Shown here piece after piece: positions 1-64,000 of a DNA stretch of 64,000 nucleotides. Position 1 is the stretch's first letter. The number at the start of each line of letters is the position of its first letter. The position numbers and the translations under genes were made by a program. The notes beneath the pieces were generated by a model. That model was not told the DNA's origin and did not search any database. It saw nothing but the letters and a program-made list of their open reading frames with translations. This DNA is from Candidatus Omnitrophota bacterium (GTDB lineage: Bacteria > Ratteibacteria > UBA8468 > B48-G9 > DTJG01), in contig JAMWCD010000002.1 of NCBI GenBank assembly GCA_023818965.1, positions 80,817 to 144,816 on the forward strand, given 5' to 3'.

Positions 1-491
1 TTTTATTGCATAATCAGGATTTTCCTTATAGCCATCAAAAAAATGTTCGGCATCAAAAAAAACAATCTTTCCATTTGCCTTGAGAAAACTGATTGAGTCC
101 TCAATCAATTTCAGGTTATCATCAAGGGAAATCTTAAAAACATCTTTAACATGAAGGTCCCATGACTTTCCAAAAATCGTTATAACATCTGCTCCTGATT
201 CAATAAGTGCCTTCAAAAAAGGGTCCTTCTCTGGAGATAAATTCTTTCTTCTGGTACTTCCAAAAGCAACAAGTTTGCTGTGTTTCAATCTGTGTTCAGC
301 CATTTTTTTGAAAAATTCCTCTGCTTTCGGATTTGAACCAGGCCAGCCACCTTCAATGTAATCAAAACCAAATTCATCAAGTTTCTCTGTGATTCTAATC
401 TGGTCATGAAGTGTGAAAAACACAGATTCACCCTGAGCACCATCCCTTAATGTTGTATCGTAAATTTCGATTTTTCTCTTTTTGTCCATGA
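1..491 (-). CDS. cimA: (R)-citramalate synthase / 2-isopropylmalate synthase family, N-terminal part (runs off window edge)
   Basis: Reverse translation starts MDKKRKIEIYDTTLRDGAQGESVFFTLHDQIRITEKLDEFGFDYIEGGWPGSNPKAEEFF, the typical HMGL/CimA N-terminus (DTTLRDGAQ, GWPGSNPK). Confidence 0.88.
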
Positions 492-593
492 GTTTTATTT
501 TACTTTTATTCCACCAGGGTGTCAAAACTCCATTGCCTGCGACAAAGCATTTCAAAATTGGTAAATCTGAACAAAAATTGTAAAATAGATATT

Positions 594-1472
594 ATGGCTG
601 CAATACATTTAAACGGAGAAACAATAATCACAGGTGTTTTTGGATGGCCTGTCAAACATTCACTTTCTCCTGTTTTCCAGAATGCTGCTTTCCAGCATCT
701 GAAATTAAACTGGGTATATGTCCCTTTTGAAGTCCGTCCAGAATATCTTAAAGATGCAGTGGAAGCAATAAAAATTTTCTCTATCAAAGGTATCAACATT
801 ACAATACCTCATAAAAAGGATGTTATTCAATACCTTGACATTGTTGATAGTGAAGTAAAAATTCTTGGTGTTGCCAATACCATCGTAAATGATGGGGGAA
901 TTTTAAAGGGATATACCACTGATGGTAAAGGTTTCCTGCGTTCATTGAAGGAAGATGGGCAATTTAATCCAGCAGGTAAAAATATTTTTATTTTTGGTGC
1001 TGGTGGTTCTGCCTTTGCAATTGCAGGTGCTCTTGTACAATCAGGAATTCTGTCTCTTTTTATCTGTAATCGTACAGAAGAAAAAGCCATCATGTTAAAA
1101 AATCATATAAAAGATGTTTTTGATTTTAAAAATGTTGAAATCATACCGTTTGATAAAAGAAATGACCCGAAAATCTGGAAAACAATTGACCTTCTGATAA
1201 ACACAACATCTGTGGGTATGAAAAATGATGACATAATACTGGTGGACAATAGAAATTTAGATGAAAACATCTTTGTATATGACATTGTTTACAACAGAGA
1301 AACAGCATTAATAAAAATGGCAAGAAAAAAGAAAATCCAGTGTCTTGATGGACTGTCCATGCTTGTTTTTCAGGGTGCTGTTTCGTTTTCTCTATGGACA
1401 GGACTTGATGCTCCAATTGATGTAATGAAACAATCATTAATCGAATATAAAAAGGAAAGGAGCAGCAGTTGA
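594..1472 (+). CDS. aroE: shikimate dehydrogenase
   Basis: ORF 519-1472; likely start MAAIHLNGETIITGVFGWPVKHSLSPVFQNAAF; NITIPHKK and GAGGSAFAIAGAL motifs. Confidence 0.93.
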   Translation: MAAIHLNGETIITGVFGWPVKHSLSPVFQNAAFQHLKLNWVYVPFEVRPEYLKDAVEAIKIFSIKGINITIPHKKDVIQYLDIVDSEVKILGVANTIVNDGGILKGYTTDGKGFLRSLKEDGQFNPAGKNIFIFGAGGSAFAIAGALVQSGILSLFICNRTEEKAIMLKNHIKDVFDFKNVEIIPFDKRNDPKIWKTIDLLINTTSVGMKNDDIILVDNRNLDENIFVYDIVYNRETALIKMARKKKIQCLDGLSMLVFQGAVSFSLWTGLDAPIDVMKQSLIEYKKERSSS

Positions 1473-1975
1473 AAATTATTCTGGCTGGTTTTAATGGAAC
1501 ATGGCGAAAAGAAACAGGAAAAATTTTATCAATACGACTCAAAAAACAATTCTTTGATATAGAAGAGATCATAGAAGAAAGGGAAAAAGATAGGGTCGCT
1601 CACATCTCTCAGGTTAAAGGTAAAGATTATTTGAGGCAGATTGAGGAAAAAATTGTCAAAGAAATTTCATGTCTTGAAGACATTGTATTTTCTATAAATC
1701 CTGATGTCATTGCCAGTGAAGAAAACCGCAGGATTCTTAAATCCGATGGTATCATCATCTGGCTAACAGCAGAACCATCCATAATACTGCTTCGAATGCA
1801 CCCTGGAAAGGATAGTAAAACCCTATTAAGCAAACAGCAGGCACTTGTACATATCAGGCATGTTCTTAAAGAACATGATTTCTCTGTGTTTGCAGATAGG
1901 ATCGTTGATACATCTGAACTCACACCCGAACAAACAGCCGACAGGGTTCAGCAAATATTAATAAACTCCTTTTAA
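1469..1975 (+). CDS. shikimate kinase-like protein with degenerate P-loop (possible pseudoenzyme)
   Basis: Collinear with AroK (KIILAGFNGTWRKETGKILS..FFDIEEIIEER..YLRQIEEKI), but Walker A, GGG and RPLL motifs are replaced; ATGA-type overlap with aroE. Confidence 0.75.
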   Translation: MKIILAGFNGTWRKETGKILSIRLKKQFFDIEEIIEEREKDRVAHISQVKGKDYLRQIEEKIVKEISCLEDIVFSINPDVIASEENRRILKSDGIIIWLTAEPSIILLRMHPGKDSKTLLSKQQALVHIRHVLKEHDFSVFADRIVDTSELTPEQTADRVQQILINSF

Positions 1976-3115
1976 TTTCATCCACTTGCTATCAAGCTTA
2001 GCAAGGGCATCGTATGCTCTTGCCATATATAAGGCATCAACAATGGCAATTGCCATCATTGCCTCTGCAACAGCATAAATCCTTCCAAGAAGGGTAGGGT
2101 CTCTTCTTGTGATAGGTTTAAGTTTTTCTTCCTTCATTGTTCTCATATTAATTGAGGTTTGCTCTATTGAAATTGTTGGCGTTGGTTTTATTGCCAATCG
2201 TACCACAATATCCTCTCCATTTGTAATACCACCAAGAATTCCTCCAGCATTATTCGTCTTGAATCTTATTTTACCATTGTTATCGATATAGGGCTGGTCG
2301 TTATTTTCTGAACCCTTCATATTCGCAACACGAAAACCAGCACCAAATTCAATTCCTTTCACTGCTCCAATACTGCACAATGCATGGGCTATTAGTGCAC
2401 TCATTTTATCAAATACAGGTTCTCCAAGCCCTGGTGGTACATTATGAGCAATTACTTCGATAATACCACCTGCTGTATCCCCCTGCTGTTTTATCTCAAG
2501 AACCTTTTCTTCCATTTTCTTTGCTGCCTCAAGGTCAGGACAGTTAATCTCATTTTTTCTATAATTTTTCTTAATTTCTTCAAAAGTCATTTCCCTGCAC
2601 CTGATACCCATACATTCTTTTGTATACGCAAGGATTTCTATTCCTTCCCTTTCAAGAATAAATTTTGCAACAGCCCCACCAGCAACCCTTGCCACTGTTT
2701 CTCTTCCTGAAGCCCTTCCTGCACCGCACCAGTCCTGATATTCTCCGTATTTCAGAAAAAATGAGTATGTTGCATGCCCTGGTCTGAAAATATCCTTGTA
2801 TGAACGATATTGTTCTACATGGATTTTTTTTGTATCCACGTTATAAACAATGATCCCAAGGGGTGCACCTGTTGTAAGTCCATCCTGACCTATTCCTGCA
2901 AAAATTTCGCACTGGTCAGTTTCCTTTCTCGGACTGTTAAGTTTGCCAACACCAGGTCTCCTTTTGTCCAGTTCTTTTTGAATATATTCCCTCGTAATCT
3001 TGAGCCCCGGCGGAACTCCATCAACAATTACTGCAAGACCTGAACCCTTTCCCTTACCATATGACTCACCGCATGTTGTAATCCTGAAAAGCCTTCCGAA
3101 AGTATTTCCAAGCAT
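1958..3115 (-). CDS. aroC: chorismate synthase
   Basis: MLGNTFGRLFRITTCGESYGKGKGSGLAVIVDGVPPGL..RPGVGKLNSPRKETD..GRASGRETVARVAGGAVAK. Confidence 0.96.
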   Translation of the reverse strand: MLGNTFGRLFRITTCGESYGKGKGSGLAVIVDGVPPGLKITREYIQKELDKRRPGVGKLNSPRKETDQCEIFAGIGQDGLTTGAPLGIIVYNVDTKKIHVEQYRSYKDIFRPGHATYSFFLKYGEYQDWCGAGRASGRETVARVAGGAVAKFILEREGIEILAYTKECMGIRCREMTFEEIKKNYRKNEINCPDLEAAKKMEEKVLEIKQQGDTAGGIIEVIAHNVPPGLGEPVFDKMSALIAHALCSIGAVKGIEFGAGFRVANMKGSENNDQPYIDNNGKIRFKTNNAGGILGGITNGEDIVVRLAIKPTPTISIEQTSINMRTMKEEKLKPITRRDPTLLGRIYAVAEAMMAIAIVDALYMARAYDALAKLDSKWMKLKGVY

Positions 3116-3136
3116 AAAAAACCCTCCCTGTTAAAA

Positions 3137-4417
3137 TCAATCATTTTCAATTTCTATACTGGCTCCGATTGATTTCATCATTTGAAAAAATTCTGGAAAT
3201 GTAACAGAAACTGATTCTGCAGTTGTTATTATTGTTTCTCCTTCTGCAACAATACCTGCAAGAACAAGTGCCATTACCACTCTATGGTCTTTATGTCCAT
3301 CTACTATTGTGCCTTTGAGTTTACTCTGATAAATGATCAAACCATCTTCAATTTCCTGAATATTTGCTCCCATTTTACTCAATTCCTGTGCCATTACCTT
3401 AATCCTGTCTGTCTCCTTAATCCTTGCCTGAGGAACATTAACAAGTTCTGTTTTTCCTTCAGCCACACATCCAAGCACAGCCATTGCTGGTAATGCATCA
3501 GGAGTTGAATTTAAATCAATTTTATTTCCGATAAGGTTATTGTGCTTAACCCTGATACCTGCCACCTCTTCTGAAATAATCGCTCCAGATCTTTTTAGAT
3601 ATTCAAGAACCTTTTTATCTCCCTGTACATCATTTATATCAAGACCATCAATCAATAATTCTGAATCTGTGATCGCGGCTGCAACAAGAGGAAATGTCGC
3701 TGAACTCCAATCTCCAGGTATTTTCTTTTCAAAACTTTTATATGACTGACCGCCACTGACATAAAAATGAGATAAATCATCTGACGCAGTGTATCTGATA
3801 TTCTGTTCGTCAAGCCACCTGAGCGTCATCAATATATATGGTTTTTCACATGGGTTTATCACATTGATTTCAGTGTCTTCTGCAACACAGGGCGTGCTTA
3901 TCAACAACGATGATACAAATTGTGAATTTATTCCATCAACAACAGTTTTTCCACCATGTATGGGTCCTTTTATTTTTACTGGAGGTTTGCCATTTCCATG
4001 AATTGAAATGGCTTCGGCACCAAGTTTTCTCAAGGCACAAAGCAGTGGTTCAACTGGGCGACTTCTCAGTGAATCATCTCCATCAAGAATTACTTCAAAA
4101 TTACCAAGGGATACCACCCCACAAATAAGATTGAAGGAAGTACCAGAATTTTGAAGATCAATGACCTTTTCAGGATTTACAATATTTTTCCCAAAACCAT
4201 CAACAATCATGTAGTCCGAATACTCCTGAATGTTTGCCCCAAGTAATCTACATGCATTGATGGCAGCCAGTGTATCCTGTGAATAAAGGGGATTTAATAT
4301 TTTTGACCTGCCATCAGCCAGTGAAGCAATGACCACTGCCCTGATTGTGTGGGATTTGCTTGCAGGAATTTTTGCAACACCACTTAATTTTTCTGTCTTT
4401 CTGACTCTGAATTTCAT
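3137..4417 (-). CDS. aroA: 3-phosphoshikimate 1-carboxyvinyltransferase (EPSP synthase)
   Basis: ASKSHTIRAVVIASLADG, LQNSGTSFNLICG, RIKETDRIKVMAQELSKMGA, DHRVVMALVLAG. Confidence 0.96.
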   Translation of the reverse strand: MKFRVRKTEKLSGVAKIPASKSHTIRAVVIASLADGRSKILNPLYSQDTLAAINACRLLGANIQEYSDYMIVDGFGKNIVNPEKVIDLQNSGTSFNLICGVVSLGNFEVILDGDDSLRSRPVEPLLCALRKLGAEAISIHGNGKPPVKIKGPIHGGKTVVDGINSQFVSSLLISTPCVAEDTEINVINPCEKPYILMTLRWLDEQNIRYTASDDLSHFYVSGGQSYKSFEKKIPGDWSSATFPLVAAAITDSELLIDGLDINDVQGDKKVLEYLKRSGAIISEEVAGIRVKHNNLIGNKIDLNSTPDALPAMAVLGCVAEGKTELVNVPQARIKETDRIKVMAQELSKMGANIQEIEDGLIIYQSKLKGTIVDGHKDHRVVMALVLAGIVAEGETIITTAESVSVTFPEFFQMMKSIGASIEIEND

Positions 4418-4440
4418 CTGTTTTGCCTTTATTAAATTTT

Positions 4441-4471
4441 ACAACAATTTCAATTTTTTGTAAATTGTTGT
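4441..4471. repeat. perfect 10-bp inverted repeat (ACAACAATTT-N11-AAATTGTTGT) in the divergent aroA/aroB intergenic region
   Basis: Left arm 4441-4450, right arm 4462-4471, exact reverse complements. Confidence 0.75.
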
Positions 4472-4482
4472 CAGAAGCACAA

Positions 4483-4513
4483 TTGTTTCATCACGATTTT
4501 TATATGTTATAAT
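4483..4513 (+). promoter_or_regulatory. putative sigma70 promoter for aroB (TTGTTT ... extended -10 TGTTATAAT)
   Basis: TATAAT at 4508-4513 preceded by TGn; weak -35 at 4483 with 19-nt spacer; 19 nt upstream of aroB ATG. Confidence 0.5.
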
Positions 4514-4531
4514 AATTCTCAGGGGTGAGTC

Positions 4532-5596
4532 ATGAAAATTATTGAAGTTTGCTTAAAAAGAGAAAAATATCCCATTTATCTTGGTTATCCCTTAGAAGAA
4601 ATCGGGCAATTGTTTATAAAACATGAGTGCGGGAACAAGATCTTTATTATCACTGATGAAAATGTCAGCAGGTTCTATTCCAATGCTGTCAGGCATTCAC
4701 TGGAAAACGCAGGGAAAAAGGTAGATATTTGCGTCGTGAAACCAGGTGAACCATCAAAAACAATCAAAACTGCCTATCATTTAATTGAAAAATGCTCCCA
4801 ATTTGGACTGGACAGAACAGATACAATCATTGCTCTCGGAGGCGGGGTAGTATGTGACCTTGCAGGATTTGTGGCTTCCATTTATTTGCGAGGAATATCG
4901 CTGGTTTCGATACCAACAACACTCCTTGCTCAGGTTGATGCCTCTGTTGGTGGAAAAAATGGCGTCAATCTTCCGTGGGGAAAAAATCTTGTTGGAACAT
5001 TCCACCAGCCATCCTTTGTAGTTATGGATATTTCAACCCTTAAAACCTTGCCTGAAAGAGAAATTTCGCAGGGTATGGCAGAAGTCATTAAATGCGGTAT
5101 TATAAGAAGTAAAAAACTTTTCCAGTTCCTGTTGTCTACGGATAAGAAAGAAATAAAAAACCATTTTGATTCAATAATTTCAGAATGCATCACAATCAAA
5201 AAGAGAGTCGTTGAAATGGACGAAAAAGATACAAAGGGCATCCGTGAAATTCTCAACTTTGGCCATACAATTGGCCATGCCATTGAAATTAACAGCAGAA
5301 AATTAAATCACGGAGAATGTGTTGCACTGGGTATGATATGTGAAACATTTATTGCAGTACAGAAAGGTTTTTGCTGTTATTGTTTGTTTGAAAATATCAA
5401 AGAACTTGTAAAAAAATTCAATCTTCCGACAAAAACAAACATCAGCAGTCAGAAGGTTGTCCATTCTCTTTTGTTCGATAAAAAAACAAAGGGGGGAAAA
5501 TTACGATTTGTACTTCCAGTAAAACCAGGAGCAGTAAAAACAGGGGTTGAAATTTCAACCAATGATATTATATCAAACTGGGAGAAATGGCAATGA
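4532..5596 (+). CDS. aroB: 3-dehydroquinate synthase
   Basis: ALGGGVVCDLAGFVASIYLRGI, PTTLLAQVDASVGGKNGVNLPWGKNLVGTFHQP, LNFGHTIGHAIE. Confidence 0.96.
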   Translation: MKIIEVCLKREKYPIYLGYPLEEIGQLFIKHECGNKIFIITDENVSRFYSNAVRHSLENAGKKVDICVVKPGEPSKTIKTAYHLIEKCSQFGLDRTDTIIALGGGVVCDLAGFVASIYLRGISLVSIPTTLLAQVDASVGGKNGVNLPWGKNLVGTFHQPSFVVMDISTLKTLPEREISQGMAEVIKCGIIRSKKLFQFLLSTDKKEIKNHFDSIISECITIKKRVVEMDEKDTKGIREILNFGHTIGHAIEINSRKLNHGECVALGMICETFIAVQKGFCCYCLFENIKELVKKFNLPTKTNISSQKVVHSLLFDKKTKGGKLRFVLPVKPGAVKTGVEISTNDIISNWEKWQ

Positions 5597-6669
5597 AAAA
5601 TAGCGAACTTGAATCCTTAAGAAAAGAAATTGACAGGCTTGACAGGGAACTGGTGAAAATCCTTAATGAAAGAGCAAAAATTGTTCATAGAATAAACGAA
5701 GTGAAAAAACAATCGTCAATGCCAGTTTTTGATCCTGCCAGAGAAAAGAAAATCATCAACAAGCTTCTGAAAATCAATACAGGGCCATTGTCTGACAGTG
5801 ATATTGAAAGTATTATGCAGGAAATTTTTAAAATTTACAGGTCATTTGTAAAACCATTAACAATTGCGTACCTTGGACCTGCAGGAACCTTTACCCATCA
5901 GGCAGCCCTGCATCAATTTGGAGAAAAAAGTATCCAGATTCCATGCCGGACAATTGAAAGCGTCTTCAAAGAAGTTGAAAAGGGAAGGGCTGATTACGGG
6001 GTTGTGCCTGTTGAAAATTCTAACGAAGGAGTAGTAACACACACGCTTGATATGTTTATTGATAGCGATTTAAAAATATCAGCAGAAATTATCCTTGAAA
6101 TCCATCATTTCCTTCTTTCAAAAGAAAGCGAACTGAAAAAAATAAAGAAAGTTTATTCTCATGCCCAGGCACTCGGACAGTGTCAGAAATGGCTTGATGA
6201 ACATCTTCCATCCGCAGAAAGAATAGAAACAGAAAGCACAGCACTTGCTGTTAAACTGGCACAAAAAGAAGTTTTTTCAGCAGCCATTGGTTCAAAGGTA
6301 GCAGCAGAACTTTATAACATGAATATTCTTGCTCCGAATATTGAGGATTTTAAGGGTAATGTCACAAGGTTTCTTGTCATAGGAATGAATGATTCATTGC
6401 CAAGCGGTGATGATAAAACGTCAATAATGTTTTCCGTAAAAGACCGTGTTGGGGCTTTACACGATATGCTTGTTCCGTTCAAAAAGTACTCTATAAGTTT
6501 AACGCGGATAGAATCAAGACCCACAAAGAAAAAGGCATGGGAATATATCTTTTTTGTCGACTTTGTTGGACACAGGAATGATAATAATGTTTGTAAAGCC
6601 CTCCGAGAGCTTGAAAAAAATTGTGTTTTTTTGAAAATTCTTGGTTCGTATCCAAAATGGGGGGTCTGA
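5587..6669 (+). CDS. pheA: bifunctional chorismate mutase / prephenate dehydratase with ACT domain
   Basis: N-terminal CM domain (LRKEIDRLDRELVKILNERAKIV), PDT (YLGPAGTFTHQAA, VPVENSNEGVVTHTLD), C-terminal ACT-like domain. Confidence 0.94.
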   Translation: MAMKNSELESLRKEIDRLDRELVKILNERAKIVHRINEVKKQSSMPVFDPAREKKIINKLLKINTGPLSDSDIESIMQEIFKIYRSFVKPLTIAYLGPAGTFTHQAALHQFGEKSIQIPCRTIESVFKEVEKGRADYGVVPVENSNEGVVTHTLDMFIDSDLKISAEIILEIHHFLLSKESELKKIKKVYSHAQALGQCQKWLDEHLPSAERIETESTALAVKLAQKEVFSAAIGSKVAAELYNMNILAPNIEDFKGNVTRFLVIGMNDSLPSGDDKTSIMFSVKDRVGALHDMLVPFKKYSISLTRIESRPTKKKAWEYIFFVDFVGHRNDNNVCKALRELEKNCVFLKILGSYPKWGV

Positions 6670-7691
6670 TGGTCGATATCATTATTATGTCAGGAAACGC
6701 TACTGAACAACAGATCAGTGCTGTAATTGAAAAAGTAAAATCCCTGGGTTATGATGTAAACCTCAGCAGGGGCAAAGAAAAAATCCTGATAGGGATTATT
6801 GGTGATACCAGGGGACTATCTGAAGAAACATTCATTTCTTTCCCTGGTGTTATTGACACAATCAGTATCCTCAGGGATTACAAACTGGTCAGCAGGGAAT
6901 TCCATCCTGCAGATACAGAAATTGCTTTCAATAATTTTACTATTAATTCAAAACACATTGTAATTGCCGCAGGTCCATGTTCTGTTGAAAACAAAGAGCA
7001 AATGCTGGAATCAGCAAAATTTATAAAAAAATGCAGGGCAAAAATTCTTCGAGGAGGGGCATACAAACCAAGAACATCTCCATACAGTTTTTCAGGGCTT
7101 GGAAAGGAAGGACTCAGGATATTAAAGGAAGTAAAAGAGGAGACAGGACTTGCAATAATAACAGAAGTGATTTCACCCGAGGATGTCGATATTGTTGAAG
7201 ATGTTGCAGATATTCTTCAGATTGGTGCCAGGAATATGTACAATTATCGACTGCTGGAGAGGGTTGGAAAATCAAAAAAACCCGTGATGCTCAAAAGAAG
7301 CTTTCAGGCAACAATCAATGAATTTTTAAACTGTGCAGAATATATTTTGAAAGAAGGCAATACAAAGGTAATTCTCTGTGAAAGAGGTATCAGAAGTTTT
7401 GATTCACAATTTACACGAAATTGCTTAGATCTGAATGCAGTTCCTGTTATTAAAAAAGAATCACATCTTCCCGTTTTTGTTGACCCGAGCCATGGCACAG
7501 GTAAACGCGAACTTGTTATACCGATGTCAAGGGCTGCCATTGCTGCAGGAGCAGATGGTCTCATTATTGAAGTCCATCCAAACCCTGAAAATGCTTTATC
7601 AGATGGTTTTCAGTCCCTTACCTTTGATCTTTTTGAAAAACTCATGGAAGAAATTGAAAAATTTGCAACTGTTATGGGTAAAACTTTATAA
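6669..7691 (+). CDS. aroF: 3-deoxy-7-phosphoheptulonate synthase (DAHP synthase, AroF/KDPS type)
   Basis: IAAGPCSVENKEQM, LRGGAYKPRTSPYSFSGLG, VFVDPSHGTGKRELV; start MVDIIIMSG overlaps pheA stop (TGATG). Confidence 0.93.
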   Translation: MVDIIIMSGNATEQQISAVIEKVKSLGYDVNLSRGKEKILIGIIGDTRGLSEETFISFPGVIDTISILRDYKLVSREFHPADTEIAFNNFTINSKHIVIAAGPCSVENKEQMLESAKFIKKCRAKILRGGAYKPRTSPYSFSGLGKEGLRILKEVKEETGLAIITEVISPEDVDIVEDVADILQIGARNMYNYRLLERVGKSKKPVMLKRSFQATINEFLNCAEYILKEGNTKVILCERGIRSFDSQFTRNCLDLNAVPVIKKESHLPVFVDPSHGTGKRELVIPMSRAAIAAGADGLIIEVHPNPENALSDGFQSLTFDLFEKLMEEIEKFATVMGKTL

Positions 7692-7705
7692 AACATATCT
7701 TCACC

Positions 7706-8875
7706 ATGGACATCATAAACGCATGGAAAAAACTGGTTGACGAAGCAACATATCCTGCGGAATTTCCGTTTGTCAGTGAATGGGTTTCTTTTGGAAAGGG
7801 TTATCCTGTAAAGGGGCTTGGTGGTAGTCATACTCCAATGATCGCTCATGAAATGATAGAACTTGATGTAGATTACGCAAGACACATCCTTTTGCTTTAC
7901 CTTCGTTCATGCCTGAGAGAAGAGGATGGAATGCTGGCTGCAATGACTGTTGCGAAATCTGACTCGCTGTATCCAAAGACAGAAAAGGGCAGGATATATC
8001 AATACAGCCATCCACCAATCTGGAGTTTTGTAGCGAAAAAAATGCTTGAAAAAAAGTGGGATCCCAAATTTGCAGAGTTCTGTTTTAACGCAGGTATGAT
8101 GAATTTAAAATGGTGGGAAGAAAACAGAAAAGACAGGATTGGTCTATTCTGGTACATTGATAGTTATCCTGATGAAAAAAATTCAGAATCAGGCTACGAA
8201 AATTCTCCGCGATGGGATTTCAAGGACCTTGGACCATTTCCATGCATTGACCTGAGTTGTTTGATATTACTTTACATTGAAAACCTTATCTGGCTTGCAG
8301 ATAAACTTGCACAGCACGATAAAAAAAACCATCTTGTTTTGTCTCATCAAAACCTGAAAAAAATTATGGATAGATATTTCTGGGACGAAATCATCGGGAT
8401 ATTCTGTGATTATGATCTGCTGGCAATTAATGCGAAGAAAACTACAGCATCCTTTTTTTCTCTTGTTAGCGGGCTTGCCATGACAGAAGATGTTGAAAGA
8501 ATGATTGGCTTACTACTTGACCCAAAAGAATTTTCTGCTCCAAAAGGAATGCCTGTGGTGTCAATGGCAGAACCAGCATTCGAACTTGATCTGTGGAGGG
8601 GAACACTGAGCCCATCAGAAGTATTCTGGGTATGTCTGGGACTTCAGAGATATGGATATTTTGAAGTAGCAAAAAACATTGCGAAAACATCACTTGAAAA
8701 TATTTACGATACTTTTAAAAATACAGGAAAACTCTGGGAATTCTATAACCCTGTGGATGGGGATATGTCAAAATTGAAAAGGAAGGGTTCGAAGAAAGGG
8801 CCTTATCCTGATTGTCCGGGTTCTGTCCCGGTAATAAGTATTGAAAAAATTGCAGAAGGAGAAAACCTATGGTGA
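7706..8875 (+). CDS. six-hairpin (GH63/mannosylglycerate-hydrolase-like) glycoside hydrolase family protein
   Basis: RIGLFWYIDSYPDEKNSESGYENSPRWD, WRGTLSPSEVFWVCLGLQRYGYFEVA patterns typical of alpha/alpha-barrel glycosidases. Confidence 0.6.
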   Translation: MDIINAWKKLVDEATYPAEFPFVSEWVSFGKGYPVKGLGGSHTPMIAHEMIELDVDYARHILLLYLRSCLREEDGMLAAMTVAKSDSLYPKTEKGRIYQYSHPPIWSFVAKKMLEKKWDPKFAEFCFNAGMMNLKWWEENRKDRIGLFWYIDSYPDEKNSESGYENSPRWDFKDLGPFPCIDLSCLILLYIENLIWLADKLAQHDKKNHLVLSHQNLKKIMDRYFWDEIIGIFCDYDLLAINAKKTTASFFSLVSGLAMTEDVERMIGLLLDPKEFSAPKGMPVVSMAEPAFELDLWRGTLSPSEVFWVCLGLQRYGYFEVAKNIAKTSLENIYDTFKNTGKLWEFYNPVDGDMSKLKRKGSKKGPYPDCPGSVPVISIEKIAEGENLW

Positions 8876-9978
8876 AAAATTTTAAATTTTTTCTTCCATC
8901 AAAGATATTTTTTGGCAAAGACATTATTAATGAGGCATTACCAGAGGTTAAAAATATAGGAAGAAATGCCCTTGTGGTAACAGGAAAAAGATTTGCAAGG
9001 GAAACTGGACTGCTTGAAAAAGTATGTCAAATATTGAAGCACAATGCCATAAACTTTCATGTTTTTGAAGGCGTTACTCCTGAACCCTCAACCACCGACT
9101 GCGAAAATGTTGCCCGGGCGGGAAAACAATACATGGCTGATGTTATTATTGCCATTGGTGGTGGCAGTGCAATGGATGTGGCAAAGGCAGGTGCTGTTTT
9201 GATGACAAACAGTGGAACACTTCAGGACTACTTTGGTGAAGAAAAATTCCAGAACCAGCCCATACCTGTGGTCGCAATACCAACAACGTGTGGAAGTGGA
9301 AGTGAAGTAACAAGATATGCGGTAATCATTGATGAAAAGGAAAAAACAAAAAAGACTGTCTCATCAGAACGAATTATTCCAAAAATCGCAATTCTTGACC
9401 CATTGATAATCAAAACATTGCCAAAAATGTTGATTGCAGGGACAGGTATGGATGCCCTGTGCCACGCAGTCGAAGGATTCCTTTCAATAAAAGCAAGCCA
9501 TATTACGAAAATTTTTTCAATTGAATCAATAAGGTTAATCCTTGAAAATATAGAAAAAGCATTATCCAGTGATGAAAATCTTGAAATGGTTTTCCTCGGC
9601 TCTCTTTATGCTGGTTTTGTTATTAATCACTCCGGTACCATTTTTGTCCACGGCATGGCTTATGGATTAACCATAAAATACAGAATTCATCACGGAACTG
9701 CAAATGCACTGTGTCTTCCATATGCGATTGATTTTCTAAAGACACATGGATACCAGGAGGAAATTAAGGAACTGGAGAAATTTTTCAATTCTCAGCAACT
9801 TATTCGTTTGAATAAGTCCCTGAAATTACCATCTTCGCTTAAAGATATCGGGCTGAATCGCTCTGATATTCCTGAGCTTTCTGAAATGGCATTGAAAGGA
9901 TGTGAAAGGTCATTTAGAAACATGAAAAGTCGCTTCAATCAAAACGACTTTGAAGAAATTTTTACGAAAATGCTATGA
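8869..9978 (+). CDS. iron-containing alcohol dehydrogenase
   Basis: IIAIGGGSAMDVAKAGAVLMTN, PTTCGSGSEVTRYAVI, GTGMDALCHAVEGFLS, HGTANALCLPYAI. Confidence 0.92.
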   Translation: MVKNFKFFLPSKIFFGKDIINEALPEVKNIGRNALVVTGKRFARETGLLEKVCQILKHNAINFHVFEGVTPEPSTTDCENVARAGKQYMADVIIAIGGGSAMDVAKAGAVLMTNSGTLQDYFGEEKFQNQPIPVVAIPTTCGSGSEVTRYAVIIDEKEKTKKTVSSERIIPKIAILDPLIIKTLPKMLIAGTGMDALCHAVEGFLSIKASHITKIFSIESIRLILENIEKALSSDENLEMVFLGSLYAGFVINHSGTIFVHGMAYGLTIKYRIHHGTANALCLPYAIDFLKTHGYQEEIKELEKFFNSQQLIRLNKSLKLPSSLKDIGLNRSDIPELSEMALKGCERSFRNMKSRFNQNDFEEIFTKML

Positions 9979-9991
9979 ATTTAATAACTTA

Positions 9992-10007
9992 ATAACTTAT
10001 GAAGTTA
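9992..10007. repeat. dispersed intergenic palindromic repeat copy A (core ATAACTTATGAAGTTA)
   Basis: Same 16-nt core at 13776 (identical) and 23567 (1 mismatch), all in short gene gaps. Confidence 0.55.
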
Positions 10008-10011
10008 ATAA

Positions 10012-10938
10012 ATGAAAACGTCCCATATTTTTCATTACAAAAACGGGAAAAATAAATCGATTGTGATAGGAATTGGAAAGTTTGACGGTTTCCATATTGG
10101 ACACCAGAAAATTATAAAACAGGTGGTGAATCTTGCAGAAAAACTCATCTGTACCCCCTCGGTTTTCACAATCAGGAACTATCCTGCGACTTACACATTA
10201 AGTTCGTGGAATCAGAGGAAGCAGTTTTTTAAAGAAAGTGGAATAGAACTCTGCCTTTGGGCAGATTTCACAGATATCCAGAAATTTACACATCAGGATT
10301 TTTTAAATTTGCTTCAGAATATCTGTGATATAAAAGGAGTTGTTGTTGGAAAGAATTTCAGATTTGGTTTTCACAGAAAAGGGGATATAAGGTTTTTAAA
10401 ATCATGGGCAAAAATCAATAACATAAAAGTTTCTATTACAAATCCTGTTTGTGTTAAGGGGACACCTGTTAGCAGCAGTTCAATAAAACAATTAATTAAA
10501 AATTCACATTTCTCTGAAGCCAGAGATATGCTGGGAAGGTGGTTTACAGTAAAAGGAAGATGCATTTCTGGACGAGGAACTGGAAGAAAAATTGGTTTTC
10601 CAACAATAAATCTTGAACTGGAGAACAAAAATTGTCCGGTCAGTGATGGTGTTTATGCATGTTTTGTTAAGCATAACAAAAACATTTATAAGGCAGCCGT
10701 TTTTTATGGAATTCCCAGAATGTTTCACACAGAAAAATCCTTTGAAATACATATACCTGATGTTGAAATTTGTAACGTGCAGGGCAAAAGTTTCACTGTT
10801 ATCTTTGTAAAAAAAATAAGAGACGTTGAACAATTCAATAGTCAGAAGGAACTTTCTGAAAAGATCAGTCAGGATGTCTGTATCACAAAAAAACTTCTTG
10901 ACTCTGTTAAACTTGACGATTTTAAAAAAACATTGTAG
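10012..10938 (+). CDS. ribF: bifunctional riboflavin kinase / FAD synthetase
   Basis: GIGKFDGFHIGHQKII, VVGKNFRFGFHRKGD, SSSIKQLI, GRGTGRKIGFPTINLEL. Confidence 0.92.
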   Translation: MKTSHIFHYKNGKNKSIVIGIGKFDGFHIGHQKIIKQVVNLAEKLICTPSVFTIRNYPATYTLSSWNQRKQFFKESGIELCLWADFTDIQKFTHQDFLNLLQNICDIKGVVVGKNFRFGFHRKGDIRFLKSWAKINNIKVSITNPVCVKGTPVSSSSIKQLIKNSHFSEARDMLGRWFTVKGRCISGRGTGRKIGFPTINLELENKNCPVSDGVYACFVKHNKNIYKAAVFYGIPRMFHTEKSFEIHIPDVEICNVQGKSFTVIFVKKIRDVEQFNSQKELSEKISQDVCITKKLLDSVKLDDFKKTL

Positions 10939-10987
10939 TATTAAAAGTCCTTCCGGATAACAAGACGATTAACAAAAGGAGGAAGAA

Positions 10988-13768
10988 ATGGCGAAATATG
11001 TTTACTTTTTTGGTGGTGGAAAAGCAGATGGCAATGAAAGTATGAAGGATTTACTTGGAGGTAAAGGCGCAAATCTGGCTGAAATGGCAGGTCATCCTGA
11101 CCTCAGATTGCCAGTTCCACCTGGTTTCACCATTACAACAGAAGTATGTACCTACTACTACAAGCATAATCGAACCTATCCGAAAACACTCAAAAAGGAA
11201 GTTGAAACAGCCCTAAAAAAAGTTGAAAAATTGATGGAAAGAAAATTTGGAGACCCGGAAAATCCCTTACTTGTTTCAGTCAGATCAGGAGCCAGAAGAT
11301 CAATGCCAGGTATGATGGAAACTGTTTTAAATATTGGATTAACAGAAAAAACACTCCCTGGTTTAATCAAACAAAGTGGTGGAAATAAAAGATTTGCATA
11401 TGATGCATACAGAAGATTGATTATGATGTATGCTGATGTTGTTATGGAAAAGGCAGAAGGCATAGAAGTTGAAGATGGAAAAGGAATAAGAAAAATTATG
11501 GACGAAATGCTTGAAGATTTAAAAAAACAGAAAAACTATAGCAGTGATACTGACCTGACAGCCGAAGACCTTGAATTTCTTGCGAGAGAATTTAAAAAGG
11601 TTGTTAAGGAAAAACTTGGTAAAGAATTTCCGGATGACCCAATGGAGCAATTGTGGGGTGGCATTGGTGCTGTTTTTGCATCCTGGAACGGAAAACGTGC
11701 AGTGGAATATCGAAGAATTGAAAAAATTCCTGATGATTGGGGAACTGCAGTAAATGTCCAGGCAATGGTGTTTGGAAATATGGGCAATGATTCTGCAACA
11801 GGCGTTGCTTTCACCCGCAATCCAGGAACAGGAGAACATCAATTTTATGGTGAATACCTTATTAATGCCCAGGGTGAGGATGTAGTTGCTGGAATAAGAA
11901 CCCCTGCACCGATTAATGAATATTCAAAGAATGAACAGAGCAAACATCTTCCTACCCTTGAGTCATTGATGCCAGATGTTTATAAACAGCTTGATAAAAT
12001 TCAGAGAAAACTTGAGAAACATTACAGGGATATGATGGATATTGAATTTACGATTGAAAAAGGTAAACTCTTCATTCTTCAATGCAGGGTTGGAAAGAGG
12101 AATGGTGTTGCTGCTGTAAGAATGGCTGCTGATATGTACGATGAAAAGCTCATTGATGCAGAAACTGCTGTGATGAGGGTAGCACCGTCACAGCTTGTTG
12201 AACTATTACTTCCAATGCTTGACCCGAAAGTTGAAGCCACAACAAAACCAATAGCAAAAGGGTTGCCGGCAGGTCCTGGCGGAGCAATTGGAAGGGTCGT
12301 CTTTACATCAAAAGATGCAGTCGAATGGGCACAAAAGGGAGAAAAGGTCATTCTTGTAAGGGAAGAAACTTCTCCTGAAGATGTCGATGGTATGCACAAG
12401 GCAGAAGCAATACTTACCAGTAAGGGTGGAATGACCTCGCATGCAGCGCTTGTCGCAAGGGGATGGGGTAAATGTTGTATTGTCGGCTGCTCGGATATTG
12501 AAATATCCCCTGATAATAAATCATTCAGCACAAAAAGTGGTGCTGTAGTCAAAGAAGGTGACTGGATTTCATTAAATGGAACAAAAGGACTTGTTTATCA
12601 GGGAAGTTTACCCCTGGTAGAAGTTGACATTGAACATAATGAATCTTATCAGCGTTTTATGAAAATCGTTGACAAAGTGAGAAAACTGAAGGTTCGTGCC
12701 AATGCTGATACTCCTGAAGATGCAGCGAAGGCACTTAAGTTTGGCGCAGAAGGGATAGGGCTTTTTAGAACTGAGCATATGTTCTATGGAGAGGGTAGTG
12801 AAAAACCATTGTTCTTACTTCGAAAAATGATTATGAGCAAAACAGAAGAGGAAAGAAGACGAGCACTGGATGAACTTTATCCATTCATGAAAAATGATAT
12901 TAAAGCAACTCTTGAGGTTATGAATGGTTATCCAGTAACAATTCGACTTCTTGATCCTCCACTTCATGAATTTGTCCCTCACGATGAAGAAAAACTTATT
13001 GCCCTTGGAAAAGAACTTAATATTGATATTACTGAACTGAAAAAAAGAGCAGAGTCATTGAGGGAAAATAATCCAATGCTCGGTCATAGAGGAGTGCGAT
13101 TAGGAATTACATATCCCGAAATTTCTGAGATGCAATTCAGAGCCATATTAGAAGCAGCCGGAGAACTGATTCTTTCGGGAAAACAAGCAATGCCAGAGAT
13201 TATGATTCCAGTAACATGCTCTGTCACAGAACTTATGCACCAGAGAAGAATCTTTGACCGCGTCTACAAGGAAGTTTGCGAAAAACTGGGACTTAAAAAG
13301 ATTCCGTTTATGTTTGGAACAATGATAGAAATTCCAAGGGCAGCCCTTACAGCTGGTAGAATGGCAGAAGTGGCAGAGTTTTTCTCTTTCGGTACAAACG
13401 ATCTTACCCAAATGGGCTTCGGCTTTTCGAGGGATGATATAGGGGGATTTTTACCTGACTACCTTAAAGAAAGAATTTTACCGGCAGATCCTTTTCAGAC
13501 AATAGATCAGGAAGGTATCGGTGAACTTATTTCCATGGGAATTCAAAGGGGTCGTGCGACGAGAGAAAATCTTAAGGTCGGTATCTGTGGAGAACACGGT
13601 GGAGATCCTGATTCGGTAAAATTCTGTCACAGAATTGGAATGAATTATGTTTCCTGCTCTCCTTTCAGGGTTTCGATTGCCCGACATGCGGCAGCACAGG
13701 CAGTTGTAGAAGGGAAAAAACAGGAAACAGCCAAGAAAAGCGGTAAAAAAAAGAAAAGCAGAAAATAA
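10988..13768 (+). CDS. ppdK: pyruvate, phosphate dikinase
   Basis: 926 aa; YVYFFGGGKADGNESMKDLLGGKGANLAEMA, SVRSGARRSMPGMMETVLNIGL, LTSKGGMTSHAALVARGWGKCCIVGC, SFGTNDLTQM. Confidence 0.98.
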   Translation: MAKYVYFFGGGKADGNESMKDLLGGKGANLAEMAGHPDLRLPVPPGFTITTEVCTYYYKHNRTYPKTLKKEVETALKKVEKLMERKFGDPENPLLVSVRSGARRSMPGMMETVLNIGLTEKTLPGLIKQSGGNKRFAYDAYRRLIMMYADVVMEKAEGIEVEDGKGIRKIMDEMLEDLKKQKNYSSDTDLTAEDLEFLAREFKKVVKEKLGKEFPDDPMEQLWGGIGAVFASWNGKRAVEYRRIEKIPDDWGTAVNVQAMVFGNMGNDSATGVAFTRNPGTGEHQFYGEYLINAQGEDVVAGIRTPAPINEYSKNEQSKHLPTLESLMPDVYKQLDKIQRKLEKHYRDMMDIEFTIEKGKLFILQCRVGKRNGVAAVRMAADMYDEKLIDAETAVMRVAPSQLVELLLPMLDPKVEATTKPIAKGLPAGPGGAIGRVVFTSKDAVEWAQKGEKVILVREETSPEDVDGMHKAEAILTSKGGMTSHAALVARGWGKCCIVGCSDIEISPDNKSFSTKSGAVVKEGDWISLNGTKGLVYQGSLPLVEVDIEHNESYQRFMKIVDKVRKLKVRANADTPEDAAKALKFGAEGIGLFRTEHMFYGEGSEKPLFLLRKMIMSKTEEERRRALDELYPFMKNDIKATLEVMNGYPVTIRLLDPPLHEFVPHDEEKLIALGKELNIDITELKKRAESLRENNPMLGHRGVRLGITYPEISEMQFRAILEAAGELILSGKQAMPEIMIPVTCSVTELMHQRRIFDRVYKEVCEKLGLKKIPFMFGTMIEIPRAALTAGRMAEVAEFFSFGTNDLTQMGFGFSRDDIGGFLPDYLKERILPADPFQTIDQEGIGELISMGIQRGRATRENLKVGICGEHGGDPDSVKFCHRIGMNYVSCSPFRVSIARHAAAQAVVEGKKQETAKKSGKKKKSRK

Positions 13769-13775
13769 GAAGTTC

Positions 13776-13791
13776 ATAACTTATGAAGTTA
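13776..13791. repeat. dispersed intergenic palindromic repeat copy B (core ATAACTTATGAAGTTA)
   Basis: AAGTTCATAACTTATGAAGTT near-palindrome between ppdK and korA. Confidence 0.55.
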
Positions 13792-13798
13792 TTGGATT

Positions 13799-15478
13799 AT
13801 GAATTCCCTGAATATTGTTGTATCCGGAGAAGCTGGTAGTGGAATACAGACAGTAGAAACACTACTATGTGAAATCTTTAGAAGACAGCATTATGTCTTT
13901 TCCACAAAAGAATATATGAGCAGGGTAAGGGGCGGTGCCAATACAACCACAATCAGAATCTCAGACAGTAGAATCAATGGATTTTGTGAAAAAACAGATA
14001 TTTTACTTTCCCTGGATAAAAAAGGAATAGAAAGAATAAGAGAAAGAATTACCAGCAACACTCTTATCTTTGGTGATGTTACTGAAACTGAAAAAAACAG
14101 TTTTTCCATTGACTTTTCTAAAATTGCCTTAGAGACCGGAAATAAAGTTTTTTCAAATACTGTTGCAACAGGATTTATTCTTGGCCTGCTTAACAAAGAT
14201 AAAGAAATTGCTGGCTCAGTCATTGGTTCTTTTTTTGCCACAAAGGGCGATCAGGTCATAAAAGGAAATATTGAAGCATTAAACAAGGGATATCTTACAG
14301 GACAGGAATTCAGAAAAAAATTATTGTTTGAAGCTCATATTGAAACAGTTAAGGAAGTTGAAAGAGAACTATTCATTAATGGAGCAGAAGCGGTTGGTAC
14401 TGGTGCAATTCTTGGTGGCTGTAACTTTATTTCATCATATCCCATGACTCCTTCCACACCAGTATTTACATTCCTTGCCCAGCATTCAAAAGACTTTAAT
14501 ATCATCGTTGAGCAGGCAGAAGATGAAATTTCAGCAATAAATATGGTTCTTGGAAGCTGGTATGCTGGGGGAAGGGCAATGGTATCGACATCTGGAGGAG
14601 GATTTGCCCTTATGGTGGAATCCATTAGTTTATCAGGTATGATTGAAAGCCCTGTTGTTATTCATCTCGGACAGAGACCAGGACCTGCAACAGGACTTCC
14701 AACAAGAACAGAGCAGGGCGATTTACTTTTTTCTCTTTTTTCAGGACACGGAGAATTTCCAAGGGTAATTTTTGCTCCAGGTGATTTAAATGAATCAATA
14801 TTTTTGACAGCAAAAGCATTTAATATCGCCGATAAATATCAAATACCTGTTTTCATCTTGACCGATCAGTATCTTATTGATACATATTACAATATCCCTG
14901 AACCTGATTTCTCACTTTTTGATATTGAATATTACTATTTGAAAGAAACCGATCCAAGCTACAGAAGATATAAATTTACTGATAACGGCATATCTGAAAG
15001 AGCCATTCCTGGAAACAGTGGATTTGTGTGTCTGGATAGTGATGAACACGATGAAGATGGCCATATAACAGAAGACAGAGAAATAAGAAGGAAAATGGTG
15101 GAAAAACGAAATAAGAAAATTATGAATATTGCTGAAATTGAAAGGTTTGAACCTTGTTTTTATGGACACGAAAATTACGAAATTCTGGTTTTATCATGGG
15201 GGTCAACAAAAAATACGGTATTAGAGGCAATTTCTCAAATTGATGGTGCACGTTTAGGTTATCTTCATTTTCCGATTATTTATCCATTACCTTCGAATAT
15301 TGATAATTTCTTCAGAAAAGCAAAGAAAACAATTGTGATAGAGAATAATTATACCTCTCAGTTTTCAAAATTATTGAAAATGGAAAAAGGGATTGAAGTA
15401 AAAGAGAAAATCTTAAAATATGATGGACATCCTTTTTCTGTTGAACAAATCACAAATGCGCTGAAGGAGAAAATATAA
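13799..15478 (+). CDS. korA: 2-oxoacid:ferredoxin oxidoreductase, fused gamma-alpha subunit
   Basis: N-terminal gamma domain ([28 protein letters not shown]) then alpha domain ([57 protein letters not shown]). Confidence 0.93.
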
Positions 15479-15479
15479 A

Positions 15480-16325
15480 ATGAAGGATCTTAATAACGCA
15501 TGGTGTCCAGGGTGCGGAAACTTTGGAATACTTTCGTCTATTGATAAAGCAATTGATGAACTGGGCATCAAAAGAGAAAATATTGTAATGGTTTCAGGCA
15601 TAGGACAGGCTGCCAAACTTCCTCATTATACAAATGTGAACTTTTTTAATGGTCTGCACGGAAGGAGTATACCGGTTGCAACAGGTATAAAAGCAACCAA
15701 GCCTGAACTTACAGTCATTGTAGTGAGTGGAGACGGTTGCATATATGGTGAAGGAGGAAATCATTTTATCCATGGAATAAGAAGAAACCCAGATATTACA
15801 GTGATTGTCCATAATAACATGGTTTATGGGCTGACGAAAGGACAGGCATCTCCAACAAGTCAAATTGGCTTTAGAACCCCAATTCAGGTATGCGGAGTAT
15901 TTGAGGAACCTTTTAATGCAATTGCTGTTGCAATTGCATTGAATGCATCATTTGTTGCCAGGTGTTTTAGCGCAGACATAGAAAAGACAAAGGAAATTAT
16001 AAAACTTGCAATAAAACATAAGGGTTTTTCATTCGTTGAAATCCTTCAACCGTGCGTAACCTTCAATAAAGTCAACACTTACGCATGGTTCAGGGAAAGA
16101 ACTTACTACCTTGATAGCAGTTATTCTCCTGATGACAGAATCAAAGCATTTGAGACATCCCTTGAAAAAGATAGAATTTCCCTGGGCATCTTATACACTG
16201 GCTTTCAGCGAAAAACCTTTGAACAAAACCTCGAAGATTGTGGTATTGTTTATCCAGTTATAAGAAGAAAATCAAACATTAAAAATGACCTCCTGAAAAG
16301 TTTGAAAAAAAATCATTCAAAGTAA
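15480..16325 (+). CDS. korB: 2-oxoacid:ferredoxin oxidoreductase, beta (TPP-binding) subunit
   Basis: [65 protein letters not shown]. Confidence 0.94.
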
Positions 16326-16337
16326 ATTGACATCCAT

Positions 16338-16366
16338 TTGCGATTCTAATAACTACAGTGTATAAT
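16338..16366 (+). promoter_or_regulatory. putative sigma70 promoter (TTGCGA-17-TATAAT) upstream of the DUF362/Tat operon
   Basis: -35 at 16338-16343, -10 TATAAT at 16361-16366, in the 124-bp gap before 16450. Confidence 0.5.
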
Positions 16367-16449
16367 CTCAAACAGGAGCACGAGCGTCTTAATAAAAAGG
16401 TTGAATAATAATAACGTAAGTTTTTAAAATTCAATACAAAGGAGAAAAA

Positions 16450-17343
16450 ATGGATAGAAAAGAATTTATTAAGACAGCAATGGCTTCAGTTATCGGGATT
16501 ATGGTTGCAGGGAAAAGTCGTCTCACGGCAGAAGTTGTAAAAAAAGTTCAGAATACTTCAGAAATTTTTGTTGCAAAAGATGGTAGTCCTTCAGATATGA
16601 CATCAAAGGTAATAAAGGCACTTGGTGGGATTGGGAAATTTGTTAAGAAGGGCTCAAAGGTTGTAATAAAACCCAATATTGCATGGAATAGAAGTCCTGA
16701 ACAGGCAGCAAATACGCATCCTGAAGTTGTTGCCACAGTGGTTTCACTCTGTAAAAGTGCAGGTGCTTCGTCAATAATTGTTACAGATGTCACATGTGAC
16801 CCATGGAATGTTACTTATGTTGTAAGTGGTATTAAGGAAGCTGTGGAAAGGGCAGGTGGGATAATAAAGCCACCTGAAAAATTCAGAAAGGTTGCGATTC
16901 CTTCAGGTGTTGTGCTAAAGGAAGCAGAAATACCTGAAGATATCCTTGACGCAGATGTTTTAATTAATATTCCTGTAGTGAAAGTCCATGGTTCAAAAGC
17001 AAAAGTCACAATTTCAATGAAAAACTGGATGGGTGCTGTCAGAGACAGGGGATATTTTCACAGAACAGACCTTAATCAGTGCATCGCAGACATCTCTTCT
17101 TTTTTAAAGCCATCTCTAACAATTATTGACGCAACAAGAATACTGCTAACAAATGGTCCAAAAGGACCAGGTACAGTGAAAGAAACAAAAATTGTTGCTG
17201 GAGGAACTGATTTTGTAGCGCTTGATGCCTTCGGAGCAACGTTGCTCGGAATAGACCCGTCTGAAGTAAGACACATCCAGATTGCAAAAGAATTGGGTCT
17301 TGGAGAATCTGACCTGTCAAAAGTCAAAATTCTCTATGTATAA
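16450..17343 (+). CDS. DUF362 domain protein with N-terminal Tat-like signal (DRKEFIK)
   Basis: KVVIKPNIAWNRSPEQAANTHPEVVATVVSLCKSAGASSIIVTDVT; N-terminus MDRKEFIKTAMASVIGIMVAG. Confidence 0.85.
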   Translation: MDRKEFIKTAMASVIGIMVAGKSRLTAEVVKKVQNTSEIFVAKDGSPSDMTSKVIKALGGIGKFVKKGSKVVIKPNIAWNRSPEQAANTHPEVVATVVSLCKSAGASSIIVTDVTCDPWNVTYVVSGIKEAVERAGGIIKPPEKFRKVAIPSGVVLKEAEIPEDILDADVLINIPVVKVHGSKAKVTISMKNWMGAVRDRGYFHRTDLNQCIADISSFLKPSLTIIDATRILLTNGPKGPGTVKETKIVAGGTDFVALDAFGATLLGIDPSEVRHIQIAKELGLGESDLSKVKILYV

Positions 17344-17358
17344 CATGGCTGAAGAAAA

Positions 17359-17994
17359 ATGAAAAAAAGACAGATTTTAAGAAGGGTAGTGCAGGCATTA
17401 AGTATTTTTTTCTTCTTTTATCTCCTAAAAAAGGCAACAGTGTACCCTGTCTCAACGAAATTACCATTAAGCTTCTTTTTCAAAATTGATGGGCTGCTTG
17501 CTTTTTCAGTTGCAATCATTACAAAAACAATGTCATTGTTTATCCTGCCAGGTTTTGTTATGATTTTACTCATTATGACTTTTGGGAATTTCTTCTGTAC
17601 CTGGATTTGTCCTTCTGGAGGAATTATTGATTATCTTGGCTTTTTATTTTTCAGAAAACGATGGAAAATTTCATCCCCAGTACCTGGAAAACTAAGAAAC
17701 GCAAGTTCAATAATACTGATGTTTGTTTTAATTTCAGCAGTGGTTTCAAGTATATCTGGTATACAATTTTTTGGATTTGTTTTTGACCCATTTGTTATTA
17801 TGCACCAGGCAATGATTGGAACAATTCTGTGGCTTTCAGTATTTCTTATCATTGTCCTTGCAAGTATTTTTTATCCAAGATTATGGTGTAATTGTTTTTG
17901 TCCGCTCGGAAAATTTTATACAATCGCTGGAACAAGGTTTAAAATAAAAAAACTGTTTGTTATGCTGAAAAACAGAAGGAAAACTGTATCATGA
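17359..17994 (+). CDS. NapH-like membrane protein with two CxxxCP motifs
   Basis: Multiple TM segments; FCTWICPSGG and WCNCFCPLGK motifs. Confidence 0.8.
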   Translation: MKKRQILRRVVQALSIFFFFYLLKKATVYPVSTKLPLSFFFKIDGLLAFSVAIITKTMSLFILPGFVMILLIMTFGNFFCTWICPSGGIIDYLGFLFFRKRWKISSPVPGKLRNASSIILMFVLISAVVSSISGIQFFGFVFDPFVIMHQAMIGTILWLSVFLIIVLASIFYPRLWCNCFCPLGKFYTIAGTRFKIKKLFVMLKNRRKTVS

Positions 17995-18578
17995 ACAGGA
18001 AAGAGTTTTTGATTTCACTTGCAGGAACAATCCTTACTGCTGCGAGTCCTGGACTGCTAAGATACAAAAAGAAAAAGACAAATTTTTTGAGACCACCAGG
18101 TTCACTTGAAGAAAATGTTTTTTCTAAATCCTGCATCAGATGTGGTGAATGCATCAGAGCATGCCCTGCAAAATGCCTGAAACAGGTGAAAATAGAAGAA
18201 TCTTTTAATGATTGGCTCACCCCAGAAATCATTCCAAGACAAAAAGGTTGCATACTGTGCCAGAATTGTGGAATTGTATGTCCCACAGGAGCGATAAGGA
18301 AAGTCAACTCAGAAAAAATTAAGATTGGAACAGCCAGAATTTTTAATGATATGTGCCTTGTCTGGACAAATCAAAAAGAATGCCTTGTTTGCCTTGAATT
18401 CTGCCCTGCAGGTGCCATCTATACAGATGATAAGGGCAGACCAATTGTAAATCCTGAATTATGCGTTGGTTGCGGCCTCTGTGAACAAAACTGTCCTGTT
18501 ACTTCACAGGATGCAGCAATAAGGGTAAGTACAAAAGGAGAAAAAAGGGTTCATCTTAAAGATGGCAAATACTACTGA
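17991..18578 (+). CDS. NapG/MauM-like 4Fe-4S ferredoxin with N-terminal Tat-like signal (NRKEFLI)
   Basis: CIRCGECIRACP, CILCQNCGIVCP, CLVCLEFCP, CVGCGLCEQNCP; N-terminus MNRKEFLISLAGTILTAASPG. Confidence 0.87.
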   Translation: MNRKEFLISLAGTILTAASPGLLRYKKKKTNFLRPPGSLEENVFSKSCIRCGECIRACPAKCLKQVKIEESFNDWLTPEIIPRQKGCILCQNCGIVCPTGAIRKVNSEKIKIGTARIFNDMCLVWTNQKECLVCLEFCPAGAIYTDDKGRPIVNPELCVGCGLCEQNCPVTSQDAAIRVSTKGEKRVHLKDGKYY

Positions 18579-18590
18579 AAAGGAGGATTT

Positions 18591-18770
18591 ATGAATCTTG
18601 GTGCGCCTGAACTGATTCTTATAGGGCTGGTGGCTCTCCTTTTATTTGGTGCAAAACGGCTTCCTGAGATAGGAAGGGCATTTGGAAAAGCAATTGGTGA
18701 ATTCAAAAAGGGATTGAAAGAAGCAGAAAAAATAACTGAAAATGAACAGGAAGACAAAGATAAAAAATAA
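18591..18770 (+). CDS. tatA: twin-arginine translocase subunit TatA/E (59 aa, absent from supplied ORF track)
   Basis: SD aggagg at 18581; MNLGAPELILIGLVALLLFGAKRLPEIGRAFGKAIGEFKKGLKEAEKITENEQEDKDKK. Confidence 0.94.
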   Translation: MNLGAPELILIGLVALLLFGAKRLPEIGRAFGKAIGEFKKGLKEAEKITENEQEDKDKK

Positions 18771-18773
18771 AAA

Positions 18774-19526
18774 ATGGAAACAAATTCCCAGGAAGCATCA
18801 TTTCTTGACCACCTGGAAGAGTTAAGAAGAAGGATTCTTTTTTCAATTCTATGGTTTGCTGTTTTCTGTATAATATCCTATGCCTTCAAAAATCAAATAC
18901 TTAGGTTTGTAGTAGAACCATTAGAAAAAATTCAAAAACAACCTGTGTTTGTTTCACCTGTTGAGCCCTTTTTCTCAATCATTAAACTAAGCCTTTTCTC
19001 AGGTTTTCTCCTTGGTTTCCCGTTTTTTTTACACCAGATGTATGTATTTGTAAAACCAGCACTTAACTCAATTCATACAAAAATATTTTCATTATGCTTA
19101 GTTTCTGGAACAGTTTTGTTTTATGCTGGGTGTGCCCTGAGTTATTACCTGATCGTCCCAGCAGGACTGAAAATCCTTTTCAGTTTTGGCAGTGGAATTA
19201 TGATGCCTATGGTCACAATGAGCCATTACCTCACATTTTTTATCTGGATGACAGTGATTCTTGGGATTTTGTTCCAGGTACCAGTCATTGTGGTATTTCT
19301 CGGAATCACAGGCGTGGTCAGTATACAGGTTCTAAAAAGGATGAGAAGGTTCGTTTATCTTTTAAGTTTTGTAATCGCTGCTGTAATTACGCCGACAACC
19401 GATGTAATTACTCAGACAATCATCGCTGTAATTTTTATTTTCCTTTATGAGATTTCGTTATTGATCCTGATTGTCTCAGTAAAACGGAAGGTATTGAAAA
19501 AGAAAAACTTGGGTTCAGAAAGTTGA
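18774..19526 (+). CDS. tatC: twin-arginine translocase subunit TatC
   Basis: ASFLDHLEELRRRILFSILWF, VEPFFSIIKLSLFSGFLLGFPFFLHQMYVFVKPAL, FVIAAVITPTTDVITQTI. Confidence 0.96.
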   Translation: METNSQEASFLDHLEELRRRILFSILWFAVFCIISYAFKNQILRFVVEPLEKIQKQPVFVSPVEPFFSIIKLSLFSGFLLGFPFFLHQMYVFVKPALNSIHTKIFSLCLVSGTVLFYAGCALSYYLIVPAGLKILFSFGSGIMMPMVTMSHYLTFFIWMTVILGILFQVPVIVVFLGITGVVSIQVLKRMRRFVYLLSFVIAAVITPTTDVITQTIIAVIFIFLYEISLLILIVSVKRKVLKKKNLGSES

Positions 19527-19613
19527 GAAAATTTATTAAGTATAAAAATCAGGTTGAAAATTACGGAATTTTACCCGTTCGACCAGGAACTGGTTGGATG
19601 CTGTGGTTTCAAA

Positions 19614-19641
19614 AGTTTACATAATATATCTTATGCGACAT
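19614..19641 (-). other. candidate dif chromosome-dimer-resolution site (28 bp, XerC/XerD arms + 6-bp spacer)
   Basis: Minus strand ATGTCGCATAA-GATATA-TTATGTAAACT; compare E. coli dif GGTGCGCATAA-TGTATA-TTATGTTAAAT and the B. subtilis XerD-side arm TTATGTAAACT (recalled). Confidence 0.75.
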
Positions 19642-19691
19642 TATAGAACGCAAGTTATTAATTATCAGATAAATACAAACAATAAGCCAAT

Positions 19692-19710
19692 TAATCCACA
19701 GTTATCCACA
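19692..19710 (+). promoter_or_regulatory. two adjacent DnaA-box-like 9-mers (TAATCCACA, TTATCCACA)
   Basis: TTATCCACA at 19702-19710 equals the consensus DnaA box; TAATCCACA at 19692-19700 has one mismatch; 10-nt phasing. Confidence 0.45.
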
Positions 19711-19839
19711 AAACCACAGCATGTATAAGAGAGAGATACCGAAAAAATGATACGGCAGGATCAAAAAATTACAGGCACATTTCATTAGAGACAGTGTTTT
19801 TATCGTTCTTCATGGTTTAATGGGTTTATTCTGGTTTTT

Positions 19840-20574
19840 TCAGGGTTTTTCCGAGTTTTTAATGATATCTACCATTTCCTTTACAGCACTGTGCAATCCT
19901 ACAAATACTGACTTACAAATGATGCTGTATCCGATATTGAATTCTTCTATCTGGGGTATTTTTAAAATTGGAAGGATATTTCTGTAATCAAGGCCATGGC
20001 CTGCGTGAACCTTTAGTCCCTTAGAAATGCCAAATTCTGATGCTTTAACAATTTTTCCAAGTTCATTCTTCCATGCGTCTTCATCATCCTTTTCAAAAAA
20101 TTCCGCATATCTACCTGTATGAAGTTCTACTGCACAGGCTCCTGCCTCCTTGCTTGCTTCAATCTGTTCAATATCAGGTTCAACAAACATACTCACTTCG
20201 ATATTTTTATCACGAAACTTTTTTACAATGTCCTTCAGTTTTTCAATATTTCCTGAAACATCAAGACCACCTTCTGTTGTCAATTCCTGTCTTTTTTCTG
20301 GTACAAGGGTTACCTGTGCAGGACATATATCCAGTGCAATCCTGACAATTTCTTCACTTGTAGCCATTTCAAGATTAAGCCGTCTTACTGTGTTTTTTAA
20401 TGCAAAGACATCTCTATCCTGAATATGCCTTCTATCCTCTCTCAGGTGACAGACAATAGAGTCGCAACCAGCGATTTCACAAATACCTGCAGCAATGACA
20501 GGGTCAGGAAATCTACCCTTTCTTGCCTGTCTTAATGTTGCAATATGATCAACATTAACACCTAACTTTTTCAT
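19840..20574 (-). CDS. pdxJ: pyridoxine 5'-phosphate synthase
   Basis: KLGVNVDHIATLRQARKGRFPDPVIAA, HLREDRRHIQDRDV, LKVHAGHGLDYRNI, EFNIGYSII. Confidence 0.96.
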   Translation of the reverse strand: MKKLGVNVDHIATLRQARKGRFPDPVIAAGICEIAGCDSIVCHLREDRRHIQDRDVFALKNTVRRLNLEMATSEEIVRIALDICPAQVTLVPEKRQELTTEGGLDVSGNIEKLKDIVKKFRDKNIEVSMFVEPDIEQIEASKEAGACAVELHTGRYAEFFEKDDEDAWKNELGKIVKASEFGISKGLKVHAGHGLDYRNILPILKIPQIEEFNIGYSIICKSVFVGLHSAVKEMVDIIKNSEKP

Positions 20575-21685
20575 TTTTCCCTCCCTGTAAAATTTCCTCT
20601 AACTTCTTTATTAAAAATCGATTCTCAGAGGGTTTTCCTATTGTAATTCTCACAAAATTCCCCTTTATCCCAAATCCTGACATTGGTCTTATGATTATTC
20701 CCCTCTTTTCAAGCTCCTGACATAACCAGTTAGAATCTTCTTTTACACAGCAAAACAAGAAATTTGCCTCAGAAGGAAATACCTGAAATCCAAGTTTTTC
20801 AAGATTTTTCTTAAGGTATACTTTTCCTCTGTTATTATTTTCCACTGATTTTGCCACAAACTGGTGGTCATCCAGGGCTGCTAAAGCTGCCTGCTGAGCA
20901 ACAGAAGTAGTGTTAAACGGTGGTCTGATCTTTTCCATAATCGAAATAACATCCTTTGAGGAAATTCCATAACCAATTCTTAATCCTGCCAATCCATAGA
21001 TTTTTGAAAATGTCCTTGTAACTATTACATTTTTCCTTTCAATCCATGGTAATGCAGTTCCAAATTCACTATCCTGGGCATATTCAACATAAGCTTCGTC
21101 GCATAATATCAAAATATTATCTGGAACACTTTTCATAAATTCGGAAACTTGACTTTTTTTGATGTAAGAACCTGTTGGGTTATTGGGATTACAGAGAATT
21201 ATCATTTTGGTCTTCTTTGTAATTTTTTCGCAGATTTTTTCAAGATTATAGGTCATATCATCGTTTAACTGAACAATTACTGGTTCCAGACTGAATGCGT
21301 GGGCAAGAATTTTGTAAATGATAAATGATGGGGATGGAAAAATCACCTGGTCATGTTCTTCACAGAATGCCTGCATTGCCATGCTAATGATTTCACTGGA
21401 ACCACTTCCTATAATAATCTGGTCGACCTGCAATTTCAATATTGACGCAAGTTTTTCCCTTAACAAATATGCAGAACCTTCAGGATACCTGTTGAGTGAG
21501 CCAAGACATTTTTTTATGGCTTTTATAGCCATTGGAGAAGTACCACAGGGATTTTCATTTGAAGCAAGTTTAATAATTTTCTCCAATTTCCTTTCTCTGA
21601 ATAAAACTTCAGCAGGTTTTCCAGGAACATATGGAGAAATAAAAGAAAGACTTTTCCTTGCCAGAGATTCAATGTGATGTTTCAT
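20555..21685 (-). CDS. hisC: histidinol-phosphate aminotransferase
   Basis: KLASNENPCGTSPMAIKAI, NPNNPTGSYI, CDEAYVEYA, TFSKIYGLAGLRIGYG. Confidence 0.94.
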   Translation of the reverse strand: MKHHIESLARKSLSFISPYVPGKPAEVLFRERKLEKIIKLASNENPCGTSPMAIKAIKKCLGSLNRYPEGSAYLLREKLASILKLQVDQIIIGSGSSEIISMAMQAFCEEHDQVIFPSPSFIIYKILAHAFSLEPVIVQLNDDMTYNLEKICEKITKKTKMIILCNPNNPTGSYIKKSQVSEFMKSVPDNILILCDEAYVEYAQDSEFGTALPWIERKNVIVTRTFSKIYGLAGLRIGYGISSKDVISIMEKIRPPFNTTSVAQQAALAALDDHQFVAKSVENNNRGKVYLKKNLEKLGFQVFPSEANFLFCCVKEDSNWLCQELEKRGIIIRPMSGFGIKGNFVRITIGKPSENRFLIKKLEEILQGGKNEKVRC

Positions 21686-22683
21686 TATAACTCCAATCCA
21701 ACAAGTTTTCTAACATTTTCCATCGTCTGCTGTGCAACAGATTGTGCTTTTCTTTGTCCTTTTTTCAAAATCTCCCAGACCTGTTCAGGGTTTTTTTCAA
21801 GGATTTTTCTTTTTTCCCTTACCGGGATAAGATAATGATTTAGTTCCTCAGCCATTTGTTTTTTACAATCCACGCATCCAATCTTTGCTGAAAGGCATTC
21901 CTGTTTCACATCCTGCCAGTGATTTGAAACAAGTTTCCTGTATGCGAAAACAGGACACTCATCAGGATGCCCGGGATCTTTCCTGTATATCCGTTTCGGG
22001 TCAGTAAACATTCTGGCAATCTTTGATGCAATTTCCTCCTCAGAATCTTTAAGAAAAATTGCATTTCCATATGATTTGCTCATTTTTCTGCCATCGATAC
22101 CTGGAACTTTTGGAGTTTCTGTTAGTAACTCCTTTGGTTCAGGAAAGTATTGACCATACAAAAAATTAAATCTTCGTGCAATTTCCCTTGTAAGTTCAAG
22201 ATGTGGTAATTGGTCTATTCCTATAGGTACATATCGTGCATGATAAATAAGAATATCCGCTGCCTGCAACACTGGATAACCAAGAAACCCATAGGTTGTA
22301 AGATCTTTTTCACTCAATTCCTGAATCTGTTCCTTGTACACAGGATTTCTTTCCAGCCACGGAACAGGAACAATCATCGAAAGAATCAAATTCAACTCAG
22401 CATGTTCCTTAATCATTGACTGGATAAAAATTACTGATTTTTCGGGGTCAAGCCCACAGGAAAGAAAATCAAGTGCTATTTCAAAGACATTATTTTTTAT
22501 TTCCCCGGGATTTTTATATTCTGTACTGAGTGCATGCCAGTCCGCAATCATATAAAAACAATCGTAATGGCTATCCTGAAGTTTCTTCCAGTTTGCAAGT
22601 GCTCCAAAAAGATGCCCTATATGAAGCGGTCCTGTCGGTCTCATTCCACTTAATACTCTTTTTTCTGAACTTAATAAGTTCAT
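21685..22683 (-). CDS. trpS: tryptophanyl-tRNA synthetase
   Basis: LSGMRPTGPLHIGHLFGALANW, DQLPHLELTREIARRFN, GRKMSKSYGN; start set at MNLLSSEKRVLSG. Confidence 0.95.
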   Translation of the reverse strand: MNLLSSEKRVLSGMRPTGPLHIGHLFGALANWKKLQDSHYDCFYMIADWHALSTEYKNPGEIKNNVFEIALDFLSCGLDPEKSVIFIQSMIKEHAELNLILSMIVPVPWLERNPVYKEQIQELSEKDLTTYGFLGYPVLQAADILIYHARYVPIGIDQLPHLELTREIARRFNFLYGQYFPEPKELLTETPKVPGIDGRKMSKSYGNAIFLKDSEEEIASKIARMFTDPKRIYRKDPGHPDECPVFAYRKLVSNHWQDVKQECLSAKIGCVDCKKQMAEELNHYLIPVREKRKILEKNPEQVWEILKKGQRKAQSVAQQTMENVRKLVGLEL

Positions 22684-22687
22684 GACT

Positions 22688-23554
22688 TCATTTCCTTTTT
22701 GTTGATTGCTGTTTTTCAAAAAATTGTTTTAGAATTTGTCTATGGTCAAAAGCCATCTCTTCCGGTAGATCTGCCTCTGAAAAAATTCTGACTGATGATG
22801 CATCATCCCCTGCCTTCAATTGTCCACTTGCCTGTGCAACAAACACAATTGATATTGTATGAAATCTCGGATCTCGGTGCGGGTCTGAAAAAACCCCAAA
22901 TAGTTCGAGATCCCTGATGTCAAGCCCTGTCTCCTCTTTTGCTTCCCTCACTGCTGCCTGTTCTGCGGATTCACCATAATTTATGAAGCCACCAGGAATT
23001 GCCCAGCCATGAGGTGGATTTTTTCTATATACGCAAACCACGCCCCCATCTTTTTTTATAATAATGTCAGCAGCAGGATATGGATTTTTAAATGTTTTTG
23101 AGGCAAGATTTTTTAGTTCGGGCTCAATTTCTTCAACAAATTCCTGCATTGATTTACTATTTTCAAAAACAATAGTGACTTTTTCCATCTTCATTCTACG
23201 ACCAATAATCTTAATCAATCCTTCAGCAATCACATGGAACAAAATTTTTCTCCCCTGCACAAAATCAGTCAAAGCAGGGACGAAAAAAGTTAATGAACTG
23301 GAACATTTTTCCTCTTTTGAAACAATGGCGTCAAAGTGGCGACGAAAAATTTCAATCCTCTCTTCTGTCTCATTTTGAAAAACAGGTAGCATTACAATAC
23401 GAGATGATTTAAATCTTTCATTCAATTTCTTCATTTCTATCTCTGAAAAACCCGTATCGGGTTGAATAACCATAACCAGTGCAGCCTCCAACAGGTCTCC
23501 ACCATCTGACAGTACGAATTGAGTATCTGCAATGAAATATGTTAATCTTTCCAT
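22688..23554 (-). CDS. NUDIX hydrolase with about 160-aa N-terminal extension of unknown function
   Basis: NUDIX box GGFINYGESAEQAAVREAKEETGLD; long unassigned N-terminal domain. Confidence 0.85.
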   Translation of the reverse strand: MERLTYFIADTQFVLSDGGDLLEAALVMVIQPDTGFSEIEMKKLNERFKSSRIVMLPVFQNETEERIEIFRRHFDAIVSKEEKCSSSLTFFVPALTDFVQGRKILFHVIAEGLIKIIGRRMKMEKVTIVFENSKSMQEFVEEIEPELKNLASKTFKNPYPAADIIIKKDGGVVCVYRKNPPHGWAIPGGFINYGESAEQAAVREAKEETGLDIRDLELFGVFSDPHRDPRFHTISIVFVAQASGQLKAGDDASSVRIFSEADLPEEMAFDHRQILKQFFEKQQSTKRK

Positions 23555-23566
23555 TTTATTAACTTC

Positions 23567-23582
23567 ATAACTTATTAAGTTA
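23567..23582. repeat. dispersed intergenic palindromic repeat copy C (core ATAACTTATTAAGTTA)
   Basis: Within TTATTAACTTCATAACTTATTAAGTTAATAACTTAATCACTTCAT between the NUDIX gene and yjbQ. Confidence 0.5.
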
Positions 23583-23591
23583 ATAACTTAA

Positions 23592-23981
23592 TCACTTCAT
23601 TTTTAACCAGATTTCCCTTGTCCTGGGACCATCAAACTCACAGAGGAATACACCCTGCCATGTACCAAGTTGAATCTTGCCATTTTCAATTATAAGAGTA
23701 ACTGAATGCCCAACCACTGATGATTGAATGTGAGCATCAGAATTCCCTTCAGTATGCCTGTATTTTCCGTATTCGGGAACAATACTGGAAAGTGTGTTTA
23801 CCATATCCATGCGAACTGACGGATCGGCATTTTCATTTATTGTAATTCCACACGTTGTGTGTGGAACAAAAATAACACAAATTCCATCGTTTATTTTATT
23901 TTCACGCAATACCTTTAATATTTCAGTGGTTATATCAATCATTTCTTTTCTCTGCCTTGTCTGAAATGTTATTCTGTACAT
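23592..23981 (-). CDS. yjbQ: secondary thiamine-phosphate synthase / YjbQ family protein
   Basis: ICVIFVPHTTCGITINENADPSVRMDMVNTL, SSVVGHSVTLIIENGKIQLGTWQGVFLCEFDGPRTREIWLK. Confidence 0.9.
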   Translation of the reverse strand: MYRITFQTRQRKEMIDITTEILKVLRENKINDGICVIFVPHTTCGITINENADPSVRMDMVNTLSSIVPEYGKYRHTEGNSDAHIQSSVVGHSVTLIIENGKIQLGTWQGVFLCEFDGPRTREIWLKMK

Positions 23982-23991
23982 TTTGCCCCTC

Positions 23992-25350
23992 TCACTCTGC
24001 CTGATAAAATGTCTTATATGCAAGATATGTAGAAAAGATATCTGCCTTGCCTGTAACCTCAAATGGTGCATGCATGGAAATAACACCGGTTCCGCAATCA
24101 ATTGTTGGAATGTTGTATCTGGCAAAAAATGTCGCCACTGTTCCACCCCCACCCTGCTCTACTTTTCCGATTTCAGATGGTTGCCAGCAAACATTTGCCT
24201 TGTCAAAAATGTTCCTTATCCACGCAATATATTCTGCAGATGGTTCAGTGCTTCCTGCCTTTCCTCTTCCACCGGTTGTCCTCTCAACACATACACCGTG
24301 ATTGATTTTTGCAGAATTTCTCGGATCAAACACTTCTTTATATCCAGGATCAAACAAACTTGATACATCGGCTGATATTGCTTTTGAATTTTCAAACAAA
24401 AACCTTAATGATTTTTTACAACCTGTTTTCTCCATAACTTCTTCAAGAAAAAACTGGAAAAATGCGGATTGTGCTGAAGTACTGCCGTAACTACCAATTT
24501 CTTCCTGGTCAACAAGTATACAGAATCCACTCTTTTCAAGTTTTTCACTCTCAAATAGCGCCTTCATTGAAGTATATGCACAAACCCTGTCATCCTGACC
24601 GTATCCTAAAATCAGACTCTGGTCAATTCCAAGATGCCTGGCATTTCCTGCTGGTACTGCTTCAAATTCAGCACTGATGAGGTCTTCTTCTGTTATCCCG
24701 TACTTTTCCTTTAAAATCAAGAAAAGATGATTTTTCACTGGTTCCTTATCATTTTTCACAGGGATTGTTGCTGCAAGAATATTAAGATTCTCACCTGGAA
24801 AACCATCCTCAATCGTTTTTTTAACCTGGTCCTTTGCAAGATGGGGAAGCAGGTCTGTTATTGTAAAAACTGGATCATTCATGTCGTCTCCAATTTCAAT
24901 TGTTTTTTTCTCCCCTGTTTTTAAAACAACAGTGCCATAAAGTGCCAGTGGTATGGTTAACCACTGATATTTTTTAATACCTCCGTAATAACAGGTTTTA
25001 AAATATACAATCCCATCGTCTTCGTAAACAGGATTTGGTTTTAAATCCAGCCGTGGAGCATCAACATGGGAAACGATGAATCTTGCGCCAGTATCAAGTG
25101 GTTGCTTTCCAATAATTCCAAAAATGACCTGTTTTCCTTTGTTAACCTTGAAAATCTTATCCCCTGAAACAAGTTTTCCTTTTGTCGAAATATCCTGAAA
25201 ACCTGACGAAATTGCAATATTGACGGCTGACTGGACAAATTTTCTTTCCGTCTTATTTTCAGATATGAAATGCCTGTATCCTTCAGCAAATTCAAAAATG
25301 TTTTTCTTTTCTTTGTCACTCAATACTTCCCACGCATTTTTCTTCAACAT
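23992..25350 (-). CDS. M18 family aminopeptidase
   Basis: FIVSHVDAPRLDLKPNPVYEDDGIVYFKTCYYGG, ILVDQEEIGSYGSTSAQS, IDCGTGVISMHAPFEVTGKADI. Confidence 0.92.
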   Translation of the reverse strand: MLKKNAWEVLSDKEKKNIFEFAEGYRHFISENKTERKFVQSAVNIAISSGFQDISTKGKLVSGDKIFKVNKGKQVIFGIIGKQPLDTGARFIVSHVDAPRLDLKPNPVYEDDGIVYFKTCYYGGIKKYQWLTIPLALYGTVVLKTGEKKTIEIGDDMNDPVFTITDLLPHLAKDQVKKTIEDGFPGENLNILAATIPVKNDKEPVKNHLFLILKEKYGITEEDLISAEFEAVPAGNARHLGIDQSLILGYGQDDRVCAYTSMKALFESEKLEKSGFCILVDQEEIGSYGSTSAQSAFFQFFLEEVMEKTGCKKSLRFLFENSKAISADVSSLFDPGYKEVFDPRNSAKINHGVCVERTTGGRGKAGSTEPSAEYIAWIRNIFDKANVCWQPSEIGKVEQGGGGTVATFFARYNIPTIDCGTGVISMHAPFEVTGKADIFSTYLAYKTFYQAE

Positions 25351-25419
25351 ATTTCCTCCATAGAAATGGATAATTCGTTACACTGTTGTATTGTAATAAC
25401 AAAAAATTCGTCCGTCAAC

Positions 25420-25920
25420 TTACCAGTGTTCCCATCTTATTACTTCATCCAGCGACTTTTTCGGCGGGCATGGTTGTTCATCAGGATAACCAAGAGCAAT
25501 AATAGATACAAGTTTCTGATTTTCTGGAGCATTAACAATTTCAGAAATTTTTTTCACATATGGCTTTTTATCTCCTGCAATCCAGCAACTTCCAATACCA
25601 TATGCCTTTGCAGCAAGCAAAATATTTTCTGTTGCAGCAGAACCATCCTCAAGATAATATTTTGTATCCTCGCAAAAAACCAGGATGCAACATGGTGCCT
25701 GAGCAAGAAATTTCCCATAGTCAGTCGCTTCAGCAATCTTTTTAATTGTTTTCTCTTCTGTGATGACAACAAATGTCCATGGTTGCAAATTCCGGGCTGT
25801 CGGTGCCAGGCGTGCGCAATCAATGATATCCTTAAGAATGTTTATCGAGATGGGTGTGACTTTGAATGCCCTGATACTTCGTCTTTCTTTGATCACATCC
25901 AGCAAGGTTTTTCCCTGCAT
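25420..25920 (-). CDS. nitroreductase family protein
   Basis: DVIKERRSIRAFK, ARLAPTARNLQPWTFVVIT, ILLAAKAYGIGSCWIAG, IIALGYPDEQ. Confidence 0.93.
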   Translation of the reverse strand: MQGKTLLDVIKERRSIRAFKVTPISINILKDIIDCARLAPTARNLQPWTFVVITEEKTIKKIAEATDYGKFLAQAPCCILVFCEDTKYYLEDGSAATENILLAAKAYGIGSCWIAGDKKPYVKKISEIVNAPENQKLVSIIALGYPDEQPCPPKKSLDEVIRWEHW

Positions 25921-25982
25921 TTTTACCCCTTTTTTTGAATTTTAGAAAATAGACATTCTGTCTGTTTTGAATTTGTTTCATA

Positions 25983-26519
25983 TTAATAATCAATCCCCCT
26001 TTTTGCAGAAATTTCAGGAAACACATGTTTAATACATCTCATCTCTGTCACAATGTCTGATTTTTCCACTATTTTTGCACTCATACCCCTTCCTGTCAGT
26101 ATAATGTTGATTCCCGGAATTTGATCCTTTGCAAAACAAATGAATGAAGCAAGCTCTTTTTCCTCCAGAATTTTATCTCTGATTCCTATAAGAATTTCAT
26201 CCATTACAAGAAGGTCGCATTTTTTTATTGTCTTGAACTTGTTCTTAAATTTTTCCCATTCTCCTCTGAACAATTTTTTGAAATCGCTTTTCTTAAGATT
26301 TCCGGAAAATGCAGGATGTTCCTGGCAGAATCCATAAACCTTACAACCCTTTAGTGTTTTCAGTACCTTAAATTCTCCGGAAAACCCTTTCTTAAAAAAT
26401 GTGCAGAAAACCACTTTACCACCCCAGCCAATGGTCCTGAGAACACAACCCAATGCAGCAGTTGTTTTCCCTTTTCCATCCCCTGAGAATGTAATCAACA
26501 AACCATTGTCCTGCATCAC
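25983..26519 (-). CDS. cobO: cob(I)alamin adenosyltransferase (CobO/BtuR type)
   Basis: LITFSGDGKGKTTAALGCVLRTIGWGGKVVFCTFFKK, LLVMDEILIGIRDKIL. Confidence 0.9.
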   Translation of the reverse strand: MMQDNGLLITFSGDGKGKTTAALGCVLRTIGWGGKVVFCTFFKKGFSGEFKVLKTLKGCKVYGFCQEHPAFSGNLKKSDFKKLFRGEWEKFKNKFKTIKKCDLLVMDEILIGIRDKILEEKELASFICFAKDQIPGINIILTGRGMSAKIVEKSDIVTEMRCIKHVFPEISAKRGIDY

Positions 26520-27577
26520 AATTCTACTGGTTTTCCGGTCTCAGCAGATTTATAAATGTTTTCTATAATTTTTATGACAGTAATAATCTCTTCAGGTTTT
26601 GTAATCGGCTGTGTATCATTTCTCACACAATTAACAAAATGCTCAATTTCAAGTTGATACACATTTTGAGAAGGAAACTCCAGCGTGGTATCAACAGGAT
26701 ATCCATTGAGTTCACCAAAAATTTTAAGAGGTGGTTTTGATTCTGTCCAGTACTGAACACCTGATTTTGTTCCAAATAGAGAAATTTTCATTCCTGTTTC
26801 AGAATTCCCTGCCCAGCTTGCTTCAAGAAACAGGGTAACATTATTTTTAAACCTGATAAATCCAGCGGCTAAATCTTCAACATCAAAAGTTCCTGTCGGC
26901 TTATCCCCTACCCTGCTCCAGATTGGTGGCCAGCCCCCATCGATTGCCTGGTTTTTGAATTTATTGTAAGAGACACCTACAATCAATTCGGGTTCAGGGC
27001 ATCCCATCAAATAAATCGCAAGGTCAAGAATGTGTACACCAATATCAATAAGTGGTCCGCCGCCTGCCAGTTTTTTCGTTGTAAACCATGTACCAAGACC
27101 AGGGATTCCCCTTCTTCTCAGGCATGATGCCTTCCCATAGTAAATCTCTCCCATCTGTCCATTATCGACCATTTTCTTAATAAACTGACTGTGCGGGGCA
27201 AATCTATTACAAAATGCTCCCATAAATTTATTTCCGGTCTCTTTTGCTGTATTGACAATAGCCCGGGCTTCATCTGTATTTAGCGCAATCGGCTTCTCAC
27301 AGATAACATGTTTTCCGGATTTTAATGCTGCTATAGATTGTTGTGCATGAAATGCGTTTGGGGAACAAATACTGATAATATCAAGTGGCTCCTTCAGTAT
27401 ATCTTCCCAGTTTACAAATCTCTTTAAAATACCGAATTTCTCAGCCACAAATGCAAGCTTCTGTTCATTTGGATCACTGATGGCACAAACTTCAACATCT
27501 GCAATTTTCTTGAATGCCTCAATGTGAAAATGAGAAATCCCACCTGCACCTATCACACCAACTTTCAATTTTTTCAT
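26516..27577 (-). CDS. Gfo/Idh/MocA family oxidoreductase
   Basis: KVGVIGAGGISHFHIEAFKKI, ICSPNAFHAQQSIAALKSGKHVICEKPIALN. Confidence 0.94.
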   Translation of the reverse strand: MKKLKVGVIGAGGISHFHIEAFKKIADVEVCAISDPNEQKLAFVAEKFGILKRFVNWEDILKEPLDIISICSPNAFHAQQSIAALKSGKHVICEKPIALNTDEARAIVNTAKETGNKFMGAFCNRFAPHSQFIKKMVDNGQMGEIYYGKASCLRRRGIPGLGTWFTTKKLAGGGPLIDIGVHILDLAIYLMGCPEPELIVGVSYNKFKNQAIDGGWPPIWSRVGDKPTGTFDVEDLAAGFIRFKNNVTLFLEASWAGNSETGMKISLFGTKSGVQYWTESKPPLKIFGELNGYPVDTTLEFPSQNVYQLEIEHFVNCVRNDTQPITKPEEIITVIKIIENIYKSAETGKPVEL

Positions 27578-27640
27578 TTTTCTCCTCCTGAGGTTTTTTG
27601 TTTAATATTATAACAGAAGAAAACCGAAAGTAAAAAACAA

Positions 27641-27669
27641 TTGAAAAATCTCAAAGATTGATGTATATT
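27641..27669 (+). promoter_or_regulatory. putative sigma70 promoter for leuS (TTGAAA-17-TATATT)
   Basis: -35 27641-27646, -10 27664-27669; supports the downstream leuS start at 27717. Confidence 0.55.
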
Positions 27670-27716
27670 TTATGTTATTAAAGAAAAAAGGCAACACTGT
27701 TTACAGGGGAAAAATA

Positions 27717-30170
27717 ATGGAGAAAGAAAAAAAGTACGAACCTTCTTTGATCGAAGAAAAATGGAGAAGGATCTGGGAAGAGAAAAAGATTAATTATACA
27801 GATGTAAACACAACAAAGAAAAAGTACTACTGCCTTGATATGTTTCCATATCCTTCAGGCTCAGGGCTTCATGTTGGACACTGGAGAGGTTATGTGCTTT
27901 CAGATGTCTGGGCACGATATATGAGATTGCAGGGTTATCATGTTCTGCATCCCATGGGATGGGATTCTTTTGGATTACCGGCAGAAAATGATGCAATAAA
28001 AAAGGGCATACATCCAAAAATCAGTACAAGAAATAACATTGATAATATTCGTCGGCAATTGAAGGAAATTGGAGCAATGTATGACTGGACAAAAGAAATT
28101 AACACAAGTGACCCTGAATATTACAAATGGACACAATGGATTTTTCTTCAAATGTTTCATAAAGGTCTGGCATACAGGGCAGAAATGCCAATCAACTGGT
28201 GTCCAAATTGCAAAACAGGACTGGCAAATGAAGAAGTTATCAATGGAAACTGCGAAAGATGCGGGACATCTGTAACAAAAAAAAGATTAATGCAGTGGAT
28301 GTTGAAAATTACTGCGTATGCAGAACGGCTCCTCAATGATCTTGACCGACTTGACTGGCCCGAAAAGGTTAAAATCATGCAGAAAAACTGGATTGGAAAA
28401 AGCGAGGGTGCCAGCATAATTTTTAAAATTGTCAATGAATCCTGCCTCGACCTTGAGGTTTTCACAACGCGGGCTGATACACTCTTTGGTGCCACATATG
28501 TTGTTATTGCCCCTGAACACCCGTTAATATTTAAAATTACCACACCAGAGAAAATTCAGGAGGTCAAAAAATATGTAGAAGAAGCAACAACAAAATCAGA
28601 ACTTGAAAGAACACATCTTTTGCATGAAAAAACAGGTGTTTTCACTGGTGCTTATGCAATTAATCCTGTAAATGGGAAAAAAGTCCCAATCTGGGTTGCT
28701 GACTATGTCCTTGCACATTATGGCTCGGGTGCTATTATGTCTGTACCTGCTCATGATCAGAGGGACTTTGAGTTTGCAAAGAAATTTGGATTACCGGTGA
28801 TAGAAGTCATCCACAGCGACAATGCTATTCGCAACGATGATGGTAGCCTTGCAGCCGCTTACGAAGGTCCCGGGATACTGATAAATTCAGGTCAATTTAA
28901 CGGCATTGAATCAGAAAAAGCAAAATACCTTATAACAAAGTGGCTGGAAGAAAATAAAATGGGAACATTCAAAACAACATATAGATTAAGGGACTGGGTG
29001 TTTTCAAGACAGAGATACTGGGGAGAACCAATTCCAATTGTATATTGTGATAAATGCGGCATTGTCCCTGTCAGGGAAAAAGACCTGCCTGTTGTTCTTC
29101 CTGATGTTGAATCATATAAACCCACTGGTACTGGAAAATCTCCTCTTGCTGCAATACCTGAGTTTGTTAACACAAAATGCCCGCAATGTTCAGGACATGC
29201 AACAAGAGAAACCGATACAATGCCGCAATGGGCTGGTTCTTCATGGTACTTTTTAAGGTATCCAAATCCTGATTTAAAAACAGCCGCCTTTGACAGAAAA
29301 ATTGTTGATAGATGGCTTCCTGTGGATTGCTACATCGGTGGCGTCGAACATGCGATTTTACATTTGTTGTATGCGAGGTTTTTCACAAAATTTCTGTATG
29401 ATATTGGTGCCATTGGATTTGATGAACCATTTTTAAAATTGTTCAATCAGGGAATGGTCACAAAATTCAGTGAGAAAACAGGAAAACTCGAGAAGATGTC
29501 AAAATCAAAAGGAAATGTTGTAAATCCTGACCCGTTGGTAAAAAAATACGGAACAGACACAGTGAGACTATACGAATTGTTTATAGGTCCTCCTGAACTC
29601 GATTCTGAGTGGAATGATAGCGGTATAGAGGGATGTTATAGATTTTTGAAAAAAGCATGGAACTTTGTCATCCAGCAGGTTGAAAAGAATTCTGAGACAG
29701 ATATTGATTCAAAGAAAAGATTGCATTTGCTCATCAAAAGGGTGACTGAAAGAATAAACGAATTTAAACTCAACACAGCAATCAGTGCCTTTATGGAATT
29801 CATGAAAGATTTACCAGACAATTGCTGTTTCTCAAGGCAGGATATAGAAAAGTTTATTATTCTCATCTCTCCCTTCGCACCACATTTTGCAGAAGAACTA
29901 TGGCAGGAATTTCTTGGACATTCTGATACTGTCTTTAATGCAAAATGGCCAGATGTGCAGCAGCAGATTATTTCTGAAGAAACCATTACATTACCTGTGC
30001 AGGTAGATGGAAAAGTCAGGGCAACTGTAAGTGTGGAAAAAACAGCAAACAGCGAAGAAATCCTGAAAAAAGCAATTGAATCGGTTTCAAAATTTATTCA
30101 GGGTAAAGATATTGTCAAAAAAATCTATATTCCCGGGAAAATCATAAGTATCGTGACACAAAAAAAATAG
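27717..30170 (+). CDS. leuS: leucyl-tRNA synthetase
   Basis: [60 protein letters not shown]; start [22 protein letters not shown]. Confidence 0.96.
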
Positions 30171-30200
30171 GAGCCAGTTTTTTTACTGGCTCCTTTGTTC
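30170..30200 (+). terminator. bidirectional Rho-independent terminator between convergent leuS and a 76-aa ORF
   Basis: GGAGCCAGT-TTTTTT-ACTGGCTCC perfect 9-bp stem (30170-30178 / 30185-30193), T-rich downstream and A-run upstream. Confidence 0.8.
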
Positions 30201-30211
30201 TATCGAAAAAC

Positions 30212-30442
30212 TTATTTATTTTGTGACTGCTGTGTTTCTGCCTCCTTCTGCTTTTCTTTTTCCTTCTGTTCTTCTATTCTATCCTTGATGTCACTGATTC
30301 CTGCTGCAATTGCTATAACCCCAACAAGCAATATGAAAAATGGCACAGCTGCCTGCAAACCTTTAACAAATAAACTCCACCACCTGATAATACCTAACAA
30401 CCCTACGACTACCGCGATAATCCCGCCTATCAGAGCACCCAT
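30212..30442 (-). CDS. small membrane protein, hypothetical (76 aa)
   Basis: MGALIGGIIAVVVGLLGIIRWW..VPFFILLVGVIAIAAGISDIKDRIEEQKEKEKQKEAETQQSQNK; SD aggagg upstream. Confidence 0.65.
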   Translation of the reverse strand: MGALIGGIIAVVVGLLGIIRWWSLFVKGLQAAVPFFILLVGVIAIAAGISDIKDRIEEQKEKEKQKEAETQQSQNK

Positions 30443-30511
30443 TCATCCTCCTTTTTACTTTTTACAAAATTTCCTTAATTATTATTACATGGTCTTTTAT
30501 TTATGTCAATT

Positions 30512-31390
30512 CTAAGCACGGGGATGATATTTTTTGTATATTGCCTTCAACTGACTCCTTGATACCTGTGTATAAATTTTTGTTGTGCTGATGCTTTTAT
30601 GCCCGAGCAATTCCTGAATAATCCTGATGTCCATACCTGCCTCAAGTAACTGTGTCGCAAATGTATGTCTTAACATATGAGGTTTAAGGCTGATGCCAAG
30701 CCCTGCTTTTTTGCCTGCATTTCTGACAATTTTCCATATATTCTGACGTGTCATTGGATTGCCATTTTTTGTTCCAAAAAGAAAAACACCTTCTCGGGAC
30801 ATACAATGCTTTATAAAAGGAATCAACTCCTGAGGAAAAAAGACGATTCTCTCTCTGTTTCCTTTTCCTGTGACTTTAATCCATTTTTCTTCAAGGTTAA
30901 TGTTTTCCTTTTTTATTTTCGAAAGTTCTGAAATACGTAGCCCGGTAGTTGCAAGTAATCCAAGGATTACCATATTTCGAATGTGTAAACTTTCTCTTTC
31001 TGTTGTTCGTACTGAAATAATCTTGTTGACATCCTGCCTGTTTATAACCTGTGGAATTTTCCTTTCAATTTTCGGGCTTTCAAATAGATTCAAAATATAA
31101 GGATTTATTTCACCCTTGCTCGCAAGAAAACGGTATAAACCCCGAATTGAAGATATGTTTCTTGCAATTGTTGCCGATGAAACATTGTTCCTTTTTAAAA
31201 AAATCATGAAATCAACAAGGTCTTTCCCTTTAATGTTTTTATGGGAAATTCTTTTCAATACAATGAATTTATAAAATTTTTCCAGATCCCTTCTATACGA
31301 ATTCAAGGTATTCTCAGAAAGGTTTTTCTCAACAGATATAAAAACAAGAAAATCATCTATATGCTTTTTCAGATGTTCATTTTCCATCAT
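30512..31390 (-). CDS. tyrosine recombinase, XerC/XerD family
   Basis: N-terminal SAM-like domain; LATTGLRISELSKI, LKPHMLRHTFATQLLEAGMDIRIIQELLGHKSISTTKIYTQV (R..HxLRH..LGH..Y). Confidence 0.93.
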   Translation of the reverse strand: MMENEHLKKHIDDFLVFISVEKNLSENTLNSYRRDLEKFYKFIVLKRISHKNIKGKDLVDFMIFLKRNNVSSATIARNISSIRGLYRFLASKGEINPYILNLFESPKIERKIPQVINRQDVNKIISVRTTERESLHIRNMVILGLLATTGLRISELSKIKKENINLEEKWIKVTGKGNRERIVFFPQELIPFIKHCMSREGVFLFGTKNGNPMTRQNIWKIVRNAGKKAGLGISLKPHMLRHTFATQLLEAGMDIRIIQELLGHKSISTTKIYTQVSRSQLKAIYKKYHPRA

Positions 31391-32037
31391 ATACCCTGTA
31401 AAAAATATGGATTCGTCTCAAGTTCTTTCCCGATAGAAGTTTCTTCTCCATGTCCTGGTAGTACGACAGTATTTTTATCAAAATGAGAAATTTTTTTAAG
31501 GGATATCATCAACAATTCTTCATTCCCACCTGGAAGGTCAGTCCTTCCTACTCCACCAGAAAATAACAGGTCTCCAGAAAACAGGTAATTCCCAAGTTTC
31601 AAGCATATGCTGCCAGGGGTATGTCCTGGTGTATGGATAATAGAAAAAAATAAGTTCCTGCAGAGATTTATTTTCTGTCCATCTGATAAAAAAATATCAG
31701 GAGAAACGGATCTAAATTGAATCCCGAAAATTTCTGATAGATTCAATGCAGGATCTGAAAGATAAGATTCATCATCCCTGTGTATTCCAACAACTGGTTT
31801 TGGAGATAAATGATTTTTGATGTGATTTGCTCCAGTGTGGTCATAATGGCCATGAGTATTAAAAATGTATTTCGCCTTTAAACCACTGTGCCTGATATGC
31901 TCCAGAATGAGTGTTTCATCTGCACCAGGGTCAATAATAGCCGCGCTTCTGTCCGGACAGGACACAATATAACAATTTGTTCCGAATTGACCTACCACAA
32001 TCCTTTCAATATGAAATTCAGAAGTTATTAATTTCAT
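31387..32037 (-). CDS. MBL-fold metallo-hydrolase (glyoxalase II-like)
   Basis: FNTHGHYDHTGANHIK, IIHTPGHTPGSICLKLGNYLFSGDLLFSGGVGRTD, VLPGHGEETSIG. Confidence 0.93.
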   Translation of the reverse strand: MKLITSEFHIERIVVGQFGTNCYIVSCPDRSAAIIDPGADETLILEHIRHSGLKAKYIFNTHGHYDHTGANHIKNHLSPKPVVGIHRDDESYLSDPALNLSEIFGIQFRSVSPDIFLSDGQKINLCRNLFFSIIHTPGHTPGSICLKLGNYLFSGDLLFSGGVGRTDLPGGNEELLMISLKKISHFDKNTVVLPGHGEETSIGKELETNPYFLQGI

Positions 32038-32041
32038 GATT

Positions 32042-34042
<2,001 letters not shown>

Positions 34043-34127
34043 TCACTCCTTCTTTTGGAAAAACCATTTGACTATCTTTGTATAAATGATACACTTTTTA
34101 TACACGATTTAAAAGAGGAACAAAAAG

Positions 34128-35813
34128 ATGGCAGAAAGATACGAACTTGGGCAATTACTGCTGATGAAGGGTGTTATCACACAGGAACAGCTTGACAATG
34201 CACTTGAGATTCAGAAAAAGACAAAGAAGTTCCTCGGTGAAATACTGGTTGAAAACGGATATGTTTCCAGAGAAACACTCCTTGAATGCCTGACAGAACA
34301 GAAACAGGCTGACTTTGTAAAACTATCAAAGGTTAAAGGCATTAGGCCCGAAGTTGTTCAACTTATACCTGAAGCAATTGCTCGCAGATACTGTGTTCTC
34401 GCAACAGCACTGTCTGATGATGTTCTTGTTGTTGCAATGAAAGATCCAGCAGACATTGTTGCAATAGATACAATCAAAAGAATTACAAATAAAAGAATCA
34501 AGGTGGTAAGGGCTGATGAAAAAGAAATACTTGACAGGATTGACAGATATTATAGCGGCGCAGGAGACCTTACAGAAACAATTGCTGCTCTCCAGCAGGA
34601 TATTGAGTCAACTGAAGAAGAAGTCGATGTAAACCAGTTAAAAACTGCTGCTGAAGATGCTCCAATTATCAAGTTTGTCAACAGTATGTTCATTCAGGCA
34701 GTTGAGAAAAGAGCCACTGATATTCATCTCGAACCAATGCAGGATGGTGTATCCATGAGATTCAGGATTGATGGCATGCTTCATGAAATGCAGGCACCAC
34801 CTCGCGGCGCCTATGCAGGTGTTGTTACAAGATTAAAAATTATGGCTTCCCTTGATATTGGTGAGAGACGTCTTCCTCAGGATGGTCGTATAAAAATTCG
34901 TGTAGGAACAAAAGACCTTGATATCAGGGTTTCAACACTTCCAACAATTTTTGGAGAAAAAGTGGTCATGAGATTGCTTGACAGGGAAACAGTACTTCTG
35001 GGACTGGAGCAACTTGGATTTGAACCAGAAGAACTTAAAATTTTTAAAGATGCCCTTTTGAAACCATATGGAATGATTATTGTTACAGGACCTACTGGTA
35101 GTGGTAAGACAACCACATTGTATGCTGGTTTAAACTTCATAAATTCACCAGAAATCAATATTGTTACCATCGAAGACCCTGTTGAATACGCAATTGCAGG
35201 TATTAATCAGGTAATGGTAAAACCAAAAATTGGATTAACCTTCCCTGCTGTTTTAAGAACATTGCTAAGACAGGACCCCGATGTCATAATGGTTGGCGAA
35301 ATTAGAGACCTTGAAACTGCTCAAATTGCGGTTCAAGCATCTCTAACAGGGCATCTTGTGATTACAACACTTCATACAAATGATACTGTCTCATCAATAA
35401 CACGTCTTTCGTATATGGGCGTTGAACCATATTTACTTGCTGATTCTTTAAATTTGATCCTTGCTCAACGACTTGTAAGAAAAATTTGTCCTGGATGTAA
35501 AGAAGAAGACCCTGATGCCGAGGAATTTATAAAAAAACAGGGAATAAACATTGAACCAGGCGTGAAACTTTACAGAGGAAGAGGTTGCGCAGATTGTAAT
35601 AATACGGGCTATTATGGAAGAATTGCAATTTATGAAATCCTGAACATTACAAAACCAATCAGAAAATTAATTGTTGAAAAAGCATCAGATGATGAAATCA
35701 GAGAAATAGCGTACCAGCAGGGTATGGTATCTTTAAGGCAGGCAGCAATAAAAAAAGCAATTAATGGAATAACAACAATCAGTGAAGCATTTTCTTCAAC
35801 CCTTTCATTGTAA
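34128..35813 (+). CDS. pilB: type IV pilus assembly ATPase (GspE/PilB)
   Basis: TGPTGSGKTTTLYAGLNFI, DPDVIMVGEIRDLETAQIAVQASLTGHLVITTLHTND, Zn motif CPGCKEEDP..CADCNNTGYYGR, N-terminal T2SSE_N-like domain. Confidence 0.96.
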   Translation: MAERYELGQLLLMKGVITQEQLDNALEIQKKTKKFLGEILVENGYVSRETLLECLTEQKQADFVKLSKVKGIRPEVVQLIPEAIARRYCVLATALSDDVLVVAMKDPADIVAIDTIKRITNKRIKVVRADEKEILDRIDRYYSGAGDLTETIAALQQDIESTEEEVDVNQLKTAAEDAPIIKFVNSMFIQAVEKRATDIHLEPMQDGVSMRFRIDGMLHEMQAPPRGAYAGVVTRLKIMASLDIGERRLPQDGRIKIRVGTKDLDIRVSTLPTIFGEKVVMRLLDRETVLLGLEQLGFEPEELKIFKDALLKPYGMIIVTGPTGSGKTTTLYAGLNFINSPEINIVTIEDPVEYAIAGINQVMVKPKIGLTFPAVLRTLLRQDPDVIMVGEIRDLETAQIAVQASLTGHLVITTLHTNDTVSSITRLSYMGVEPYLLADSLNLILAQRLVRKICPGCKEEDPDAEEFIKKQGINIEPGVKLYRGRGCADCNNTGYYGRIAIYEILNITKPIRKLIVEKASDDEIREIAYQQGMVSLRQAAIKKAINGITTISEAFSSTLSL

Positions 35814-35819
35814 AAAATT

Positions 35820-37046
35820 ATGGCAAAATATTTCTTTGTCGCACGAGACCAGACAGGAAAAAGACGGGAAGGAATGCTGGAAGCAGATTCAAATTCAACT
35901 GTCTTAAATATTTTAAGACGTCAGCAATTGCTTCCTGTTGAGGTGCGACTTGTAAGTGAAAAAGGAACTCTGGTTGGCATTACTGGTGAAAAAAAACGAG
36001 TATATCGTGGAAAGGTTTCTCTCCCTGAACTTGCCCTCTTCTCCCGACAATTATCAACAATGCTTGAGGCAGGAATTCCTGTACTTGATGCGATAACCGA
36101 TCTCGCATCTCAGACAACCAATCGTTTTTTTTCCACAGTACTCAATGATATTGCCAGTGATATCAGGGAAGGAAAAAGTTTCTCCCAGGCACTTTCAAAA
36201 CATCCAAAGGTTTTCAACTCCCTGTATGTTGCACTTGTAGTTTCAGGAGAAGAAAGTGGAAATCTTGTTGAGGTATTAAAAGACCTTTCCTCAGAGCTTG
36301 AGGACCAGTTGACCCTGCTAAGGAAAGTACGGCAGGCAGTTAGTTACCCTGCTGTGATACTTTTGTTTTTTATTTCGGTTGTTGCATTTGTTTTTCTGTA
36401 CCTTGTTCCGAAATTTCAGGAGATATTTCAAAGTTTTGGGGCTCAACTTCCATTGTTTACACGAATAATACTTCAAATCAGCAGATTCTCTTTGAAATTT
36501 TTCCCATTCCTTTTGATTGGTTTGATTTTACTTGGAATTTTCCTTTCATGGTATAGAAAAACTCAGGCAGGCAGCAGAAAAATTGATAGTTTGAAACTGA
36601 GAATTCCTGTGCTTGGAGAACTTTTCCTGAAAGTCAGTCTGGCAAGATTTTCCCGTTCTCTTGCAACACTACTGCAGGGAGGTGTTAGTATCATCTCAGC
36701 ACTTGATATTGTTGGCAAAACAACAGGTAATACAATCCTTGAACAGTATATTGAAAAAATCAAACAGGGTGTGATCAAAGGAGAATTGCTTGGTGATGAA
36801 ATGAAAAAGTACAGAATCTTCCCTGCGATGATGGTAAGAATGGTTACTGTCGGTGAAGAAACAGGTAGGACAGATGATATGTTGACAAGGGTTTCAAAAT
36901 TTTTCAGAGATGAAGTAGATCTGACATTAAATATTCTTTCATCAATTCTCGAACCTGTATTGATTATCGGACTCGGTGTTATTGTTGGTACTGTGGTTCT
37001 TGCAATTTATCTTCCAATATTCAAACTTGCAGCAACTGTCCGCTAA
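35820..37046 (+). CDS. pilC: type IV pilus inner-membrane platform protein (GspF/PilC)
   Basis: LALFSRQLSTMLEAGIPVLDAI, RFSRSLATLLQGGVSIISALDIV, MMVRMVTVGEETGRTDDML. Confidence 0.95.
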   Translation: MAKYFFVARDQTGKRREGMLEADSNSTVLNILRRQQLLPVEVRLVSEKGTLVGITGEKKRVYRGKVSLPELALFSRQLSTMLEAGIPVLDAITDLASQTTNRFFSTVLNDIASDIREGKSFSQALSKHPKVFNSLYVALVVSGEESGNLVEVLKDLSSELEDQLTLLRKVRQAVSYPAVILLFFISVVAFVFLYLVPKFQEIFQSFGAQLPLFTRIILQISRFSLKFFPFLLIGLILLGIFLSWYRKTQAGSRKIDSLKLRIPVLGELFLKVSLARFSRSLATLLQGGVSIISALDIVGKTTGNTILEQYIEKIKQGVIKGELLGDEMKKYRIFPAMMVRMVTVGEETGRTDDMLTRVSKFFRDEVDLTLNILSSILEPVLIIGLGVIVGTVVLAIYLPIFKLAATVR

Positions 37047-37050
37047 AATT

Positions 37051-38868
37051 TTATTCAGGATATTTTCTCAGCAAGTTTTCTATCACAGGACTCAAAGGAC
37101 ATTTTAACTTTTTTGCCTGCCTTGCATCCTGTAATGCATTCTGAATGTTTCCATCCATCAAATATGCAAGTGCTCTTAAATGATACAATTGACCATTTCT
37201 CGGATGTATTTCAATTGCTTTTGAAAAGTCATTTATCGCCATAGAAAAATTTTTTTGAACAAGATATGCAATCCCGCGATTTTTCAAGGCATCAACATAA
37301 TATGGCTTCAATGCGAGGGCATGGTTAAAATCATTCAGTGCCATTTCCCACCTGTTCATTGACGAATACAGGACACCTCTGTTGTTGTATGTAACAGGAT
37401 AATCAGGATTGATTTTGATGGCAGTGTTAAAATCAAACAGGGCAAGGTCATAAAGTTTCATTGTTGCATAAACAATTCCCCTGTTGTTATACGCTTCAGC
37501 ATACCATGGGTTAATCTGGATTGCTTTTGTATAATCCTTGATTGCATTTTCAAAATCACCTTTTGATGCATATGCAAGACCTCGATTTAGATATGGTCTT
37601 GCTTTATTCGGGGATTTAGAAACGGCATCATTCCATAACTTCAATGGTTCTCTCCAGATATTATTTCTTTGATAGGTCAATACAGCATAAAAACAAATAA
37701 GAATGGTAAGGACAATTGTAACATACTGTTTCCTTTTTGAAATCCAGTATAAAAATGCAGGAATAAATATAGCAAATCCAGTCAATGGAAGATACATACG
37801 GTGCTCCACAACAAGGTCGGGTTTAGGCACAACACTTGATTGGGGGATAATTGAAATAATGAAAAAGGCAATTGAAAAAGAAAGTAATCTATTTTTTTTC
37901 AAAAAGACCGCACAAACAAGCAAAAGGAGAAACATCAGCATGAAGCCCGCGAACGTTTCAGGTGGAAAAAAGATTGATTGTGAAATTTGAACATCATAAT
38001 CAATATTCTGTTTTAATGGAAGGAAAAGAAGTTTGATGTAAATCAAAAATGCCTGTCCCTGTGTTAAAAAATAGTCCTTTCTTGTGATAACATCTTCAGG
38101 AGAGCCCTGCATTGATTTAACCTGGTGAAGTTCAGAAACATTGATGCTGTGAGTGAAAAAAAGAATTGCTGGAATAATTGAAAAAAGGAAAATCATATAT
38201 AAAACGACTTGCCACATTTTGCCACTATAAAAATCTTTTCTAAACCATATCATATGCATAAAGATCAAAAAAGGAAGAACAATAGAAATTTCTTTCGTAA
38301 ACATAGAAAAAACAGCAAGAACAAAAGATAATATGAACCACAAATAATGGTTTTTCTTCCTTTCAACGGCATTCAGCCAGCATAAAAACGATGAGAGTAT
38401 AAAAAAAGTCGCAAGGCACGTATGTCTTTGATAAACATATGTTACTGCCTGCGTTTGAAGAGGGTGCAAAGCAAATATCATTGCAGAAAATAAACAAATA
38501 TTATTGATATCTTTCTGAAGTGTCGGACTGAAACTGTGCATCAGAAGTTTGCGTGCAATGTTAAATACAAGGAAACTGGATCCTGTATGAACAAGTAAAT
38601 TTACAATATGATAGCCCGTAACATTGAAACCACCAATTTTATAGTTAATTGCAAAACTCATATACGTGATAAACCTTGTTGGCCAGTAAAAAAATATATC
38701 ACGAATATTTCCAGGATGAAGAATAAAACGATTTCCTGTAATACAGGCAAGGTCATCAAACACAAATGGCACAAAAAAAGTGTTTGAATAGGCAATGAAA
38801 ATTAATAAAAAAATAATTGTGTAAAACAGCAGGTTACTCGAAAAAAGCCAGGAAATTTTGTATTTCAT
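37051..38868 (-). CDS. polytopic membrane protein with C-terminal TPR repeats, TMTC-like/GT-C-like putative glycosyltransferase
   Basis: AYSNTFFVPFVFDDLACITGNRFI then about 10 TM segments, then repeated TPRs (ARPYLNRGLAYASKGDFENAIKDYTKAIQINPWYAEAYNNRG...). Confidence 0.75.
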   Translation of the reverse strand: MKYKISWLFSSNLLFYTIIFLLIFIAYSNTFFVPFVFDDLACITGNRFILHPGNIRDIFFYWPTRFITYMSFAINYKIGGFNVTGYHIVNLLVHTGSSFLVFNIARKLLMHSFSPTLQKDINNICLFSAMIFALHPLQTQAVTYVYQRHTCLATFFILSSFLCWLNAVERKKNHYLWFILSFVLAVFSMFTKEISIVLPFLIFMHMIWFRKDFYSGKMWQVVLYMIFLFSIIPAILFFTHSINVSELHQVKSMQGSPEDVITRKDYFLTQGQAFLIYIKLLFLPLKQNIDYDVQISQSIFFPPETFAGFMLMFLLLLVCAVFLKKNRLLSFSIAFFIISIIPQSSVVPKPDLVVEHRMYLPLTGFAIFIPAFLYWISKRKQYVTIVLTILICFYAVLTYQRNNIWREPLKLWNDAVSKSPNKARPYLNRGLAYASKGDFENAIKDYTKAIQINPWYAEAYNNRGIVYATMKLYDLALFDFNTAIKINPDYPVTYNNRGVLYSSMNRWEMALNDFNHALALKPYYVDALKNRGIAYLVQKNFSMAINDFSKAIEIHPRNGQLYHLRALAYLMDGNIQNALQDARQAKKLKCPLSPVIENLLRKYPE

Positions 38869-38913
38869 GACATTTATTCTATCATAAATTCCTGTGAAAC
38901 ATTCAATTGTCGC

Positions 38914-38941
38914 TTGACTTGATTGTTTTTTACGATAAAAT
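38914..38941 (+). promoter_or_regulatory. putative sigma70 promoter of major pilin (TTGACT-16-TAAAAT)
   Basis: Followed by strong SD AAGGAGGTGA at 38961-38970. Confidence 0.5.
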
Positions 38942-38975
38942 AAATATCAATAAATTCTGGAAGGAGGTGAAACAA

Positions 38976-39365
38976 ATGAAAAAATTCAGAAATTCTCGCA
39001 AGGGATTTACCCTTATTGAGTTGATGGTGGTGGTCATCATCGTGGGAATTCTGGCTGCTGTTGCTGTCCCAATTTACAGAGCAAATATCAAAAAGGCAGC
39101 AGCATCAGAAGGGGCAGCGCTTCTTGGCGCAGTGTTAACCGCAGAGAAGGTTTATTATGCGGAAAACAATACTTATACCACCAGTAAGTCAAACCTGAAT
39201 GTTGAAGCCACAGGCAATAAATATTTCACAGATTACTCAATATCTACTGCTGATGCTAATGGATTTACAGCATCAACAACAGGAACAGGTGCTGCAGCAG
39301 GGGTAACCGTGACAATGACATATACCAATGCTGGTGGTGCAACTATTAGTTATTCAGGATTATAA
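38976..39365 (+). CDS. type IV pilin, copy 1
   Basis: MKKFRNSRKGFTLIELMVVVIIVGILAAVAVPIYRANIKKA class III prepilin peptide with G-1/F+1/E+5. Confidence 0.94.
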   Translation: MKKFRNSRKGFTLIELMVVVIIVGILAAVAVPIYRANIKKAAASEGAALLGAVLTAEKVYYAENNTYTTSKSNLNVEATGNKYFTDYSISTADANGFTASTTGTGAAAGVTVTMTYTNAGGATISYSGL

Positions 39366-39394
39366 ACTTATAAAACTCTTTACAGGAGGTTTCC

Positions 39395-39784
39395 ATGTTC
39401 AGGAAAAAGAACAGGAAACACGGGTTTACGCTTGTAGAACTGATGGTTGTGGTAATTATTGTTGGAATACTGGCGTCGGTTGCTGTGCCAATCTATAGAG
39501 CAAATATTAAAAAAGCAATGGCATCAGAGGGAGCAGCACTTCTTGGTTCAGTACTGACAGCCCAGAGAATTTATTATGCAGAAAACAACACCTACACAAC
39601 CAGTAAAACAGCCCTGGGTATTGATACTGTCGGTAATAAATATTTCACAGATTACACAATATCTACGGCTGATGCTAATGGATTTACAGCATCAACAACA
39701 GGAACAGGTGCTGCAGCAGGGGTAACCGTGACAATGACATATACCAATGCTGCTGGTGCAACCATCAGTTATTCAGGATTGTAA
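39395..39784 (+). CDS. type IV pilin, copy 2 (tandem paralogue)
   Basis: KHGFTLVELMVVVIIVGILASVAVPIYRANIKKA; C-terminal half almost identical to copy 1. Confidence 0.94.
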   Translation: MFRKKNRKHGFTLVELMVVVIIVGILASVAVPIYRANIKKAMASEGAALLGSVLTAQRIYYAENNTYTTSKTALGIDTVGNKYFTDYTISTADANGFTASTTGTGAAAGVTVTMTYTNAAGATISYSGL

Positions 39785-39808
39785 CACAGGCGAGTTATTG
39801 AGGTTTTT

Positions 39809-40816
39809 ATGAACTTTAGTCTGGCCATTGATATTGGCTCGCATTATATTAAGGTTGCCGAAGGATATCTCAAAAAAGGCAGGATTGTCCTGAGGACAGC
39901 CGGTATTACCAGAAATCCTTTTCCAGATGCCCATTTGAATCTCAATGAAAATGACCAGAAAAAATTTGTAAATTTTTTGAAAGATTTTTTAAGAAAGGTA
40001 AACATCAAAAGCAGGGATACAGTATGCTGTGTCAGTGGTAATGGTCTCATAGTTCATTATTTCGATATCCCTGATATACCGGAAAATGAGATTAAAAATG
40101 CTGTTGAACTTGAGGCAATTCAGGTAATACCTGGCGGCATAGAAAAATTAGAATATGATTATGCCATCCTGCCTTCTCCCTCTCCCAAAAACCGTACTAT
40201 AATGTTTATTGGTTATCCAAAAATCAAATGCGATTTTTTTGTTAATACCCTGATTATGAGCGGGTTACGACCAATTATTATGGATGTTGCAGGTCTTTCT
40301 CTATCAAACTGCTATGAAAATTTGAGTAAAAATAATTCTAAAAATGTTGCCATCATTGATACTGGAGCAAAACAAACAAATCTGGCAATCATCAATAGTG
40401 AAGGGTTTGTTTTTATCAGACAGATTGATTTTGGTGGCGATACTGTAAATGCAGAAATCTCACGAGTGAAAAATATTTCTCGATATGATGCAGAACAATT
40501 CAAGAAAAATCCTGATAACAGGGAAGAAGTAAAGAAAAGCCTGAAAAATGTAATTCCAGACACATTGCAGGAAATACAAACATCCATAAGATATTTTGAA
40601 ACCCGAACACAGAAGAAAATTGAAAAATTCCTTCTTACAGGTGGTTCAAGTTTACTTCCTGACTTTGTGGAAATTGTTGAAGAAAATCTCAAAATTCATG
40701 GAGAAATCTGGAAACCAATGGCAGGGCTGATTGAACATTGTTATACATCTGAACCTCAATGTACAGAGGTCTGCTTTAGCCAGGTACTTGGACTTATATC
40801 AAGGAAACTTTTATGA
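39809..40816 (+). CDS. pilM: type IV pilus assembly protein PilM (actin-like)
   Basis: LAIDIGSHYIKVAEG, AVELEAIQVIPGGIEKLEYDYAIL, VAIIDTGAKQTNLAI, FLLTGGSSLLPDF. Confidence 0.9.
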   Translation: MNFSLAIDIGSHYIKVAEGYLKKGRIVLRTAGITRNPFPDAHLNLNENDQKKFVNFLKDFLRKVNIKSRDTVCCVSGNGLIVHYFDIPDIPENEIKNAVELEAIQVIPGGIEKLEYDYAILPSPSPKNRTIMFIGYPKIKCDFFVNTLIMSGLRPIIMDVAGLSLSNCYENLSKNNSKNVAIIDTGAKQTNLAIINSEGFVFIRQIDFGGDTVNAEISRVKNISRYDAEQFKKNPDNREEVKKSLKNVIPDTLQEIQTSIRYFETRTQKKIEKFLLTGGSSLLPDFVEIVEENLKIHGEIWKPMAGLIEHCYTSEPQCTEVCFSQVLGLISRKLL

Positions 40817-41391
40817 TTGAAATCAATTTACTGAAAAAAAGACAGGAAGTATTTTTACAAAGAGTGCTCATCTTTCGTATCATTTTCATATATCTGATTG
40901 GTCTTCTCTTTCTTCTGGTAATCATCGGGATTTCATATTTCTCCAACAGGATTGCAATAAAATTGACCCTTACAAGCATTGAAAATTATAAACAGAAAAT
41001 CAAAAATGAAAAGGGTATCATTCAAAATCTTGAAAGGTATAACGCAGAAATGGACAGAATAGCAAAAGATTTATTTTTTATGCAGGAAGAATATAAAAAA
41101 AGGGTTCTCTGGAGTAAAAAATTTGCCATAATTGTTTCATCAATTCCTGATAGTATATACCTGGAGAAAATTTCCCCCGATTCAGAAAAAAATTTTGTCA
41201 TTGAGGGCCTGGTTTCCCCAGAAATTAAAAATATCAAAAAACCGATTACAGAATTTATGAACAATTTAAGGGCAAACTCTGGATCAGAGTTTTCAAATAT
41301 TTCGCTTGCTGAAATAAAAAAAATAACAAAAATACCCAAACAGGATGCAACAACGTTTAAAATTAATTGCACTGTGAAAGGGAACAAATGA
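40813..41391 (+). CDS. pilN: PilN-like pilus assembly protein
   Basis: MIEINLLKKRQEVFLQR + TM + coiled coil; position after pilM with ATGA overlap. Confidence 0.8.
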   Translation: MIEINLLKKRQEVFLQRVLIFRIIFIYLIGLLFLLVIIGISYFSNRIAIKLTLTSIENYKQKIKNEKGIIQNLERYNAEMDRIAKDLFFMQEEYKKRVLWSKKFAIIVSSIPDSIYLEKISPDSEKNFVIEGLVSPEIKNIKKPITEFMNNLRANSGSEFSNISLAEIKKITKIPKQDATTFKINCTVKGNK

Positions 41392-41918
41392 AAAACTATG
41401 CAAGTTCTATTAGACAACATTTGATTATTATGGTTATTTTATATGGGGGAACATGGTTTATACTGAATAACCTTGTTATGCGGCAACAGCACAAGATTTT
41501 GCAACAATACAGAGAACAAAAGAAAATGATTGAGTATGATTATTTGAGAATCAAAAACTACCCTGATTATATGTCCACAATACAATCCACTATTGATTAT
41601 GCAAAAAATAAACTGGGTCAGATTTTCTGGGTCAATAATGGATATGACCCGAATTTGAATTTTTTCCAGCACATTGCTTCAATTGGAGAAAAATCTGGTG
41701 TATCCATATTAAGTTTGCATCCAGTTGAAAACAAAAATACAGGATATTTCACCTGGGATGTTTCTTTAAATGGAAATTTCAACAATATCATGAAATTTAT
41801 TAATGAAATAGAAATATCCCCAAAATTCCTCAGAATTGAATCAATAGAAATCAACAATACTGACACTGGTATAACAGCGTCAATAATCATTTCAGGTATA
41901 AAAAAACAGGAGCAATAA
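41388..41918 (+). CDS. pilO: PilO-like pilus assembly protein
   Basis: Single TM, coiled coil, ferredoxin-like C-terminus (LSLHPVENKNTGYFTWDVSLNGNFNNIMKFINEIEI); operon position. Confidence 0.75.
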   Translation: MKNYASSIRQHLIIMVILYGGTWFILNNLVMRQQHKILQQYREQKKMIEYDYLRIKNYPDYMSTIQSTIDYAKNKLGQIFWVNNGYDPNLNFFQHIASIGEKSGVSILSLHPVENKNTGYFTWDVSLNGNFNNIMKFINEIEISPKFLRIESIEINNTDTGITASIIISGIKKQEQ

Positions 41919-41919
41919 A

Positions 41920-42939
41920 ATGGATAAAAAGAACAAAAAAACTTTAATTCTTCTTGTGGTTCTGCTTTTGATATTTGTTTTTACCCTCACCAGGGCACTT
42001 AAACCTGTCAAACCAAAAACAATCACGATAAATCCCCAGAATAAAGAAGGAGAAAAAAATGCTGTTGTGCAACAACCAGAAAAGGATGAACTGTTCAGTT
42101 TTGAAGAAATAGATACGACAATAAAAAAGGTTCAAACACTTGTCAAAAATATTGAGGAGTCAGAAAAGCAGGTAGTTAAAATTGAAACGAATAAAGATCC
42201 ATTTCAAAAGCCGATAACAAAAAATTATGATGTTGAAAAGGTTCAGGTTTCAAGTATTCTTATACCCGAAGTCCCTGTTGCGCCGGATTTCAAGGTTTCA
42301 GGAATTATTTATGATAAGAACAGACCCATGGCAATCATTGATGATGAAATAAAATCAGAAAAGGAAATAAAATCGGGCTATACCATAGAAAAAATCCTGC
42401 CTGATAGAGTAATCCTGAGTTATAAAGATAAACAATTTACTTTGTTTGTGAACAATGGAAAAAATTTTGAAAATACCAACCTTCGTATTTCTGATGCCAG
42501 TAATGATACAGGAGTATCTGTTGCTACACAAAATACTACTGGTCTAATTGACAGTAAGAGAAACGAAAATAGAATCGCAATGATAAGCGGAAATCTTTCA
42601 GAAGATACTTCTGTCCTTAAAGAAAGTAGCATAGCTACTGCACAAATTGATAGCACAGAACAGGAAAAAATTTTCACCATTCAGGTTGCTTCATTTGCAG
42701 AAAACAAAAAGGATATGGCTATTAATTTTGCAAAAAAACTGATTTCAGATGGTTATGAGGATGTGAGAGTGGAAAAAATTAATGGAATGTATACAATTAG
42801 AATTGGTAAATCCAGTGAAAAAGATGACCTAATTCCGCTATATGAACAGATAAAACAGTATTCTGAAACAAGTTTTTTAAGAAAAGCATTGTATGTCAGG
42901 GAAAGAATAATATTTGACAACGTAAGTATGAACATGTGA
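41920..42939 (+). CDS. PilP/GspC-like pilus protein with C-terminal SPOR-like domain
   Basis: TM + DPFQKP..FKVSGIIYDKNRPMAIIDDEI..YTIEKILPDRVILSYKDKQFTL; C-terminal FTIQVASFAENKKDMAINFAKKLISDGYEDVRVEKINGMYTIRIGK. Confidence 0.72.
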   Translation: MDKKNKKTLILLVVLLLIFVFTLTRALKPVKPKTITINPQNKEGEKNAVVQQPEKDELFSFEEIDTTIKKVQTLVKNIEESEKQVVKIETNKDPFQKPITKNYDVEKVQVSSILIPEVPVAPDFKVSGIIYDKNRPMAIIDDEIKSEKEIKSGYTIEKILPDRVILSYKDKQFTLFVNNGKNFENTNLRISDASNDTGVSVATQNTTGLIDSKRNENRIAMISGNLSEDTSVLKESSIATAQIDSTEQEKIFTIQVASFAENKKDMAINFAKKLISDGYEDVRVEKINGMYTIRIGKSSEKDDLIPLYEQIKQYSETSFLRKALYVRERIIFDNVSMNM

Positions 42940-42946
42940 GGTCAAT

Positions 42947-44671
42947 ATGAACACAATAAGAAAAATTGCGGTCTGTATTTTAGTTTTTGGTCTTACTGTT
43001 ACTTTTGCATCACAGAAAATAGAATCATTAACATTCAATCAAACAAAACTTTCGCTTGTTCTTGAAATCATCAGCAAGAAAACAGGAATAAAACTCATAA
43101 CAAGCTCTGAACTTGCTGATAAACCGATCACAGCATATCTTGAAAATGTATCAGCAGACGAAGCGATTGACAGCATCCTCAGTGCCAATGGACTGTTCAG
43201 GGAAAAATTAAAGGACTCTGATGTTTACCTTGTTTATTCTGAACAAAAGAAAGCAGAATCTCAGCCAATCAGTACCTGTTTTCAATTAAAACATGCATTT
43301 GCCAGGGATATTGCGAATGAATTGAAAAATCTTGGTTTTGAGAAAAATATTACTGTTGATGGTCGAACAAATATGTTGATTGTAAAAGATACTCCTTCAA
43401 ACATTGAAATAATCAGGTCTATAATTGAACACATTGATGTTGAACATCAGGCGAGCCCAGTAAAAACTTCTGTTTATCCACTCAAATATGTTCGTGCAGG
43501 AGATATCTGGCCCATAGTACTTTCAGTTATCAAGAAAAACAAAGGTGAAAAAGATACTGAATCAAAAGCAACAATTACCATTGATACAAATGCGAAAGAA
43601 ACAGGAGACCTTGGAACAGCAACAGCAGGTTCAAGTTCTGGAAGTACTTCAGGAACCACAACAGGATCGACCACCAGTTCTGGAACAGCAACTGGCTCTG
43701 GCACAACAACAGGTTCATCCTATGCCTATCCTACCCTGACAGGACAGAGAGATCGAACAATCAGCGGCAAGGTTCAGATTTCAACTGATATGTCAACAGG
43801 GTTTTCTATTCTTCCTGATGAAAGAACAAATAGCTTAATTCTTGTAGGAACACAGGATTTTCTTGATGAGATTAAACTTATTATTTCTTCACTTGATAAA
43901 CCAGTACCACAGGTTTCAATTGAAGCAATGATTGTTGAACTAACAGATGATGCAACAAAATCAATCGGAATCACATGGGGCAACAGTACCACTGGATTGG
44001 GAAATGTTTCTGGTGGATTCACAACAACCATTACTACTGATTCAATTACAGGTGTAAGAGGACACAAAATTGAAGAAAATCTTACATGGTCAGGTCTTGT
44101 TGCAAATATCAAGGCACTTCAGTCAAAGGGGGAAGCCAATATTCTTGCAAATCCAAGGGTAACAACACTAAATGGAACTCCTGCAACAATTCGTATCACA
44201 AATAGAATTCCTGTTGCACCAGTTGTTACAACAACAAGCACTGGTGGAACAGGCACCACTGTCACACAGTATGAATACAGAGACATAGGAATTATCCTTG
44301 TTGCAGTGCCATATGTTGGTAATGATAATACTGTAACAATGGAAGTTTCTCCACAGGTTTTTGCTGCAAAACAATCTGCGTTTTTCAAGGATGCTGTTGA
44401 AACATCTGAAAGGTCAACATTAACAAAGGTAATGGTAAAAGACGGAGAAACAATTGTTATTGGTGGACTTTTAAGCACAGAAAATATTAAAGGAGAAAAT
44501 AAATTCCCGATCTTAGGAGATGTTTTTCCATTTCTATTCAGCAGTAAAAACCGCCAGATGAAAAAAACAGACCTTGTAATATTTTTAACCCCACGCATCA
44601 TTACTGAACAAATAAGTAAGAAAATTTCTGAAGAAGAAAAAATTCGCACAAAAACTGAAAAAGGAAAATAA
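42947..44671 (+). CDS. pilQ: type IV pilus / type II secretion secretin
   Basis: Signal peptide, secretin N domains, VSIEAMIVELTDDATKSIGITWG, VMVKDGETIVIGGLLSTENIKGENKFPILGDVFPFLFSSKNRQMKKTDLVIFLTPRII. Confidence 0.94.
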   Translation: MNTIRKIAVCILVFGLTVTFASQKIESLTFNQTKLSLVLEIISKKTGIKLITSSELADKPITAYLENVSADEAIDSILSANGLFREKLKDSDVYLVYSEQKKAESQPISTCFQLKHAFARDIANELKNLGFEKNITVDGRTNMLIVKDTPSNIEIIRSIIEHIDVEHQASPVKTSVYPLKYVRAGDIWPIVLSVIKKNKGEKDTESKATITIDTNAKETGDLGTATAGSSSGSTSGTTTGSTTSSGTATGSGTTTGSSYAYPTLTGQRDRTISGKVQISTDMSTGFSILPDERTNSLILVGTQDFLDEIKLIISSLDKPVPQVSIEAMIVELTDDATKSIGITWGNSTTGLGNVSGGFTTTITTDSITGVRGHKIEENLTWSGLVANIKALQSKGEANILANPRVTTLNGTPATIRITNRIPVAPVVTTTSTGGTGTTVTQYEYRDIGIILVAVPYVGNDNTVTMEVSPQVFAAKQSAFFKDAVETSERSTLTKVMVKDGETIVIGGLLSTENIKGENKFPILGDVFPFLFSSKNRQMKKTDLVIFLTPRIITEQISKKISEEEKIRTKTEKGK

Positions 44672-44673
44672 GA

Positions 44674-45027
44674 ATGCAGAAAAAAGCATTCACAATCATT
44701 GAGTTCCTTCTTGCATTTGTAATTATTTCCATTGCATTGATCGGTGGTTCTGCCTTTTTTTATGCCAATGCCAAAAACATTGTACATTCTGATATTACAC
44801 GACTTGCAACATGGAAGGCAATAGAAAAAATTGAAACATTAAAAGCAACAGATTATTCTCAAATCCCTGTGGGAACAACAACAGAAAATATTACAATGGG
44901 AAATACACAGGCACAGAGAATCACAATAGTCACTGAAGACACATCTGTCTCATTAAAAACAGTAAATGTGCAGGTTGTCTGGAATAATAGTAATATCAGT
45001 TTATCAACGATGATTGCAAAACAATGA
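44674..45027 (+). CDS. minor pilin-like protein (PilV-like) with Ala at -1
   Basis: MQKKAFTIIEFLLAFVIISIALIGGSAFF. Confidence 0.78.
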   Translation: MQKKAFTIIEFLLAFVIISIALIGGSAFFYANAKNIVHSDITRLATWKAIEKIETLKATDYSQIPVGTTTENITMGNTQAQRITIVTEDTSVSLKTVNVQVVWNNSNISLSTMIAKQ

Positions 45028-45494
45028 AACCATTGAAATTTTTTAAAAAACGATGCGGAATAACTCTCATTGAATTGATGGTCGTTTTGATTCTTGGTTC
45101 ACTTGCAATTTTTTCTGTAAGCAGTATTGTTATTGAATCATATAAAGAATGGAAAAGAAGCAAGGATGTAGTTTCTCTTCAGGTTGATCTTGACCTTGCA
45201 TCTCATATGATTAAAAGTATCCTCGAGGAGGCAGATGATGTTTCTGTGGATGAAACAGGTAATCATATCATTGCCAGTAATCATTCTTACTGGATTCAGG
45301 AATTCTATCCTGATCCTGCAAATCCAAATATTCTAATCTGGAAAAATTCAAAAACAGGAGAAACACAGCAAGTGATTACAACATTAAAAAGCATAAGTTT
45401 CACAGAAGAAAATAACCTTGTTACAGTGACACTTGAAGTTCAGAAAGGAACAAAAATAATGAGTAATTCTTTTTCTGTTTTTATGAGGAATTGA
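45024..45494 (+). CDS. minor pilin-like protein (PilW-like)
   Basis: KRCGITLIELMVVLILGSLAIFSVSSIVIES. Confidence 0.8.
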   Translation: MKPLKFFKKRCGITLIELMVVLILGSLAIFSVSSIVIESYKEWKRSKDVVSLQVDLDLASHMIKSILEEADDVSVDETGNHIIASNHSYWIQEFYPDPANPNILIWKNSKTGETQQVITTLKSISFTEENNLVTVTLEVQKGTKIMSNSFSVFMRN

Positions 45495-46801
45495 AAATGA
45501 AAAACAAAGGATATCTTCTGCCAATGGCTATCATTTTCATTTTGATTTCCCTGATCATGGGTATGGGTATTTTGTATCTTGGTGGAAGTGAGCAAATTGC
45601 TGCGATAAAACGGTATCACCAGGAACGAGCATTTTATATTGCAGAAGCAGGCATTAATAGAGCATTTGCTTATAAAAAAGCAAATGAATCATGGCATCCT
45701 GAACCAGGTCAAATCAGTTTCGGAGGTGGCTGGTTTCAGGTGACAGAATCAATTCAGGGAGAAACAATAATTTTTACTTCCACTGGTAATTACAAAAATT
45801 CAGTAGCACAGGTTTCTCTGATTACTTATAGAACACCAGGTTCAGGAGGTGGAGGCAGGGGTGGTTCATTCGGACAGGGATTATTCGGAAATCAATCAGT
45901 CACAATTTACAATAACGCCTGGATTGATAGTTACGACTCAAGATTAGGACCATATGGACCACAAAATAGAGGAAATCATGGAGATACAGGAAGCAAGGGC
46001 TCAATTTATCTCTACAACAATGCTCATATTTACGGAACAGCCATGGTTGAAAATGGTCCTCAGTATCTTACAATTGGTAATGGAGCAACAGTTTCTGATA
46101 GCGACCTTTATCATAATTTTGGTGACCCATTAAATAATCTTCCACCTGTGGTTGTTCCACAGGATTTAACATCATTACCATATCCTGTTCAGGGAGACCC
46201 AAGAATTACAGGAAACTATACCCTTTCAAATGGTATTTTGACTGTAGGAAATAATAAAACCATAACAATTTCAGGCGGGGATTTCAGGTTTAAGAAAATA
46301 ACACTGAATAATAATTCAATTATGTATATCACTGGTAATTCAAGATTCTATATTGAATCTGCCATTACCCTTTCAAACAATAGCAACGTGATTATTCAAA
46401 ACAATAGCACAATCATCTGGTATCTTGGTAATCAGGGAACAACCTTTACTCCAACACTTGCTAACAACTCAGTTATTAATAATACTTCTTCAGCACCTGG
46501 CAATTTAAGAATTTATGTAGCAAGTAATAATACCAATATTACTCTCGCAAACAATGCTATGGCATTTAATGGGGTTATATACGCTCCAACATCATCAGTG
46601 ACACTTGCAAATAACAGTCAGTTTTTTGGAGGGATTGTATCAAAAACACTTACCCTTGTAAATAATGCTTCTGTTCATTATGATATTGCCTTGCGAGATA
46701 TAAATTTTCCTGAAGACCCTGGAAATAGTGGTGGCACTGGACCAGGAACAAGGGTCATTGTCCGCTGGACAAAACCTGACTGGTCACAGAGATTACAATA
46801 A
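45491..46801 (+). CDS. PilX-N-like protein with C-terminal Asn-ladder beta-helix-like repeat region
   Basis: KNKGYLLPMAIIFILISLIMGMGILYLGGSEQIAAIKRYHQERAFYIAEAGINRA; repeated NNS/NNA motifs spaced along the C-terminal half. Confidence 0.75.
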   Translation: MKMKNKGYLLPMAIIFILISLIMGMGILYLGGSEQIAAIKRYHQERAFYIAEAGINRAFAYKKANESWHPEPGQISFGGGWFQVTESIQGETIIFTSTGNYKNSVAQVSLITYRTPGSGGGGRGGSFGQGLFGNQSVTIYNNAWIDSYDSRLGPYGPQNRGNHGDTGSKGSIYLYNNAHIYGTAMVENGPQYLTIGNGATVSDSDLYHNFGDPLNNLPPVVVPQDLTSLPYPVQGDPRITGNYTLSNGILTVGNNKTITISGGDFRFKKITLNNNSIMYITGNSRFYIESAITLSNNSNVIIQNNSTIIWYLGNQGTTFTPTLANNSVINNTSSAPGNLRIYVASNNTNITLANNAMAFNGVIYAPTSSVTLANNSQFFGGIVSKTLTLVNNASVHYDIALRDINFPEDPGNSGGTGPGTRVIVRWTKPDWSQRLQ

Positions 46802-46836
46802 GATTTAAAAATCATTTTGAAAAACAGGATAACACA

Positions 46837-47892
46837 ATGGAATTTGTTGTATTTGAACCTGGTGAGAAATATCAAAGGAAAAACAGAAAATGGCAGGGAA
46901 TACCAGGAATTGAAAGAACCCCTGATGGAATCTTGTGGGTAACCTGGTACAGTGGTGGTCATGGTGAAGGACCTGATAATTATGTCATTGTTGTCTGCAG
47001 TAAAGATGGCGGAAAAACATGGTCAAAACCATTGCTTGCTATTGACCCACCTGATGACATCCGTGCCTTTGACCCGTGCCTCTGGGTCAGCCCTGATGAA
47101 AAATTACATTTATTCTGGAGTATGAGCAAAAACTGGTGGGATGGAATTGGTGGTGTATGGACAATGGTTGCAGAAAAAAATATTCAAGGTGACCTTGTCT
47201 GGAGCAAGCCATCAAGAATTGCTGATGGAATAATGATGAATAAACCTGTTGTTTTATCAACAGGAAAGGTGTTATTTCCGATTGCAGTGTGGAACAGAGA
47301 ACCATTTATTCCTGAAATGGAACATCTGCGATTCTCAAATGTTTATGTTTCTGGTGATTATGGAAAAACCATTGAACTACTTGGACAGGCAGATGTTCCA
47401 GATAGAACATGTGATGAACATATGATTGTCGAACTTTCTGATGGTTCATTGTGGATGCTTGTAAGAACATCTTATGGCATTGGTGAAAGTTTTTCATTTG
47501 ATATGGGAAAAACATGGACAAGAGGAAAACCATCTTCAATCAATGGACCTAATTCAAGATTTCACATAAGGAAATTAAAGTCAGGTAATATCCTGCTCAT
47601 CAATCACTCTGGTTTTACAGGAAAAAATCGTTCACACCTGACAGCATTATTGTCAGAAAACGATGGAAAAACATGGGATTATAAACTTCTCCTGGATGAA
47701 CGAAACAATGTTTCTTATCCTGATGCTATTGAATCAGATCGAAAAATATTTATCATATATGACCGCGACCGCTATGGAGAAAAAGAAATTCTTATGGCAA
47801 CAGTCACAGAAAATGATATAAAAGCAGGAAAAATCATTTCCCCTGGTTCCCAACTGAAAAAAATTGTTGACCCGCAACCATACGAGAAATAA
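46837..47892 (+). CDS. sialidase / BNR-Asp-box protein, no signal peptide
   Basis: Asp-box-like motifs SKDGGKTWSKP, SGDYGKTIELL, SFDMGKTWTRG, SENDGKTWDYK. Confidence 0.85.
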   Translation: MEFVVFEPGEKYQRKNRKWQGIPGIERTPDGILWVTWYSGGHGEGPDNYVIVVCSKDGGKTWSKPLLAIDPPDDIRAFDPCLWVSPDEKLHLFWSMSKNWWDGIGGVWTMVAEKNIQGDLVWSKPSRIADGIMMNKPVVLSTGKVLFPIAVWNREPFIPEMEHLRFSNVYVSGDYGKTIELLGQADVPDRTCDEHMIVELSDGSLWMLVRTSYGIGESFSFDMGKTWTRGKPSSINGPNSRFHIRKLKSGNILLINHSGFTGKNRSHLTALLSENDGKTWDYKLLLDERNNVSYPDAIESDRKIFIIYDRDRYGEKEILMATVTENDIKAGKIISPGSQLKKIVDPQPYEK

Positions 47893-48522
47893 ATGGAAAA
47901 CATATTATCACATTTTGCTTCTTTCATTGTTTCAGTAATTGAAAAAACAGGGTATCTTGGGGTCTTTATTTTGATGACCTTTGAGTCAGCATTAATTCCC
48001 ATCCCTTCTGAAATTACCATGCCATTTGCAGGTTATCTTGTTTCAATAAAAAAGATGAATATTCACATTCTTTCATTTGTTGGTGCTTTTGCAAATCTTG
48101 TTGGTTCTATAATGGCATACTGGCTTGGATTCTGGGCAGAAGAAAAAATGATCAGACAATGGGTTAAAAAACATGGAAAATTTATTTTATTGACAGAAGA
48201 TGACTATGAAAAATCAGAAAGATGGTTCAGAAGATTTGGAGACCCGATTGTTTTTTTTACAAGGATTACACCGGGAGTAAGAACATTTATATCATTACCA
48301 GCAGGAGTGGCAAAAACAAATTTTGTAAAATTCTGCATTTACACATTTCTGGGTTCACTGATATGGTGCTATTTTCTTTCGTATATTGGATTTTTTCTCG
48401 GACAGAACTGGAAACACATTGAGATGTATTATAGGAAATTTGAATTTTTGATTTTTTTTGCGATCGTTTCCGGAATTACATTGTATGTTTTCCACAAAAT
48501 AAAAAAAATAAAAAACAGTTGA
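47893..48522 (+). CDS. DedA family membrane protein
   Basis: FESALIPIPSEITMPFAGYLVS, RFGDPIVFFTRITPGVRTFISLPAGVAKTNFVKFCIYTFLGSLIWC. Confidence 0.94.
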   Translation: MENILSHFASFIVSVIEKTGYLGVFILMTFESALIPIPSEITMPFAGYLVSIKKMNIHILSFVGAFANLVGSIMAYWLGFWAEEKMIRQWVKKHGKFILLTEDDYEKSERWFRRFGDPIVFFTRITPGVRTFISLPAGVAKTNFVKFCIYTFLGSLIWCYFLSYIGFFLGQNWKHIEMYYRKFEFLIFFAIVSGITLYVFHKIKKIKNS

Positions 48523-48525
48523 TTA

Positions 48526-49167
48526 TTACCAGCCCTCCTTACCCTTTAATGGCACAAACTGACATCCTCCATAATTCTGTGTAGTCAACTTTCCTTTTCT
48601 TTTTATCCCCCTGATTAAACTCTGGGAGAAAAGATCCCCAACAGGAATAATGATTTTACCGTTTTCATCAAGTTGTTTTATCAGGGACTCAGGAATACTT
48701 GGAGCACCTGCTGTCACAATAATAATTTTATACGGTGCGAATTCCTCCCATCCTACTGTTCCATCAGCAACTTTTATTTTCACATGATAACCAAGTTTTT
48801 TAAGAACATTTTCTGCCCTTTCTGCCAGTTGTGGTATCCTTTCAACAGAATAAACCTCACAACCAAGTTCACATAGAATTGCTGATTGATAACCCGAGCC
48901 AGTTCCAATCTCAAGAACTTTGTCTCCATACTCTGGCTCTGCAAGTTCAGTCATAATCACCACCATGTACGGCTGACTGATGGTCTGCCCAAATCCGATA
49001 GGAAGGGGACAATCGTCATATGCAGACGTCTTTAATTCTTCAGGGACAAATTCTTCTCGAGGGACTTTCAAAAATGCTGATAGCACCCTTTCATCTTTTA
49101 TACCCCTTGCACGAATCTGTTGTTCCACCATTAAACGTCTTAATTCATTATAGTCAATTTTTTCCAT
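48526..49167 (-). CDS. pcm: protein-L-isoaspartate O-methyltransferase
   Basis: YDDCPLPIGFGQTISQPYMVVIMTELAE, VLEIGTGSGYQSAIL, IIVTAGAPSIPESLIKQL. Confidence 0.95.
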   Translation of the reverse strand: MEKIDYNELRRLMVEQQIRARGIKDERVLSAFLKVPREEFVPEELKTSAYDDCPLPIGFGQTISQPYMVVIMTELAEPEYGDKVLEIGTGSGYQSAILCELGCEVYSVERIPQLAERAENVLKKLGYHVKIKVADGTVGWEEFAPYKIIIVTAGAPSIPESLIKQLDENGKIIIPVGDLFSQSLIRGIKRKGKLTTQNYGGCQFVPLKGKEGW

Positions 49168-49837
49168 ACCCTGTAAGAATTTTCAAAATCATCAGAAAAA
49201 AATTCACTGTATCCTGAACAGGTTTGATTTTACTTCTTTTTTTATTGTATACCGTAGTAACAGGCACAGAAACAATTTTTACCCCCTTCCACGAGGCACG
49301 AAGAAGTATTTCTGTTTCTGTCTCAAAATGGTCAGTAATAAGCTTCATTTTTTCAACAACTTCTTTTCTGATGGCTCTGAATCCATTTTGAGAATCAGGT
49401 ATCCACTGACAGGCAAGAAGTGAGATCAACAGTGACATAGAAAGATTTGTGATTCTTCTGAGAAAGGGCATATTTGTTCCAATGATTTTTCTTTTTCCAA
49501 CAATAATTCCTGCCCTTTTATTCTTCCTCAGTGCTTTGAGAAAAATATGTATGTCAGAAGGAAGATGCTGACCATCCCCATCCATTGTGATAAACTGGTT
49601 AAAAGAAAGTTTTTTGAGATACGCAAATCCAGTTTTCAAAGCAGCACCCTTGCCCAGACATACTGGATGTCTTATTACAATGGCTCCGTTTTCCTCGGCA
49701 ATTTTCCCTGTATCATCGGTTGAACCATCATCAACAACAAATACATCTGGTACTATCTTTTTAACCTCTCTCACAAGATTCCCGATTGACTCTGCCTCAT
49801 TGTGCGCAGGTATTAAAATAGCAAGATTCTCTTCCAT
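49154..49837 (-). CDS. glycosyltransferase family 2
   Basis: AILIPAHNEAESIGNLVREV, FVVDDGSTDDTGKIAEENGA, TMDGDGQHLPSDI. Confidence 0.93.
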   Translation of the reverse strand: MEENLAILIPAHNEAESIGNLVREVKKIVPDVFVVDDGSTDDTGKIAEENGAIVIRHPVCLGKGAALKTGFAYLKKLSFNQFITMDGDGQHLPSDIHIFLKALRKNKRAGIIVGKRKIIGTNMPFLRRITNLSMSLLISLLACQWIPDSQNGFRAIRKEVVEKMKLITDHFETETEILLRASWKGVKIVSVPVTTVYNKKRSKIKPVQDTVNFFLMILKILTGYGKN

Positions 49838-49841
49838 AAAT

Positions 49842-51872
49842 TCAATCCACAATTTTATTTTCTTTCATTTTTTCAAGAAGTTCCTTTACCCTTGAGTATT
49901 TTTCAGTAAGATACAATTTCTCGTTTAATATTCTCTCAGCTTCTTTTCGTGCTTGAGTTAACAGTTCAATATCAGTAACAATGTTACCTATTTTCAGCGG
50001 CAAAACACCATGCTGCCTGACACCCAATAGATCGCCAGGTCCTCTTAATGTCAGATCTATTTCAGCAAGTTTCAATCCATCCTCTATCTCAAGAAATGAT
50101 TCAAGTCGCTGAATGGTAACAATGTCTTCAGTATGATAAACCAGCAAACAATAACCAGTATCACCGCTTCTTCCAACTCTTCCCCTCATTTGATGCAGTT
50201 GTGAAAGCCCGAACTTTTCTGCCCCATCAATAATAATAAAATTTGCGTCAGGAATGTCTATCCCTACCTCAATGACAGTGGTTGAAACAATAATACGAAG
50301 TTTTTTTTCTCTAAATTTTTCAACAACCAATGATTTTTCATTGCCACTCATCCTTCCGTGAAGCAATCCAACATACTGTGGATCAACAATTTGCTTGATA
50401 TTGTTGAAATGATGAAGTACTGATTTTTCTTCTCCCTCTATGGCTGGTGCAACAAAGTATCCCTGTTTTCCCTCTGAAACCTGCTTTTTAACAAAATCAT
50501 ATACTTTTTCAATCTCATCATCCTTGAACAAATAACTGATGACATTTCTACTTCCTTTTGGTAACTGTCCTATCGTTGACATATCAATATTTCCATAGAA
50601 TGCCAGTGCAACACTTCTTGGAATGGGTGTTGCACTTAAAGAAAGATGGTGCACTCCAGAGTTTCTTTTCAGAAGAACATTACGTTGCTCAACGCCAAAC
50701 TTATGCTGTTCATCAATTACAACAACCTTTAAATTGGAATATGTGATTTTTTCATTTAAGAGTGCCTGCGTTCCAAAAATCACCCTGGCATATCCTTTTT
50801 CTATGTTCTCCCTTATAGTTTTTTTCATTTTCTCAGGCAATCCACCAATCAATAATTCACTTTCAATCCCGCAATCAAGGAAAAAAGGATGCCAGTTCAA
50901 ATAATGTTGCTCAGCAAGGATTTCAGTTGGTGCAAGAAACACGCCCTGACCCGACCTTGTAGCAAAAATCCACAATAAAAAAATTGCAACAACGGTCTTA
51001 CCTGAACCAACATCACCCTGCACAAGACGATTGATGGTCTTCCCCGAGCGAAGGTCATCAACAATCTCCATCATCACCTTCTTCTGATCAGATGTCACAA
51101 CAAATGGCAATTTTTCTATGAAGTTATTAACTAATGAACTTCTGAACTCATAACCACTGATATTTTCCGACTTGAAACTGGTAAAATTCTTCTTAAACAG
51201 CAATCCAATCTGCAACCTGAAGAATTCGTCAAAAATCAAGTGCCTTCTTGCCCTTTCAAGATTTATTTGGTTTTCTGGAAAATGAATATTGGTCATTGCA
51301 TGTCTCATGTTTGACAGTCCCAATTTACTTCTATCTTCAAGAGGTAGAATGTCCTGCGGAAATTCCTGTATGTTTTTTAGAACATAATGAATGCATTTTC
51401 GCATAAAATTCTGTGTGATTCCAGAAGCAACAGAATAAACAGGAAGGATGTAATTAAGTTTTTTCCCCTTTTCAAGAATTTCAAAAAGGGGACTGTTAAT
51501 CTGAATATTGTTTTTGTATTGCTCTACCCTGCCATAAACGAAAACCTTCACACCTGCTTTTAATGTATTCAATATGTATCGCTGATTGAAAAAAACAAGA
51601 AAAATCACTCCTGTCCCATCTGAAACAGCAACCCTTATGATAAAAAGATTTCTGATCCTCTCTTCCTCAGTTGCAACCACTTCGCCCCTCAATGAAACCA
51701 TCTCACCTGGAACAACTTCACTGATTTTTTTCACCTGTCTTCTATCAATATATTTTCTGGGAAAATGAAAAAGCAGGTCATTTACTGTCCTGATACCCAT
51801 CTTTGCAAGGGACTCTGCCCTTTGCGGTCCGACACCAGGAATCATTTTTACAGATGTTTCTGGCATTAACAT
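49842..51872 (-). CDS. recG: ATP-dependent DNA helicase RecG
   Basis: VQGDVGSGKTVVAIFLLW, VVIDEQHKFGVEQR, LSATPIPRSVALAFYGNIDMSTI, QMRGRVGRSGDTGYCLL, OB wedge domain. Confidence 0.97.
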   Translation of the reverse strand: MLMPETSVKMIPGVGPQRAESLAKMGIRTVNDLLFHFPRKYIDRRQVKKISEVVPGEMVSLRGEVVATEEERIRNLFIIRVAVSDGTGVIFLVFFNQRYILNTLKAGVKVFVYGRVEQYKNNIQINSPLFEILEKGKKLNYILPVYSVASGITQNFMRKCIHYVLKNIQEFPQDILPLEDRSKLGLSNMRHAMTNIHFPENQINLERARRHLIFDEFFRLQIGLLFKKNFTSFKSENISGYEFRSSLVNNFIEKLPFVVTSDQKKVMMEIVDDLRSGKTINRLVQGDVGSGKTVVAIFLLWIFATRSGQGVFLAPTEILAEQHYLNWHPFFLDCGIESELLIGGLPEKMKKTIRENIEKGYARVIFGTQALLNEKITYSNLKVVVIDEQHKFGVEQRNVLLKRNSGVHHLSLSATPIPRSVALAFYGNIDMSTIGQLPKGSRNVISYLFKDDEIEKVYDFVKKQVSEGKQGYFVAPAIEGEEKSVLHHFNNIKQIVDPQYVGLLHGRMSGNEKSLVVEKFREKKLRIIVSTTVIEVGIDIPDANFIIIDGAEKFGLSQLHQMRGRVGRSGDTGYCLLVYHTEDIVTIQRLESFLEIEDGLKLAEIDLTLRGPGDLLGVRQHGVLPLKIGNIVTDIELLTQARKEAERILNEKLYLTEKYSRVKELLEKMKENKIVD

Positions 51873-51874
51873 TG

Positions 51875-52417
51875 TTAGCGGAGGGGTAATTCCATCTGTT
51901 CACGATTTGAGGAAATTATGTTGTAAAATTTGAGAACCCTTAACAGGTCACAAACAAGAGAAGAATAAACCTTTCTTGGCTCAATTTTCTCAATCACACC
52001 ATTGATGATTGAAGGAATTGTCATCAAATGGTCAATTCCTGTATCATGCAGTTTTTTTAATACCTTCCCTCTTAAATCAGAATGAGAAGGTAACTGTGAA
52101 ATGATTAATAACTTTTGAAAATTTTCTCCTTTGAACCATTCCTCAAACTTTTTTATGTGTGTTTCCTTTGCAAATTCAACAATCTCAGGAAATGTTTCAA
52201 GAACCCTGGTTGTAATTTTACAGGTATGCCAGGCTACAACTTTTACTATGCCTGCACTGATATTTTCAACACTTTTTTCATCGAGTAAAAATCCTGTATC
52301 AAACTGCTCTGCCTCAATCTGTTTTTTTCTAATCAATATAAGATTTCCGCTTCGGGCTGTAAAATATTTTCTTTGCTGAAAAAATTCTTCAACAAGTTCA
52401 AGAATTACCTCGCTCAT
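51875..52417 (-). CDS. uncharacterised protein, possible PD-(D/E)XK-like fold (180 aa)
   Basis: Complete ORF in operon context (4 nt from pilD, 2 nt from recG): MSEVILELVEEFFQQRKYFTARSGNLILIRKKQIEAEQFDTGFLL. Confidence 0.7.
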   Translation of the reverse strand: MSEVILELVEEFFQQRKYFTARSGNLILIRKKQIEAEQFDTGFLLDEKSVENISAGIVKVVAWHTCKITTRVLETFPEIVEFAKETHIKKFEEWFKGENFQKLLIISQLPSHSDLRGKVLKKLHDTGIDHLMTIPSIINGVIEKIEPRKVYSSLVCDLLRVLKFYNIISSNREQMELPLR

Positions 52418-52419
52418 AG

Positions 52420-53229
52420 TCAGGGAATAAAATAAAGTGAAAGAAAATAACTACCTTTGTACAGAATTGCAATTATCGCTCCTGCTGCAAGATATGGACC
52501 AAAAGGAACATAATCGTCCCATTTCTTCTTTTTTGAATAAATAAGTGCAAGGCTGATAATCGTCCCGATGATTGAACCAAAGAATATTGAAAGAAAAACT
52601 CCCCTCCATCCAAGGAAAGCACCAATTGCAGCAAGTAATTTTAAATCTCCGCCTCCCATTGCCTCCTTTTTATAAATAATTTTTCCTGTAATTGCAAGCA
52701 ATGCTACGATAAGTCCTCCTGTTAATGCACCTGAAAAACTGTAAAGAAGCCGAGAGATTGCTATAAATGTTTCTGCTGAAGTTTTTGAAAAAAAGAAATT
52801 CTGACATAAAAAGGCACCAACCATCCCCAAAGGTATGAGAGGTAAAACAATAATATCAGGAACAAGAAATGTTTCAAAATCAATGCCACTGATAATGACA
52901 AGTCCCAGAGCGAAAATAAAGTAAAATAGAAATGGACAGAATAAACCATGTGCAAGAAATTTTTCGTAAAGCATAAGAGATATAACACCCATAATCAATT
53001 CAACTACAGGATACCTGATGGAAATTGTTTTCTTACAATATCTGCATTTTCCTCTTAACAGGATATAACTTAACACTGGAATATTATCATACCATTTTAT
53101 ACTGTGCCTGCACTTCGGGCAGAAAGAACCAGGAAAAATGATGGATTTGTTTCTCGGTAGCCGATAAATAACAACATTCGCAAAACTTCCAAAGCATACT
53201 CCAATAATAAATGCAAGGAATTCTTTCAT
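52420..53229 (-). CDS. pilD: prepilin peptidase / N-methyltransferase
   Basis: GSFANVVIYRLPRNKSIIFPGSFCPKCRHSIKWYDNIPVLSYILLRGKCRYCKKTISIRYPVVE, GIDFETFLVPDII, GGGDLKLLAAIGAFLGWRGV. Confidence 0.96.
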   Translation of the reverse strand: MKEFLAFIIGVCFGSFANVVIYRLPRNKSIIFPGSFCPKCRHSIKWYDNIPVLSYILLRGKCRYCKKTISIRYPVVELIMGVISLMLYEKFLAHGLFCPFLFYFIFALGLVIISGIDFETFLVPDIIVLPLIPLGMVGAFLCQNFFFSKTSAETFIAISRLLYSFSGALTGGLIVALLAITGKIIYKKEAMGGGDLKLLAAIGAFLGWRGVFLSIFFGSIIGTIISLALIYSKKKKWDDYVPFGPYLAAGAIIAILYKGSYFLSLYFIP

Positions 53230-54041
53230 TGTATTAGAAGTTTCTGTCCAACCTGGACATTATCATTTTTCATTTTATTCAATTCTTTTATCTTTTTCGT
53301 TGTTGTGTTATATTTCCTTGCAATGGAAGAAAGTGTCTCCCCTTTTTTTACAGTATGATATGTAACTGCTGTTTCCTTTTTTATTTCAACATCTTTTATC
53401 AAAGCCGTATTTTTTTCTGAAACTGCCTGTTTCAGTGCAAAAATTTCACTCTCGTGTCTCACAATCTCATTAAGAAGTGTTTGTATCTGCGAAGCAATTT
53501 CTTTTTTCATGTTCTGAAGATCCTCATTTCTTGCAAATTTCTTTTCATCAAAAGAATCAATCTCCCTGGCAAGTTGCCCAATAGCAGTTTTTACAGCAAG
53601 AAGGTCTTTTTGATAATTCACCATTGCATCTGTCAGAGATGCAGATGATTTTATTAAATCATTCTGCGCTTTTCTCAATGTTTCAATGTCCTGAGAATAA
53701 CGATTGTTTTTCTCTTCCTGGATCTTTTTGAAATTTTCAAGTTCCCTGGATTGTTGTTGAGAAACATCATCAATGGATGCCTTTAAATCCCTGATTTGAT
53801 TTTTTATATCTTCAGAAACACCCATTAATATGGACTGCTGCTGTTCCTGAGTTTTTTGTATCTGCAGGATTGTTTCATTTATTTGCTCAAACTTCTTTGA
53901 ATTTACTGCTTCCTTTTCGTCTATTTTCTGGTTTATCTCATTTTTCAATAAATCCATATCATCCTTCATTGCGATAGGCGCACAACCTGTAATGATGAAG
54001 GAGAAAACCAGAAATATGAAAACCTTTTCGATGCGTCTCAT
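53226..54041 (-). CDS. coiled-coil lipoprotein with C-terminal LysM domain
   Basis: Lipobox FSFIITGCAP; long coiled coil; YHTVKKGETLSSIARKYNTTTKKIKELNKMKNDNVQVGQKLLI. Confidence 0.9.
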   Translation of the reverse strand: MRRIEKVFIFLVFSFIITGCAPIAMKDDMDLLKNEINQKIDEKEAVNSKKFEQINETILQIQKTQEQQQSILMGVSEDIKNQIRDLKASIDDVSQQQSRELENFKKIQEEKNNRYSQDIETLRKAQNDLIKSSASLTDAMVNYQKDLLAVKTAIGQLAREIDSFDEKKFARNEDLQNMKKEIASQIQTLLNEIVRHESEIFALKQAVSEKNTALIKDVEIKKETAVTYHTVKKGETLSSIARKYNTTTKKIKELNKMKNDNVQVGQKLLIQ

Positions 54042-54676
54042 TGTTTTATCTTAAATTCACACCTTCTGTTTTTTGCCCACGCTTCTTCATTGTGTCCTGG
54101 GTCTGCAGGCATGGATTCTCCGTAACTAATCGTATATAACCTTTTTGGTGCGATACCAAGACCAATTAAAAATTTTCTTGTGCTTAAAGCCCTCTGCTCA
54201 CCAAGAACAAGATTATATTCATCTGTTCCACGTTCATCACAATGTCCCTCAATCAGTATTGATACGGCTGGATTTTTCTTAAGATAATCGGCAAGATTTT
54301 TTAATTTAGTCTGCTGGTCATTTCTTATATTATATTTATCAAAATCAAAATAAATTGGTTGAAAAATGTCTTTTATTGCCTCACCAGGTTCAACAAATGT
54401 GGGAACCTGCGTTTCACTTTTTACAGGCGGTATTTCTTCTCCTTTCGTAGCAATGGCTACTTCTGACGGACTGGCACGTCCAGAATCTGGCGGTGGAGTT
54501 ACAGTTGCTGGAGTTAACGGCTGAGTTGGAGTTGATGGTTGTTGAGAAGGTTGTTGAATTGATTCTGTTTTCTCGACTTTCTTTTTTGAATATGGACAGC
54601 AACCAGAAATCGCAAATATCAATGATACTGAAAGAAGCAATATCACACCTGTGGCAGTAAATCTTACCTTTCTCAT
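54038..54676 (-). CDS. pal: peptidoglycan-associated lipoprotein (Pal/OmpA family)
   Basis: Lipobox LIFAISGCCP; IYFDFDKYNIRNDQQTKLKNLADYLKKNPAVSILIEGHCDERGTDEYNLVLGEQRALSTRKFL. Confidence 0.95.
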   Translation of the reverse strand: MRKVRFTATGVILLLSVSLIFAISGCCPYSKKKVEKTESIQQPSQQPSTPTQPLTPATVTPPPDSGRASPSEVAIATKGEEIPPVKSETQVPTFVEPGEAIKDIFQPIYFDFDKYNIRNDQQTKLKNLADYLKKNPAVSILIEGHCDERGTDEYNLVLGEQRALSTRKFLIGLGIAPKRLYTISYGESMPADPGHNEEAWAKNRRCEFKIKQ

Positions 54677-54719
54677 AATGCCTCCTTTTTTTGTGATTAT
54701 ACCAGATTGTCTTATTTTG

Positions 54720-55961
54720 TCAACGGATATCCCAGCATCCACTCCATGCATTATCAATAATCTTTCTTTTCTTTAGAGAATATATATCTACTGTCCAGAG
54801 CGAATTTTTATATTTTTCCTGGCAAGTAAAAAGTAAATGCCTGCTGTCAGGTGCCCAGGATGGTGCATCACACCATGAAAGCCCGGTTGTCAAAATTTTT
54901 CTTTTTCCTGTCTCCCAGTGATATATTTCAATAAACATATCTGTCCCGTACCTGACTGCATAAGCCAGATACTTACCATCAGGTGACCATGCAGGAGAGG
55001 TGATATAATTTGAAGGTATATCTATTTTCCTTGCATTCATTCCATACGAATTCATAACCCATAGTCGTGTCTTTCCATCCCTGTCTGATACAAATGCAAT
55101 TTTTTGACCATCAGGAGAAACTGACGGAGAGGCATTCAAGGATTGCTTTTCAGTTAACCTTCTTAAAATATTACCCTTTAAATCCACAATATAAATATCA
55201 GGATTTCCACTCCTGCTTAAAACCACTGCCCCCATATCCTGATTTCTAAAAAATGATACACATGCATTCAAACCAGGTTCTGCTATAAATGTCCTGATTT
55301 CACCTGTTTCCAGATTCAATAAATCAAGTGAAGGGAAAAAATTTCTGTATGAAAGGAAAACAATATTTTTCATTCCAGGAAACCATCTTGGGTAATTTAT
55401 GATGTATTTTGCCGAAAGAAGAACAACAGAATTTGAGCCATCATAATCACACATCATCAAATTATGAGTACCATTGTTCTTTGTTATGTAAAGAATCTTA
55501 CTGCGGGAAATACCTGGTTTACCTGTCAGACGAAAAATGATTTCATCACTTACAGCGTGAGCAAGCAGTACCGGAGATTTCTCTATTCCTTTTTCAAATT
55601 CAAAAAGCAGTGATTTTTCAAGTGTATCATAAACTTTTGTTTCAAGTTTATCATTGAATTTGAATAAAATGAAAATTTTTGCATCGTTTTTGAGAAGCAC
55701 TGAATCCATTTCCTGGTTTGTTTCAATCTTTTCCTTGAAAATTTTATCTCTAATCTCAATTACATCAGAAGCATTAAGATCCTTTGCTACATAATTACAG
55801 AATTCCTCGTAAAAAGATGTCTTTTTTTCGTTAATCAGAATAACCGCATTAATTGTAATCTCAGGTGATGATGTAATTTCAATGGTTACTCTTCCTTGCC
55901 CGTTTAAACTCAAACAAAAAAACATAAAGCACACTACCAGAACAAAAAAATATCTTTTCAC
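54720..55961 (-). CDS. tolB: TolB-like beta-propeller protein
   Basis: Signal peptide; repeated NASPSVSPDGQKIAFVSDRDGKTRLWVMN, SPAWSPDGKYLAYAVRYGTDMFIEI, APSWAPDSRHLLFT. Confidence 0.9.
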   Translation of the reverse strand: MKRYFFVLVVCFMFFCLSLNGQGRVTIEITSSPEITINAVILINEKKTSFYEEFCNYVAKDLNASDVIEIRDKIFKEKIETNQEMDSVLLKNDAKIFILFKFNDKLETKVYDTLEKSLLFEFEKGIEKSPVLLAHAVSDEIIFRLTGKPGISRSKILYITKNNGTHNLMMCDYDGSNSVVLLSAKYIINYPRWFPGMKNIVFLSYRNFFPSLDLLNLETGEIRTFIAEPGLNACVSFFRNQDMGAVVLSRSGNPDIYIVDLKGNILRRLTEKQSLNASPSVSPDGQKIAFVSDRDGKTRLWVMNSYGMNARKIDIPSNYITSPAWSPDGKYLAYAVRYGTDMFIEIYHWETGKRKILTTGLSWCDAPSWAPDSRHLLFTCQEKYKNSLWTVDIYSLKKRKIIDNAWSGCWDIR

Positions 55962-56758
55962 TGTATCCCCCTGATATTAAATTTCACTGCTATTTCAAGA
56001 CAATCAAGTTTATAGGTATCCGGAAGACCTGGTAATCTTCCAGTATTCATCACTGCCTTTAGTGCACTGTCATCAAACTCCCTGACACCTGAACTTTTTT
56101 CAAGACAGATATCTGTAATTGTACCATCCCTTTTTAATTTAAATGAAACCACTGATGTGAGAGAGTAATTTTTTTCTTCAGGTAATTTCCATTTTCTCTG
56201 CAGGGCAATTTTGATACTCTCGAGATACTCAAGAGGAATAATATTACCTGAAGGAATACCTGTTTCCTGAAATCCCACAGAAATTCCTGAAGGAGAACTC
56301 ACATCTGTCAGTGGAAAAATCCTTGATGCTAATGAGGTTTTTCTTGTTTCAGATGACTTTGAAGTTGCTCCTTTTTCTGAAGCAGTAATGTTTCCACCCG
56401 ATGAAGGCACATTTTCCTGATGCAATTTTTTCTTTATCTGCGACATATACTCATCTGGAGAGAATTTTTCAACAGAAGTATCCTGTCCACCTGTAATTCC
56501 TGAACCGATTTTTCCATAAGATGTCTCATGTGATTTTTCCTGAAAATTTGTCTGTGGAACCTTTGAAATAGATGCTTCTGCTGGTTCAACCCTGAAAGAT
56601 GGTATCACATTATCTGTAATGTCCATACTCGGAGGTAATTTAAGAAGATCAACAACATAAACATTTTCAGTTAAATTCTTTCTTGTTTCTGACTTCTGTA
56701 ACAAAAGTCCTATGAAAAGCACATGCAAACAAATCGAAAGCACAACGGCTTTTTTCAT
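55958..56758 (-). CDS. TonB/TolA-like energy transducer with TonB C-terminal domain
   Basis: N-terminal TM; C-terminal QRKWKLPEEKNYSLTSVVSFKLKRDGTITDICLEKSSGVREFDDSALKAVMNTGRLPGLP. Confidence 0.85.
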   Translation of the reverse strand: MKKAVVLSICLHVLFIGLLLQKSETRKNLTENVYVVDLLKLPPSMDITDNVIPSFRVEPAEASISKVPQTNFQEKSHETSYGKIGSGITGGQDTSVEKFSPDEYMSQIKKKLHQENVPSSGGNITASEKGATSKSSETRKTSLASRIFPLTDVSSPSGISVGFQETGIPSGNIIPLEYLESIKIALQRKWKLPEEKNYSLTSVVSFKLKRDGTITDICLEKSSGVREFDDSALKAVMNTGRLPGLPDTYKLDCLEIAVKFNIRGIQ

Positions 56759-57177
56759 TTTGCAACTTTTGCCTCTGTTGCAAGGCCAATTTTTTTTACA
56801 TCTGCTCGTTTTAATACATCCAGAACATTAACCAACTCTTGATATGTTATTGCTCTATCTCCTTTTATTACAACACTGGTATCTGGATCCTGTAAAATTT
56901 TTGTTCTCACAAAATCCTGCAATCTTTGAATATCCATTTCCTGATTTGCAAGAAATATTTTTCCCTGTTTTCCTATAGTAATCACAATACTTTTCTCAAT
57001 AGCCATCTTACTCACACTTGAAACAGGAAGTTTTACCTCCATCCCCTGCTCCACGATTGGAGAAATCATTAAAAGGATTATGACAAGGGTTAAAGCAACA
57101 TCAACGAAATTGACAATATTAATCCTGCTCAGGGCATTCTCTTTTTGTTCTACATCAAAAAAATTTTCTTCTTTCAT
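56755..57177 (-). CDS. tolR: ExbD/TolR family protein
   Basis: INIVNFVDVALTLVIILLMISPIVEQGMEVKLPVSS..VVIKGDRAITYQELVNVLDVLKRADVKKIGLAT. Confidence 0.92.
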   Translation of the reverse strand: MKEENFFDVEQKENALSRINIVNFVDVALTLVIILLMISPIVEQGMEVKLPVSSVSKMAIEKSIVITIGKQGKIFLANQEMDIQRLQDFVRTKILQDPDTSVVIKGDRAITYQELVNVLDVLKRADVKKIGLATEAKVAK

Positions 57178-57178
57178 T

Positions 57179-57784
57179 TTATTGCTTCACAATCAAGTAT
57201 ATTGCTTCAATAATTTCATTCCCCTGCAATTTTATTTTTCTCAATTGTTCGTCAAAATAATTGTAAGCAAGTGCTGCAGGAATTGCAACAAGTAGTCCAA
57301 CAAATGTAACAATCAGTGCTTCTGATACCCCTGATGCTATTACAGAAACAGATGATGTACCGGTAATTCCGATATTATGAAATGACATCAGAATTCCCCA
57401 TACAGTACCAAGCAACCCCATAAATGGAGCAACTGCTGAAACGGATAATAAAAAGTCAATTCTACTGGCGATATGGGATATTTCTTCACTGGCAAACCTT
57501 TTCAAATGATTTAAAAGTTGCTCTTCTGAAATGTTATGTTTTGCCTTTTCAGCAAGAATTCTTGAAAGAACCTTTGACCATGGAGAACCACTAACCTGTG
57601 CAATTTTTCCACTGTAGAAAATGTTGAGAAACTTCTTGTTATCTCTGTTGATTCTTTTAAAAAGCAGGAATTTATCAATGATAATTGCCCAGCTATATAT
57701 TGAAAGGAGAAAAAGCAGGATCAAGTCAGTTTTTCCAACCCAGTCGCAATGTTTCCAGCTTGCCACCCATATATTTTCCATCAC
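57179..57784 (-). CDS. tolQ: ExbB/TolQ family proton channel protein
   Basis: LLSVSAVAPFMGLLGTVWGILMSFHNIGITGTSSVSVIASGVSEALIVTFVGLLVAIPAALAYNYF. Confidence 0.93.
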   Translation of the reverse strand: MMENIWVASWKHCDWVGKTDLILLFLLSIYSWAIIIDKFLLFKRINRDNKKFLNIFYSGKIAQVSGSPWSKVLSRILAEKAKHNISEEQLLNHLKRFASEEISHIASRIDFLLSVSAVAPFMGLLGTVWGILMSFHNIGITGTSSVSVIASGVSEALIVTFVGLLVAIPAALAYNYFDEQLRKIKLQGNEIIEAIYLIVKQ

Positions 57785-57800
57785 CCATCCTGTATTTTTG

Positions 57801-57873
57801 CGCCCCCAGCCGGAATCGAACCGGCGCTACCACCTTGAAAGAGTGGTGACCTGGGCCGCTAGTCGATGGGGGC
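57801..57873 (-). tRNA. tRNA-Glu (anticodon UUC)
   Basis: GCCCCCATCGACTAGCGGCCCAGGTCACCACTCTTTCAAGGTGGTAGCGCCGGTTCGATTCCGGCTGGGGGCG folds as a cloverleaf; loop CTTTCAA. Confidence 0.94.
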
Positions 57874-57922
57874 GTTCTCATTAACCAGAGCCGATTTATT
57901 ATAAGTGAAAATTTGAATTCCG

Positions 57923-58765
57923 TCAAGAAATCTCTTGATTCAAAAATTCCTCAAGTGCCTGGTGCCATGGTCTTGGCTTATAAAATTTTCTGCCAAATAG
58001 AGAAGTATCAAGGGTTGAAAAGGAAGGCCTTTTTGCAATTGAATCTGCAAAATCATTGATGCTTACAGGGATAAGTAAGGATGTATCAAGTCCCAGTTGC
58101 TTACAAATATAAAGACCAAAATCGTACCAGCTACAATAACCGTCATTACAAAAATGGATAAGCCCACAGAATTTACTTGTTGCAATTTGAACCAGAGCCA
58201 CAGCAAGATCCCTAGCATATGTGGGAGAATTTATCAGGTCAGTGGTGATTTTGACCTTGTGACCTTGTAATAATTTTCGTGGAAGTTGACTGGCAAAATT
58301 ATGACCATATTTCCCAAAAATTCTTGAAGTTCTTACAATGCTGTAATTTCCACAGTTGTCTCTTATTATTCTTTCACCTTCCAGTTTTGTCTTACCGTAA
58401 ACAGAAAGTGGGCAGGTTATATCCAGTTCATTATAAGGAGAATTTTTTTTACCATCAAAAACAAAATCAGTGCTCAAATAAATAATGCGAGCAGAAAATT
58501 CTTCTGAAAAAAATGCAACATTAAATGTACCTGTAACATTGGTTCTGAAAGCATTTACTGGTTCACACTCACATCTATCAACATCAGTAAATGCTGCAAG
58601 ATGAAAAACAATATCAGGTTGAATTCTATTGAACAATCTCCTTACATCGTAAAAGTTTGCAATATCAACATCCTGCCTTGAAAGGATAAAGGTTTCTTCT
58701 GCAGGAAGATGTTCTTTCAGATATCTTCCAACAAGTCCAGTGCCACCAGTGATAAGGGTCTTCAT
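57923..58765 (-). CDS. rfbD: dTDP-4-dehydrorhamnose reductase
   Basis: TLITGGTGLVGRYLKEHLP, STDFVFDGKKNSPYNELDITCPLSVYGKTKLEGE. Confidence 0.93.
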   Translation of the reverse strand: MKTLITGGTGLVGRYLKEHLPAEETFILSRQDVDIANFYDVRRLFNRIQPDIVFHLAAFTDVDRCECEPVNAFRTNVTGTFNVAFFSEEFSARIIYLSTDFVFDGKKNSPYNELDITCPLSVYGKTKLEGERIIRDNCGNYSIVRTSRIFGKYGHNFASQLPRKLLQGHKVKITTDLINSPTYARDLAVALVQIATSKFCGLIHFCNDGYCSWYDFGLYICKQLGLDTSLLIPVSINDFADSIAKRPSFSTLDTSLFGRKFYKPRPWHQALEEFLNQEIS

Positions 58766-59766
58766 AGTGACGGATACTTATTTTTATAGTATTTTTGGAA
58801 TTCATCGCTATTTTTAATAAATGTCCACCAGTACTGGTTTTCTTTATACCATTTGACTGTTCTTACCAGACCATCATCAAAATTCCTGGCAGGTTGAAAA
58901 CCAAGTTTTTCAATCTTCTCACACGATAAACTGTATCTAACATCATGGGCTATTCTATCAGGAACACTCACAATAAGTTTTTCATCCTTTCCAAGCAGGG
59001 CTAAAATTTTCTTCAGTACATCAATGTTCCTTTTTTCCTGATGGGCTGACACATGATAAATTTCGCCTGTTTCTCCTCTATCAATCAACAATTCAATTGC
59101 ACGACATGTATCTTCCACAAATAGCCAGTCACGCATCTGAAAACCATTTCCATACAATGGAATTTTCTTATTTTCAATTGCATTGGTAATTGCAAGAGGT
59201 ATAAATTTTTCAGGATGTTGAAATGGACCAAAATTATTCACAAATCTGACTATCACCGCAGGTATTTTATAACAGCGAATATATGATAACACCAGTAAGT
59301 CCGCAGATGCTTTGCTTGCAGCATATGGATTTGTAGGGTTTAACCGGGCATCTTCGGCAAATGAACCTTTTTCAATACTTCCGTAAACTTCATCCGTTGA
59401 AATATGGATATATTTTTTTACTACCTTTATTTTTCTTATGGCTTCAATAATTCTATAAGTTCCAATAATATCTGTGGTCAAAAAATTTTCGGCATTTTGA
59501 AGGGACCTGTCAACGTGCGTTTCTGCTGCAAAATGTACAATGACTTCACAATTTTCCAGTATCTGTTCAATTTCCATTGCTTCTGCAATATCAATCTTAA
59601 CAAAAGAGTGGTTTTTATATTTCCTCAGCATTTGCAATGTCAAAGGATTTGCTGCGTATGTCATCTTATCAAGATTGATAACATTATACTCAGGATGTTT
59701 CCTGCAAATATAATTGATAAAATTGGAACCAATAAAACCACAACCTCCAGTCACTGCAATTTTCAT
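58762..59766 (-). CDS. rfbB: dTDP-glucose 4,6-dehydratase
   Basis: KIAVTGGCGFIGSNFINYICRKHPEYNVINLDKMTYAAN, ETHVDRSLQNAENF, STDEVYGSI, NPYAASKASADLLV. Confidence 0.94.
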   Translation of the reverse strand: MKIAVTGGCGFIGSNFINYICRKHPEYNVINLDKMTYAANPLTLQMLRKYKNHSFVKIDIAEAMEIEQILENCEVIVHFAAETHVDRSLQNAENFLTTDIIGTYRIIEAIRKIKVVKKYIHISTDEVYGSIEKGSFAEDARLNPTNPYAASKASADLLVLSYIRCYKIPAVIVRFVNNFGPFQHPEKFIPLAITNAIENKKIPLYGNGFQMRDWLFVEDTCRAIELLIDRGETGEIYHVSAHQEKRNIDVLKKILALLGKDEKLIVSVPDRIAHDVRYSLSCEKIEKLGFQPARNFDDGLVRTVKWYKENQYWWTFIKNSDEFQKYYKNKYPSL

Positions 59767-60488
59767 AATGAACCCCTCTGCTTAGCAACAAGCATATTGG
59801 CACGAAGTAAAGAAGTAAATGTTCCTGCATCTGTCCACCAGCCATCAAGAATTCCGTATGTCATTTCCCCTATCTCAATATACCTGTTATTCACATCAGT
59901 AATCTCAAGTTCTCCCCTGTTGGATGGTTTTAATGTTTTGATAAAATCAAAAACCTTACTGTCATACATATAAATCCCTGTGACAGCAAATTTTGATGGT
60001 GGAACAGATGGTTTTTCAATAATCCTGACAATCTTTTTGTCCTTTATATCTGCAACACCGAATCTTTGCGGCTCATCAACTTCCTTCAACAGAATCCGTG
60101 CACCCTTCTTTTGTTTTTGAAAAATCTGAACTTCCTTTGAAATATCCTTTTCTATAATGTTATCACCGAGAATGACAACAATTTTTTCTCCGCCAGCAAA
60201 ATGTTCTGCGAGTGCCAGCGCATGTGCTATACCTTTTTCTCCTTCCTGATATGCGTATGTAAGATGTTCAAGCCCAAAATCCTTTCCATTCCCGAGTAAT
60301 CTCAGGAAATCACCGGCAGATGTTCCGCCAGTAATTACCATGATATCTTTTATACCTGCTTTCACGAGGGTTTCAAGGGGATAAAAAATCATGGGTCTGT
60401 CATACACTGGAAGAAGATGCTTATTTGTAACCTTTGTAAGTGGATATAATCGCGTTCCAAGACCACCGGCAAGTATCACTCCCTTCAT
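59763..60488 (-). CDS. rfbA: glucose-1-phosphate thymidylyltransferase-like nucleotidyltransferase
   Basis: MKGVILAGGLGTRLYPLTKVTNKHLLPVYDRPMIFYPLETLVKAGI; WTDAGTFTSL. Confidence 0.92.
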   Translation of the reverse strand: MKGVILAGGLGTRLYPLTKVTNKHLLPVYDRPMIFYPLETLVKAGIKDIMVITGGTSAGDFLRLLGNGKDFGLEHLTYAYQEGEKGIAHALALAEHFAGGEKIVVILGDNIIEKDISKEVQIFQKQKKGARILLKEVDEPQRFGVADIKDKKIVRIIEKPSVPPSKFAVTGIYMYDSKVFDFIKTLKPSNRGELEITDVNNRYIEIGEMTYGILDGWWTDAGTFTSLLRANMLVAKQRGSL

Positions 60489-60943
60489 TACCGATTTTTC
60501 CTTTCCCATGAGTATGGAATTGTTTCTGTGTTAAAGGGAAGTCGAAATTCATCAGGTGACTTATGATTATACGGATGGGTCGGTATGTTCAAAATGATTG
60601 CCTCGCTCGTTGAAACACACATAAAACCATGATAAATCCCTGCAGGTATATGAATAAGAAGTGGATTAAAATCTCCAGTGACAAATTCATCAACTATTTT
60701 GTATGTTGGACTTCCATCTCTTAAATCACACAAAACAATTTTCGCCATTCCAGAAATAACAACCATATTATCATTTTGAATTTTGTGCATATGCCATGCT
60801 TTGATTACACCCGGGTAGCATGTTGTAATGTAAACCTGGCCGAATTGTTCAAAAATTTCATCATCATTTCTTAAAATTTCAAGGAGTCTACCTCTATCAT
60901 CAGGAATAAAATTCAACCTTTTAATTTTCACATCATGAATCAT
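60488..60943 (-). CDS. dTDP-4-dehydrorhamnose 3,5-epimerase family (RmlC-like cupin)
   Basis: DDRGRLLEILRNDDEIFEQFGQVYITTCYPGVIKAWHMHKIQND, IPAGIYHGF. Confidence 0.88.
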   Translation of the reverse strand: MIHDVKIKRLNFIPDDRGRLLEILRNDDEIFEQFGQVYITTCYPGVIKAWHMHKIQNDNMVVISGMAKIVLCDLRDGSPTYKIVDEFVTGDFNPLLIHIPAGIYHGFMCVSTSEAIILNIPTHPYNHKSPDEFRLPFNTETIPYSWERKNR

Positions 60944-61006
60944 TTTCGTCCTTTCGAATATTTCAATATATGTTATGGCATTTTTTGTACTATGGCAAAT
61001 GGAATG

Positions 61007-61570
61007 CTATTTATGAACCCTTTCAACATAATGTCTGGTAGATGTTGAAATCTTTACTATATCACCTGGTTTGATGAAATTTGGAACCAGAACCTCCATA
61101 TTATTTTCAAGCACAGCATTTTTATATGGCGCATCAGTATCACTTTTGACTCCGCTGCCAGTACTGATTACCTTCAACTCAACTGTTTCAGGAATTATCA
61201 CACTGATTGGCATATTCTGATAAATTTCAAATTTCAAAGCAGTCCCTTCTTTAAGAAAGTCCCTGAAGTTTCCAATCATATATCCCGGGATTTCAAATTG
61301 TTCATATGTTTGTGGATTCATAAAACAGAAATTGTCTCCTTCTGAATATAGATATTCAAGCACAACAATTTCAAGTGATAGGTCTTCAATTTTTTCTTCA
61401 GGAGATAACTTCATATCAACAGTTTTACCTGTCTTGACATTTTGTAATTTAAGATGTACATGACTTGAAAATCTTGCAGGACCTGCTTTGACCTCTGTTT
61501 CAATGACCTTCAATATCTCTTCTCCTTTTTTTATAAACATTCCTGGTTTGACATTTGCTGCTTCAATCAT
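61007..61570 (-). CDS. efp: elongation factor P family protein (EfpL/YeiP-like tip loop)
   Basis: MIEAANVKPGMFIKKGEEILKVIETEVKAGPARFSSHVHLKLQNVKTGKTVDMKLSPEEKIED; C-terminal VKSDTDAPYKNAVLENNMEVLVPNFIKPGDIVKISTSTRHYVERV. Confidence 0.88.
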   Translation of the reverse strand: MIEAANVKPGMFIKKGEEILKVIETEVKAGPARFSSHVHLKLQNVKTGKTVDMKLSPEEKIEDLSLEIVVLEYLYSEGDNFCFMNPQTYEQFEIPGYMIGNFRDFLKEGTALKFEIYQNMPISVIIPETVELKVISTGSGVKSDTDAPYKNAVLENNMEVLVPNFIKPGDIVKISTSTRHYVERVHK

Positions 61571-61709
61571 GGTTTTCCCCTTTTTAAGAAAACCATCCAT
61601 GTTCAATTTCTATTTTAATTCATAAAAAAATTTTTTCAATATGAAAGAATTTTGATTTTTGGGTTTGAACAGAATAAAAAAATACAAAGGTGGCTAAAGG
61701 ATATGACTC

Positions 61710-61764
61710 TCCCATTCTCGTCCCGCTTACGGGTTAAAAAAGGAAATAGGCCGCGCAGGACTCG
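61710..61764 (+). repeat. direct repeat copy 1: tRNA-Lys 3'-end fragment plus 3' flank
   Basis: TCCCATTCTCGTCCCGCTTACGGGTTAAAAAAGGAAATAGGCCGCGCAGGACTCG; matches 61841-61896 with 2 C/T changes and one 1-nt indel. Confidence 0.9.
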
Positions 61765-61840
61765 GCGGCTTCGCCTCCCACTACGGCTCAGCTCGGCCAC
61801 CCGCATAGGTCTTCGCTTGCTCAGACCTAAACATCTTCGC

Positions 61841-61896
61841 TCCCATTCTCGTCCTGCTTATGGGTTAAAAAAGGAAAATAGGCCGCGCAGGACTCG
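61841..61896 (+). repeat. direct repeat copy 2: overlaps the 3' end of the intact tRNA-Lys
   Basis: TCCCATTCTCGTCCTGCTTATGGGTTAAAAAAGGAAAATAGGCCGCGCAGGACTCG. Confidence 0.9.
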
Positions 61897-61951
61897 AACC
61901 TGCTACCCCCGCCTTAAAAGGGCGGTGCTCTGCCAGGTGAGCTAGCGGCCC
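61879..61951 (-). tRNA. tRNA-Lys (anticodon UUU)
   Basis: GGGCCGCTAGCTCACCTGGCAGAGCACCGCCCTTTTAAGGCGGGGGTAGCAGGTTCGAGTCCTGCGCGGCCTA folds as a cloverleaf; loop CTTTTAA. Confidence 0.95.
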
Positions 61952-62030
61952 ATTGGAGACAATAATTTTACTGGAAAATATAAAATATGTCAAAATTGAA
62001 AAGTTTTCCTGACTGTGGGAAAATTATTCT

Positions 62031-63029
62031 ATGATGAGAGGAAAAAAATTAGAAAATATCAAAAGCATTTTAATAATCGGATTGAGTTCGATTGGTGATA
62101 ATTTACTCATCTCACCGGTGATTAAATTGATTCAGGAAAAGTATCCTGATGCCAGTATTGATATCGTTGTTGGACCAAGAGCAATTGATTTTGCAAAAGA
62201 TAATCCGGTCTTTTCAAATTTCTATGTCTGGGATAAAAGTAGTGGCATCCTGACATTGAAAAGGATGATGAAAAATCAACAGTATGATATGATCGTTGAT
62301 TTCAGAAATTCTTTCATACCATTTTTTCTCAGGGGAAAATTTAAATTAACCTGCTTTAAAAGGGAATTTTTTTCAGATAAATTTTCAACCCATGAATCAG
62401 AAAGGACATTACAACTTTTCAAATCGTATTTTGGAATGCCTGAAAAAATAGAATTATATTTCCCTTTGAAAAATGAAGAAATTCAGCAATTCAAAAAGTC
62501 CCTGCACGACATTATTGATTTTGAAAAAAAAGATAAAATTTTTGTATTAAACCCGGGCGCTGCCTTTGAAAAAAAAAGATGGAAAAAGGAAAACTTTGCT
62601 GAAACAGGGAAGAAAATTATTTCTAAATACGGCGGAAAAATCTTAATTGTTGGAAACAATAAAGAATTTGAACTTGCAGAAGAAATCAGACAAAAAATAA
62701 ATTCTGAAAAAGCACTGAATCTTGCAGGGAAAATTTCATTCAGGTGCCTTGCTTATATTCTCTCAGAATCTTCGCTTCTAATTACCAATGATACCGGTAC
62801 CATGCATCTTGCGTCAGCAATGAAATGCCCGATTATCGCAATCTTTGGTCCTGGTAATCCACATCGATATGGTCCCATTGGAACAAAAAATATTGTCCTT
62901 CATACCAGAATGGATTGTTTTCCCTGTATTCTTGAATCAAAATGCAAAAAAAATTTTGTGTGCATGAATGATGTGAGTGTTGAAGATGTGATGAATGCTG
63001 TTTCACAAATCCTCAATCAACATCAATAA
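62031..63029 (+). CDS. glycosyltransferase family 9 (heptosyltransferase-like)
   Basis: ILIIGLSSIGDNLLISPVIKLIQEKYPDASIDIVVGPRA, LNPGAAFEKKRWKKENFAETGKKI, LITNDTGTMHLASAMKCPIIAIFGPGNPHRYGP. Confidence 0.93.
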   Translation: MMRGKKLENIKSILIIGLSSIGDNLLISPVIKLIQEKYPDASIDIVVGPRAIDFAKDNPVFSNFYVWDKSSGILTLKRMMKNQQYDMIVDFRNSFIPFFLRGKFKLTCFKREFFSDKFSTHESERTLQLFKSYFGMPEKIELYFPLKNEEIQQFKKSLHDIIDFEKKDKIFVLNPGAAFEKKRWKKENFAETGKKIISKYGGKILIVGNNKEFELAEEIRQKINSEKALNLAGKISFRCLAYILSESSLLITNDTGTMHLASAMKCPIIAIFGPGNPHRYGPIGTKNIVLHTRMDCFPCILESKCKKNFVCMNDVSVEDVMNAVSQILNQHQ

Positions 63030-63034
63030 ATGTA

Positions 63035-63802
63035 TTACTCTACTTCCAGACCCCACTTCTTCATATTTTCAAAGCCAATCTTTATTGCATCCCACAATGG
63101 TACAAGAGGAGAGAAATCCATTTCCATTATCGCATATTTTGCACTTGAACGACCTGCCTCCTCAAGAATTTTTTTCCAATTCAAATTCCCTGCTCCAACC
63201 GGTACCATTGCCTGTTTGTTATCATTTGACATACCCATATCCTTGAAATGAATTGAATTCAACCGATTTGAATATTTCTTTATCCAGTATGCAGGGTCTC
63301 CACCTCCATACTGCACCCAGTATGTATCAATCTGCGTTGTAAGAATATCTTCAGAACACGTCTCCATGATAATTTCAAGCCACGTTTTACCATTGCATTT
63401 TGCAAATTCAATACCGTGATTATGATATCCAAGGAGCATGTTATTTTTCTTTAAAATTTCGCCTGCCCTTGCAATTTTTTCTGCAGTTTTCTTTATCCCT
63501 TCAGTATCAAATGTTTCAGCACCAGGCCAGCTGGAGTTACAAACTATTGCACCAAGAATATTCTGTTGTTCTATCACAACCTCTGGTTCTTTAATAATTG
63601 CATCAACCCCAACGTGGCTTGAACAAATTTTCAGTCCTGCATCGTCCATAATTTTTCTAAATTCTTCTGGCTTTAGATTAGCACAACCTGCGGTCTCAAC
63701 ATATCTGAAACCAATTTTCGCAAGTTTTTCTGCTGTTTCTTTCACCTGGTCCACTGAATCAAAATACTCTCTAACAGTGTACAGTTGAATTGCTATCTTC
63801 AT
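63035..63802 (-). CDS. sugar phosphate isomerase/epimerase (xylose isomerase-like TIM barrel)
   Basis: KIAIQLYTVREYFDSVDQVKETAEKLAKIGFRYVETAG, LGYHNHGIEFAK, TQIDTYWVQYGGGDPAYWIKKYSNRLNSIHFKDMG. Confidence 0.93.
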   Translation of the reverse strand: MKIAIQLYTVREYFDSVDQVKETAEKLAKIGFRYVETAGCANLKPEEFRKIMDDAGLKICSSHVGVDAIIKEPEVVIEQQNILGAIVCNSSWPGAETFDTEGIKKTAEKIARAGEILKKNNMLLGYHNHGIEFAKCNGKTWLEIIMETCSEDILTTQIDTYWVQYGGGDPAYWIKKYSNRLNSIHFKDMGMSNDNKQAMVPVGAGNLNWKKILEEAGRSSAKYAIMEMDFSPLVPLWDAIKIGFENMKKWGLEVE

Positions 63803-64000
63803 ATTTTCCTCCTGTGAATAGTAACATTGACCCGCATATTAAATATTATGTCTTTCTTTTTGTCAACTTTTTCTGTAGTTTAAAAGTTAAAATGTCGTAT
63901 GGTGCAAAGATAGAATGTCGTATTCCAATTTTTCTTTTTCCTTGCTACACAATGAATTTCAACAAGCAGGGTTTTTAATTCCCTATAATTTCTTTTGTTT

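What the first reader, a model, noticed from the sequence alone, without database searches (positions are those of the whole stretch)
61710..61951. tRNA-Lys 3' end duplicated as a 55/56-nt direct repeat around a GC-rich 76-bp insert (possible integration scar or mobile mini-element)
61710-61764 and 61841-61896 share the last 18 nt of tRNA-Lys (CGAGTCCTGCGCGGCCTA on the minus strand) plus 37-38 nt of its 3' flank, differing by two C/T transitions and one A indel. The enclosed 76 bp (61765-61840) is about 62% GC by hand count in an AT-rich genome and has a perfect 7-bp inverted repeat (TAGGTCT...AGACCTA). Duplicated tRNA 3' ends are the classic att signature of tyrosine-integrase elements. This could be the footprint of a deleted island or a non-autonomous palindromic element that targets tRNA ends.
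Basis: partly seen in the sequence, partly recalled or inferred. Interest (0 to 1): 0.6.

Follow-up and report, generated by a model that had tools for sequence, protein, structure and literature searches.

The report
Mobile hairpin elements in tRNA T-loops
The odd repeat next to this tRNA-Lys gene belongs to an apparently undescribed family of about 100-base hairpin elements that insert at the T-loop end of many different tRNA genes across one bacterial phylum, duplicating the tRNA's 3' end and carrying a mirror copy of that particular tRNA's T-arm.

Summary
The repeat is real and is one of many. The same ~80-nt core, two covarying hairpins, lies directly 3' of tRNA genes in 30 of 35 genomes of this phylum (Ca. 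Ratteibacteria-type MAGs): 96 of 104 distinct copies, 29 anticodons, same strand. The core joins the downstream tRNA copy inside the T-loop, between T55 and C56, in 68 of 77 arrays. The duplicated piece therefore runs from C56 to the tRNA 3' end plus a few flanking bases. Left of the core sits a reverse complement of that tRNA's own T-arm ('anti-T').

Insertion polymorphism is shown directly: two relatives with ~99% identical flanks differ by one element at tRNA-Ser(CGA), with a clean 20-bp target duplication; a second filled/empty pair exists at tRNA-Tyr.

No reverse transcriptase, Cas1, Y1 transposase or integrase tracks the element, so the enzyme is unknown. My inferred mechanism is target-primed insertion from a nick in the T-loop, with anti-T copied from the target. 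I found no match in Rfam or in the open-access papers searched.

The parts
61878..61952 (-). tRNA-Lys(TTT), the intact host gene of the insertion
   Evidence: ARAGORN and Rfam RF00005, 62 bits
61879..61896 (-). First copy of the duplicated target: C56 of the T-loop to the tRNA 3' end (CGAGTCCTGCGCGGCCTA)
   Evidence: Sequence; boundary at C56 in 68 of 77 arrays
61858..61877 (-). Flank/linker between tRNA end and anti-T; in other loci usually ends in CTTCTTTGAAA-like sequence
   Evidence: Sequence
61846..61857 (-). Anti-T: inverted copy of the tRNA-Lys T-arm (GCAGGACGAGAA; TC replaced by GA relative to the exact reverse complement)
   Evidence: Sequence; own-tRNA match test over 54 units
61765..61845 (-). 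Conserved core of the element
   Evidence: Covariance-model hit, 78.5 bits, reported as L001:1556-1657; covariation
61806..61829 (-). Hairpin P1 (TAGGTCT / AGACCTA)
   Evidence: 8 modelled pairs, all with changes on both sides across the family
61765..61801 (-). Hairpin P2 with two conserved GA/GA oppositions
   Evidence: 9 modelled pairs, all with changes on both sides across the family
61747..61764 (-). Second copy of the duplicated target (C56 to tRNA 3' end)
   Evidence: Direct repeat
61715..61746 (-). Second copy of flank/linker and anti-T (anti-T at 61715-61726)
   Evidence: Direct repeat
61709..61714 (-). Truncated start of a second core (TGGGAG)
   Evidence: Sequence comparison with the full core

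Best explanation
This is one copy of a phylum-wide family of small (~100-nt), non-autonomous, structured mobile elements that insert at the T-loop / 3' end of tRNA genes. Shown: (1) the core is a conserved two-hairpin structure. (2) Its 3' end joins the downstream tRNA copy precisely between T55 and C56. (3) Its 5' junction lies a variable few bases around or past the tRNA 3' end, so each insertion duplicates C56-to-3'-end (about 18-30 bp) and leaves the tRNA gene intact; further insertion or unequal exchange gives tandem arrays. (4) The 5' side carries a 7-15 nt inverted copy of that tRNA's own T-arm. Inferred: mobility starts with a nick at T55/C56 on the strand opposite the tRNA; the element is copied or joined from that primer; the second strand is cut near the tRNA 3' end; and anti-T is templated by the target during the process. 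The folded anti-T/core/T hairpin is probably what an unknown, possibly host-supplied enzyme recognises, as RNA or single-stranded DNA.
For: Family and tRNA adjacency: 30/35 genomes, 96/104 copies 3' of a tRNA on the same strand. Structure: 17/17 pairs change on both sides, score 0.511 against at most 0.056 when slid. Precise T-loop junction in 68/77 arrays. Filled/empty pair at tRNA-Ser(CGA) with 494/500 and 497/500 identical flanks and a 20-bp target duplication; second pair at tRNA-Tyr. Anti-T fits its own tRNA: 416 matches, best of 10,000 permutations 357. Near-identical cores in one genome carry at least five anti-T types. Cores cluster by genome (15/2000 permutations) and not by tRNA (1567/2000).
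Against: No enzyme found: RVT_1, Cas1, Y1 transposase and tyrosine recombinases do not track the element. The direct polymorphism rests on two sites. Spread of cores between old sites by gene conversion could explain part of the clustering by genome. Anti-T at tRNA-Lys is not an exact copy of the target. Conserved structure could also reflect a host function.
Confidence: 0.8

Rival explanations
1. Guide model: the element is mobile, but anti-T is a pre-existing guide that pairs with the T-arm of a matching tRNA, as bridge RNAs or intron RNAs do. Cores are later homogenised by gene conversion between resident elements.
For: Anti-T/T complementarity is general; most variation is at only three T-loop positions, and the young insertion at tRNA-Ser has the commonest anti-T, GGATTCGAA.
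Against: Near-identical cores with at least five anti-T types in one genome; complementarity often extends into tRNA-specific stem positions.
Confidence: 0.25
2. Conserved host RNA element: a cis-acting structure that helps tRNA 3' processing or transcription termination and is copied among tRNA genes mainly by recombination.
For: Strong covariation; same strand and fixed distance from the tRNA; RNA fold z -2.9 against DNA z -0.55 for the window copy.
Against: Absent from most tRNA genes of the same genome; empty sites with intact tRNA genes in close relatives; up to three tandem copies; no conservation of the core by tRNA.
Confidence: 0.12
3. Tyrosine-integrase att scars: each repeat is the att pair of a deleted or miniaturised island.
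For: Direct repeats from the T-loop to just past the 3' end are typical of integrase sites in tRNA genes (general knowledge; tRNA fragments from island integration are reviewed in PMC9897764).
Against: The same core lies at 29 anticodons, each with its own tRNA 3' end; a cut-and-paste circle would carry the donor's 3' end. The inverted T-arm is unexplained. Integrase genes do not track copy number.
Confidence: 0.04
4. The anti-T hairpin is a native tRNA terminator that existed first, and the core simply inserted beside it.
For: tRNA-Ala(GGC) of the window's genome has the anti-T hairpin without a core, and several arrays end in anti-T.
Against: The two empty sites have no anti-T, and in the window's genome only that one core-free tRNA has it.
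Confidence: 0.05

Closest known systems
tRNA-integrating genomic islands / phages (tyrosine integrases, T-loop sublocation)
   Same: Duplicated tRNA 3' end starting in the T-loop; host tRNA kept intact
   Different: No integrase, no cargo, ~100 nt; enters tRNAs of many kinds with each tRNA's own 3' end duplicated; inverted T-arm copy
Casposons (Cas1-type integrases)
   Same: Some target tRNA 3' ends and duplicate a short target (general knowledge; papers listed, e.g. PMC10359463, abstract only)
   Different: No Cas1 found in several genomes rich in copies; no fixed terminal inverted repeats; T-loop bond precise on one side only
REP/BIME elements with RAYT (Y1) transposases
   Same: Small, hairpin-forming, non-autonomous, many copies per genome
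   Different: Fixed to tRNA T-loops; Y1 transposases missing from copy-rich genomes
SINEs / target-primed retroelements
   Same: One precise 3' junction, variable 5' junction, target duplication of variable length, short RNA-like body
   Different: No reverse transcriptase detected in 32 of 35 genomes; target-matched inverted end
MITEs
   Same: Short, non-autonomous, flanked by target duplication
   Different: The inverted repeat is not element-fixed but follows the target; duplication is long and variable; no cognate transposase found
Mitochondrial double-hairpin / repetitive hairpin-forming elements (PMC2800124, listed, abstract only)
   Same: Short paired hairpins that spread between sites
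   Different: From general knowledge those are not tRNA T-loop specific and have no target-matched ends; this was not tested here

Membership tests
Tyrosine-integrase tRNA island | Integrase gene in or tracking the element | tested here: not met
   No integrase in the arrays read; PF00589 at about two per genome, 34/35 genomes, regardless of copies
Tyrosine-integrase tRNA island | Direct repeat from T-loop to tRNA 3' end | tested here: met
   68/77 arrays start at C56, 7 more at T55
Casposon | Cas1 integrase in the genome | tested here: not met
   No PF01867 in G008 (15 copies), G024 (12), G029 (15) or the incomplete G000
Casposon | Terminal inverted repeats fixed in the element | tested here: not met
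   The inverted segment follows the host tRNA
REP/RAYT | Y1 (RAYT-type) transposase in the genome | tested here: not met
   No PF01797 in G000, G003, G007, G008, G024, with 12-28 copies each
SINE / target-primed retroelement | Reverse transcriptase in cis or trans | tested here: not met
   RVT_1 in only 3/35 genomes; divergent RTs not excluded
SINE / target-primed retroelement | Precise 3' junction, variable 5' junction and target duplication | tested here: met
   Junction survey and filled/empty pairs
MITE | Mobilised in trans by a transposase that recognises its fixed ends | tested here: inconclusive
   No fixed terminal inverted repeat; not all transposase families were searched
Known structured RNA (Rfam 15) | Match to a described RNA family | tested here: not met
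   Only tRNA and a neighbouring 6S RNA in five element loci; only tRNA above threshold at the window
Self-cleaving or self-splicing RNA | Catalytic activity of the core | not testable with these tools
   No ribozyme family match; needs an assay

The most novel reading that the evidence does not exclude
A new class of tiny mobile element that uses the tRNA T-loop as a universal docking site and makes its own terminal inverted repeat by copying the T-arm of whichever tRNA gene it enters, without a dedicated reverse transcriptase, Cas1, Y1 transposase or integrase, perhaps using host tRNA-processing or repair enzymes.
Probability: 0.4. Interest if true: 0.9.

Novelty: categorically new. Interest (0 to 1): 0.75.

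Why it matters
If right, one phylum carries a mobile element that can enter many kinds of tRNA gene without disrupting them and has matching ends at each target, a strategy I know from no described transposon, integrase element or retroelement. It makes concrete questions testable: which enzyme nicks the T-loop, whether the intermediate is RNA or single-stranded DNA, and whether host tRNA enzymes are involved. In practice the family also explains contig breaks and false 'att-like' tRNA repeats in these MAGs.

Tried and rejected
Deleted-island scar: rejected (multi-tRNA family, no integrase link). Pre-existing terminator hairpin as target: rejected by the two empty sites. Known RNA family: no Rfam match. 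Viral origin: no exact pattern match in IMG/VR. Spread to other phyla: an exact-pattern scan of about 85,000 species genomes found the element only in MAGs of this clade (labelled Omnitrophota, TA06, Vermiphilus, Ratteibacteria or just 'bacterium') plus chance hits L081 and L111. Divergent relatives elsewhere are not excluded. A BLAST hit in G053 (L059) lies in GC-rich sequence with no tRNA nearby. Synteny via EF-P: gene order around tRNA-Lys is not conserved, so no empty site was obtained there; tRNA-Tyr/tig synteny worked instead. My first within/between-genome comparison was confounded by inserts and was redone on shared model columns. A regex tally of 'solo' anti-T sites is unreliable, since most of its 24 'solo' cases visibly have cores that the pattern missed; I do not use it. 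Literature searches returned nothing describing these elements; Methanopyrus kandleri has an unrelated palindrome about 10 bp downstream of tRNAs (PMC5217627).

Full report
Observation. On the minus strand the order is: tRNA-Lys(TTT); a short flank/linker; GCAGGACGAGAA (anti-T, an inverted copy of the tRNA-Lys T-arm with two changed bases); an ~81-nt core; then again CGAGTCCTGCGCGGCCTA with its flank and anti-T, and the first six bases of another core, where the array is cut off.

It is a family. A BLAST of the region against its own genome gave 13 places, and those read were next to tRNA genes: Lys(CTT), Tyr (three tandem units, 130-bp period), Ser(TGA), Val(GAC). Reading downstream of the tRNA genes of the assembly adds Gly(GCC), Met, His and Leu(CAG), plus an anti-T hairpin without a core at Ala(GGC). 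Each array carries the 3' end of its own host tRNA, not of some other tRNA.

Distribution. BLAST found relatives only in the same genus, family, order and class, plus one weak hit (G053) in GC-rich sequence with no tRNA nearby. An exact-pattern scan of about 85,000 species genomes returned 43 stretches; apart from two chance hits they come from MAGs of this clade, labelled TA06, Omnitrophota, Ratteibacteria, Vermiphilus or 'bacterium'. I infer Ca. Ratteibacteria because a locus of genome G024, of the same order, matches a MAG so titled (L048 and L083). The scan of viral contigs returned none. A covariance model built from 19 copies finds the element in 30 of the 35 genomes held for the phylum, up to 28 copies each. 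Of 104 distinct copies examined, 96 lie on the same strand 3' of an ARAGORN tRNA, covering 29 anticodons, the first unit usually 9-23 nt after the tRNA. The rest are contig ends, tRNAs that ARAGORN missed (L227, L231), the tRNA-Ser chimera, and two unexplained copies, L180 and one in L109.

Structure. All 17 modelled pairs show changes on both sides. 96.4% of cells pair, against 72.1% after shuffling; the covariation score is 0.511, against 0.128 shuffled and at most 0.056 when the partners are slid. The alignment was fitted to the model, which favours the structure, and related sequences inflate the shuffle test, so the slid controls and the many pair types matter most. P2 keeps two GA/GA oppositions while the stems around them swap (outer CCC/GGG, GCT/AGC, GCC/GGC; inner GCC/GGC, GTC/GAC, GGC/GCC). 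The window's copy folds better than shuffles as RNA (z -2.9) but not as DNA (z -0.55). This favours an RNA form but does not prove it.

Junctions. In 77 arrays the downstream copy begins exactly at C56 in 68 and at T55 in 7. The identity typically ends between the last base of the tRNA and about 10 nt beyond; longer values mostly belong to arrays with further units. The 3' end of the core therefore joins at a fixed T-loop bond, and the 5' end joins at variable places near the tRNA 3' end.

Insertion polymorphism. At tRNA-Ser(CGA), genomes G007 (L161, filled) and G002 (L160, empty) share 494/500 and 497/500 identical flanking bases. The filled site reads tRNA...CGAATCCTGCTCTCTCCGCC | TTTACTTCTTTGAAA-GGATTCGAA-TGGAGCG...GGCGC | CGAATCCTGCTCTCTCCGCC | AGTTTTC, and the empty site goes straight from CCGCC to AGTTTTC. 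At tRNA-Tyr upstream of tig, G018 (L149) is filled and G022 (L151, same genus) is empty, with matching right flanks. Neither empty site has an anti-T, so anti-T arrives with the element. Precise loss is formally possible instead of gain at either site.

Anti-T. The segment left of the core matches the reverse complement of the array's own T sequence at 416 positions; permuting T among units gave at most 357 in 10,000 trials. In G007 near-identical cores sit at Lys, His, Leu, Ala, Val, Ser, Met, Tyr and Gln tRNAs with anti-Ts of at least five kinds, each fitting its host. Between genomes of the genus, cores at the same tRNA are no more alike than cores at different tRNAs (1567/2000 permutations as high), whereas cores of one genome are more alike (15/2000). 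The core thus spreads or homogenises independently of anti-T, which follows the target.

Enzyme. RVT_1 occurs in 3 of 35 genomes, Cas1 in 16, Y1 transposase in 23 but in none of G000, G003, G007, G008 and G024, which hold 12 or more copies each. Tyrosine recombinases occur in 34 of 35, about two per genome, which I take to be XerC/XerD from general knowledge. None tracks the element. The mover is unknown, may be a host enzyme, and the profiles could miss divergent families; several genomes are incomplete.

Mechanism (inferred). A nick at T55/C56 on the strand opposite the tRNA would give a 3' end reading ...GGATTYG, and joining or copying the element there gives the precise 3' junction. Cutting the other strand near the tRNA 3' end gives the 18-30 bp duplication. 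Fold-back copying of the target T-arm would give anti-T. The junction geometry is shown; the nick, the intermediate and the copying are not. Confidence 0.8 covers the claim of a T-loop-targeted mobile element; I would give the specific mechanism about 0.35.

Novelty. The element fails defining features of tRNA islands, casposons, REPs and SINEs (see the membership table) and has no Rfam match. I found no description of it in the open-access papers searched, but subscription papers were not covered. I rate it categorically new by elimination, with the caveat that an enzyme, once found, could place it in a known superfamily.

Noticed in passing
L091 4821-5034, L092, L108, L163 1438-1650: A chimeric gene directly upstream of tRNA-Ser(CGA): the 5' part of that tRNA up to the T-stem, then CTGAAATACAGTGYATTTCTGGATTTCAG, the element core, and a partial tRNA 3' end. 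Found in 4 genomes of 2 genera; the tRNA part matches the neighbouring tRNA in each genome read. Its role, perhaps a source RNA, is unknown.
   Followed up: partly
L006 1628-1786, L002 1620-1690, L091 5196-5430, L108: A second ~70-nt double hairpin (loops GATGAATAAAGA and GAGATGTGA-like) is inserted in many copies of the element, sharing the loop motif of hairpin P1.
   Followed up: partly
61846-61857; L074; L128: At tRNA-Lys(TTT) the anti-T reads GGACGAGAA instead of GGACTCGAA in three genomes, turning two standard pairs into a GA/GA opposition like those conserved in P1 and P2.
   Followed up: no
L031, downstream of tRNA-Ala(GGC): An anti-T hairpin (AAGGGATTCGAACCC) with no core follows this tRNA in the window's genome: a remnant or an intermediate.
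   Followed up: no
L002, L008, L009, L010, L031 just right of the arrays: A different C-rich palindromic repeat (CCCCTCC...GGAGGGG type) often abuts the right end of the arrays.
   Followed up: no
G007 contigs C12, C27, C35, C53, C58: Several contigs of the MAG end within or close to an element, as expected if near-identical copies break the assembly.
   Followed up: no
L147 593-772, L149 541-726: 6S RNA gene just upstream of tRNA-Tyr.
   Followed up: no
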